From Alphaproteobacteria bacterium (lineage in GTDB: Bacteria; Pseudomonadota; Alphaproteobacteria; CAAHEQ01; UBA3637), in the NCBI GenBank assembly GCA_028696805.1, contig JAQVGI010000008.1, forward strand, positions 1 through 40,482: a stretch of 40,482 nucleotides of DNA, written 5' to 3'. Made by a program: the position numbers and the translations under genes. This document shows positions 1-40,482 of the stretch, piece after piece. Under the pieces are notes generated by a model. It saw nothing but the letters and a program-made list of their open reading frames with translations. It did not search any database and had not been told where the DNA came from. The first letter of the stretch is position 1, and every line of letters begins with the position of its first letter.

Positions 1-471
1 CGTTTCTTCCGTTGCCGGCTCGGCCTGTTCCGGCGCTTCTTCCGCCGGCGCTTCGGACGCTTCCGGATTAGCTGCCGCAGGGGGAGCTCCTGCCGCCGTT
101 GCCGGCGCGTTTTTCCGCTGCTCGTCCAGCTTCTGCTGCACCTGCGCGACGACCTCTGCGCCGGGCGCGCCGAAAAACGCCAGCCAATGCTCCAGCACCG
201 GGATGCGCTCCTCGATCTCCGCCGGATCCAGCGGCTCCGGCTGCATCAGGTAATTCTGCGCCTCGTTCCACGCCGTCAGCGCGGCGTGATAATTGAACGC
301 GTGCATCAGCTTTTCGCGATACAGCGGCGGGATGTCCGTCATGTCCTGCAGGATCGTGTCCGTCCAGTTGGGGCCGAATTCCTGCTCGGCGGCCGCGACG
401 AATTTTTCCAGCTGTTCCGGCTCGCCGTTATAGGGTTCCAAGACGTTCAGGACATTTTGAATATTTGCCAT
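1..471 (-). CDS. Unknown acidic, Pro/Ala-rich protein (C-terminus beyond window)
   Basis: Open frame of 157 codons from an ATG at 471 with no stop before the window edge, so the C-terminus is missing. I do not recognise it. The first 110 or so residues look like a soluble helical domain (MANIQNVLNVLEPYNGEPEQ at the start, rich in Trp, Tyr and Phe). From about residue 122 it becomes Ala/Pro/Glu-rich and probably disordered. It starts 3 bases after the TGA of the next gene upstream (475-1224), so the two are likely co-translated. Its place at the end of the VirB6-like operon suggests a linked role, but no motif shows one. Confidence 0.75.
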   Translation of the reverse strand, partial: MANIQNVLNVLEPYNGEPEQLEKFVAAAEQEFGPNWTDTILQDMTDIPPLYREKLMHAFNYHAALTAWNEAQNYLMQPEPLDPAEIEERIPVLEHWLAFFGAPGAEVVAQVQQKLDEQRKNAPATAAGAPPAAANPEASEAPAEEAPEQAEPATEET

Positions 472-474
472 AGG

Positions 475-1224
475 TCATCCTTTGTGCGTGAGAGGGGGGA
501 GCGGCCGGGCGGGCGCCGCGCCTTTGGACGGGACGAAAGCGGAAGCCGGCGTTCCGGCGGTTGCCCGCTTGGGGACGGGCGGGGCCTGGACGGCTTTTTC
601 CTCCTCGATCACATCCGAGTAGGGAATGTTTTCCGCCATGAAATCCGGCGCCGCCGGCTGCGGCCGCCGGACCGGTTGCGCCGGCGAATCGCAGGGCAGC
701 TGCTGCAGGACGCCCGCCAGCATCTGCGTCTGCGCCTGTATCAGTTTTTCCAGCGTCGCCAGCGTCGTCCGCTGGTGCGCGGCCTGCAGTTTTTCGAAGT
801 TTTCCTGCAGCGCCTTGATGTCGTGGGCCAGCATTTCCGGCACTGCGCCCGCCGGCGCCGCAACCGGTGCCGCCGGACCGGCCGGCAGGGCGGTTTCTTC
901 CGACGGATCGGGCAGGTATCCGGCGCTTTCTTTCTTGTCCGAAGAGTTGTCCGCCTGCTGCGCCGGCGCCGTCTTGGCCCGGACGAAGTCGGCGTATTGG
1001 CGCACGATGTTCCCTCCTTGCAAGTCGTTGATCGTCCGCTGGATATCCGACGAGGCTTCCAGCAGCTGCCTATTGAAGGTTTCCAAAAACGCCGGCGGAA
1101 AATCGTTCAGGTGATGGTAGAGGTTCACCAGCTTCTGGGCATGGCGGATCACGCCGCCGATTTGTTCCTCTTTGGTGGCGGTAAAGGCGCTCAAAAGCGA
1201 ATTGTTCGGTGCTTGCTCGGCCAT
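475..1224 (-). CDS. Unknown protein with helical N-terminus and Pro/Ala-rich C-terminus
   Basis: 249 residues, not recognised. Residues 1 to about 85 look helical and soluble. The middle (about 85-140) is low complexity with Pro/Ala and an acidic Asp/Glu/Lys patch. A short second helical stretch (about 140-185, rich in Gln, Leu and Lys) could form a coiled coil, and the tail is again Pro/Ala-rich. There is no signal peptide or membrane segment. It starts 9 bases after the stop of the XRE regulator and ends 3 bases before the next gene. The architecture resembles the gene at 8665-9549 (both begin MAEQ and carry Pro/Ala linkers), but I see no clear sequence homology. Confidence 0.75.
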   Translation of the reverse strand: MAEQAPNNSLLSAFTATKEEQIGGVIRHAQKLVNLYHHLNDFPPAFLETFNRQLLEASSDIQRTINDLQGGNIVRQYADFVRAKTAPAQQADNSSDKKESAGYLPDPSEETALPAGPAAPVAAPAGAVPEMLAHDIKALQENFEKLQAAHQRTTLATLEKLIQAQTQMLAGVLQQLPCDSPAQPVRRPQPAAPDFMAENIPYSDVIEEEKAVQAPPVPKRATAGTPASAFVPSKGAAPARPLPPLTHKG

Positions 1225-1233
1225 TGTTCCCCT

Positions 1234-2130
1234 TTACGGCATGTGGATGAAGACGATTTTTTGAGCGCCCGGCGGCACCGCTCCGGCGCATAGGCGCAGG
1301 CTTCCGTCGTTTGGCGCGACGCACAAATCTCCCGGCTGCGGCCGTGCGTTCGGCGCGATGACGGCGACGGCCCGCGCGGGGATGATGCCCTGGGGCGTCA
1401 GGAAACGCACGGCATACGCGTCCGCATCGGCGCAGGAAGCGGGGCAGCCGGCGGCGCCGTCGGGATTGTTTCTGTCCAGGGCCAGCCGTCCGTCCCGGAT
1501 CGTTCCGCAAATCGGCACGGCGCGCTCCGCCGGTTGCTGCGGGCGGTCCAGGCTGATGGGCAGGTCGTTGTAGCCGCCCTTGAAGGCGTAGATGCCCGAT
1601 TTGATTTCGCCTTTCAGATCGTCCAGCGCGCCGGACATGTCCAGCTCGTAGATTTTCAGCTGCAGGTCCGTCTCGCTCATCCCCAGCGCGCGGGCGATGG
1701 CGGCGAATGTTTTTTCATCCACTTCGCGCTGGCCCATCTCGATGCGGTGGTAGACCGCCAGCGATATTTTCGCATGCTGCGCGACCATCGCCAGCGTCAG
1801 CTTTTTCTGCCCGCGGATATACCGCAGCCCGACCCCCAGCGTCTTGAACCCGCTGCCCGCGTTGATGCCGTGGCGGCGCTCCTGCTCGCTTTTCCAGGCG
1901 CGGATGACCTCGGGCTGGGACGCGCGCTCCGTCACCAGCAAGGATTCGACCGGGCAGCGCAGCAGATCCGACACGACCTTCAGCTGATGCTCGTCTAGCC
2001 GGCGGTATCCTTTCTCGATTTTGCTGATTGCGGAAATGCTCAAACGCAGCCTGTCGGCCAGGACCTGCATCGAAACGCCCGTCCGCCGCCGCGCCATCCT
2101 GATTTGATTTGGGAAAACGATTTCTTCCAT
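1234..2130 (-). CDS. Transcription regulator with two XRE-type HTH domains and an S24-like tail
   Basis: 298 residues from the ATG at 2130, chosen because a GAGGGGGG Shine-Dalgarno lies just upstream. An in-frame ATG at 2187 would put promoter-like AT-rich DNA inside the gene. Residues 7-62 form one helix-turn-helix of the Cro/CI type (VLADRLRLSISAISKIEKG). A second lies at about 95-150 (VAQHAKISLAVYHRIEMGQ). The last 100 residues resemble the beta-rich sensor fold of LexA/S24 repressors (AYAVRF, then PQPGDLCV), but I see no catalytic Ser/Lys pair. It sits between the VirB6-like genes and two unknown genes and probably regulates this island. Two HTH domains in one chain is unusual for the class. 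Confidence 0.8.
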   Translation of the reverse strand: MEEIVFPNQIRMARRRTGVSMQVLADRLRLSISAISKIEKGYRRLDEHQLKVVSDLLRCPVESLLVTERASQPEVIRAWKSEQERRHGINAGSGFKTLGVGLRYIRGQKKLTLAMVAQHAKISLAVYHRIEMGQREVDEKTFAAIARALGMSETDLQLKIYELDMSGALDDLKGEIKSGIYAFKGGYNDLPISLDRPQQPAERAVPICGTIRDGRLALDRNNPDGAAGCPASCADADAYAVRFLTPQGIIPARAVAVIAPNARPQPGDLCVAPNDGSLRLCAGAVPPGAQKIVFIHMP

Positions 2131-2151
2131 GGTGCCCCCCTCGATGGTTCC

Positions 2152-2180
2152 AATATATACTAAAAAAAAAGTTTTTGAAA
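2152..2180 (-). promoter_or_regulatory. Possible promoter for the XRE regulator
   Basis: Read leftward, TTTCAA is followed after 17 bases by TATATT, upstream of the start at 2130. The gap 2131-2258 is very AT-rich beside GC-rich genes and also holds A7-CGGGC-T7 (2192-2210). The -35 match is weak. Confidence 0.4.
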
Positions 2181-2258
2181 TAGACAAAATGAAAAAAACG
2201 GGCTTTTTTTGTCGAATTCCGGGCCGCGGGCGGGAACGGGTCGTCCGCCGCCGCCCGA

Positions 2259-4292
2259 TCAGCCCTTGATGACTTTTTTGGTGATCTTCATCGTGGCCTT
2301 TCCGCCTTTCTGGGCGAGGCCGCCCGACCCCTGCGCGACGCCCGTCGCCGCGCCGGAAGCCGTGCCGTCGTAAACGCCGCTGACGCCGGCGAAATCCCGG
2401 ACGATTTTGGATCCGGCGCGGACGACCTTGATGCCGAAAATCGCCATCGCGGTGACGAACATGAAGATGAAGAACCCGCTGCCGGTATTGTTGCCGGACA
2501 CGATGTCATAGAGGTTCGGCGTGTAATTGTTCGTGCGGGGGGCCAGGACAGCCTGTATCAGCGCGTCGCTGCCGGCGGGGATGATCGCGTTGAACAGCGC
2601 CAGCAGGAACCCCATGCCGATGGCGAGGCCCAGCAGCCCGACCAGCGTGTTCAAAAACAGGTTCCACGCATGGATCGTATATTGGCGGCTGATCGGAAAG
2701 GCGAACGCGGCGATCCAGAACGGCGTCAGCACGACGACGAACCCCAGATTCAAGAACAGGTCGATCAGATCGAACGCGACGAAGCAGGCCAGGATCGTGA
2801 ACGTGATTACCAGCGCCGCCCCCAGCAGGAACATCCCGATGGGCCGCGGAAAAATGCCGAAGTTGATCAGCGGCAGCGCGATTCCCGTCCTGTTCGCCCA
2901 CGCATAGGAAACCATCGACTGCCCGATCGCGCGCCAGGGGCTGGTCTGCTTGTAGATTTTGCACGACGTGCAGAGCAGCGACGCCTTCGCCGCGTTGTCC
3001 AGGAACACGACGGAGGCCGCGTCCCCGGGAGACAGCGCCGTCCGCCCGCCCGTCCGCGCCCGCGAAACATATTCCAGCTTCGCCGCGTCGCAGTAATTGT
3101 CGCAGTTCTTCAATTCGGCCAGCTGCTGCTGGTCGGCGAGCGTCGCGGATCCGCCGGCGTCGGCGATGGCGACGATTTTGTTCGTCAGGTTCATCGTGAT
3201 GCCGATGAAGGGGGAGACCACCGTTTCGAAAAAATCGGCGATCGGCGCCTGCAGGAATATCGCCATCATGATCACGGCGATCAGGCGGGTCATCAGCTCC
3301 TGCAGGAAGGAGGTGCCGCCGTCGCCGATCTTCTTCGTGAACCACAGGGTGAACTTGACGACGATCCAGAACAGGAATCCGATCAGCATCACGCTCAACG
3401 CCATGTTGCGGATCGTCGTTTCGGTATAGTAGGTCAGCTTTTCGATGGATGTGATCAGCAGCAGGATCAGGTTGCACGGCCAGCACGAGCCCTGCTCTTC
3501 GGTCAGGATTTGCCGGACGGTCCGGATTTTGGAGGAAGCGTTGAGCTGGCGCCACTGCTCCACCTTGCGGATGAAGCCGTTGGCGCAGTCGCACGAATCC
3601 CGCACATTGGCCTGCTCGTTCGCCGACAGCAGGTCGCATTTGGCCAGCACGGCCTGCGCGACGATGATCGTGTTGGCGTCCGGCTCGCCCTTGCCGCGCG
3701 GGTCGAACTGGTCGCGGGCCGAGCAGGTCTGGCCGCCGTATTGCGTGATTTCGGATGTGATCTGGTTCAAGAGCTGGGAGCCCTGGGTGCTGGCGAGGCT
3801 TGCCGTCGGGATGGTGGCGGCGGGCGCGGAGCTTTGGGCGAGCTTGTCCAGCATACCCCGGTCATGCGATGCCGCGCCGCGGCCCGTGATGCTCGGCCAG
3901 TATTTGTCGTCGCCGGTCTGTGCCTGGCTTGTCCCCGGCTGCGCGTCCGTCGGCTTCAAAGAACTTATCTTATCCAGCGTTCCCGCGTCGTGCGTCTGCG
4001 TGCGGGTCTTGATGTCCTCCCAGAACTTGTCGTCCATGGTCTGCGCCTGCGCCGCCGCGCCGATGCCGACGAAAACGAACAGCATGCAGAAAAAGAAAGC
4101 GCGGCGGTGCTTCCACAGGTAATGCCCGATGAAGCCCAGCAGCGCGGCGATGCCGGCGCCGACGATAAGCATCAGGACAAAAACCGCCCCTTGTATTTTC
4201 GGGCTTTGCCATGCGTCGGGCAGGAACGACAGCCCGATGATTATCAGAGCGAGCAGGGCGGTTTGCATCAAAATTCCGAGGAGGCGCGTCAT
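2259..4292 (-). CDS. VirB6/TrbL-like membrane protein 1 with duplicated N-terminal motif
   Basis: 677 residues. The N-terminus has two membrane segments (about 5-25, 34-57) and a third hydrophobic stretch (66-84) ending AAAQAQ, which looks like a signal-peptidase site. Then comes a duplicated unit: DDKFW at 87 with HDAGTLDK at 101, and DDKYW at 128 with HDRGMLDK at 143. A Cys-rich region precedes CWPC (270-273), and six or so membrane spans follow to about 630, matching the polytopic core of VirB6/TrbL, the inner-membrane channel of type IV secretion. The basic C-terminus is probably cytoplasmic. The ATG overlaps the stop of the gene at 4289-5566 by 4 bases (ATGA), so translation is coupled. 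The VirB6 call rests on topology, tandem arrangement and overall pattern. Confidence 0.7.
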   Translation of the reverse strand: MTRLLGILMQTALLALIIIGLSFLPDAWQSPKIQGAVFVLMLIVGAGIAALLGFIGHYLWKHRRAFFFCMLFVFVGIGAAAQAQTMDDKFWEDIKTRTQTHDAGTLDKISSLKPTDAQPGTSQAQTGDDKYWPSITGRGAASHDRGMLDKLAQSSAPAATIPTASLASTQGSQLLNQITSEITQYGGQTCSARDQFDPRGKGEPDANTIIVAQAVLAKCDLLSANEQANVRDSCDCANGFIRKVEQWRQLNASSKIRTVRQILTEEQGSCWPCNLILLLITSIEKLTYYTETTIRNMALSVMLIGFLFWIVVKFTLWFTKKIGDGGTSFLQELMTRLIAVIMMAIFLQAPIADFFETVVSPFIGITMNLTNKIVAIADAGGSATLADQQQLAELKNCDNYCDAAKLEYVSRARTGGRTALSPGDAASVVFLDNAAKASLLCTSCKIYKQTSPWRAIGQSMVSYAWANRTGIALPLINFGIFPRPIGMFLLGAALVITFTILACFVAFDLIDLFLNLGFVVVLTPFWIAAFAFPISRQYTIHAWNLFLNTLVGLLGLAIGMGFLLALFNAIIPAGSDALIQAVLAPRTNNYTPNLYDIVSGNNTGSGFFIFMFVTAMAIFGIKVVRAGSKIVRDFAGVSGVYDGTASGAATGVAQGSGGLAQKGGKATMKITKKVIKG

Positions 4293-5566
4293 TTTTTATC
4301 CGCCCCCGTCGCCTGGCTGGCCAGGTCTTCGGCGCCGCTGGCCATCATCCGGCTGCCGACGCCTGCGCCGACGCCGGTGGCCGCCATCGCCGCGCCCGCG
4401 ACGACCCGGACGCCCGACTTGATCGCCCGCACCATGCCGGTCAGGCTGGATGTCGCGCCGCCGCCGCCGAACTTTCCGGATATCTTCGGAATGTTGTATG
4501 TCAGGCGGTTGAAGACGAACAGCAGGAACAGGAAGGCGATGAAGGTGTTGCTCATGTTGTTCACGTCCTTGGCCAGCTGGGAATCCGTCGTGTGCCGCGT
4601 CGCGCTGAGCAGGCCGGGCGAGAACTGGTCGGTGTAGGCGACGATGACGGAGATCACCAGCCCGATGAATATGCAGGTGAACAGGACGTCGAACATGGAC
4701 ACCAGGACGCCCTTGATGATGACGCCGATCGGCCTTTTCAGAAAGTCGTTCGGAAAGACCCAGCCGACCAGCGCCAGCGGCGTCAAAATCAGCAGGCATC
4801 CGAGCCGCACGAACGAATCCGCGAACAGCAGCGGCAGGATCAGCGACATGACGAAGAACATATAGATGACATACAGCCCGATGAAGAACCCGAACACGCC
4901 GGTGTCGACCATGACCGAAATGCCCAGCCCCGTCCCGGCGCGCAGCAGGACGAACAGGCGGTAGATAATGTCCTGAATGTAAATCGGCGTGTCGCCCAGC
5001 AGCGAATTGGAAGCCTGCGCGTTCATCGAAATACCGGTCGCGCCGACGCTGATCAGCCCGTTGATGGTTTCGGGCGAACGCATGTATTGCGCGATGCTTT
5101 CGTCCGTGGTCAGGAATGTCCGCGACACATCCGTGAACATCAGCAGGACGGGCTGGACGAACGCCTCGCCGAGGAGGGAGATGAACAGCTGCGCGTTGGA
5201 CAGGAAGGCCGCCACGATGATCGCCTTGCCCAGCGTGACCATCAGCGCGCTGATGAATTCATGGACGTCCGGGGTCTTGAAGGAGCCGGCGAACTTGATC
5301 ACCCGGAATGCCAGCCAGAACAGCAGCCCGACGCCCAGAAACACGAGGGAGGCCTCCGCCACCATCGTGATCGTCGCTTCCAGCGTCTTGTCGATCGCCT
5401 GCAATACGACGCCGTATATCGCGCACGGCCAGCAATTTTCGATGCGGTTGGTCCAATCGGCGGCGTTGTATTGCGGCGCCATGTTGCAGCCGGATACCAG
5501 CAGCGTCCCGAGGACGACGACGCAGGCTTTCCATAAGCTGCCGAATATGTTCCGCGGACGCCTCAT
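4289..5566 (-). CDS. VirB6/TrbL-like membrane protein 2, probable lipoprotein
   Basis: 425 residues. Residues 1-27 form a lipoprotein signal: basic MRRPR, a hydrophobic core and the lipobox LVSGC with Cys27. CWPC follows at 45-48 and leads straight into a long amphipathic/membrane helix, as in the two neighbours. Six or more membrane spans follow to about residue 375; the Gly/Ala-rich basic tail is probably cytoplasmic. Known family: VirB6/TrbL inner-membrane subunits of type IV secretion; a lipobox is not a usual feature. It starts 6 bases after the stop of the gene at 5573 and overlaps the next by 4, so the three genes form one operon. It is the shortest and lacks both the N-terminal duplication and the long tail. 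Confidence 0.7.
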   Translation of the reverse strand: MRRPRNIFGSLWKACVVVLGTLLVSGCNMAPQYNAADWTNRIENCWPCAIYGVVLQAIDKTLEATITMVAEASLVFLGVGLLFWLAFRVIKFAGSFKTPDVHEFISALMVTLGKAIIVAAFLSNAQLFISLLGEAFVQPVLLMFTDVSRTFLTTDESIAQYMRSPETINGLISVGATGISMNAQASNSLLGDTPIYIQDIIYRLFVLLRAGTGLGISVMVDTGVFGFFIGLYVIYMFFVMSLILPLLFADSFVRLGCLLILTPLALVGWVFPNDFLKRPIGVIIKGVLVSMFDVLFTCIFIGLVISVIVAYTDQFSPGLLSATRHTTDSQLAKDVNNMSNTFIAFLFLLFVFNRLTYNIPKISGKFGGGGATSSLTGMVRAIKSGVRVVAGAAMAATGVGAGVGSRMMASGAEDLASQATGADKK

Positions 5567-5572
5567 CGTTTC

Positions 5573-7852
5573 TCAAGGTCCTTTTTTCGGAAGGCCGCCG
5601 GAGCCTGCGCGCTCCAGCATTTCGCCCATCGTGTCCATGCGGTTGTTGCCGAAATGGTCGCGCGTGTCGTCGTCCTTGGACATCATGCGCTGTCCCTTGG
5701 CGTTGAAGCGGATGTCCGAAATGCCCTCGTTGTTGAAGTTCCGGACGAGTTTCGAGTTGTCCGCGTTGGTCGTGACGACCTGATTCAGGTTGCGCTGGGC
5801 GTCATACGCGAACGTCGCCGTCGTCGTGCCTGTCGCCGTGCCGGTCGAATCGAACGTGTCCGTCTGTTCGCGCGTGGACTGCCATTTGTTCGTCGCGGCG
5901 TTGATGCTGCCGGTCGCGACGGCGCGCGAGGCGATAGTGATGCCGTCGGCGTGGAAGTTTTCCGTGACGCGCTGGCCGGTGGCATTGATGTCCTGGTGGT
6001 ATATCAGCCGGCCGCTGGCCGTGTCCCGCCGCTCGATCTTGTTGCCGAGTTTCGTTTCCGTCGTTCCGTTGGTATTATTCTGCGTATAACCGCGCGGGTT
6101 ATAGGTGCGCGTGCCGATGACATTGCCGTGCGCGTCCTTGATTTCGGACATGTTGCCCAATGTGTTCGTTCCCGGAACGTATGACCTGAACTCCTTCTGC
6201 ATGAGGCCGGTTTTCGCGTCGTAGGTCTCGGTGATCTCCTGCTTGACGCCGGCGGCGTTTTCCGCGTCGTATGTCGCGGTCATGCCGGTGTCGGTCGTCT
6301 GGAACTTCTTCTCTATCTTGTCGCGCGGATCGATGGCCGCGAACTTGCCGTCGTGCGCCGTTTTCCGCGCCGCCGCGAACGCCTGGTTCCGGCCGGTGTC
6401 TCCGCCCTGGAAGCCGGCCGCCCGCGCCACGCGCGCCGCAGTCGCCTTAACGCCGAAGGTGTTTTTGGCCGCGCTTCGGGTCACCTGGGCGGCGTGCTTC
6501 GCGTGCTCGCCGATATGCGTGTATTTTTCGTCCAGCTTCTTGACGCCCTTGGCCGCGACCTTGGCGGCCGGCTTGACGATGCGCTGGGTGGCGTTGACCG
6601 CGCCGCTGACAGCCGTCTTGTTCATGCCCAGCTCCATGCCGCCGCCGCCGAAAGATTGCGCCAAAGACTGCGCGGATCCGAGCATGCTGAACGACAGCCA
6701 GCCCATCGCCATCGTGATGAACAGGCTTTTGCCGCTGAACCCGATGAGATCCGCGGCCGGCCCCGATCGGCCTTCCAGCAGCAGTTGGAACAGCTGCTCG
6801 CGGTTGGGAATCGCCGAGTTCATCGCGACGATCACGAACGATATCACGACCGACAGGCACAGGAACAAGATGATGCTGCCGATGAATTTATCCCAGGCTT
6901 TCTTGGTGTAGCCGGATGTCTGCGGAAAAACCCACAGGACGATCCAAAACGGCATCAGAGCCAACACGAACCCCAGCCCGATGATGGCGTCAAACAGCTT
7001 GAACGGAAAAGACAGGAAGAGGGCGAAGAAGCTGAACCAGACCGCGAGGCCGATCAGCAGCATCGAAAAATTGGGAATCCCCCACGATCCGGCCGTCAGC
7101 GAGGCCTTCATCAGCGTCGCGCCGGTCGCCATGCCGACGCCGAGCGACGAGCTGACCGTTCCCATCCAGCAGAGGATGGAGTTGATTTCCCTACCGGTCA
7201 AAGCGCTTTTGTCCAGCTGGGCGTAATCGGCGTTCTGCATCCGGAACGGGCAGCTGTCGGGATCCAGCCCGGACGCCGCCTTCGACGATCCGCTACCGGG
7301 CGCGGCCGCGCCTGCGGCGGCGGCGTTGGCGATCGCCTGCGGATCCTGTCCGGCCTGGATGATCTGCATCGTCGTCGAATCCATTGTCGATTGCAGGATG
7401 CGGGTGGACAAATCCATCCCGATGTCCAGGATGGGATTGAGCAGGGATGCGAACACGACGATCATGTATTTGCCCCCCTCGAATAGCAGAATGCTTGCGA
7501 TGATGCCGCGCCCCAGCGGGCCGGTCAATTCCGGAATCAGGGCGCCTATGTCCACCGCCTGGAAAGAAACGAGGAATTTGCCGATTTTGAAAACGAGGAA
7601 AAACAGCAATCCGACGGACAGCAAGACCAAAAGCGGCCCCGACAATCCCGTCACGGTGTATTTCGTCAGGCTGTTGACGGAAAGCAGGATGGCCTGGAAA
7701 ACGGGGCAGAACCAGCAGATGCTGCTGCCGTCCGTCGCGCCGAAGTAATCGTTCAGCGTTTCTTGGAACTTGGCGTCCTGCGCCCCGGCGGCGGCGGAAA
7801 AGAACAGCGCGATGCACAACAGGACAAGCGCGATCCATTTTTTGGAAATCAT
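5573..7852 (-). CDS. VirB6/TrbL-like membrane protein 3 with YD/Rhs-like C-terminal extension
   Basis: 759 residues. I take the ATG at 7852 because GAAAGGA lies at proper distance; an ATG at 7861 abuts that site. Residues 1-24 are a signal peptide (ends AAAGAQ). CWFC is at 46-49, then a polytopic core (about 55-400) with PFWIVLWVFP matching PFWIAAFAFP in protein 1. A basic linker (420-515) follows. Residues about 520-740 carry irregular repeats in the style of Rhs/YD proteins: YDAKTG, DAHGNVIGTRTYNPRG, FAYDAQRNLNQV. Rickettsiales VirB6 paralogs are known for large extensions, though not with this repeat as far as I know. First gene of the operon. Confidence 0.75.
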   Translation of the reverse strand: MISKKWIALVLLCIALFFSAAAGAQDAKFQETLNDYFGATDGSSICWFCPVFQAILLSVNSLTKYTVTGLSGPLLVLLSVGLLFFLVFKIGKFLVSFQAVDIGALIPELTGPLGRGIIASILLFEGGKYMIVVFASLLNPILDIGMDLSTRILQSTMDSTTMQIIQAGQDPQAIANAAAAGAAAPGSGSSKAASGLDPDSCPFRMQNADYAQLDKSALTGREINSILCWMGTVSSSLGVGMATGATLMKASLTAGSWGIPNFSMLLIGLAVWFSFFALFLSFPFKLFDAIIGLGFVLALMPFWIVLWVFPQTSGYTKKAWDKFIGSIILFLCLSVVISFVIVAMNSAIPNREQLFQLLLEGRSGPAADLIGFSGKSLFITMAMGWLSFSMLGSAQSLAQSFGGGGMELGMNKTAVSGAVNATQRIVKPAAKVAAKGVKKLDEKYTHIGEHAKHAAQVTRSAAKNTFGVKATAARVARAAGFQGGDTGRNQAFAAARKTAHDGKFAAIDPRDKIEKKFQTTDTGMTATYDAENAAGVKQEITETYDAKTGLMQKEFRSYVPGTNTLGNMSEIKDAHGNVIGTRTYNPRGYTQNNTNGTTETKLGNKIERRDTASGRLIYHQDINATGQRVTENFHADGITIASRAVATGSINAATNKWQSTREQTDTFDSTGTATGTTTATFAYDAQRNLNQVVTTNADNSKLVRNFNNEGISDIRFNAKGQRMMSKDDDTRDHFGNNRMDTMGEMLERAGSGGLPKKGP

Positions 7853-7882
7853 CGGAATCATCCTTTCGGTCGAATTGGAGTC

Positions 7883-7911
7883 AGTATGCCATCATTTTTG
7901 ACAAAAAACAA
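7883..7911 (-). promoter_or_regulatory. Likely promoter of the VirB6-like operon
   Basis: Leftward TTGTTT, 17 bases, CATACT, ending about 30 bases before the start at 7852. It overlaps the rightward promoter of the divergent gene, so the two directions may compete. The near-palindrome TTTTTGACAAAAA (7895-7907) lies inside both and is a plausible operator. Confidence 0.45.
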
Positions 7912-7926
7912 ACTTTTTTGTAGAAA
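7898..7926 (+). promoter_or_regulatory. Likely promoter for the gene at 7969
   Basis: A perfect TTGACA (7898-7903) is followed after 17 bases by TAGAAA. A better -10 (TATAAT at 7943-7948) lies downstream, but its best -35 (TTGTAG) is 19 bases away. Either could start transcription toward the ATG at 7969. Confidence 0.55.
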
Positions 7927-7968
7927 ACGCCAAAAAAAGTCTTATAATAAGCGCCAGAGGAACAACCG

Positions 7969-8604
7969 ATGGCGACACATACGAAATGGCACGGCGTCTA
8001 CCGCGCGTTTTACGAGCAGAGGAGCCTGCTGGCGGGCGCGCCGCCGCTGACGATTCCGGCGGACGGCGTTGCGCCGGCGGACTTTCCCGACGCGCAGGCC
8101 CGCAGGGAGCTGGGCGCCGTCGCGGCGTATCTGCTCGGCGTGCCGAACATCGAAAACGCGCCGTTCAACCGGCTGCTGTCGCTGGTGCAGAGCGGGTATG
8201 GCGACCAGCCGTTCTGGCGCGGGCTGATTCTGGATTACCTGGACTGCGTGCTGCGCGACAAGCGGGACGAACTCCGCCGGGAAGGCGCCGCCGCCCGCGT
8301 CCGGATAGCCGAATCCCTCGCGCGCGTGCGCGCCGCCGACCGCGAGCAGAAAATGCTCGTCGACGCGTTCGCCGGCCGGATCGCCGAGCAGCATTTCCCG
8401 ATCAACGCGAAAAAGCTGGTGCGCAATTATTTCAGGATGGCGCGCGCGCATCCGGACGAAGCGTGGGCGGTTCTGACGGCGAATCCGGGGCAGTTTTCCC
8501 CGATCCAGACGCGCGACAAAAGCGGCGCCGTCGTCCTGACGCCCGAGCAGGCGGTCGACGCGAACAAAAAAATCGCCGGCTTTGTGAAAAAAATGCGGCT
8601 GTGA
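7969..8604 (+). CDS. Unknown soluble protein, divergent from the VirB6-like operon
   Basis: 211 residues, not recognised. No signal peptide or membrane segment. The N-terminus is aromatic and basic (KWHGVYRAFYEQRS), and the rest looks mostly helical with many Arg/Ala and a short charged helix at about 100-125 that could be a coiled coil. The ATG has GAGGAAC upstream at a reasonable distance. It is transcribed away from the VirB6-like genes out of a shared AT-rich region, which suggests co-regulation. The next gene has its own strong promoter. It may be an accessory or substrate of the transport system, but nothing in the sequence proves that. Confidence 0.75.
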   Translation: MATHTKWHGVYRAFYEQRSLLAGAPPLTIPADGVAPADFPDAQARRELGAVAAYLLGVPNIENAPFNRLLSLVQSGYGDQPFWRGLILDYLDCVLRDKRDELRREGAAARVRIAESLARVRAADREQKMLVDAFAGRIAEQHFPINAKKLVRNYFRMARAHPDEAWAVLTANPGQFSPIQTRDKSGAVVLTPEQAVDANKKIAGFVKKMRL

Positions 8605-8605
8605 T

Positions 8606-8634
8606 TTGACAGGAACGCGATCATCGGGTATAAT
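8606..8634 (+). promoter_or_regulatory. Consensus sigma-70 promoter for the gene at 8665
   Basis: TTGACA, exactly 17 bases, TATAAT: a full consensus match and the strongest promoter in the window. It begins right after the stop of the upstream gene, with an AAGGAGGG ribosome site before the ATG at 8665. Confidence 0.88.
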
Positions 8635-8664
8635 AATCTTATCTGAAACAAAAAGGAGGGCGCA

Positions 8665-9549
8665 ATGGCCGAACAACCGGAAATGGATGAAAAGTATTTC
8701 GACGAGCTTGTCGAGGCGCAAAAAAGGGCCGAAAAAGCCGCAGCGGAAAAAAAGCGCACGATCGGCGGCTGGATTGCCGAGACGTTCGACCGGACGCTGA
8801 AGCAAAGCAGCCCGGAGGCGATGGTCGAGGAGCTGTATTGGAGCACATTGGCGATGCCGCTGGATTTTCTGAACTGGATGCTGGACCATCTGCCCGAGGG
8901 CAAAGAGGACAAAGCGCCGGCGGCCGGTTCTCCCGCGCCCGCGCAGCCGGATGCCGCGGCGCCGAATGCGCCCGTTCAGGTCGGGCAGCCGGCGGGGCCC
9001 GTTGTCGTCGGCCAGCCCGGCGCTCCCGTCGTCTTCAGCCAGACGGCCGGGCAGAGGGCCATGACGCTGGACGATGTCAAAAATTATGTCGGCCTGTATC
9101 TGCGTCTGAACGATCTGATCGCCGAACAGCTGCCGCCCGCGGAATACACCAAGCTGGAAAAGCAGACGCTGGCCGGCGGCCGCAAGGCGGTCGTCGTCGA
9201 TAAAAAAACCAAGGCGGCCGTCAAGCCTTACCTGAGATCCATCTGCGCCGACGATCAGGTGCGGGCCTACACGCGGGCCGTCGCCGGCAAGGATTTGGCC
9301 GAGGAGGCGATGCGCGGGTTCGTCATGCAGCAGGCGTCCGGGAAAGGGCTGGATACTGCGGCGCGGTCGCAGCCGGTTTTGGCCGCGCCGGATCGCAAGG
9401 CGGTCGAGCAGGAGCTGAAACGGGCGGGCAATGTGCGGCAGCGGGCCGTCGAGATGTTCCGGGACAATCAGGCGCTTAAAAGAGCGCGCCAAAACCAGGC
9501 GGGCGGCCGGCCGGATCCCAATACGCGTTCCAACGAAGGCGGCAGGTAG
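8665..9549 (+). CDS. Unknown protein with Pro/Ala/Val-rich linker, strongly expressed
   Basis: 294 residues, not recognised. Residues 1-35 are charged and probably helical. Residues 36-80 hold an aromatic amphipathic helix (AMVEELYWSTLAMPLDFLNW) but no true membrane span. About 85-130 is a low-complexity Pro/Ala/Gly/Val linker with GQP repeated three times. The rest is a basic helical domain with an Arg/Gln-rich tail. A consensus promoter and an AAGGAGGG ribosome site argue for high expression. Its stop (9547-9549) directly abuts the stop of uvrB on the other strand. Confidence 0.78.
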   Translation: MAEQPEMDEKYFDELVEAQKRAEKAAAEKKRTIGGWIAETFDRTLKQSSPEAMVEELYWSTLAMPLDFLNWMLDHLPEGKEDKAPAAGSPAPAQPDAAAPNAPVQVGQPAGPVVVGQPGAPVVFSQTAGQRAMTLDDVKNYVGLYLRLNDLIAEQLPPAEYTKLEKQTLAGGRKAVVVDKKTKAAVKPYLRSICADDQVRAYTRAVAGKDLAEEAMRGFVMQQASGKGLDTAARSQPVLAAPDRKAVEQELKRAGNVRQRAVEMFRDNQALKRARQNQAGGRPDPNTRSNEGGR

Positions 9550-11567
<2,018 letters not shown>

Positions 11568-11571
<4 letters not shown>

Positions 11572-12653
11572 TTTTTCTTGGTTCTCTTTTTGGTCTTTTT
11601 CCCGGCTTTGGGAGGCTTCTTTTGAACCGGCCGCGACAGGTGCAGCACCTCGTCCTTGAACACGGCGGCGCCGTCGCGCATGTCTTTCAGCATATCGCGG
11701 TAGCGGAGGCGCTTGCGGATCGTGCCGTTCAGGAAAGAATATGTGTAGAACAGCAGGAAAGCCGCCAGAAGCCCCGTCAGCGCCGGCGCGCGCATGTTCT
11801 GCGCCATCACGACGATCAGCAGCAGCGCGATCAGCACCTGCGCGGTGAAGACCTGGCGGTAGACTTGCCGCGCCGGCATCCGGCGCAGCGCGTCCTCGAT
11901 GCGGAAAGGCACCTCGCATTTGAAGCGGCGCGTCAGGAACAGCGTCATTCCGCCGGCGATCAGGATCTCCATGAGGTGGTAGGACGGCCACAGCAGCGCC
12001 GCCATTGTCTGTCCGCGGATCAGCAGCACATACAGGAATCCGCCCCACAAAAGGCCGATCAGCGTGGCGGCCGGCGGGCCGAGCGACGCCGAGCGAAACA
12101 GGACGTTGATCGCGATCGCCAGACCGGCGACGCCGGAAACGACGCCCAGCGCGATGACGGCGATGTCTGCGGGGACAAGCCGGAATACGATGCCCAGGAT
12201 GAAAATGCCGAGCCCCGTCGCCGCCGTCGTCAGCAGCGACAGGAACGGCACGCGGTCCATGACCCGGAACGCTTCGATCATCAGCGCCCAGAACAGCGTG
12301 GATCCCAAAAAGAACGCGGTATACGCGGCCACGGACGCGAAGGCGATCTGCGTCGACGGCATGATCATCCCGGCGACGGCGCACACGAACCATTCGAGCG
12401 CCAGGCGCGGCCAGCGCTCGGAAATCGTCGCGATTCCCATCATCGCCAAACAGGCCGCGAAGAAGAAAAGCATATCCCCGCCCGGCCGGAGGATGCACAG
12501 GACGGCCGCCAGCAGGACGACGAGCAGCATGCCCGCCGGAATCGATTGGGCCGGGCGCCCCCGTCCCGCCGGCCGGCAGCAGAACCGGTAGGCCAGAGCC
12601 GTTCCGATCAGCGCCAGAACGAACAGCAGCAAAATATATAATACGATCATCAT
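11568..12653 (-). CDS. Polytopic membrane protein, possible degenerate WecA/MraY-family member
   Basis: 361 residues with 9 to 11 membrane segments and a Lys-rich tail. By eye the order of segments follows WecA/MraY-type polyprenyl-phosphate sugar-phosphate transferases: a PAQSIPAG loop where the family has a PTPRGGG-like loop, GIATISERW where it has [21 protein letters not shown] where it has NAFNLMDGIDGLA, then a loop without the usual GDxGS. If so, the Asp pair and other catalytic residues are gone and the protein is not an active transferase. Expressed between infA and uvrB, overlapping uvrB by 4 bases. An unrelated membrane protein remains possible. Confidence 0.6.
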
Positions 12654-12691
12654 TTTTTCCCCCTTTGTTGAATCCCGATGCCGCGCGGGCG

Positions 12692-12913
12692 TCAGGCTTT
12701 GTGGCGGAAGGCGATGCGGCCTTTCGTCAGATCATACGGCGTCATTTCGATTTCGACCTTGTCCCCGACCATCACGCGGATGCGGAACTTGCGCATCTTG
12801 CCCGACGTGTGCGCCAGGATTTCGTGCCCGTTTTCCAGCTTGACCCGGAAAGTCGCGTTGGGCAGGGCCTCTGTGACATTTCCGGTGAAATTCAATACTT
12901 CTTCTTTCGCCAT
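12692..12913 (-). CDS. infA: Translation initiation factor IF-1
   Basis: 73 residues, an S1/OB-fold protein that binds the 30S A site during initiation. The sequence is typical throughout: [19 protein letters not shown], then [20 protein letters not shown] and [19 protein letters not shown] strong AAGGAG site lies 8 bases before the ATG. It sits 13 bases after the MsbA-like gene and is probably co-transcribed with it. Confidence 0.97.
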
Positions 12914-12926
12914 TTTGACAAACTCC

Positions 12927-14696
12927 TTATTTCAGTTGCGTTTTGTATAACCCGGCGTAGGCCGACTCCGGATTGTTGATCAATGCGTCGTGCGTGCCGC
13001 TTTCAACGATCTCGCCGTTGTTGATCACGATGATCTTGTCGGCGTTGCGGACGGTCGACAGCCGGTGCGCGATGATGAAGACCGTCCGGTTCTCCATCAG
13101 GTTGTTGATGGCTTTCTGGACGACGGCCTCGGATTTGTTGTCCAGCGCGGACGTCGCTTCGTCCAGGATCACGATCGGCGCGTCCTTGATGAACGCGCGC
13201 GCGATGGCGATGCGCTGCTTCTGGCCGCCGGACAGCAGGACGCCGCGCTCCCCGATCTCGGTGTCCAGGCCCTTGTCCAGCGACTGGATGAATTCGGACA
13301 GGCAGGCGTCCCGGACGGCCCTGTCTATCTTGGATTGCGGGATGGACGCGCTGCCCAGCGTGATGTTGTCGCGGATCGTGCCGGCGAACAGGAAGTTGTC
13401 CTGGAACACGACGGCGATCTGCTGGCGCAGCGATTCGATGTCGAAATCCCGTATGTCAACCCCGTCGATTGCAATCGCCCCGCCGCTGACATCGTAGAAC
13501 CGCGGCAGCAGGTTGACGAACGTCGTCTTGCCCCCGCCCGAGTTGCCGACCAGCGCGATCATCTGGCCGACCTTGATGTCCAGCGTGATGTTCTTCAGGA
13601 CGGGCCGCCCCGGGAGGTATTCGAACGAAACATCCTTGTAGGCGATGGATTTCCTGATTTGTTTCAGCTGCCGGGCGTTCGGGCGGTTCTTGATCGCGGC
13701 GACGCGCTCCAGCATTTCGAAGACGCGCTCCATCGCCATCATGGCCGTTTGCATGTTCGTGAAGTTGGTGCCGATGGATTTGATCGGCTGATACAGCATC
13801 AGCAGCGCGACGATGAACGACACGAATCCGCCTGGCGTCAGCTGATGGCTGACGATCAGGTATCCGCCCAGCCAGATGACCCCCGCGATGCCGCACGCGA
13901 TGACGAAGTGCATCGCCGGCCCCAGCATGCTGGTCTTGCGGATCATCTTCATGCCCAGCTTGAACGTCAGATACAGGGTTTCCTTGAACTTCCTGGCCTG
14001 GATGTCATACAGGTTGTAGGACGCGATGACGCGGTTGCCGCCGAACGCCTCGTTGTAGTGCGTCGATATCGCGCCGCTTGTCACAAGGGTCTTTTTGACG
14101 ATGTTCTTGATGCGCCTGCGCACGCGCGACAGGGGCGCCAGCGCTCCGAACAGCACGGCGACGGCGATCAGCGCCAGCTGCCACGAATTGTAGAAAAGGA
14201 CGAATATCAGCGACAGCGACGAAAACACGCGCGTCGTGAACAGCTTCAGGTTGTTCAGCAGCCCGTTGCACGCCGCGTCGGCGTCGCCGTTGAACCGCAT
14301 CTGGACCATGCCGGAGGTGGATTGGTCGAAGAATTTGGTTTCGGAGCGCATCATCTTGCGGAACAGGTCGTATTTCAAATCCAGTGTGATGCGCTGGCCC
14401 ACCCAGGCGTTCAGGTAGGTGACGGCATAGTTCAGGATCCCCTGGACCATGCTGAACAAAATGATGAGCAGCGGTATCAGGCTGGACGCCCGGACGTTTT
14501 TCTCGACCATCACGATGTCGGTGTAGGGCTTGAGCACCCACGCGATCACGGCGTCCATCGATCCGACCGGAATGGTCAGCAGCACCGCCAGCAGCACCCG
14601 CCCCTTGTAAGGGCGCACATACTGCCACATCTTGCGGTAGTTCCGTATCATACCGGCCTGGGTTATTTTACCCGCTATGTATCGTATCAACGGCAT
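12927..14696 (-). CDS. msbA: ABC exporter, MsbA-like
   Basis: 589 residues from the ATG at 14696, which has GAGGAG four bases upstream; an in-frame start at 14747 would overlap the promoter. Residues about 30-310 form the six-helix membrane domain of a half-size exporter. The ATPase domain has Walker [10 protein letters not shown], a Q-loop (FQDNFLFAG), signature [14 protein letters not shown], Walker [13 protein letters not shown] and the switch His in [26 protein letters not shown] and DGVDIRDFD fit MsbA, the lipid A-core flippase, but other lipid or peptide exporters of this fold cannot be excluded. Confidence 0.88.
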
Positions 14697-14718
14697 CGGC
14701 TCCTCATCAGCGGATTGC

Positions 14719-14747
14719 ATTGTATCAAAGAATCCCTCCGAACGCAA
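14719..14747 (-). promoter_or_regulatory. Promoter of the msbA-infA-uvrB operon
   Basis: Leftward TTGCGT, 17 bases, TACAAT, about 23 bases before the start at 14696. Just upstream is the terminator of tRNA-Asp, so this is the operon's own promoter. Confidence 0.7.
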
Positions 14748-14766
14748 GGGAAAAGTCGCGTCCTGC

Positions 14767-14796
14767 CAAAAAGAAAACGCCCGCGGACGGGCGTTT
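14767..14796 (-). terminator. Intrinsic terminator of tRNA-Asp
   Basis: Read leftward, AAACGCCCG and CGGGCGTTT pair as a 9-bp stem around a TCCG tetraloop, followed by TTCTTTTT. It lies 5 bases downstream of the tRNA. Confidence 0.9.
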
Positions 14797-14800
14797 GGAT

Positions 14801-14877
14801 TGGCGGGATTGAAGGGGCTCGAACCCTCGACCTCCTGCGTGACAGGCAGGCGCTCTAACCAGCTGAGCTACAACCCC
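14801..14877 (-). tRNA. tRNA-Asp (GTC)
   Basis: 77 nt cloverleaf with encoded CCA. Acceptor GGGGTTG pairs with CAATCCC (one G-U). Anticodon GTC is at 14843-14841 in the loop of the CTGCC stem; the T loop is TTCGAGC. As a GUN anticodon it is a target for queuosine at position 34, relevant to queH in this window. Confidence 0.97.
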
Positions 14878-14895
14878 GGATGCGAAGCGGGCGTC

Positions 14896-14924
14896 AGTGT
14901 ATCAGATTTTTATGCCGAAATCAA
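14896..14924 (-). promoter_or_regulatory. Promoter of tRNA-Asp
   Basis: Leftward TTGATT, 17 bases, TACACT, ending 18 bases before the tRNA. The -35 overlaps the stop region of glk, so the tRNA is transcribed independently of the sugar-metabolism operon. Confidence 0.75.
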
Positions 14925-15829
14925 GCACTTTTTTTGCGCGCCGCCAGATAACGCAGTCCGGCCAGCGCCGGCGTGTCCGTGCGGATCAGGAAAACCGGCA
15001 CCCGCCGCATGAGGGGCGCCAGCTTGCCCTTGTCGGCGAACCGCGCGCCGAAATCCGATTGTTTCAGCCAGTCCGCGACCTGCGGCGCGTTCAGAATCGC
15101 GCCGGACAGATACACGCCGCCGAACGCCTTGAAGACGACGGCCATGTTGCCGGCGAAATCGCCCAGGAACGCGAAGAAGATATCGTAGGCTTTCCGGGCG
15201 TTCTTGTCGCCGCCGGCGGCCAAGCGGTGAATCTCCGCCGGGTTTTTCGCTTTCCGTGTCAACGTGCGGTAGACGAACGCCAGCCCGCGGCCGGACAAGA
15301 TGTCTTCCGCGGACAGCCGCCGCGCCGTCCGGAAGACGGGATGGGACGACAGGGTTGTGTGCCCCGCCTCCGTCGCCAAAACATGCCATGCGTTCCGGCG
15401 GGCGGTCGCGTAGCACGCGCCGAGCCCCGTGCCGGGGCCGATGACGAGGTAGGCGGTCGCTGCGGGCCGGCCGGGCCGGATTTTGACGCAATCCGCCGGC
15501 TTCAAAACCGCCAGCGCGTATCCGGTGGCCTCGAAATCGTTGACGATGACGCAATCCGTCAGGCCGAATCGCTTTTTCAAACGCTCCCGGTCGAATGTCC
15601 AGGGGTGGTTCGTGAGCTTGAAAGTTGTCCGGGCCGGATCGACGACGCCGGCGATGGCCAGGAAAAAGCGCCGCGGGCGGATGCCGTGTTGTTTCAGGCA
15701 GGCGTCGGCCGCCTGCGCGAACGAGGCGAAGTCCGCGTTCCGGAAAGCGGTTTCCGCCGCCGGCGCGCCGGCCCCGATGAAGCGGAACCGCGTGTTCGTC
15801 CCCCCGATGTCCGCCAGCAGGTCAGCCAT
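14921..15829 (-). CDS. glk: Glucokinase
   Basis: 302 residues, slightly short of the usual 320 of the E. coli Glk family. It phosphorylates glucose with ATP at the entry to glycolysis or the Entner-Doudoroff path. The N-terminal phosphate loop DIGGTNTRF, catalytic Asp in VNDFEATGYA, GPGTGLGACYA and TEAGHTTLSS are all present. Its start overlaps the end of the nucleotidyltransferase gene by 8 bases, so it is part of the ptsP-nucleotidyltransferase-glk operon, which links PTS signalling to sugar phosphate use. The tRNA-Asp promoter overlaps its 3' end. Confidence 0.92.
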   Translation of the reverse strand: MADLLADIGGTNTRFRFIGAGAPAAETAFRNADFASFAQAADACLKQHGIRPRRFFLAIAGVVDPARTTFKLTNHPWTFDRERLKKRFGLTDCVIVNDFEATGYALAVLKPADCVKIRPGRPAATAYLVIGPGTGLGACYATARRNAWHVLATEAGHTTLSSHPVFRTARRLSAEDILSGRGLAFVYRTLTRKAKNPAEIHRLAAGGDKNARKAYDIFFAFLGDFAGNMAVVFKAFGGVYLSGAILNAPQVADWLKQSDFGARFADKGKLAPLMRRVPVFLIRTDTPALAGLRYLAARKKSA

Positions 15830-16547
15830 TTTGCCGCCTGCGGTAGATTTCGCGCGCCATGTCCAGCTCCTCGGGCGTGTTGACGCCGTGCAGCTCCTCG
15901 GTGTCGCCGATGACCACGTCGCATGTCAGGCCCTGCGCGCGCGCCAGAGCGACGATATCCGGCAGATAGTATTCGCCGGCCGCATTATTGTTGTTGACTT
16001 TTTTCAACAACGACAGCAGATGCCTGCCGTTGACGCACATCGCGCCGGAATTGCAGAGCTTGATCGCGCGCTCGTCGTCCGTCGCGTCCTTGTATTCCAC
16101 GATGCGCTCCAGCCCGTCGTCCCCCATCACCAGGCGGCCGTAGCGGCGGGCGTCCGGCGGAATGAAGCCCAGGACGACGACATCCGCGCCGCCTTGGCAT
16201 TTCCGCATCATTTTTTGCAGTGTTTCGGGCAGGTAGAGCGGCTGGTCTCCGTAGAGGATCATCGCGCACCCGTCGAACGGCGCCAGGTATTTTTCGGCGG
16301 CCAGGACGGCGTGCGCCGTGCCCAGCCGGTCTTTTTGAACGGCCGTCTGATGGGGGACGACGGCCCGCGCGACCGCCTCCATGCCGGGGCCGATGACGAC
16401 AATAATCTCGTCGACGCGCGCGCGCTCGACGGCGTCGATCAGGATGCCGACCATCGGCCGGTTCCCGATCGTGTGCAGGGCTTTGGGAATATCGGAGTTC
16501 ATCCGTGTCCCCGATCCGGCCGCCAATATGATTGCTTTCGTTTCCAT
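15822..16547 (-). CDS. GlmU-type N-acetylglucosamine-1-P uridylyltransferase domain, stand-alone
   Basis: 241 residues matching only the N-terminal half of GlmU, which makes UDP-GlcNAc. Motifs: LAAGSGTRMNSDIPKALHTI for nucleotide binding, DRLGTAHAV, YGDQPL, GRLV, VEYKDAT, CNSGAMC, and AAGEYYLPDIV. The left-handed beta-helix acetyltransferase half (about 220 residues in GlmU) is absent. The reading frame ends cleanly at TGEELHGVNTPEEL-like sequence and the next gene starts at once, so this is a designed end and not an obvious frameshift. The ATG has AAGGAGA upstream. It follows ptsP by 9 bases. Confidence 0.88.
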   Translation of the reverse strand: METKAIILAAGSGTRMNSDIPKALHTIGNRPMVGILIDAVERARVDEIIVVIGPGMEAVARAVVPHQTAVQKDRLGTAHAVLAAEKYLAPFDGCAMILYGDQPLYLPETLQKMMRKCQGGADVVVLGFIPPDARRYGRLVMGDDGLERIVEYKDATDDERAIKLCNSGAMCVNGRHLLSLLKKVNNNNAAGEYYLPDIVALARAQGLTCDVVIGDTEELHGVNTPEELDMAREIYRRRQNG

Positions 16548-16556
16548 GCGTCTCCT

Positions 16557-18806
16557 TTATGTGATAAAAATGCCGTGATCGTGCGCGTAGGCGCGCACCG
16601 CGTCGCGGATGGACGGGCCGGACGCGTTCATCTGGATAGCGACATAGGCGGCCGTTTCGGCCTGGTTCATCGTGCGCAGCGCCGCCTTCACCGCCCCCAG
16701 TTTCCCCGGGTTCAGCGACAGCGATGTGAAGCCCAGCGCGACCAGGACGACGGCTTCCAGCGGATGGCCGGCCATTTCGCCGCAAACGGAGCAGGGCACG
16801 CCCGCCTGTGCGCACGCGTCGTTGACGGATTTCAGCACGCGCAGGAACGTCGGCGACAGGGTGTCGTATCTGTTCCAGATCAGCGCGTTTCCGCGGTCGG
16901 CGGCGAACAAAAACTGCATCAGATCGTTCGTGCCGATGGAAACGAAATCGACATGCTTCAGCAGCTCGTCCATCTGGAACAGCAGCGAGGGCACCTCCAG
17001 CATCGTGCCGATTTTGATGTCTTTGGGAACTTTGCGGCCCGCGTTTTTTTCGCGCTCCAACTCCAGGAAGAACGTTTTTTTGGCTTCCAGGAACTCGGCC
17101 GTCGCGCTGACCATCGGGAACATCACGGCCAGCGGCTTCTCGCCGCTCGCGCGGATGAACGCCCGCAGCTGGTCGCGCAGCAGCGCCCGCCTGTCCAGCG
17201 TGATGCGGATGGAGCGCCAGCCCATCGCGGGATTCTCCTCGCCCTGCTGCTGGAAATACGGCAGCACTTTGTCCGACCCGATGTCCAGCGTCCGGAACAC
17301 GACGGGCCGGTGCCCCGCCTTTGTGATGACCTTGTGGTAGGTTTCGGCCTGCGCCTCCAATCCCGGCAGCTCCTGCGACATCATGAACGGCAGCTCGGTG
17401 CGGTAGAGGCCGATGCCGCTGTAAAAGGTGCCCTCCGGCACCAGCAGGTCGTCCAGCAGCCCGGCGTTGATGTTCAGCGCGATTTTGACGCCGTCCTTCG
17501 TGACGGCCGGCAGCGCGCGGGACTGGTTGCAATGCGCGCCGACGATCGCGCGCCGCGCCATTTCGGATTTCAGGTCGTCCAGAATCTCGTCGGACGGGTT
17601 CAGGTAAAGCTGGCCGCTGATCGCATCCAGCGCGGCGAACGTCTTCGGCGGGATGACATGCGTCGCGTCCTTGATGCCGCAGATGACCGGGATGTTCAGC
17701 GACCGCGCGACGATCACGACATGCATCGTCTGGGACCCTTCCTCCAAAACGATGCCCTTGATGTATTTCAGGTTGTAATCCAGCAATTCCGCCGGCCCCA
17801 GGCTGTGCGCGACCAGGATCACCTGGCGCCGCCGCTTTTCGTCCGCATCCGCTTTCCGGCCGCGCAGATGGCGTATCAGCCGGTTGACCAGATCCTGGAA
17901 ATCATGGATGCGCTCGCGGATATACGGGTCGGTCATCCGCTCCATGCGCTCGGACATGTCCAGCCCGACGCGGTGCACGGCCGCCTCGGCGGTCAGGCCG
18001 GATTCGACGATTTTCGTCATCTTGGAAATCCACCCTTTGTCTTTCAGGAACATCAGGTAGGTTTCGAAAATCGCGACCTGCTCGGCGTTCGTCTTCGGCA
18101 AAGCCATCATTTTGTTGACTTCGCGCTCGACGCCGGCCAGCGCCTGGGTCAGCTTTTTGATTTCGGTCTTCGCGTTGCCGTCGACGATGTGCGCGACATT
18201 CTCGATGCGCTTGTGCACGAGGGTCATGCCCTGGGCGAAGCCTTCGATCAGCGGGATTCCGGTGATTTTGCGCCGGTTGTTCGCGAAGGCGTCCGGCTGC
18301 TCCGATATCGCCGGATGGGACGCCAGCATGTCCGACACCACCATCGCGATCGTTTCCAGCACCTCGACGATATCCGCGGAGAAATTCTTGATTTTCTTCG
18401 TCTGGACGCTCAAGACGCCGAGCAGGCGGTTTTCGCGGACCAGCGGAACGCCCATCAGGGATTTGAACGCCTTTTCCTTCGTTTCGGGCTTGTAGACGAA
18501 GCTCTTGTGGCGCCACGCGTTCGCGAACGCCAGCGGCTTGCGCTGCAGCGCGATTTCGCCGATAAGCCCCTCGCCGACGCGCAGGAATGTTTCGTGCACG
18601 GCGTCGGGGGACAGGCCCTTCGTCGCGTAAAGCTCCAGCATGCTGCCGGGCCGCAGGATGTAGCACGCGCACGCGTCGACGCGCAGGCGCTCCGCGATCA
18701 GGGCGACGACGCGGTCGAGCTTGTCCTGAACGGGCAGCTCCTGCGCCATCAGCGCGCGCAGCTCCGCCGTTATTTCCCTTGCCAATGCCGTTTCCGTGTC
18801 CGTCAT
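16557..18806 (-). CDS. ptsP: PEP-protein phosphotransferase of the nitrogen PTS (EI-Ntr)
   Basis: 749 residues from the ATG at 18806 with AGGAG upstream. Residues about 10-165 are a GAF domain, which in this family senses glutamine. Then comes the PTS enzyme I fold: an N-terminal helical domain, the phospho-His segment (GIVLEEGSQTMHVVIVAR), and the PEP-binding TIM barrel (GLYRTELPFM, RTLDIGSDK, NPAMGWRSIR, GTNDLMQF, CSVCGEMAGHP). PEP phosphorylates the His, which passes phosphate to NPr and EIIA-Ntr. Those partners are not in the window. It is the first gene of the operon with the nucleotidyltransferase and glk. Confidence 0.95.
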   Translation of the reverse strand: MTDTETALAREITAELRALMAQELPVQDKLDRVVALIAERLRVDACACYILRPGSMLELYATKGLSPDAVHETFLRVGEGLIGEIALQRKPLAFANAWRHKSFVYKPETKEKAFKSLMGVPLVRENRLLGVLSVQTKKIKNFSADIVEVLETIAMVVSDMLASHPAISEQPDAFANNRRKITGIPLIEGFAQGMTLVHKRIENVAHIVDGNAKTEIKKLTQALAGVEREVNKMMALPKTNAEQVAIFETYLMFLKDKGWISKMTKIVESGLTAEAAVHRVGLDMSERMERMTDPYIRERIHDFQDLVNRLIRHLRGRKADADEKRRRQVILVAHSLGPAELLDYNLKYIKGIVLEEGSQTMHVVIVARSLNIPVICGIKDATHVIPPKTFAALDAISGQLYLNPSDEILDDLKSEMARRAIVGAHCNQSRALPAVTKDGVKIALNINAGLLDDLLVPEGTFYSGIGLYRTELPFMMSQELPGLEAQAETYHKVITKAGHRPVVFRTLDIGSDKVLPYFQQQGEENPAMGWRSIRITLDRRALLRDQLRAFIRASGEKPLAVMFPMVSATAEFLEAKKTFFLELEREKNAGRKVPKDIKIGTMLEVPSLLFQMDELLKHVDFVSIGTNDLMQFLFAADRGNALIWNRYDTLSPTFLRVLKSVNDACAQAGVPCSVCGEMAGHPLEAVVLVALGFTSLSLNPGKLGAVKAALRTMNQAETAAYVAIQMNASGPSIRDAVRAYAHDHGIFIT

Positions 18807-18825
18807 GTTCTCCTCTGCTTCCGGC

Positions 18826-18855
18826 ATTGTATGCGATTTGGGTGGGGCAGGTCAA
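18826..18855 (-). promoter_or_regulatory. Promoter of the ptsP operon
   Basis: Leftward TTGACC, 18 bases, TACAAT, 20 bases before the start of ptsP. It is back to back with the tRNA-Glu promoter. Confidence 0.72.
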
Positions 18856-18928
18856 GTCTTTTCGCAGTTCTTTTCATCCGGCGGCGGCCGCCGGCGCCTT
18901 TCGGGGGAGGCGTTTTTGAAAAAAGTTC

Positions 18929-18957
18929 TTGCAAAAAGGCGAAAAAGCCTGTATAAT
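18929..18957 (+). promoter_or_regulatory. Promoter of tRNA-Glu
   Basis: TTGCAA, 17 bases, perfect TATAAT, ending 19 bases before the tRNA. Confidence 0.85.
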
Positions 18958-18976
18958 ACGCCCGCTTTCGCACGAT

Positions 18977-19052
18977 GACCCCATCGTCTAGAGGTCCAGG
19001 ACATCGCCCTTTCACGGCGGTAACCGGGGTTCAAATCCCCGTGGGGTCGCCA
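18977..19052 (+). tRNA. tRNA-Glu (TTC)
   Basis: 76 nt with encoded CCA. Acceptor GACCCCA pairs with TGGGGTC. Anticodon TTC is at 19011-19013, and the sequence closely follows E. coli tRNA-Glu (TCGTCTAGAGG in the D arm). I see no clear terminator after it; GCGCA/TGCGC could pair at 19057-19073 but has no T run. Confidence 0.97.
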
Positions 19053-19152
19053 ATTTTTCAAAATCCGCGCATATTTTTGCGCCCGCAAGGCGGATAGTGC
19101 CGAATCCCCTGCATTTTCCATTCCCCTTATTTCGGCTTATCGGAGACTTAAT

Positions 19153-20247
19153 TCACTTCCCGTGCAGCAGGCGCCATAACCTCCATTTATGTTTCAGCTT
19201 CAATCCCTTGTAAGAAATACGCTTCTGCGCATACAATTCCCGCAGGCGGTGGCCGGCGTGCAGCCACAATTTTTCTTGCTCCGGTTCAGGGGATCTGCGG
19301 ATGTGGTTAAAAATCATTTTGACGCGGATGTTGAGGATATGCTTTTGAATATTCGGCAAGTCCGCGGGGCGGTTCCGCCGAATGTAATCATAAATGGCGT
19401 TGATGGCCGTCATATAGCTGTCCGTTTTTGAGTTGCTCCATACAGACCGCATCGTTGAAGCCGGATTGATGTGATAAAAGTAGAGCCCTTTGTCCACCAG
19501 GGCATATTTTCCAATTTTTGACATAAGCTCGACAGCCGACGGCAAATCTTCGAACGCAATCCCTTCGATAAACTTTATATTTTGTATCGTCCGTCTTCGA
19601 TACAGCCGCGCGCAAGGCATAACGGGCAGCCGATTTTTCATAAGCGATTCGAGCGGATTATCAACTATTTTAATCGGATACCTCATGATCGCCGGTACAA
19701 TCGGCGCGTAAGGACGATCGGTCTTTTCCAACGCACAGGCCGCAACGTCAACGCCCGCCGCCGACAGGACATTCAGCAGAATCTCGAACATTTGCGGATG
19801 AATGTAGTCATCCGCATCCACAAAGGAAATGACATCCCCTGTCGCGTGTTTGAATCCGGTGTTGCGGGCGCCGCCGGCTTTCAGGTTTTTTTGATAGACG
19901 ACCCGGAACCGCTTGTCCTTTTTTGCAAATGCCTCCGCCAGTTTTCCGGAAGCGTCCGGAGACCCGTCGTCGACGCAAATGCATTCGAAATTGCGATACG
20001 TCGACGCAGCAATGCTGCGCAGGCAGCCATCGATATGCTTCTCGACATTCCACATCGGCACAATGACGGATATTTTCGTTCGAGGTATTTTCGTTTCGCG
20101 ATGCCCCTCGTAATGGATAGCCAGCCATTTGATAAGCAAAAGCAGGCCTTCCTTCGGCAAATGGCTCAAAGCCCGCAAGTCTTGCGTTGCCAGAAAATCA
20201 TCCCAATAATTCTTTATTTCATAGGAATCTTCCAGCTCCGTCCCCAT
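19153..20247 (-). CDS. Family 2 glycosyltransferase
   Basis: 364 residues from the ATG at 20247, which has GAGGGG six bases upstream; the ATG at 20253 abuts that site. The GT-A fold spans about residues 55-270: ISVIVPMWNVEKHIDGCLRS, then CVDDGS, AGGARNTGF, and the metal-binding DADD in ISFVDADDYIHPQ. These inverting enzymes move a sugar from a nucleotide donor to a surface polysaccharide or lipid. The basic C-terminus (about 280-364) has no membrane span but may bind membrane. Base composition is more AT-rich than the neighbours, suggesting later acquisition. The RNA gene just upstream ends in a terminator, so it may need read-through or regulated antitermination. Confidence 0.88.
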   Translation of the reverse strand: MGTELEDSYEIKNYWDDFLATQDLRALSHLPKEGLLLLIKWLAIHYEGHRETKIPRTKISVIVPMWNVEKHIDGCLRSIAASTYRNFECICVDDGSPDASGKLAEAFAKKDKRFRVVYQKNLKAGGARNTGFKHATGDVISFVDADDYIHPQMFEILLNVLSAAGVDVAACALEKTDRPYAPIVPAIMRYPIKIVDNPLESLMKNRLPVMPCARLYRRRTIQNIKFIEGIAFEDLPSAVELMSKIGKYALVDKGLYFYHINPASTMRSVWSNSKTDSYMTAINAIYDYIRRNRPADLPNIQKHILNIRVKMIFNHIRRSPEPEQEKLWLHAGHRLRELYAQKRISYKGLKLKHKWRLWRLLHGK

Positions 20248-20270
20248 GGCCATCCCCTCGTTTCTTCCAT

Positions 20271-20301
20271 AAAAATAAAGTCGCCGTGATGAATGGCGAC
20301 T
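20271..20301 (-). terminator. Intrinsic terminator of the orphan RNA
   Basis: Leftward AGTCGCC pairs with GGCGACT (7 bp, 9-base loop), followed by TTATTTTT. Its T run lies only on the leftward side, which fixes the strand of the RNA. Confidence 0.85.
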
Positions 20302-20464
20302 GGAGTTAGAAACCTACATCGAAAGAAGTAGTGCGGTATATTCACCGCAATGGCTTATTTTACCGCCATCCAGTCATAGACCGGTAGGCAAGTAAATAAC
20401 GTTTTTACTAAACGCTTTCGATATGAGGGTTTCTAAACCTCAAGGCGGTCATCACTCCGCTTTG
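20271..20464 (-). ncRNA. Orphan structured RNA of about 195 nt
   Basis: No protein fits here. A promoter (20499-20471) and an intrinsic terminator (20301-20271) bracket a branched fold. Read leftward: a 5' hairpin (20466-20457 with 20448-20439, 9 of 10 paired). Then a long-range closing stem in two parts, 20436-20428 with 20314-20306 (9 bp) and 20422-20415 with 20325-20318 (8 bp). Inside are three hairpins: 20409-20404/20396-20391, 20389-20379/20375-20365 with a small internal loop, and 20349-20344/20337-20332. I tried 6S, tmRNA, RNase P, SRP RNA and common riboswitches and none fits by eye. It could also be a leader that controls the glycosyltransferase. Confidence 0.7.
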
Positions 20465-20470
20465 AGGATA

Positions 20471-20499
20471 AGTCTACCCCAACAAAAAACGAATTGCAA
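20471..20499 (-). promoter_or_regulatory. Promoter of the orphan RNA
   Basis: Leftward TTGCAA, 17 bases, TAGACT. The spacing matches the other promoters of the window and predicts a start near 20464, just at the 5' hairpin. Confidence 0.75.
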
Positions 20500-20561
20500 C
20501 TTTTTTCTTATCGATGGATTTTTTTCGTGCGGAATTGCTCTGCGGGATATTCGGACGCCCC

Positions 20562-22199
20562 CTATCCCGCCCGGTCGATGCACGCCTTGACGAAGGCCTT
20601 GAAAATCGGGTTCGGGCTGGCCGGGCGCGAGGTGAACTCCGGATGGAATTGCACGCCGATGAAGAACGGGTGCGCGGGTATCTCGATGATTTCGGGCAGC
20701 AGGCCGTCGGGCGACAGGCCGGAAACGACGACGCCTTTGTCCGCCAGCCGTCCGGCGAACGCGATGTCCATTTCATACCGGTGGCGGTGGCGCTCGCGGA
20801 TCAGCCCCTGGCCGTAAATCCGGTAGGCCAGGGAACCCTTGTCCGCAATCGCGCACGGATAGGCGCCCAGCCGCATTGTGCCGCCCAGATCGCCGTTGTC
20901 CGGCCGGATTTCCTTTTTGCCGTCTTTTTCCCAGACCTTCATTTTCGAAATGACCGGCGTGCAGCGTTCGTTGAGCTCCGCCGAGTCGGCGTCCGCGATG
21001 CCGCACAGGTTCCGGCACGCCTCGATGACGGCCATCTGCATGCCGAGGCAGATGCCGAAGTAGGGCACCTTATGCTCGCGCGCGTATTGCGCCGCCTTGA
21101 TTTTGCCGGCGATGCCGCGGTTGCCGAATCCGCCCGGCACCAGGATGCCGTGGTAGGGCTTCAACGCCTTTTGCACCTCCGCGTCCGATAGTTTTTCCAG
21201 TTTCTCCGCGTCCACCCAGGCGACCTTGACCTTGCGCCCGTTCGCGATGCCGGCGGCGGTGAAGGCCTCGCCGATGGATTTGTAGGCGTCGGGCAGCGCG
21301 CAGTATTTGCCGACGACGGCGATTTCGATGTGGTTGTCGTAGGAGGCCATCGTGTCGACGATCGCGCGCCATTTTTTCAGGTCGGGCGCCGCCGCGCCGT
21401 CCAGCATCCCGAAATGCTTCAAGACCTGCACGTCCAGTTTCTGCTCGTGATACGCCAGCGGGATTTTGTAGATGTTGTCGACATCCAGCGCCATCACGAC
21501 ATCGTCCGCCGCGACATTGCAGAACAGCGCGAGCTTGCGCCGCTCGTCCGCGCCCAGCGCGATCTTGCTGCGGCACAGCAGGATGTCGGCCTGAATGCCC
21601 GCTTCCAGAAGCGTTTTTATCGCATGCTGCGTCGGCTTCGTCTTCAATTCGCCGGCGGTGTCGATATACGGCAGCAGCGTCAGGAACACGAAGCAGACGT
21701 TTTCGCGCCCGACCTCGTTGGCGAATTGGCGGATCGCTTCCAGGAACAGCGTGCCTTCGATGTCGCCGACGGTTCCGCCGACTTCATACAGCACGAAATC
21801 CTCGCCGGTCAAATCCGACGTCAGGAAACTCTTGATTTCGTTGGACACGTGCGGAATCGCCTGAACCGTCGCGCCCAGGTAGTCGCCGCGCCGCTCCTTT
21901 TGCAGCACGTTGAAGTAAATCCGGCCGCCCGAAATTGAATCCGTCTTGCGGCAGTTGACATTGGCGAAGCGCTCGTAATGCCCCAAATCCAGGTCCGTTT
22001 CCGCGCCGTCCTCGGTGACGAAGACCTCGCCGTGCTGATACGGCGACATCGTGCCCGGATCGACGTTCAGGTAGGGATCCAGCTTCCGCATCCGAATCGT
22101 GTAGCCGCGGGCGTGCAGCAGGCTGCCCAGCGCGGCCGAAGCGATTCCCTTTCCCAAGCTGGACACCACGCCGCCGAGCGTGAAAATGTATTTCGTCAT
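20562..22199 (-). CDS. pyrG: CTP synthase
   Basis: 545 residues, full length. It aminates UTP to CTP with glutamine-derived ammonia. The synthetase half has FTLGGVVSSLGKGIASAALG, the LDPYLNVDPGTMSPYQHGEV block, SDLTGEDFVLYEVGGTVGDI and LPYIDTAGELKTKPTQHA. The glutaminase half has the PGGFGNRG loop, the nucleophile Cys in GICLGMQMAVIE and the His/Glu pair in FHPEF. An 8-bp inverted repeat (20542-20549 with 20563-20570) spans its stop codon. No good promoter was found upstream (22200-22333); a weak TTGTTT, 17, TAGGAA lies close to the start. Confidence 0.97.
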   Translation of the reverse strand: MTKYIFTLGGVVSSLGKGIASAALGSLLHARGYTIRMRKLDPYLNVDPGTMSPYQHGEVFVTEDGAETDLDLGHYERFANVNCRKTDSISGGRIYFNVLQKERRGDYLGATVQAIPHVSNEIKSFLTSDLTGEDFVLYEVGGTVGDIEGTLFLEAIRQFANEVGRENVCFVFLTLLPYIDTAGELKTKPTQHAIKTLLEAGIQADILLCRSKIALGADERRKLALFCNVAADDVVMALDVDNIYKIPLAYHEQKLDVQVLKHFGMLDGAAAPDLKKWRAIVDTMASYDNHIEIAVVGKYCALPDAYKSIGEAFTAAGIANGRKVKVAWVDAEKLEKLSDAEVQKALKPYHGILVPGGFGNRGIAGKIKAAQYAREHKVPYFGICLGMQMAVIEACRNLCGIADADSAELNERCTPVISKMKVWEKDGKKEIRPDNGDLGGTMRLGAYPCAIADKGSLAYRIYGQGLIRERHRHRYEMDIAFAGRLADKGVVVSGLSPDGLLPEIIEIPAHPFFIGVQFHPEFTSRPASPNPIFKAFVKACIDRAG

Positions 22200-22333
22200 G
22201 TTTGGATCCTTTCCGTTTTTTCCTACCTACCATATTATTCGTAAACAAGAAGTTAAGATTTTGAAAAATCGGCGGGCAAACCGACAACCTCGTCAAAATG
22301 CGGCGATTTTTTTTATCCGGCGCTTTTTTTAGT

Positions 22334-22362
22334 TTGCAATTTCGGCGGAATGGATTTATACT
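22334..22362 (+). promoter_or_regulatory. Promoter of the moxR-terB-like pair
   Basis: TTGCAA, 17 bases, TATACT, 21 bases before the start at 22384. An AAAGGAG ribosome site follows. Confidence 0.82.
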
Positions 22363-22383
22363 TTCCCGAAAAAGGAGTCCTCC

Positions 22384-23352
22384 ATGACCACGGAATTGCA
22401 AAAAAGTTTCAGCCTGCTGCGCGTTTACCTGAACGAGCGGATCTTGGCGCAGCCCCAGCTGATCGACAGCATGCTGATCGCCTTGCTGATCAACGGCCAC
22501 CTGCTGGTGGAGGGGCTGCCCGGCCTGGCGAAGACTAAGGCGGTTAAGACGCTGGCCGCCTGCCTGGACGTCGCGACGCACCGGATTCAGTTCACGCCGG
22601 ATCTGGAGCCGCGGGACATCACGGGCGCGGATATTTTCCGCCCCGAATCCAACAGCTATGTCTTTTACAAGGGGCCGCTGTTCCGGAATCTGGTGCTGGC
22701 CGACGAAATCAACCGCGCGCCGGCGAAGGTTCAATCCGCGCTGCTGGAAGCGATGGGCGAGCGCCAGGTGACGATCGGCAACGAAACCTACCGCCTGCCG
22801 GATATTTTCCTGGTCATGGCGACGCAGAACGCGATGGATCAGGACGGCACCTATGTCCTGCCGGCCGCGCAGCTGGACCGCTTTTCGCTGTTCGTCCGCC
22901 TGCATTACCCCGCGCTGGGCACCGAGCGCGCCATTCTGGACCTGGTTCGGAACGAGGAGAAAAACCAGCTGGCGCCGTTCTCCAAGAAACTGCGCGGATC
23001 CCATATCCTGGCGGCGCGGCAGGAAGTGCTGGACGTGGTGATGCCCCCCGACTTGCAGGATTACATCATCCGGCTGGTGCTGGCGACGCGCGAGCCGCAG
23101 CAATACGGCGCGGATTTGGACGGGCTCATCCGCTACGGCGCCAGCCCGCGCGGCACGATCGCCCTGGACGCCTGCGTGCGCGCGAAGGCGTGGCTGGAAG
23201 GGCGCGGCATCGTCACGCTTCAGGACATCCGGTCGCTGGTGGTGGAAACGCTGCACCACCGGATCGCTCTGACGCCCGAGGCCGTCGCGCAGAAGGTTTC
23301 CATCGACAAGGTTTTGGAAACGCTGACGGCGCGCGTTCCCGTTCAGGTTTGA
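22384..23352 (+). CDS. MoxR-family AAA+ ATPase
   Basis: 322 residues. Walker A EGLPGLAKTKAVK at about 39-51, Walker B VLADEINRAPAKVQSALLEAM, sensor 1 MATQNAMDQDGTYVLPAAQLDRF, and the C-terminal lid with YGASPRGTIALDACVRAKAW. MoxR ATPases act as chaperones that insert metal or assemble complexes, usually beside DUF58 and von Willebrand factor A genes. Here neither follows; the only partner is the WYL/TerB-like gene that starts 4 bases after the stop. Cytoplasmic, probably a hexamer. Confidence 0.92.
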   Translation: MTTELQKSFSLLRVYLNERILAQPQLIDSMLIALLINGHLLVEGLPGLAKTKAVKTLAACLDVATHRIQFTPDLEPRDITGADIFRPESNSYVFYKGPLFRNLVLADEINRAPAKVQSALLEAMGERQVTIGNETYRLPDIFLVMATQNAMDQDGTYVLPAAQLDRFSLFVRLHYPALGTERAILDLVRNEEKNQLAPFSKKLRGSHILAARQEVLDVVMPPDLQDYIIRLVLATREPQQYGADLDGLIRYGASPRGTIALDACVRAKAWLEGRGIVTLQDIRSLVVETLHHRIALTPEAVAQKVSIDKVLETLTARVPVQV

Positions 23353-23356
23353 CACG

Positions 23357-24127
23357 ATGCTGACGTCCCGGCACATTCAGGAAACGCTGGACGCCCTTTT
23401 GGGGGTGAAGCCCGTGCCGCCGCCCCCGGCGCCGCCGATGGTCCGTCAGGTGTTCAAGGGTGCCAGCACGCATGCGTCCGGCATTTCGGTGCTGGCGAGC
23501 TTGTCCTACAAATCCCTCAGCGGCAATTTCAAGGACAGGGACGTCATGATCCGCCGCGCCGTCCGGAACAAGGGCGACTGGTATCTGGATGTCCTGGCGC
23601 TGGACATCAAGGCGCCGCGCGTGGTCAAGGTGGCGGACATTTCCCGGGTCGTCGACACGGGGACGGGGCGGGTCTACGCGGATCCGTTCGCGTTCTGCCA
23701 GCAAAAGCTGGGCATTGCCGTCGACAGCCGGGCTTCGTCCGCGCCGGCGGGGGATTTCCCGAAAGTCATCGCGAAAGTCGGCGACGAGATGGCGATGCTG
23801 ATGTATGTCGTCGCTGCGGACGGCGTGCGCCGGCCGGTCGAGCGGGCGTTCGTCCACGATTATGTCCGGGCGCGGACGCCGGAGTTCAGATACGCCGACG
23901 CGGAGTTGGAGGCGTACCTGATCTCGCTGGCCCCCGATGCGGAGAGTTTCGCCCTGGCCCTGGAGCATGCCGTTTCGAAAGACAAGTCCGTCATTCCGAC
24001 GCTGATCGAGACGATGCTGCTGATCATCACGATGGACGACGACGTCCACCCGCGCGAGCGGGCGCTGCTGGACAAGCTCGTCGCGCTGTTGGAGCGGGAG
24101 GGCTTCGCTTTCAAGCTGCCGATATAG
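23357..24127 (+). CDS. WYL-like plus TerB-like two-domain protein
   Basis: 256 residues. After a Pro-rich linker (18-28), residues about 38-100 resemble a WYL-type small beta barrel (NKGDWYLDVLALDIKAPRVV then VADISRVVDTGTG), a fold that binds ligands or nucleic acid. The C-terminal third resembles TerB, the helical tellurite-resistance domain with acidic pairs: AMLMYVVAADGVRRPVERAF and LIITMDDDVHPRERALLDKL. Both repeats have the D-G or D-D followed by ERA seen in TerB metal sites. Directly after moxR, so a partner of that ATPase is likely. Assignments are by eye and the WYL call is the weaker. Confidence 0.65.
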   Translation: MLTSRHIQETLDALLGVKPVPPPPAPPMVRQVFKGASTHASGISVLASLSYKSLSGNFKDRDVMIRRAVRNKGDWYLDVLALDIKAPRVVKVADISRVVDTGTGRVYADPFAFCQQKLGIAVDSRASSAPAGDFPKVIAKVGDEMAMLMYVVAADGVRRPVERAFVHDYVRARTPEFRYADAELEAYLISLAPDAESFALALEHAVSKDKSVIPTLIETMLLIITMDDDVHPRERALLDKLVALLEREGFAFKLPI

Positions 24128-24146
24128 GGGCGGCCGCACATTCCCC

Positions 24147-24175
24147 TTGACTTTTGCATTTTTTAAGGGTAGAAT
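24147..24175 (+). promoter_or_regulatory. Promoter of rpmG
   Basis: TTGACT, 17 bases, TAGAAT, followed by AAGGAAC before the ATG at 24211. Confidence 0.85.
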
Positions 24176-24210
24176 GCGGCTCTGTTTTATTTCAAGCATA
24201 AGGAACGATT

Positions 24211-24378
24211 ATGGCAAAACCAGTCACCACCGAAATCAAATTGGAAAGCACCGCCGGCACCGGCGTGTTCTACATCACGAAGAAAAATCCGCGCACGAAG
24301 ACCGAAAAGCTCAAAGTCAGGAAATACGACAAGAAAGCGCGCAAACACGTGGAATTCGCCGAAAAGAAAATCAAATAA
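24211..24378 (+). CDS. rpmG: Ribosomal protein bL33
   Basis: 55 residues, too short for most gene callers' cut-offs but unmistakable. [26 protein letters not shown] and [16 protein letters not shown] match bL33 of the 50S subunit. It has no zinc-binding Cys pairs, so it is the zinc-free form. It has its own promoter and terminator. Confidence 0.96.
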
Positions 24379-24393
24379 GCCGTCCGGCCGGCA

Positions 24394-24424
24394 AAAAAAC
24401 CCCGTTGCGGCGGGGTTTTTCTAT
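24394..24424 (+). terminator. Intrinsic terminator of rpmG
   Basis: CCCCG (24400-24404) pairs with CGGGG (24411-24415), extended by A-T pairs, followed by TTTTTCT. Confidence 0.88.
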
Positions 24425-24470
24425 TCCCTTTTGTATTTTTTTGGGATATGATGGTCCCGAGGGATTGGGA

Positions 24471-25397
24471 ATGGCACAGGCACCTTTTTCGGCGCGGCGG
24501 TTGGTTTTGACGGGAGCGGCATGGCTCTGCGTGTATTTTTTCGTCCTGCTGCCGGCGGTGTCCGCCCTGCTGGACTTTCAGTTTCTGGACGCCGCCGCAT
24601 GGCATCAAAAATCCCAGGATTTCATGGCTTACCGCTGGCGTATCGAAACGGGGCGGGACTGGGCCCTGCTGGGCGCGATGATCGCCTGGATTCCGATGAT
24701 TTTCATCGGGGGATGGGGGTTCTATCGGGCGCCGTGGCACAAACTGGGGAGGCTTGTCCGGCGCAAATCGCCCGCGCGCGCCATCCAAAAAGCGCGCCTG
24801 TCCCGCAAGACATTCGTGCCGCACGCCGTGCGCGGGCAATATGGCCTGCTGCGGGCGGCGCAGCGGCAGCCCGAACAAACGCAGGCGCAGCCGTCCCCGC
24901 CGCCAAAAGAACTGGACGCGATGCAGCGGCAGATTCAGGACGACACGACGGATGTCCAGCTGCTGATGGAGCTGGCGCAGCCGTTCGCCGCGGATGTTTT
25001 CCCGTATATCGTTTTGAACGGCCGGTATGCGTCGCTGGCCGTTTCGACGGAGAGCAGCGCCCTGATGGTGCGGATTGTCGGCGGCGACGACCAATGGTCC
25101 GTGGATGTTCAGGCGCCTTTGGAGGCCAGCGACTGGTACGGGTCGGGGAAGACCTTGTCCGCGCCGGCGGCCGATTTGCGGCAGCTGTCGCGGGATTTCA
25201 AGGAGCAGGAGCCCGATTCCGACATCCGGCCGATGATGGTTCTGGCGCGCGGCAAACTGCTGAACGCGGCGGAAACGCGGGCGTATCTTGAGCAAAACGG
25301 CATCCTGCTGGCGCGGCTGGACGGCGCGGAGCCGGCGGACATTCCGCTGTTCACGGATGTTTTGAAACAGCATTTCCAACTGAAAGAAGGCCCCTGA
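24471..25397 (+). CDS. Unknown two-span membrane protein
   Basis: 308 residues from the ATG at 24471 with GAGGGA upstream; earlier in-frame starts lie across rpmG and its terminator. Two membrane segments (about 11-33 and 66-86) are joined by a short Trp/Asp-rich loop, so most of the protein (from about 90) is cytoplasmic. That part has a basic, Gln/Pro-rich linker (100-150) and then a mixed alpha/beta domain with no motif I know (VFPYIVLNGRYASLAVS, DIRPMMVLARGKLL). It shares one base with pgpA (TGATG), so they are co-translated. No function can be assigned. Confidence 0.75.
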   Translation: MAQAPFSARRLVLTGAAWLCVYFFVLLPAVSALLDFQFLDAAAWHQKSQDFMAYRWRIETGRDWALLGAMIAWIPMIFIGGWGFYRAPWHKLGRLVRRKSPARAIQKARLSRKTFVPHAVRGQYGLLRAAQRQPEQTQAQPSPPPKELDAMQRQIQDDTTDVQLLMELAQPFAADVFPYIVLNGRYASLAVSTESSALMVRIVGGDDQWSVDVQAPLEASDWYGSGKTLSAPAADLRQLSRDFKEQEPDSDIRPMMVLARGKLLNAAETRAYLEQNGILLARLDGAEPADIPLFTDVLKQHFQLKEGP

Positions 25398-25858
25398 TGC
25401 GCTTTCGCGGATTGGCATGGGTTTTGGCGACATGGTTCGGGACGGGCCGTTTTCCGGCGATGCCGGGGACGATCGGGTCGCTGGCGGCGCTGCCGGTCGT
25501 CTACCTGACCGTCTGGGGCGGGCCCTGGGTGATATTCGAGCTGGCCTGGATACTGCTGCTCGTCGGCGTCTGGGCGTCCGTCGTCGTGATCAAGGAAACA
25601 TACGCGCCCGATCCGCAGTATATCGTGATCGACGAAGTGGTCGGGCAGGTGCTGACCTTTCTGTTCGTGTCGCAGGGGCAGGTGCCCCTGTGGATGCTGG
25701 GCGCCGGATTCGTTTTGTTCCGGATCTGCGACATCCTGAAGCCGTGGCCGGCGTGCGCGTTCGACCGCCAGCACGACGCTTTCGGCGTGATGATGGACGA
25801 CGTCGTTGCGGGGCTGTATGCCGCCGGGCTGCTGTATTTGTTGAAATTGTTTGTGTGA
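25397..25858 (+). CDS. pgpA: Phosphatidylglycerophosphatase A
   Basis: 153 residues, standard length. This inner-membrane enzyme removes phosphate from phosphatidylglycerol phosphate to make phosphatidylglycerol. Typical motifs: ATWFGTGRFPAMPGTIGSLAALP, YIVIDEVVGQ with the catalytic acidic pair, RICDILKPWPACAFDR and GVMMDDVVAGLYA. Four membrane spans. Coupled to the unknown gene before it. Confidence 0.93.
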   Translation: MRFRGLAWVLATWFGTGRFPAMPGTIGSLAALPVVYLTVWGGPWVIFELAWILLLVGVWASVVVIKETYAPDPQYIVIDEVVGQVLTFLFVSQGQVPLWMLGAGFVLFRICDILKPWPACAFDRQHDAFGVMMDDVVAGLYAAGLLYLLKLFV

Positions 25859-25871
25859 TGAAAGGAAAAAA

Positions 25872-26087
25872 ATGACGATAGACCACTTCAAGCATGTAAT
25901 CGGATTGTATGCCGCCGCCAAGGGGTATAAGCTGACGCCGTTCGCCGACAAGATCATGGCGCGGTGCCTGGAAAAATGCGAGGGGCGCTGTCCATGCGAT
26001 GTGTCCCGCGGGTTCTGCCCGTGCGGGGAGCATGTCGCCGAGGTGGAGCGCGACGGCCACTGCCACTGCAACCTGTTCACAAAATAG
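25872..26087 (+). CDS. Miniature ferredoxin:thioredoxin reductase catalytic-domain-like protein
   Basis: 71 residues from the ATG at 25872 with AAAGGA upstream. Seven Cys are in CEGRCPC, CPCGEH and GHCHCNLF. The end (CPC, acidic spacer, DGHCHCxLF) matches the catalytic chain of ferredoxin:thioredoxin reductase, which holds a 4Fe-4S cluster beside a redox disulfide. The family normally has about 16 residues between the two CPC motifs; here only 6. Its partner in chloroplasts and cyanobacteria (the variable chain) is not present. It lies 13 bases after pgpA and converges on queH, with only 3 bases between the stops. Confidence 0.72.
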   Translation: MTIDHFKHVIGLYAAAKGYKLTPFADKIMARCLEKCEGRCPCDVSRGFCPCGEHVAEVERDGHCHCNLFTK

Positions 26088-26090
26088 GGG

Positions 26091-26618
26091 TTAGTTTTCG
26101 GGCTTGCAGCCGCAGTAATTCTGGCGGTAGAGGTTTTTCGCGCGCGTCCGTTCCGCCGTTTCGGGCGCCAGCGTCCGCCAGTCCGTGAAGTCATAGGGCA
26201 GGGCGCATTCCGCCGCGACGGCGCGGGCGATGCGGTTGACCTGATTTAGATCTTTATGCCGCGAAAATCCCAACACCGACGTCCATGCCGCAAAGCCGTT
26301 GTCCGCCGCGTATCGCGCCGCGTGGGCCAGGCGCAGCTTGAAGCAAAGCGCGCACCGCCGGCCGCGCTCCGGCTTGTCCGTCAAGCCGCCGCAGACGGCG
26401 TCCCAGTGCTGCGGCTCATACGGCAGATCGACGAACGGCACGCCCAGATCGGCGCACACGCGCTTGTTTTCGTCCAGCCGCCGCCGGTATTCGGCCGCGG
26501 GCCGGATGTTCGGGTTGTAAAACAGCACCGCGAACGCCCGCCCCGATGCGCGCAGGGCGTGGATGACGCCGACGGAACACGGCGCGCAGCATGACAAGAC
26601 AAGCAGTTTATCGGACAT
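26091..26618 (-). CDS. queH: Epoxyqueuosine reductase QueH
   Basis: 175 residues, the DUF208 family. It does the last step of queuosine synthesis, reducing epoxyqueuosine in GUN tRNAs (Asp, Asn, His, Tyr), in place of the unrelated QueG. Cys motifs expected for the 4Fe-4S site and metal are present: SCCAPCSVG near the start, RGRRCALCFKLRL in the middle and YCGC near the end, with FYNPNIRPAAEYRRR. It is on the same strand as tRNA-His and a solute-binding gene. No clear promoter; the inverted repeat TGTCAA-N6-TTGACA (26632-26649) is just upstream. Confidence 0.93.
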   Translation of the reverse strand: MSDKLLVLSCCAPCSVGVIHALRASGRAFAVLFYNPNIRPAAEYRRRLDENKRVCADLGVPFVDLPYEPQHWDAVCGGLTDKPERGRRCALCFKLRLAHAARYAADNGFAAWTSVLGFSRHKDLNQVNRIARAVAAECALPYDFTDWRTLAPETAERTRAKNLYRQNYCGCKPEN

Positions 26619-26631
26619 ATATATCCTTCGT

Positions 26632-26649
26632 TGTCAAACGGACTTGACA
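26632..26649. repeat. Perfect inverted repeat upstream of queH
   Basis: TGTCAA and TTGACA separated by 6 bases. It could be an operator or a small hairpin. The leftward TTGACA has no -10 at the right distance, so it does not read as a plain promoter. Confidence 0.5.
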
Positions 26650-26676
26650 GATTTTTCGTGCGTTTTTCGGGAAAGG

Positions 26677-27786
26677 CTAATCGTCTATGCCCACCACTTT
26701 GCCGTTTTTGATTTTCCTCAATACCGGTTGGACGTGAATGTTGCCGTCCGCATCCATGCGGACGTCCCCCATGACGCTCCGGATGTTCTTCAGGTTCAGG
26801 ATTGTCTGCGCGACATCTTCATTCGCCGGAATCAGGTGTCCTTCCCGGACGGGCGTCTTTTCATATCCCTCCACCAAAATCCGCAGCCCGTCGTAAAGGT
26901 TGGCGGTGCAACTCTGGGATTTTTCGCGCGTCCGGGCGTTGAAGGTTTCCATGAACGCCGCTGTGCCGACCGCATCCGCGATGAACCAGTATCCTTCGAA
27001 ATACTCGGGATACGAATTGAAATCCTCGAATGTCGTCAAAGGGACTTGGTAGCCCTGTTCCTTGACCTGTTTTGCGAAAATGACCAATCCCGGGTAGTCC
27101 ATCAAAACCAAGACGATTTCGGCATTTTTTCCCTTCATTTTTTCAATGTCAATCCTGAAATCCCGGATGGAGTGGTAAAAGGCTGTCTTGAAAACGACCT
27201 CGATTCCGGCTTTTTTCAGCTCCGGCGCAATAAATTGCACAAGCTCCTCATGCGTTTTGGTTACATGGTGGGCAATGCCGATTCGGGAGATATTCCTTTC
27301 TTTCAGCGCGCGGATCAGCAGTGCGGTCTGCTCCTCCGGAAAGTTGCAGTGGTTGAAATTGTAAAGCCCCCGGGCCGTTTGGTAGCCCCAGGAGCATCCC
27401 ATGTGGATGACTTGGTTCTTATTCGCCCAGTCCGTCAGTCCGGGGCTGACCAGCCACATGGACAGGATCGCATTGATGTTGTTCAAAGATTTCAGGCGGA
27501 TGGCGTTCAGGATGCCTTGCTTCAGCGTCATCTGGTCGTTTTCGAAAACCAGTTCGTAATCGTATTTCAGATTCTTTTCGGCCTTGATGTCGTCCAGCGC
27601 CAGCCGGATGGCTTTTTGGGCGGGTATGCCGGCGAAAGCGACATCTCCCGTCAAGGGCAGCGTCGCGCCGATGCGGATGATCGGCTTGCCGCCGTCGGAT
27701 ATCGTCTTTTGCTCCCGCAGCACGCCGGCAGCGATGATTCCGAACAAAACGGCCAAAACGACGATCGTGAATAGGGCTGGCTTCAT
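26677..27786 (-). CDS. Branched-chain amino acid-type solute-binding protein, orphan
   Basis: 369 residues from the ATG at 27786 with AGGGGG upstream. Residues 1-22 are a hydrophobic signal or anchor; there is no obvious cleavage site or lipobox. The rest follows the type I periplasmic binding fold of LivJ-like proteins (IRIGATLPLTGDVAFAGIPA at the start, HHVTKTHEELVQF in the second lobe). No permease or ATPase is nearby, which leaves transport and sensing both open. It starts 31 bases after tRNA-His and may be read from the same promoter. Paralog: 34711-35850. Slight AT-richness compared with neighbours. Confidence 0.85.
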   Translation of the reverse strand: MKPALFTIVVLAVLFGIIAAGVLREQKTISDGGKPIIRIGATLPLTGDVAFAGIPAQKAIRLALDDIKAEKNLKYDYELVFENDQMTLKQGILNAIRLKSLNNINAILSMWLVSPGLTDWANKNQVIHMGCSWGYQTARGLYNFNHCNFPEEQTALLIRALKERNISRIGIAHHVTKTHEELVQFIAPELKKAGIEVVFKTAFYHSIRDFRIDIEKMKGKNAEIVLVLMDYPGLVIFAKQVKEQGYQVPLTTFEDFNSYPEYFEGYWFIADAVGTAAFMETFNARTREKSQSCTANLYDGLRILVEGYEKTPVREGHLIPANEDVAQTILNLKNIRSVMGDVRMDADGNIHVQPVLRKIKNGKVVGIDD

Positions 27787-27816
27787 CTGTTTTCCCCCTG
27801 TGTCGGTTGGAAAAAA

Positions 27817-27894
27817 TGGGGCGAAAGATGGGACTCGAACCCACGACATCTGGTACCACAAACCAGCGCTCTAACCAACTGAGCTACATTCGCC
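27817..27894 (-). tRNA. tRNA-His (GTG) with encoded G-1
   Basis: Anticodon GTG at 27859-27857, with CCA encoded at 27819-27817. The extra G-1 (27894) faces C73, the canonical His identity pair. One U-U mismatch appears in the acceptor stem at 6:67. GTG is a queuosine target. Confidence 0.96.
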
Positions 27895-27906
27895 GTAACA
27901 GGCCGC

Positions 27907-27935
27907 ATTATACATGAAACGCGCGCGGAAATCAA
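27907..27935 (-). promoter_or_regulatory. Promoter of tRNA-His
   Basis: Leftward TTGATT, 17 bases, perfect TATAAT. It may also serve the solute-binding gene and queH, since no terminator is evident after the tRNA. Confidence 0.83.
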
Positions 27936-28004
27936 GCGGAAAAAGTTTTGCCCCGTCGTTCTTTATGAAAAAAGGGCCGCGGGGCGGTTCCGAGTTTAAA
28001 AACA

Positions 28005-28032
28005 TTGACAAAATATATTTTTAGTGTATACT
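28005..28032 (+). promoter_or_regulatory. Promoter of the two HD-like paralogs
   Basis: TTGACA, 16 bases, TATACT, with AAGGAAGG ahead of the ATG at 28066. Strong on both boxes. Confidence 0.85.
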
Positions 28033-28065
28033 GGCCCTTATTCTCTCAACAAGGAAGGTATCGCC

Positions 28066-28713
28066 ATGCAGTATACGGACACGCTTTTCAAGCAGCAGCT
28101 GGATCTGGCCCGCGCTTACGCCGCGCAATGGCATGCGGGCATGTCTGTGCCAATCGGTGTGTCTGCCGCGACGTATTTGACGAACATCTCGGACACGATT
28201 TTGGAATACGGCGGCGATCGGGATGCGGCGATAGCCGCCTGTCTGTATAAGGGGGTGGTGCCGAGCGCCTCCTATGCATGCCTGATCAATCAGCAGACGC
28301 AGGATGCCGGCGACGGCAGCAACACGATGGATTCCATCAGGTATTTGTTCGGCAATCCCGTTGCCGGCATCGTTGCGGATTTGAACCAGAGGCCCCTCGT
28401 CGACCCCTCCCAGCCCGACGTATGGAAACAGATTGGAGAATGGGCGAATTATTGCCTGGGGCGGCCGGCCCAATTTGTTTTGCTGGCGGAAAAATTCCGA
28501 AACTTCCAAAACAGGCTGAGGCCGGGAATACCAAGCATCAGAAGGGCGAAGGGACATATTTGCTATTGCACCTCCCGGTTCAAGGTCATTGACGCCATTG
28601 CCTATGTTTGCCCGCGCTTGGCGAAGGAAGGCAAAAACGTCGGGTATCGGCTGCTGGACGAATCCAATGCCTATTTGAGAGCCAAAGTCATTGGCCAGCG
28701 CGGCCGGGAATAA
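28066..28713 (+). CDS. HD4 (MESH1/SpoT-like) domain protein without metal ligands, copy 1
   Basis: 215 residues. By eye it follows the MESH1/SpoT (p)ppGpp-hydrolase fold: an N-terminal helix with H23-A-G, then AAIAACLYKGVVP at 54-66 where the family has AALLHDxVED, then IRYLFGNPVAGIVADLN where it has FGxxVxxLVxxVT, and FVLLAEKFRNFQNR where it has KLADRLHNxR. The metal-binding His-Asp is Lys62-Gly63 and the catalytic Glu-Asp is Pro66-Ser67, so hydrolysis is unlikely. Only the Asn of the last motif survives. No signal or membrane span. Paralog in tandem 36 bases on. It may bind a nucleotide or partner, but that is inference. Confidence 0.62.
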   Translation: MQYTDTLFKQQLDLARAYAAQWHAGMSVPIGVSAATYLTNISDTILEYGGDRDAAIAACLYKGVVPSASYACLINQQTQDAGDGSNTMDSIRYLFGNPVAGIVADLNQRPLVDPSQPDVWKQIGEWANYCLGRPAQFVLLAEKFRNFQNRLRPGIPSIRRAKGHICYCTSRFKVIDAIAYVCPRLAKEGKNVGYRLLDESNAYLRAKVIGQRGRE

Positions 28714-28749
28714 CGCGCCGCGCGATCGGCTTTATAGGGAGGCATCGGC

Positions 28750-29397
28750 ATGCTGTATCGGGATATGGACTCATCTGTCGCCGGGCGTCTGGAACTGGCC
28801 CGCGCCTACGCCAGGCAATGGCATTCCGGCGTCCTGGTGCCGGTCAATGTGTCGGCCGTGACATACGTGACGGATATTTCGGACAAAGTGCTGCGCTTCG
28901 GCAACAACCCGGACGCTGCGATTGCCGCGTGCCTCTACAAGGGGGTCGTTCCGAACACCTCTTACAGGAGCCTGCTGAATCCGCAGATGCAAGAGGCGGG
29001 CGACGGCAGCAACGCGATGGACGCCGTCCGGTATTATTTCGGAGGCCGCGTCGGCGGCATCGTCGCCGAGCTGAACAGCGCGCCGCCGGGCGGGCCGGGC
29101 GCCGTCGTTTCATGCACGCGGACGATCGAATGGTCGCGGTATTTGAGCAAGCCGTCGCAGATGGTCCTGCTGGCCGAAAAGTGGGAGAACTTTGAAAACC
29201 GCCGGCAGGAAATCGACGATGCGGACACCGCCCGGCGCCTGATGGCCTACTGCATTTCCCGGTTCCGGATCATCGGCGCCCTTCGGGAGGCGTCCCCCGA
29301 TCTGGCCGAGGGCGCCATGCGCACCGGCCATCAGCTGGCGGATCAGGCGGAAGCCTATCTGCAGGACGCAAGGGATGCGCAGCGGGCGCGCGCATAG
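28750..29397 (+). CDS. HD4 (MESH1/SpoT-like) domain protein without metal ligands, copy 2
   Basis: 215 residues, the same length as copy 1 and clearly paralogous: ARAYAxQWHxG, AAIAACLYKGVVP, EAGDGSN, LLAEKxxNFxNR and a shared end. The HD pair is Lys64-Gly65 and the ED pair Pro68-Asn69, as in copy 1. So the same substitutions are kept in both, which argues for a retained non-hydrolytic role and against decay. GGAGGC lies upstream of the ATG at 28750. Its stop ends 1 base from the stop of ettA on the other strand. Confidence 0.62.
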   Translation: MLYRDMDSSVAGRLELARAYARQWHSGVLVPVNVSAVTYVTDISDKVLRFGNNPDAAIAACLYKGVVPNTSYRSLLNPQMQEAGDGSNAMDAVRYYFGGRVGGIVAELNSAPPGGPGAVVSCTRTIEWSRYLSKPSQMVLLAEKWENFENRRQEIDDADTARRLMAYCISRFRIIGALREASPDLAEGAMRTGHQLADQAEAYLQDARDAQRARA

Positions 29398-29398
29398 C

Positions 29399-31072
29399 TC
29401 ACCGCACGATCGGCTTGTATTTGATGCGTTTCGGCGTGTCGGCGTCCGTGCCGAGCCGGCGGTGGCGGTCGGCTTCGTATTCGGCGTAGTTGCCTTCGAA
29501 GAACACGACCCGGCTGTCCCCCTCGAAGGCCAGGATATGCGTGACGAGCCTGTCCAGGAACCACCGGTCGTGCGAGGTGATGACCGCGCATCCCGGGAAG
29601 TCCATCAGGGCCTCTTCCAACGCGCGCAACGTGTCCACGTCCAGGTCGTTCGTCGGCTCGTCCAGCAGCAGCACATTCGCGCCGGATTTCAGCATTTTGG
29701 CCAGATGCACGCGGTTGCGCTCGCCGCCCGACAATTGCCCGACTTTTTTCTGCTGGTCGGCGCCCTTGAAATTGAATTGCGACACATAGCCGCGCGACGG
29801 CACCTCGCGCTTGCCCAGCGTCAGGATGTCCTTGCCGTCCGAGATTTCCTGCCAGACGCTGTGAGTGGCGTTCAGCGTGTCGCGGCTCTGGTCCACATAG
29901 CCGAGCTTGACCGATTCGCCCAGCCGGAACGTGCCGGAATCCGGCCGCTCCTGGCCCGTGATGATCCGCATCAGCGTCGTTTTGCCCGCGCCGTTTGGGC
30001 CGATGACGCCGACGATGCCGCCGGCCGGCAGGTTGAACGACAGGTTGTCGAACAGCAGCTTGTCGCCGAACGCCTTGCGCAGATTTTTGGCTTCCAGCAC
30101 CATCTCGCCGAGCCGTGGCCCGGGCGGAATGACGATCTGGGCGGTGTCGGGCGCCTTTTCGTTCGATTTTTTCAGCAGCTCCTCATACGCGGCGATGCGC
30201 GCCTTGGACTTGGCCTGGCGGGCCTTCGGGGACTGGCGCACCCATTCCAGCTCTTCTTTGAGGGATTTCTGGCGCGCGTCCTCGGCGTTCTTTTCAATGG
30301 TCAGGCGCTTTTCCTTCGCTTCCAGCCATTTGGTGTAGTTGCCTTCATACGGGATGCCTTCGCCGCGGTCCAGCTCCAGAATCCAGCCGGTCACATTGTC
30401 CAGGAAATACCGGTCGTGCGTGATCATCACGACGGTGTTCGGGAAGTTTTTCAGGAACACCTGCAGCCAGCCGACCGATTCGGCGTCCAGGTGGTTCGTC
30501 GGCTCGTCCAGCAGCAGCATGTCCGGATTGGACAGCAGCAGCCGGCACAGCGCGACGCGCCGCTTTTCGCCGCCGGACAAGGTGCCGACATCCGCGTCGC
30601 CGGGCGGGCAGCGCAGGGCGTCCATCGCGATTTCGACCCGCCGCTCGATCTCCCACCCGTTGCACGCGTCGATTTTTTCCTGCAATTCCGCCTGTTCGGC
30701 CAGCAGCTTGTCCATGTCCGCGTCCGGGTCGCAAAAGGCGGCGTTGACTTCCTCGTAGCGCTTCATCAGGTCGCGCACGGGCCCGACGCCGTCCATGATG
30801 TTTTCAAGGACATTTTTCGAAGGATCCAGCCGGGGCTCCTGCGGCAGGTAGCCGACGCGCACGCCGTCCGCCGCGAACGCCTCGCCGACATAATCGGTGT
30901 CCAGCCCCGCCATGATTTTCAGCAGCGTCGACTTGCCGGCGCCGTTGGGGCCCAGGACGCCGATTTTGGCCCCCGGGAAAAAAGACAGCCAGATATGCTT
31001 CAACACCTCCTTGCCCCCCGGGAAGGTCTTGGACAGGTCTTTCATGACATAAATATACTGATAGGCGGGCAT
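29399..31072 (-). CDS. ettA: Energy-dependent translational throttle protein EttA
   Basis: 557 residues, full length. An ABC-F ATPase that binds the ribosomal E site and gates the first elongation step by the ATP/ADP ratio. Two ATPase cassettes: GPNGAGKST with [15 protein letters not shown] and [11 protein letters not shown], then GPNGAGKTT with [15 protein letters not shown] and [11 protein letters not shown]. Between them lies the charged linker with the arm region ([20 protein letters not shown]). EttA signature start: [20 protein letters not shown]. No membrane segments. Confidence 0.96.
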
Positions 31073-31101
31073 CGGCGGGTCCTTTCAAAATCGTGCGGAA
31101 A

Positions 31102-31130
31102 GCATAGCAGAATCGCGGCGGAAAATCAAC
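31102..31130 (-). promoter_or_regulatory. Promoter of ettA
   Basis: Leftward TTGATT, 17 bases, TATGCT, 30 bases before the start. The -35 overlaps the stop of the fucosyltransferase gene. Confidence 0.75.
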
Positions 31131-32085
31131 CTGTTTTCTTGAAGAGCTTCCGGAGGCTTCTGGCGCACAGCGCTTTCAGGATGCCCTTGGCGTCGCGCAT
31201 CTTGACGGCGTCGTAGTCCACGTCCAGATAGGGCTTGACGAAAAACCGCCGCCGCGCGCTTTCAAGCGGCTGGTCGAAAATCGCGGAAAGAAAATCCAAT
31301 ATCCGATCGTCCGTCAAGGCGTCCGGCATTTTGCCGTCCTTGAAAACCGGCGCGCGCATCAGGCGCAGATACAGCGCGTCGTCCGCGTCGATTTTTTTGA
31401 TATGTTCGATAAGTGCATCCGTCGTGGCGAAGTCGTGCGCGCTGATGAACGCGTCGGGGTTGAAATCGCGGGCGGCCAGCGGGTCGCCGTAATAAACCGG
31501 CACGCATCCGGATGCGAACGCGTCCAGGATCTTTTCGGTCGTGTATCCGGGGCAGTATGTGTTTTCACAGGCCAGCGCGAATTTGTATCCGCTTTGGAAC
31601 GCGATTTTGTCCGCGACCGGCCCGCCGACATTGTTGCGGTAGCGCCCGCCCGAAGCGACGGGCTTGTAGGCGGATAATCTTTCGAACAGCTCTTCGCGCT
31701 TGCCATCCGTCTGCTTGGTGTTCGACACGACGAACGAACAGAACTTCCTGTCCAGCAGCTCGGTGTCCGACAGCCGGAGGTGTTTTTCCTGCGCCAATGC
31801 CAGCGCGGGCCCATACAGGCGCCACAGCGGCAGCCGGAAATACCTGTCCCCGAAATCCAGGTGATGGAAGCCGAAGGCATAATCGCAGTAATTGAAATTC
31901 GGGACGACATTCTCGCCCGTCCAGAAAATGCGGATGCCGCCGAAGCGGTGGTGCGCGTTGCCGAACACGGAGTAGAACAGGTAGTCCGGCTTGTCCGTCC
32001 GCACGACATCGTAGCGCGTTTTCAAAAGATCTGTGAAGAAATCCGTCGTCATGCCGTCGCAAAAATCGATTTTGATCCGCTTCAT
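31126..32085 (-). CDS. Family 10 glycosyltransferase, probable alpha-1,3/4-fucosyltransferase
   Basis: 319 residues. GT10 enzymes move L-fucose from GDP-fucose to GlcNAc or Glc, making Lewis-type antigens in Helicobacter. Seen here: the acceptor half with FWTGENVVPNFNYCDYAFGF, the donor-site block FALACENTYCPGYTTEKILDAFASGCVPVYYGDP (family motif), and a basic C-terminal tail (RSLRKLFKKTG) as in the membrane-associated bacterial forms. No heptad repeats are present. Its ATG overlaps the dut stop by 4 bases, an odd pairing. No GDP-fucose genes in the window. Confidence 0.88.
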   Translation of the reverse strand: MKRIKIDFCDGMTTDFFTDLLKTRYDVVRTDKPDYLFYSVFGNAHHRFGGIRIFWTGENVVPNFNYCDYAFGFHHLDFGDRYFRLPLWRLYGPALALAQEKHLRLSDTELLDRKFCSFVVSNTKQTDGKREELFERLSAYKPVASGGRYRNNVGGPVADKIAFQSGYKFALACENTYCPGYTTEKILDAFASGCVPVYYGDPLAARDFNPDAFISAHDFATTDALIEHIKKIDADDALYLRLMRAPVFKDGKMPDALTDDRILDFLSAIFDQPLESARRRFFVKPYLDVDYDAVKMRDAKGILKALCARSLRKLFKKTG

Positions 32086-32537
32086 GAGGTCCCCGTCGAT
32101 CCGAATCCGCCCGCGCCGCGCGCCGTGTTTTTATCGACGGATGCAACGGCAAGGATTTCGGGACGCACGATCGGGCAGACGACGGCCTGGGAAATCCTGT
32201 CCCCGGGATTGACGACGAAATCCTGCGCGCCGAAATTGAAAATCATCGTCTTGTATTCGCCGCGGTAGTTGAAATCGATCGTGCCCAGCGTCGCCATCGC
32301 ATCGTGGTGGGCGATCAGGCCCGAGCGCGGCCGGATCTGAACCTCGAACGCATCGGACGGCGCATCGGCGAGCGCCAGCCGGAACCCGTTCGGAATGACG
32401 GCTTTCTGTCCGGGCTTGACGACGACGGGCGCCGGTATCGCCGCGCGCAGGTCGAATCCCGCGTCGCCGGGGTGCTTGTACCCCATGCGCTCCCAGGCCT
32501 CGTCGTAATTTTCCAGGTATTCGATCAGCACTTTCAT
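32082..32537 (-). CDS. dut: dUTP pyrophosphatase
   Basis: 151 residues, full length. It hydrolyses dUTP to dUMP and keeps uracil out of DNA; active as a trimer. All five motifs are seen: DAGFDLRA, PRSGL, GTIDFNYRGE, GDRISQAVV and RGAGGFGSTGT. Divergent from ruvA with separate promoters. It overlaps the fucosyltransferase start (ATGA). Confidence 0.96.
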   Translation of the reverse strand: MKVLIEYLENYDEAWERMGYKHPGDAGFDLRAAIPAPVVVKPGQKAVIPNGFRLALADAPSDAFEVQIRPRSGLIAHHDAMATLGTIDFNYRGEYKTMIFNFGAQDFVVNPGDRISQAVVCPIVRPEILAVASVDKNTARGAGGFGSTGTS

Positions 32538-32560
32538 CGCGGTTTCCTTTTTCCAAGGGC

Positions 32561-32589
32561 ATCATACCGCATTCCCGCGCGCGTGTCAA
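32561..32589 (-). promoter_or_regulatory. Promoter of dut
   Basis: Leftward TTGACA, 17 bases, TATGAT, about 23 bases before the start at 32537. Confidence 0.85.
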
Positions 32590-32600
32590 ATTAAAAAGGT

Positions 32601-32629
32601 TTGCATTTCGGCTCCGGATGGTGTAGTCT
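32601..32629 (+). promoter_or_regulatory. Promoter of ruvA-ruvB-ybgC
   Basis: TTGCAT, 17 bases, TAGTCT, 26 bases before ruvA. It is back to back with the dut promoter, with 11 bases between their -35 boxes. No LexA-like box was noticed. Confidence 0.72.
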
Positions 32630-32654
32630 GGCAGCAGACGAGGAGAGGGCACCC

Positions 32655-33269
32655 ATGATAGGCAAGCTGACCGGTTTGTTGGATTCCGTGCACGACGGGT
32701 TTTTGATTCTGGACGCCGGCGGCGTCGGCTACCGCGTTTTTTGCTCGGCCAAGACGTTTTCCAAGCTGCCGCCGTTGGGCGGGGGGGTGTCGCTGCTGAT
32801 CGAAACGCAGGTGCGCGAGGATCACATCCACCTGTTCGGATTCGGCTCCGCGGCGGAAAAGCAGGCGTTCGGATACCTGACCGAAGTGCAGGGCGTCGGG
32901 GCGAAGGTCGCGCTGGCCATTTTGTCCGCGCTGACGCCGGAGGAGATTCAGATGGCCGTGATGACCGGCGATGCGAAGGCTTTCACGCGCGCCGGCGGAG
33001 TCGGGCCGAAACTCGGCGCGCGGCTGGTGACGGAATTGAAAAGCAAGCTGGGGGCTTTGGGCGCGGCCGAGCCGATGCCGGCGCTGGCCGGCGGTATGGC
33101 GGGCGGGCGCCTGATGGACGAGGCGGTTTCCGCCCTCGTGAACCTGGGCTATGCGCGGATGGACGCGGGCGTGGTCGTCGCGCAGCTGCTGCGGGACAAC
33201 GCGGAGATGGCGCTGAATGACCTGATCCGCGCGGCGCTGAAAGACATCGGAAAGGGCAAGGCATGGTAG
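32655..33269 (+). CDS. ruvA: Holliday junction branch-migration protein RuvA
   Basis: 204 residues from the ATG at 32655 with GAGGAG upstream. The OB domain starts [20 protein letters not shown] and [16 protein letters not shown], then [15 protein letters not shown], are the two helix-hairpin-helix motifs that grip the junction. The C-terminal RuvB-binding domain is present ([17 protein letters not shown]). It overlaps ruvB by 7 bases. ruvC, usually just upstream, is absent; dut is there instead. Confidence 0.95.
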
Positions 33270-34285
33270 AAAACCGCGTGATTACGCCGCGCAAAATAGA
33301 GGGGGATGAGGAGCTCTACACGGGCCTGCGCCCGCAGACGCTGGACGAATTCGTGGGGCAGGAGGCGACCTGCGCGAACCTGCGCGTGTTCATCGAGGCC
33401 GCCAAAAAGCGCGGGGACGCGCTGGATCACACGCTGCTGTTCGGCCCGCCGGGGCTGGGCAAGACGACGCTGGCGCAGATTGTCGCGAAAGAGCTGGGCG
33501 TCGGATTCCGCCCGACGGCCGGCCCGATGATTTCCAAAGCCGGCGATCTGGCCGCGATCCTGACGAACCTGGAAAAAAACGACGTGCTGTTCATCGACGA
33601 GATTCACCGCCTGACCCCGGCCGTGGAGGAGATCCTCTACGCGGCGATGGAGGATTTCCAGCTGGACATCATCATCGGCGAGGGGCCGGCGGCGCGGTCC
33701 GTGCGGATAGATTTGCAGCAGTTCACGCTGATCGGCGCGACGACGCGGTCGGGGCTGCTGTCCACGCCGCTGCGCGACCGGTTCGGGATTCCGCTGCGCC
33801 TGGATTTTTATGCAGTCGCGGATTTGGAGAAAATTGTCAACCGCGGTGCGCGGCTTTTGAACATGCCGGTGGCGCAGGCCGGCGCGCATGAAATCGCCCG
33901 GCGGTCGCGCGGGACGCCGCGGATAGCGGGGCGGCTGCTGCGGCGCGTGCGCGATTTCGCGGGCGGAAAGCCCGTCGACGCGGCGGCGGCGGACGGAGCG
34001 CTGAACCGCCTGGACGTGGATGTGTTCGGGCTGGACATGATGGACAGGCGGTACCTGCGGTGCATCGCCGAAAAGTATGCGGGCGGGCCCGTCGGCGCCG
34101 AAACGCTGTGCGCGGCGCTGTCCGAGGAGCGCGACACGATCGAGGAGGTTATCGAGCCGTATCTGATGCAGATGGGCCTGGTGATGCGCACGCCGCGCGG
34201 CCGGGTTTTGTCCGCGGCCGGGTACAGGCATTTGGGGCTGACGCCGCCGCCGCGCGCCGACCAGCCGGATTTATTGGGGGAGTAG
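33263..34285 (+). CDS. ruvB: Holliday junction helicase RuvB
   Basis: 340 residues. AAA+ motor that drives branch migration with Ruv[13 protein letters not shown] near the start, Walker [15 protein letters not shown], Walker [10 protein letters not shown], sensor 1 [20 protein letters not shown], and arginine finger region [18 protein letters not shown]. The winged-helix C-terminus ([13 protein letters not shown]) is complete. Confidence 0.97.
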
Positions 34286-34288
34286 CCG

Positions 34289-34714
34289 ATGATCCACCAT
34301 TCCGGGCAGCGGGTGTATTTCAGCGACACGGACGCCGGCGGCATCGTGTATCATTCCAACTACATCGTGTTCGCCGAGCACGCGCGGTCGGACATGATGC
34401 GGGATTTGGGATACACGAGCTCGGCGTGCATGCGCGCGGGGTTCGCTTTCGTCATCCGGCATGTGTCGGTGGATTTCCTGGCGCCGGCGCGGCTGGACGA
34501 CGATCTGGACATCCGGACGCGCATCGTCGCGTGCAGGAACGCCAGCCTGACGTTCGAGCAGACTATTTTCCGGGGCGAGGAGCTTTTGGCGCGGGTCATG
34601 GTCAAGGCCGCGTGCGTCAACAAAGACTTCAAACCCATCCGCTTTCCGGAGGCTTTCCGCGCCCGGTTCGCCCCGTATATCGAAACGCCGGAGAATCCGA
34701 TCTCCGCGCCTTAA
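34289..34714 (+). CDS. ybgC: Tol-Pal system acyl-CoA thioesterase YbgC
   Basis: 141 residues, a hot-dog fold thioesterase. The catalytic Asp is in FSDTDAGGIVYHSNYI, followed by FAEHARSDMMRDLGY and VSVDFLAPARLDDDL. Its usual place is just before tolQ, but here a reversed solute-binding gene intervenes and its stop overlaps this one by 4 bases. It follows ruvB by 3 bases. Confidence 0.93.
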   Translation: MIHHSGQRVYFSDTDAGGIVYHSNYIVFAEHARSDMMRDLGYTSSACMRAGFAFVIRHVSVDFLAPARLDDDLDIRTRIVACRNASLTFEQTIFRGEELLARVMVKAACVNKDFKPIRFPEAFRARFAPYIETPENPISAP

Positions 34715-35850
34715 AGGCCTTTTGGGGTGTCCACCCGCACGAACTGGCCGTCTTTAACGCTTAAAAGATCGACGGGCGTATCGATCTGCCCGTTGGGCTG
34801 GACGGAGATTCGTCCGCCGAACGCGCTCGGGAAAGATTTTTGCGCATGGATGTAATCGGCGATGTCATCTCCCGACGGGATGGCCCCTTGCGTCGGCGCG
34901 TTTTCATAGGCATCCACCAGCATGTTGAAGCTGTCGTAGGCGACGCCGGAGGCATAGACATACAGGTCGTCCCCGAACACAGCCTCGTAATCCCGCAGCC
35001 ATTCCGCGCTCGGCAAAGCCATCATCGGAAAGATATGGTTTTCGCACAAAGCGGGCGATGAAAACACCATGCCCAGATCGAGCCCGGTGATGTCTACGGG
35101 TTTTCCGGCGATTTCATATAATTGTTTCAGGAAAATATCCGATTCCGGGGGCAGCGCGCCAAAGATATACAATTCCGGCCGGCACGCTTTCTGCACTTTC
35201 ATGATGTCTATCCTGAAATCCCGCGTGCCCGGATTTGAAATGATTTCCCCGCACAGCTTTATATTGTTCTTTCGAAACGATTCCTTGATCATCCGGTGGC
35301 CGTCCAATCCCCCTTCTATATTCTGGGCCACCATGGCTATGTTTTTGTATCCTTTCTTCAAGATGTGCCCGACCAGCAAGTCCACTTCCGTTTGCATGTT
35401 GGCATAGATGTGAAAGTTGTATTTGTCTTTCAAGAACTTGTCAGGAAACCACGACAGAGAGGCGATATGGACTTTTTTCGCTTGCGAAAAAATGGGGCTT
35501 ACAATCATCGCGTCCCCCGTCCACATGGACAACCCGGCATCCACCTTGTTCAAATCCAGCAGCCGACGGGCAAGGAGCGGCACATTTCTCGCCTGTCCCA
35601 TCGAGTCTTCAATGATTAGCCGATAATCGTATTTTGTATCTTTTTTCAAGTGCTTCTGCGCCAAAATCAGGCCGTTCTTATACGATTGTCCGAAAACGCC
35701 TATATTCCCCGTCATCGGCAGGATCGCGCCGATTTTGACAACAGGCTTGTCGGAGCCCGCATCGCGTGTCTGCTCCCGTATAATCCCCCGCCCGATGATG
35801 ACGGCGAACAAGACCAAAACTCCAACGAAGGCTATGCCGAGTTTATTCAT
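34711..35850 (-). CDS. Branched-chain amino acid-type solute-binding protein, orphan, paralog 2
   Basis: 379 residues. Residues 1-22 form a hydrophobic signal or anchor (LGIAFVGVLVLFAVIIGRGI) without a clear cleavage site. The fold is that of LivJ-like proteins: VKIGAILPMTGNIGVFGQSYK, ARNVPLLARRLLDLNKVDAG, RDFRIDIMKVQKACRPELYI. The anchor style and phrases (REQT, then SDKPVVKIGA; RDFRIDI) match the gene at 26677-27786, so they are paralogs. No ABC partners in the window. It sits reversed between ybgC and tolQ. It is more AT-rich than neighbours, which suggests insertion. Confidence 0.85.
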   Translation of the reverse strand: MNKLGIAFVGVLVLFAVIIGRGIIREQTRDAGSDKPVVKIGAILPMTGNIGVFGQSYKNGLILAQKHLKKDTKYDYRLIIEDSMGQARNVPLLARRLLDLNKVDAGLSMWTGDAMIVSPIFSQAKKVHIASLSWFPDKFLKDKYNFHIYANMQTEVDLLVGHILKKGYKNIAMVAQNIEGGLDGHRMIKESFRKNNIKLCGEIISNPGTRDFRIDIMKVQKACRPELYIFGALPPESDIFLKQLYEIAGKPVDITGLDLGMVFSSPALCENHIFPMMALPSAEWLRDYEAVFGDDLYVYASGVAYDSFNMLVDAYENAPTQGAIPSGDDIADYIHAQKSFPSAFGGRISVQPNGQIDTPVDLLSVKDGQFVRVDTPKGL

Positions 35851-35893
35851 AATGATTCCTTTCCAAAAGGCGCGGGTTTATAACCTGCGGGCC

Positions 35894-35922
35894 ATCCTAC
35901 TCCCGGCTCCGGATTTTGTCAA
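35894..35922 (-). promoter_or_regulatory. Promoter of the second solute-binding gene
   Basis: Leftward TTGACA, 17 bases, TAGGAT, 43 bases before the start at 35850. Confidence 0.75.
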
Positions 35923-35958
35923 GCGGAAACGAAACTTGCGCCAGGAAAAACTTTTTGC

Positions 35959-35988
35959 TTGTTTTTCGGGGTGAAATCAGGCTAAAAT
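35959..35988 (+). promoter_or_regulatory. Promoter of the tolQRA operon
   Basis: TTGTTT, 18 bases, TAAAAT, followed by CCGAGGAGAA before the ATG at 36017. The 5' flank is shared with the divergent solute-binding gene. Confidence 0.6.
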
Positions 35989-36016
35989 AGGGCTCGTTTC
36001 AACCGAGGAGAAAACA

Positions 36017-36712
36017 ATGCAAACCGAAACCGTTCGTTCGACGCTGTCCATGATGGGGATGTTCCAGGATGCCGACTTGTTTATGAAAGCGCTTGTTTTA
36101 GGGCTTTTGTTCACATCCGTCTGGTGCTGGGCGATTATTTTCGACAAGGTGCGGCTGTTCAAGCGCCTGCGCGCCGGCATGCGGGCGTTCGAGGCCAAGT
36201 TTTGGGAAGGCGGATCGCTGGACGTTCTGTATAACAGCGTTTCCAAGTCGGTCAAAGACCCGCTGTCCGCCGTGTTCGTGGCGGCGATCGCCGAAATCAA
36301 GAAATCGCTGGGCGAACGCAAAAAGGCCGGCATCAAAATCGAGGAGCGCGTCGAGAAAATGATGCAGCTGGCGATCGACAAGCAGGTTGAAAAAATGGAG
36401 ACGCACATGGTGTTCCTGGCGTCCACCGGATCGGTCGCGCCGCTGCTGGGTCTGTTCGGAACGGTCTGGGGCATCATGGACAGCTTCAACGCCATCGGCC
36501 TGACGCAATCCATCAACATCGCGGCGGTCGCGCCCGGCGTCGCGGCGGCTTTGTTCACGACGGCCGTCGGGCTGATGGCGGCGATTCCGGCGGTCATCGC
36601 CTACAACAAGCTGCAAAACGACATCGACCGGATGGCCCAGCAGATGGACGCGTTCGCCGGAGAGCTGGGCGGCATCCTGGCGCGCCAGATCGACAAGACG
36701 GGGGACGAATAA
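36017..36712 (+). CDS. tolQ: Tol-Pal system protein TolQ
   Basis: 231 residues, three membrane spans. TolQ and TolR form the proton-driven stator that energises TolA for outer-membrane constriction at division. Typical: ADLFMKALVLGLLFTSVWCWAIIFDK, then STGSVAPLLGLFGTVWGIMDSF, and VAPGVAAALFTTAVGLMAAIP. The conserved Thr/Gly-rich helices are intact. tolR follows with no gap. Confidence 0.96.
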   Translation: MQTETVRSTLSMMGMFQDADLFMKALVLGLLFTSVWCWAIIFDKVRLFKRLRAGMRAFEAKFWEGGSLDVLYNSVSKSVKDPLSAVFVAAIAEIKKSLGERKKAGIKIEERVEKMMQLAIDKQVEKMETHMVFLASTGSVAPLLGLFGTVWGIMDSFNAIGLTQSINIAAVAPGVAAALFTTAVGLMAAIPAVIAYNKLQNDIDRMAQQMDAFAGELGGILARQIDKTGDE

Positions 36713-37150
36713 ATGGCATATGTCCGCCGCAAAAGCAAGATTCGCGCCGAGGTCAACCTGACGCCGCTGATCGACGTGCTGACATCCCTGCTGGCGATTT
36801 TCATGATCACGGCCCCGATGCTGACGACAGGGATTCCGCTGAACCTGCCCAAAGGGGACGGGCGGTCGCTGGAAGGGCAGGAAAAAATACTGGACATCGG
36901 CGTGACGGACAAAGGAAAAATCTATGTCGGCGCGCAGGAGGTCGCTTTCCGGGACCTGATCCGCAAAGTCAACGCGGTCGTCTCCGAAAACCCCAAAATC
37001 CAGATGGTCATCAGCGGCGACCGGGCGTCGTCCTACGGCCAGGTCGTCGAGGTGATGGCCCTGCTGCGCGCGGCCGGCTACACGCAGGTCGGCTTGAAAA
37101 CGGACGCCAGAATCATGGGGCATGACGCGCCGTCCCGCAAAGGAAAATAA
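36713..37150 (+). CDS. tolR: Tol-Pal system protein TolR
   Basis: 145 residues, the ExbD/TolR family. One membrane helix with the essential Asp in VNLTPLIDVLTSLLAIFM, then ITAPMLTTGIPLNLPK and the periplasmic domain. The usual DVMLVLLIIF is replaced by DVLTSLLAIF, a mild change; the Asp remains. It starts directly after tolQ. Confidence 0.94.
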   Translation: MAYVRRKSKIRAEVNLTPLIDVLTSLLAIFMITAPMLTTGIPLNLPKGDGRSLEGQEKILDIGVTDKGKIYVGAQEVAFRDLIRKVNAVVSENPKIQMVISGDRASSYGQVVEVMALLRAAGYTQVGLKTDARIMGHDAPSRKGK

Positions 37151-38014
37151 ATGCAACGCCGGTCGTATGTGTGCTCGTTGGTCCTGCATATCGCCCTCCT
37201 GTCCCTGTTTTTGACGGATGTCGCGTTGTTTTCGTGGGTTGATCCCGCGCATGCGCCGCCGGCCGTGCTGATGGTGGATTTAACCAAAGTCCAGATTGGA
37301 GACAAGACCAACCTGCCGCCCGAGATCAGGAAACAAGCGCCGAAGCCGGCCGCCGCGCCGGCGGTTCAGGCTGTCCGGCAGACGGCGGTCCAGACGCCGC
37401 CCGCCCCGCCGCAGCGGCCGCAGGAGGCGAAGCCCGTCAAAGACGCCGCGCCGGTTATCGCGCCGGCTCCGCCGAAAACGCCCGTTAAAAAAGAAGTGAA
37501 ATCGACATCAGCCCGGCCGCCGGGCAAAGCCGCTCCGCCGTCGGACGGGCTGAAAAGCCTGCTGGCCTCGGTTGAAAAAATCCGCCAGCCGGTCGCACCG
37601 GGGCCCGCGCAGCCGGACGACGCGGCGGGGCAGGAGGTCAGCGCCGGCATCGCGGGCGGAACGGGCGGCTCGCTGACCCAGATGCTGACGATTTCGCACC
37701 GGGATTTCATCGCGACGAAACTGCGCGGCTGCTGGAACGCGGACGCCGGCGCCGTCGGCGCGGAGGAGGTCGTCGTCGAGGTGCGCGCCTCCGTCAACAG
37801 GGACGGCCGGGTCCGCGATGTCGCGGCGGTCAATGCGGCGGGCGCGCCGGCGGTCCGGTCGCTGGCCGAAAGCGCGGTGCGCGCCGTCCGGATCTGCGAC
37901 AACCTCGGGGACGATTCGCCGTTCCGCATCCTGGCGCGGGAATACCCGGACAGCTACGATGCGTGGAAAGATTTGCTCTTGCGTTTCAACCCGCGCGATG
38001 GTAGCATTATGTAA
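37151..38014 (+). CDS. tolA: TolA-like periplasm-spanning protein
   Basis: 287 residues. One N-terminal membrane helix (SLVLHIALLSLFLTDVALF), a long Pro/Ala/Lys linker (about 55-150) and a C-terminal globular domain. The last has the TonB/TolA style block (KLRGCWNADAGAVGAEEVVVEVRASVNRDGRVRDVA and SAVRAVRICDNL). It couples the TolQR motor to Pal. The linker is Pro-rich and not the Ala/Lys helix of E. coli TolA, as is common in alphaproteobacteria. tolB and pal do not follow. Recognised by position, layout and C-terminal pattern. Confidence 0.85.
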   Translation: MQRRSYVCSLVLHIALLSLFLTDVALFSWVDPAHAPPAVLMVDLTKVQIGDKTNLPPEIRKQAPKPAAAPAVQAVRQTAVQTPPAPPQRPQEAKPVKDAAPVIAPAPPKTPVKKEVKSTSARPPGKAAPPSDGLKSLLASVEKIRQPVAPGPAQPDDAAGQEVSAGIAGGTGGSLTQMLTISHRDFIATKLRGCWNADAGAVGAEEVVVEVRASVNRDGRVRDVAAVNAAGAPAVRSLAESAVRAVRICDNLGDDSPFRILAREYPDSYDAWKDLLLRFNPRDGSIM

Positions 38015-38036
38015 AGGGCTTTGATCGGGAGGACGC

Positions 38037-38945
38037 ATGGCAGAAGAAAAGACACGGGAAAAGACATCTTCCAACCGCCGCTTCGTCGTCTGGCTTTTGA
38101 TTCTCATCGCCGGATTGGGCGTCGGGGCGTATGCGCTGGCCCGCGTGCTGCAATTTGTCCGGGCGCCGGCGGCTTTGCCCGTTCCGCCCGTCGTTGCGGT
38201 GCCGGCGCGCCTGACGGCCGGCCTGATGCCGGGGCGGCCGGTGAATCCGCTCATCGATCCCGCGCATGTGCCGGAGCAGGCGGCGGAGCCCCGGCCTGTG
38301 TCCGAGGCCGTACCTGAACCCGAAATGCCGCTGCCGGAGCCGGCCGCGGCGGAGCCGGCCGCGGATGCCGTGCCGGTGTCGCTGCCGCCGGAACCCGTTT
38401 CCATCATGCCCGCGCCCGATGGAGCGCCGCTGCCCGCGGAGGCGGATCCGGTTCCCGTCGCCGACCTGCTGCGGCTGCGCGAGGAGATGCGCGCCGGCCT
38501 GCCGTGCCGGGACAGCATGCAGGCGCTGATGGCGCATCCCGCGGCGTTCGGCGCGCTGATCGCAGAACTGAAGCCGTTCTGCCTGACCGATGCGAATCCG
38601 CATGACCGGTTGCGCGGCGATTTCGCGCGGGCGCGGCGCCGGATCCTGCTGGCCCACTACCGCGCCGAAAAGCCGTGGTGGAAAGGATACGCCCGATACG
38701 CCGGCGCGCTGTTCGTGGACGTCCGCGCACAGCATCCGGACGGGGATTCCGTGCCGGATCTGCTGGACGCCGCGCTGAACGCGCTGGACGACGCCCGCCT
38801 GCGGGAAGCCTCGGCCGCGGTCGCGAAACTACCCGCTGCGGCGCGGGATGAGCTGCGGCCGGTCACGGACATGCTGGACGGGCTTGTCCGCGTTCAGGGC
38901 CTGATAGACGACATATTGACGCGGCAAGCCGGGAGGGGCGCATGA
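38037..38945 (+). CDS. Short Mic60/mitofilin-like membrane protein
   Basis: 302 residues. One membrane helix near residues 15-35, a Pro/Ala/Glu low-complexity region (40-145) and a C-terminal helical domain. The last 60 residues match the mitofilin signature: LDAALNALDDARLREASAAV, then AKLPAAARDELRPVTDMLDG. In alphaproteobacteria Mic60 genes lie directly before hemY, as here (the stop overlaps hemY by 4 bases). Mic60 shapes intracytoplasmic membranes and is the ancestor of the mitochondrial cristae protein. It lacks the long coiled coil of larger members. The call rests on context and the C-terminus. Confidence 0.62.
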   Translation: MAEEKTREKTSSNRRFVVWLLILIAGLGVGAYALARVLQFVRAPAALPVPPVVAVPARLTAGLMPGRPVNPLIDPAHVPEQAAEPRPVSEAVPEPEMPLPEPAAAEPAADAVPVSLPPEPVSIMPAPDGAPLPAEADPVPVADLLRLREEMRAGLPCRDSMQALMAHPAAFGALIAELKPFCLTDANPHDRLRGDFARARRRILLAHYRAEKPWWKGYARYAGALFVDVRAQHPDGDSVPDLLDAALNALDDARLREASAAVAKLPAAARDELRPVTDMLDGLVRVQGLIDDILTRQAGRGA

Positions 38946-40126
38946 TTCGGTTCTTTTTGATAGCGGCCGGTATTTTCGCAATCGGGACGCTGGCGCTGGA
39001 CAGGGTGCTGCCGGTCACGTTCATCGGATTCGGGTATCGGGTTCAGACATCGCTGATCGTCATCGTCGTCGCGGCTTTCGCGCTGTTTTACGCGCTGGAC
39101 ATCGTTCTGACGCCGCTCGGGTGGATGAGGAAATACCGGATGAAGCGGTATGTGAAGCAGGCCTCCGCGCGCGAGGTTTTCTGGACGCAGGCCGCGCGGG
39201 CGGCGCTGGACAAGGATCCCGAGGCCGTGCGCGCCGTTTTGAAACAGGCCCGCTCTTTCTATGCGCCCGAATCGACGGAATCCCTGCTGATCGCCGGGTT
39301 GTTCCAAGCCGATGAGGAGTCATTCGAGCGGCTGAAATCCCGTCCGGAAACCGAGCTGGCCGGCCTGCGCGGATTGTTCGGATACGCGCGGTGCCGCGGG
39401 GATTTCGACCGGATGGCCGCGCTGCTGGCGGCGGCGCGGGAGCGGCATGCGTCCGTGCCGTGGGTGATGGACGGGGCGTGGCACCTGGCCGTCATGCAAA
39501 GCGATTGGAAAGAGGCGGTGTCCGCGCTGGACGCGCTGTCGTCCGCCCGTCAGGTTTCCAAAGCCGAATACGCGCGGCGCAAGGCGTGCCTGATGCTGAA
39601 ATTGAACCGCGGGGAGGAGGCGTATCGCCTGGATCCCGGCAATCCGGCCGCCGCGCTGGCGTATGCCGCGGAAAAGCCGCAGAAGGCGCGCGACATCCTG
39701 ACGGAATCGTGGGAGCGGATGCCGTGCTGGGACGTTTTCGCCGCTTTCGCGCAGCAGATTGCGGGCGAGCCGCCGGCCCGGCAGATGAAGCTGATCGAAA
39801 AGCTGGTCCGGAAAAACCCGATGCACAGATTGTCGCTGCTGGCGGTGGCGCACGGGGCCGCCCAGGCGCAGGCGTGGGGCGTCGCCAGGGAAACGCTCCA
39901 GGCGTATCTGGAAACCTATCCGCCGAGCGTGCGGGCGGCGAAGCTGATGGCGCGGATAGAACGGGACGGCTGGCATCATGCGGACGCGGCGCGCGACTGG
40001 GAGGCCAAGGCCGAAACGGCGGGCGCGGATGCGGGCTGGGCGTGCGGCGCGTGCGGTCATGCGCTGCGGTCGTGGGAGGCCGTCTGCCCGATCTGCCACG
40101 CGTTCGGGAAAGTCGGATACCGGTGA
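38942..40126 (+). CDS. hemY: HemY-type TPR membrane protein
   Basis: 394 residues. Two N-terminal membrane helices (about 3-20, 36-57) then TPR-type helical hairpins. The N-terminus fits the HemY_N family of haem biosynthesis-associated proteins found beside hemC, hemD and Mic60; it is not the oxidase of the same name. The end has a zinc-ribbon-like pair CGACG...CPICH (CxxC spaced 16 residues), as in other alphaproteobacterial members. It ends 8 bases before the rpmJ promoter. No other haem genes in the window. Confidence 0.85.
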   Translation: MIRFFLIAAGIFAIGTLALDRVLPVTFIGFGYRVQTSLIVIVVAAFALFYALDIVLTPLGWMRKYRMKRYVKQASAREVFWTQAARAALDKDPEAVRAVLKQARSFYAPESTESLLIAGLFQADEESFERLKSRPETELAGLRGLFGYARCRGDFDRMAALLAAARERHASVPWVMDGAWHLAVMQSDWKEAVSALDALSSARQVSKAEYARRKACLMLKLNRGEEAYRLDPGNPAAALAYAAEKPQKARDILTESWERMPCWDVFAAFAQQIAGEPPARQMKLIEKLVRKNPMHRLSLLAVAHGAAQAQAWGVARETLQAYLETYPPSVRAAKLMARIERDGWHHADAARDWEAKAETAGADAGWACGACGHALRSWEAVCPICHAFGKVGYR

Positions 40127-40134
40127 ATTTTCGC

Positions 40135-40163
40135 TTGACAACGGGCGCGGAATCGTCTATACT
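40135..40163 (+). promoter_or_regulatory. Promoter of rpmJ
   Basis: TTGACA, 17 bases, TATACT, with GAAAGGA before the ATG at 40194. Confidence 0.87.
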
Positions 40164-40193
40164 GCCCCCGGTTTTTCAATGAAAGGATAGGAC

Positions 40194-40319
40194 ATGAAAG
40201 TGCGTTGTTCGCTCAAATCCGCCAAAGCGCGCGATAAGGATTGCAAGGTCGTGCGCCGCAAGGGCCGCGTGTATGTGATTAACAAAAAGAAGCCGAAACT
40301 CAAAGCCCGCCAAGGGTAA
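40194..40319 (+). CDS. rpmJ: Ribosomal protein bL36
   Basis: 41 residues. [20 protein letters not shown] with an RRKGRVYVI core and basic tail KPKLKARQG is bL36 of the 50S subunit, in the longer zinc-free version. The start has its own promoter and ribosome site, and a terminator follows 19 bases later. Confidence 0.96.
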
Positions 40320-40337
40320 GGACATTCGGTTCGTAGG

Positions 40338-40365
40338 AAAGCCCCCGCCGGGGGCTTTTCTTTAT
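40338..40365 (+). terminator. Intrinsic terminator of rpmJ
   Basis: GCCCCC (40341-40346) pairs with GGGGGC (40350-40355), extended by A-T pairs, followed by TTTTCTTTATTT. Confidence 0.92.
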
Positions 40366-40377
40366 TTGAGGAAGGTG

Positions 40378-40406
40378 TTGACAAAGGGCGTGCGGAGGTG
40401 TATACA
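40378..40406 (+). promoter_or_regulatory. Promoter of the gene entering the right edge
   Basis: TTGACA, 17 bases, TATACA. An AAGGAGG ribosome site follows at 40425-40431. Confidence 0.8.
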
Positions 40407-40436
40407 GGGATAATAAACCCGTTTAAGGAGGCCTGG

Positions 40437-40482
40437 ATGCCGTTTGTTATGAGAACCTTATCTACCCCCCCCACCCCCCCCC
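40437..40482 (+). CDS. Start of an unknown gene, cut by the window edge
   Basis: The ATG at 40437 has AAGGAGG at the right distance and a strong promoter. Fifteen codons are visible (MPFVMRTLST, then Pro/Thr). The last 20 or so bases are nearly all C and may be an artefact, so the protein end shown here is not reliable. Confidence 0.5.
   Translation, partial: MPFVMRTLSTPPTPP

Follow-up and report, generated by a model that had tools for sequence, protein, structure and literature searches.

The minus strand of nucleotides 20271–20468 of the window, i.e. the whole 40,482-nucleotide stretch of DNA analysed here, is predicted to encode a 5′ leader RNA that acts in cis, probably by transcription attenuation, and appears to belong to an Xcc1/C4-like superfamily as a divergent branch domesticated by its hosts (probability about 0.7). 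The structure of the RNA is conserved, its copies lie in leader position before genes and it is homologous to sRNA-Xcc1. In phage relatives one strand of the RNA is complementary to the Shine-Dalgarno (SD) region of the downstream gene, a match which is absent from the branch found in gut bacteria. The promoter, the elements of the RNA and the downstream gene are located as follows:

20471–20499, minus strand: promoter TTGCAA-17-TAGACT (−35 at 20494–20499, 17-nt spacer, −10 at 20471–20476), from sequence and enrichment
20271–20468, minus strand: whole leader RNA, about 195 nt (fold z −8; match to covariance model R1 at 20276–20468, 161.7 bits)
20438–20468, minus strand: P1, 5′ hairpin with loop AGUGAUGA at 20449–20456 (fold and covariation)
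20425–20441, minus strand: P2, hairpin GAGG...CCUC, the loop of which, UUUAGAAA (20430–20437), makes PK-A (covariation)
20415–20423, minus strand: 5′ strand of P3, UAUCGAAAG, b1 position (covariation)
20400–20414, minus strand: P4, hairpin (75.4 % paired, two-sided changes present)
20369–20375, minus strand: 5′ strand of PK-B, GACUGGA (99.3 % paired, 41 copies)
20333–20366, minus strand: P6, GCGGU (20362–20366) with ACCGC (20333–20337, a position counted by hand on the sequence); 99.5 % paired, two-sided changes in 4 of 5 pairs
20317–20325, minus strand: 3′ strand of P3, CUUUCGAUG, b′ position (covariation)
20306–20312, minus strand: 3′ strand of PK-A, a′ position (82.6 % of cells paired, two-sided changes in 6 of 7 pairs)
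20298–20304, minus strand: 3′ strand of PK-B, UCCAGUC (covariation; overlap with P8 from sequence)
20279–20301, minus strand: P8, predicted terminator hairpin, with loop UUCAUCAC (20286–20293) kissing the P1 loop (98 % paired)
20271–20279, minus strand: U run UUUAUUUUU, T-rich at the equivalent place in 112 of 121 gut copies
19153–20253, minus strand: family 2 glycosyltransferase, the putative regulated gene (Pfam Glycos_transf_2, E 5.8e-36)

The predicted folding energy of the minus-strand RNA (20271–20470) was −74.3 kcal/mol, compared with −44.0 ± 3.8 for 200 dinucleotide shuffles (z −8). The plus strand of the region was equally stable (−78.7, z −8.2), so that energy alone cannot set the strand. 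The minus strand was assigned because the promoter, the U run (20279–20271), the same-strand downstream gene and the homologs all favour it, in agreement with the earlier assignment from the one-sided T run, and a plus-strand RNA was rejected despite its equal stability. The promoter that had been proposed on the minus strand was recovered, and the promoter-like score directly upstream of 108 copies of the RNA was 8.8, compared with 7.06 in upstream control windows. The U run ends approximately 23 nt before the glycosyltransferase start, an ATG at 20253; a second ATG, 6 nt further on, is a better fit to the GAGGGG SD sequence. Elsewhere in the window (2259–7861, minus strand) three adjacent large membrane proteins look, by eye, similar to TrbL/VirB6-type secretion components.

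Pairing was counted on a MAFFT alignment built without structural guidance. For the 56 proposed pairs, 81.8 % of the cells contained standard pairs, compared with 37.7–44.0 % when the partners were slid, a control which preserves relatedness. Cells with changes on both sides numbered 357, compared with 145 in shuffles, a control inflated by related sequences. The structure was partly read by eye from the aligned sequences and is therefore favoured over its slid versions, so that more weight falls on the two-sided changes. Compensatory changes occurred in all but a few pairs, and P6, PK-B and P8 were paired in 98–99.5 % of cells. The comparative analysis supports P1, P2, a long-range P3, P6, P8 with its U run, two pseudoknots and a kissing loop between P1 and P8, and disagrees with the minimum free energy fold in the inner domain. 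The kissing pairs were formed in 74.7 % of cells, with two-sided changes in 6 of 6 pairs, and P1 and P8 loops of the same copy matched better (5.74) than loops swapped between copies (4.92 ± 0.09); in a distant alphaproteobacterial set the score was weakly above the control (5.05 compared with 4.65 ± 0.21, n = 20).

P2 overlaps the foot of P1 in the window copy. P6 encloses a conserved internal loop, AAAAUAA/GAAUAU, and a small hairpin, P6b. The 5′ strand of PK-B has an alternative local pairing with CCGGUC (P5, 20370–20384), and four bases, AGUC, are common to the 3′ strand of PK-B and the foot of P8; the overlap and the competition with P5 are possible exclusive pairings of a terminator and an antiterminator. 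An additional pairing, PK-C, between the P4 loop (20404–20410) and the strand that follows (20391–20396) scored 4.36 compared with 4.07 ± 0.08 in the control, using crude windows, and is a tentative candidate. The 5′ hairpin, the two-part long-range stem (here PK-A and P3) and the terminator stem of the initial annotation are upheld by these comparative data. Its three inner hairpins stand only in part, as P6 replaces one local hairpin; the P1–P8 kissing loop, P2 and PK-B (ACUGGA with UCCAGU) had been missed.

The RNA had been described as an orphan, which does not hold, as the genome of the window (958 kb, 44 contigs) contains three copies, the other two preceding a lipoprotein-like gene and a gene for a small secreted-type protein. 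Copies were found with blastn in 16 of the 57 genomes searched. A covariance model trained on 41 copies (R1) had matches in every one of the 13 genera searched in the family of the window organism and in 39 of the 43 genomes; the highest count was 46 copies, in a genome of about 1.1 Mb. In a sample of 289 genomes from the whole class, 27 contained the RNA. The stems covary, and with no Rfam hit to the window copy neither of the refuting outcomes named in the initial annotation was observed. The named contigs with the RNA are from uncultured Alphaproteobacteria, chiefly from gut and rumen samples, and several copies lie at contig ends. The gut core pattern had no match in viral contigs.

Among the 98 gut copies with enough flanking sequence, 72 are followed within 60 nt by an SD sequence and a gene start (ORFs of at least 50 amino acids), compared with 2 of 98 for the mirrored upstream flank, and the median gap between RNA and gene is 26 nt. 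The downstream genes have no common pathway. A survey of Pfam types found outer-membrane barrels in 19 of 75, together with opacity and surface-antigen types and some glycosyltransferases; pilin-like proteins (GRSMVEMLG...) and lipoproteins were recognized by eye. Some gene families are kept with the RNA across genera, for example a TTLTRQE lipoprotein and the family 2 glycosyltransferase. In one pair of divergent copies (locus L136, 6548–6745 on the minus and 6903–7099 on the plus strand), approximately 160 nt apart, each copy precedes a different gene. Not every copy is a leader, as a genome of another family (G053) contains two tandem copies approximately 120 nt apart (L097, 1216–1672, minus strand) with no ORF close downstream; there the RNA may be a gene in its own right.

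In genome G019 approximately 200 nt separates the RNA from a pilin-like gene, a spacer which could hold another promoter, and the similarity between copies runs on into the pilin-like genes, as if they had arisen by duplication within a gene family. At L335–L350 and related G019 loci, the stretch from 0 to about 240 nt past the RNA contains a conserved module, with the palindrome AAACGTACGTTT and a small ORF that is likewise conserved (MQYQ...), possibly a second control element or a leader peptide. A literature search for leader RNAs on pilin genes of gut Alphaproteobacteria found nothing relevant.

Searches of Rfam, at the curated threshold and at E values up to 10, gave only chance matches for the window copy, which bears out the initial annotation in that no known family was recognized; a distant relation to sRNA-Xcc1 (RF02221) had escaped it. 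Twelve further loci matched no Rfam family, and the riboswitch families of Rfam did not match the RNA. RF02221, with a gathering cut-off of 53 bits, did not match the window copy even at E values up to 10 and had no match in the window genome. Eight distant alphaproteobacterial loci were matched by both R1 and RF02221 in a constant register (offset about 93–109 nt), two of them above the RF02221 cut-off, and a gut-type copy from the family of the window organism (L181), before a pilin-like gene, matched RF02221 with E 2.1e-4. The core order PK-B, P6, PK-A′, PK-B′ is in register between the two models. RF02221 covers 87 nt, and the sequence upstream of it in distant and phage loci holds strands of P2, PK-A, P3 and P4; phage copies align with the whole of R1, though with weak scores (E 0.015–0.26). 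By these sequence relationships the window RNA is a relative of sRNA-Xcc1, and is not filed as a member.

The Xcc1-type core was common in viral contigs among the matches listed. The 54 downstream phage proteins matched Phage_pRha (13), P22_AR_C (11), KilA-N (10), ORF6N (7), AntA (6), Bro-N (6) and P22_AR_N (4), counts which overlap because one protein may match several families. In 78–82 phage-type loci the b′ strand matched its own SD region with a score of 7.55, compared with 5.35 ± 0.12 when swapped. The internal matches at these loci were also above control, 8.16 compared with 6.11 for b1 with b′ and 7.13 compared with 5.71 for a1 with a′, and a weaker match was seen between a′ and a2 (5.73 compared with 5.24). 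This corresponds to the layout of C4 RNA, a leader-encoded RNA with a′ and b′ strands complementary to its targets, b′ lying over the ribosome-binding site (PMC5320573). The C4 model RF01695 had no match in the window, in ten distant loci or in seven phage-type loci.

At the phage-type loci (L215–L294 and L185–L214) the Rfam sRNA-Xcc1 model covers 87 of about 200 nt, apparently the 3′ half of a C4-like leader that extends beyond the model and precedes antirepressor genes of the phages. sRNA-Xcc1 has been detected as a discrete RNA of about 100 nt on Northern blots and mapped to 88 nt (PMC2996969). The mapped RNA would presumably have been processed from such a leader, and its 5′ end is suggestive of cleavage by RNase P. 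The literature consulted treats sRNA-Xcc1 as a virulence-linked trans-acting sRNA; it has also been placed upstream of symE in a cassette study (PMC12444791), and RF02221 is among the well-covered transcripts of E. coli O157:H7 (PMC5331693). A literature search for Xcc1 together with antirepressor found no paper joining both.

In the gut branch the 3′ strand of P3 (b′) did not match its own SD region (5.505 compared with 5.498 when swapped, n = 99), and an anti-SD role for this strand was rejected. A T run follows the P4 hairpin in 68 of 82 phage copies but in 15 of 121 gut copies; after PK-B it is rare in phage copies (5 of 82), and at the 3′ end of gut copies it is the rule (112 of 121). The different place of the T run and the absent anti-SD match, with P1 and the kissing loop present, suggest that control in the gut branch has been relocated from SD masking to a 3′ terminator.

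In G019, 27 copies are near-identical in P1, P8, PK-B′ and P6 and variable in PK-A, P3 and the P4/P5 spacer, with 24 distinct combinations of PK-A and P3. Complementarity to the own strand was 7.56 for P3 and 6.0 for PK-A, compared with 3.18 and 3.35 to other copies. Genome G061 repeats the pattern, and six PK-A/P3 combinations are common to both species. Structure-only drift could account for part of the variation, since the P4/P5 spacer varies too; a specificity role, which is unproven, is favoured by the occurrence of the same combinations in two species and by how diverse they are in a single genome. At two G019 loci near contig ends (L028 and L044) the 5′ and 3′ strands of P3 and PK-A mismatch each other and match other paralogs; these may be recombinants or assembly chimeras. 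It is conceivable, if rather doubtful, that PK-A and P3 give each leader a private address and that the terminated or processed RNA acts in trans on siblings with the same address. Dozens of near-identical surface-protein genes would then be regulated individually or in a mutually exclusive manner, by a bacterial RNA-address system derived from phage immunity RNA.

A stand-alone trans-acting sRNA, of about 195 nt or processed to about 100 nt, would act through its variable a′ and b′ strands, with the proximity to genes secondary. Its own promoter and strong predicted terminator, the differences in a′ and b′ among near-identical paralogs, the discrete sRNA-Xcc1 on Northern blots and the L097 copies lacking a downstream gene are consistent with such an RNA, but the directional association with genes and the short gap, which leaves little space for a second promoter, make it unlikely. 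Somewhat less probable again is a new riboswitch, in which a small molecule bound at the internal loop of P6 would choose between terminator and readthrough. The many copies per genome, the pseudoknotted fold, the terminator platform and the invariant internal loop would suit a riboswitch; the absence of a common pathway among the downstream genes argues against it, the kinship to phage antisense leaders explains the fold without a ligand, and the loop could be invariant because it makes a tertiary contact.

A dispersed repeat or mobile element with no regulatory role is suggested by the high copy number in such small genomes and by the copies at contig ends, but is highly improbable. It was disfavoured because orientation and distance to gene starts are fixed, a promoter lies upstream, compensatory changes are found, the similarity extending into pilin-like genes in G019 looks like gene-family duplication, and the gut core has no match in viral contigs.

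The preferred reading, a cis-acting attenuator, agrees with what was found at the locus, namely an own promoter, a predicted intrinsic terminator and a same-strand gene close downstream; the suggestion in the initial annotation that the RNA attenuates the glycosyltransferase is thus strongly supported. RNA polymerase would start at the promoter (20499–20471) and make a pseudoknotted, loop-kissed RNA before meeting the intrinsic terminator P8. We infer termination at P8 and the direction of regulation: the glycosyltransferase would be expressed only if transcription passes P8. The bases shared by PK-B and the foot of P8 could provide a switch between two conformations. In the phage branch the upstream a1 and b1 strands would pair with the internal a′ and b′; b′ is also complementary to the antirepressor gene's SD region, as is, weakly, a′. 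Evolution would presumably have run from phage to host, an RNA controlling phage antirepressors being domesticated in the gut branch with a terminator at its 3′ end and mostly cell-surface genes behind it.

The family of structured RNAs described here is a large one, and its gut members have no match in Rfam 15. Almost every genome of one gut lineage carries it, some of them dozens of times. Through it, host surface proteins are connected with an RNA by which phages control antirepressors. It also suggests a concrete function for sRNA-Xcc1, the phage copies of which precede antirepressor genes and have complementarity to the SD of these genes. As P3 and PK-A vary like addresses, the idea that paralogous surface genes are controlled one by one through RNA can be tested directly.

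Compared with known systems, the RNA resembles terminator-type attenuators and riboswitches in the succession of promoter, structured leader, intrinsic terminator and gene, and differs from them in the P1–P8 kissing, in its paralog-specific helices and in lying outside the Rfam riboswitch classes. It shares with sRNA-Xcc1 the order PK-B, P6, PK-A′, the AAUA-flanked internal loop, the upstream P2, P3 and P4 strands and the position before genes, whereas the RF02221 model is restricted to 87 nt of the 3′ half and the window copy falls below it. In the phage sRNA-Xcc1 type P4 is followed by a U run and one strand is complementary to the SD, and there is, unlike in the gut type, no 3′ terminator; no P1–P8 kissing loop was seen in it by eye. 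The phage branch shares with the C4 antisense RNA of P1 and P7 (RF01695) its regulatory layout on antirepressor operons (PMC5320573), but neither its sequence nor its structure matches C4 models, and the gut branch is without the anti-SD match. The Group 1 C4-like sRNAs of Acinetobacter baumannii belong to a different Rfam family and are reported as sRNAs, whereas the window type consists of gene leaders with a kissing-loop terminator; in both, many copies of a C4-type RNA with variable specificity loops are found per genome, and a phage RNA appears to have been taken up by the host (PMC5320573).
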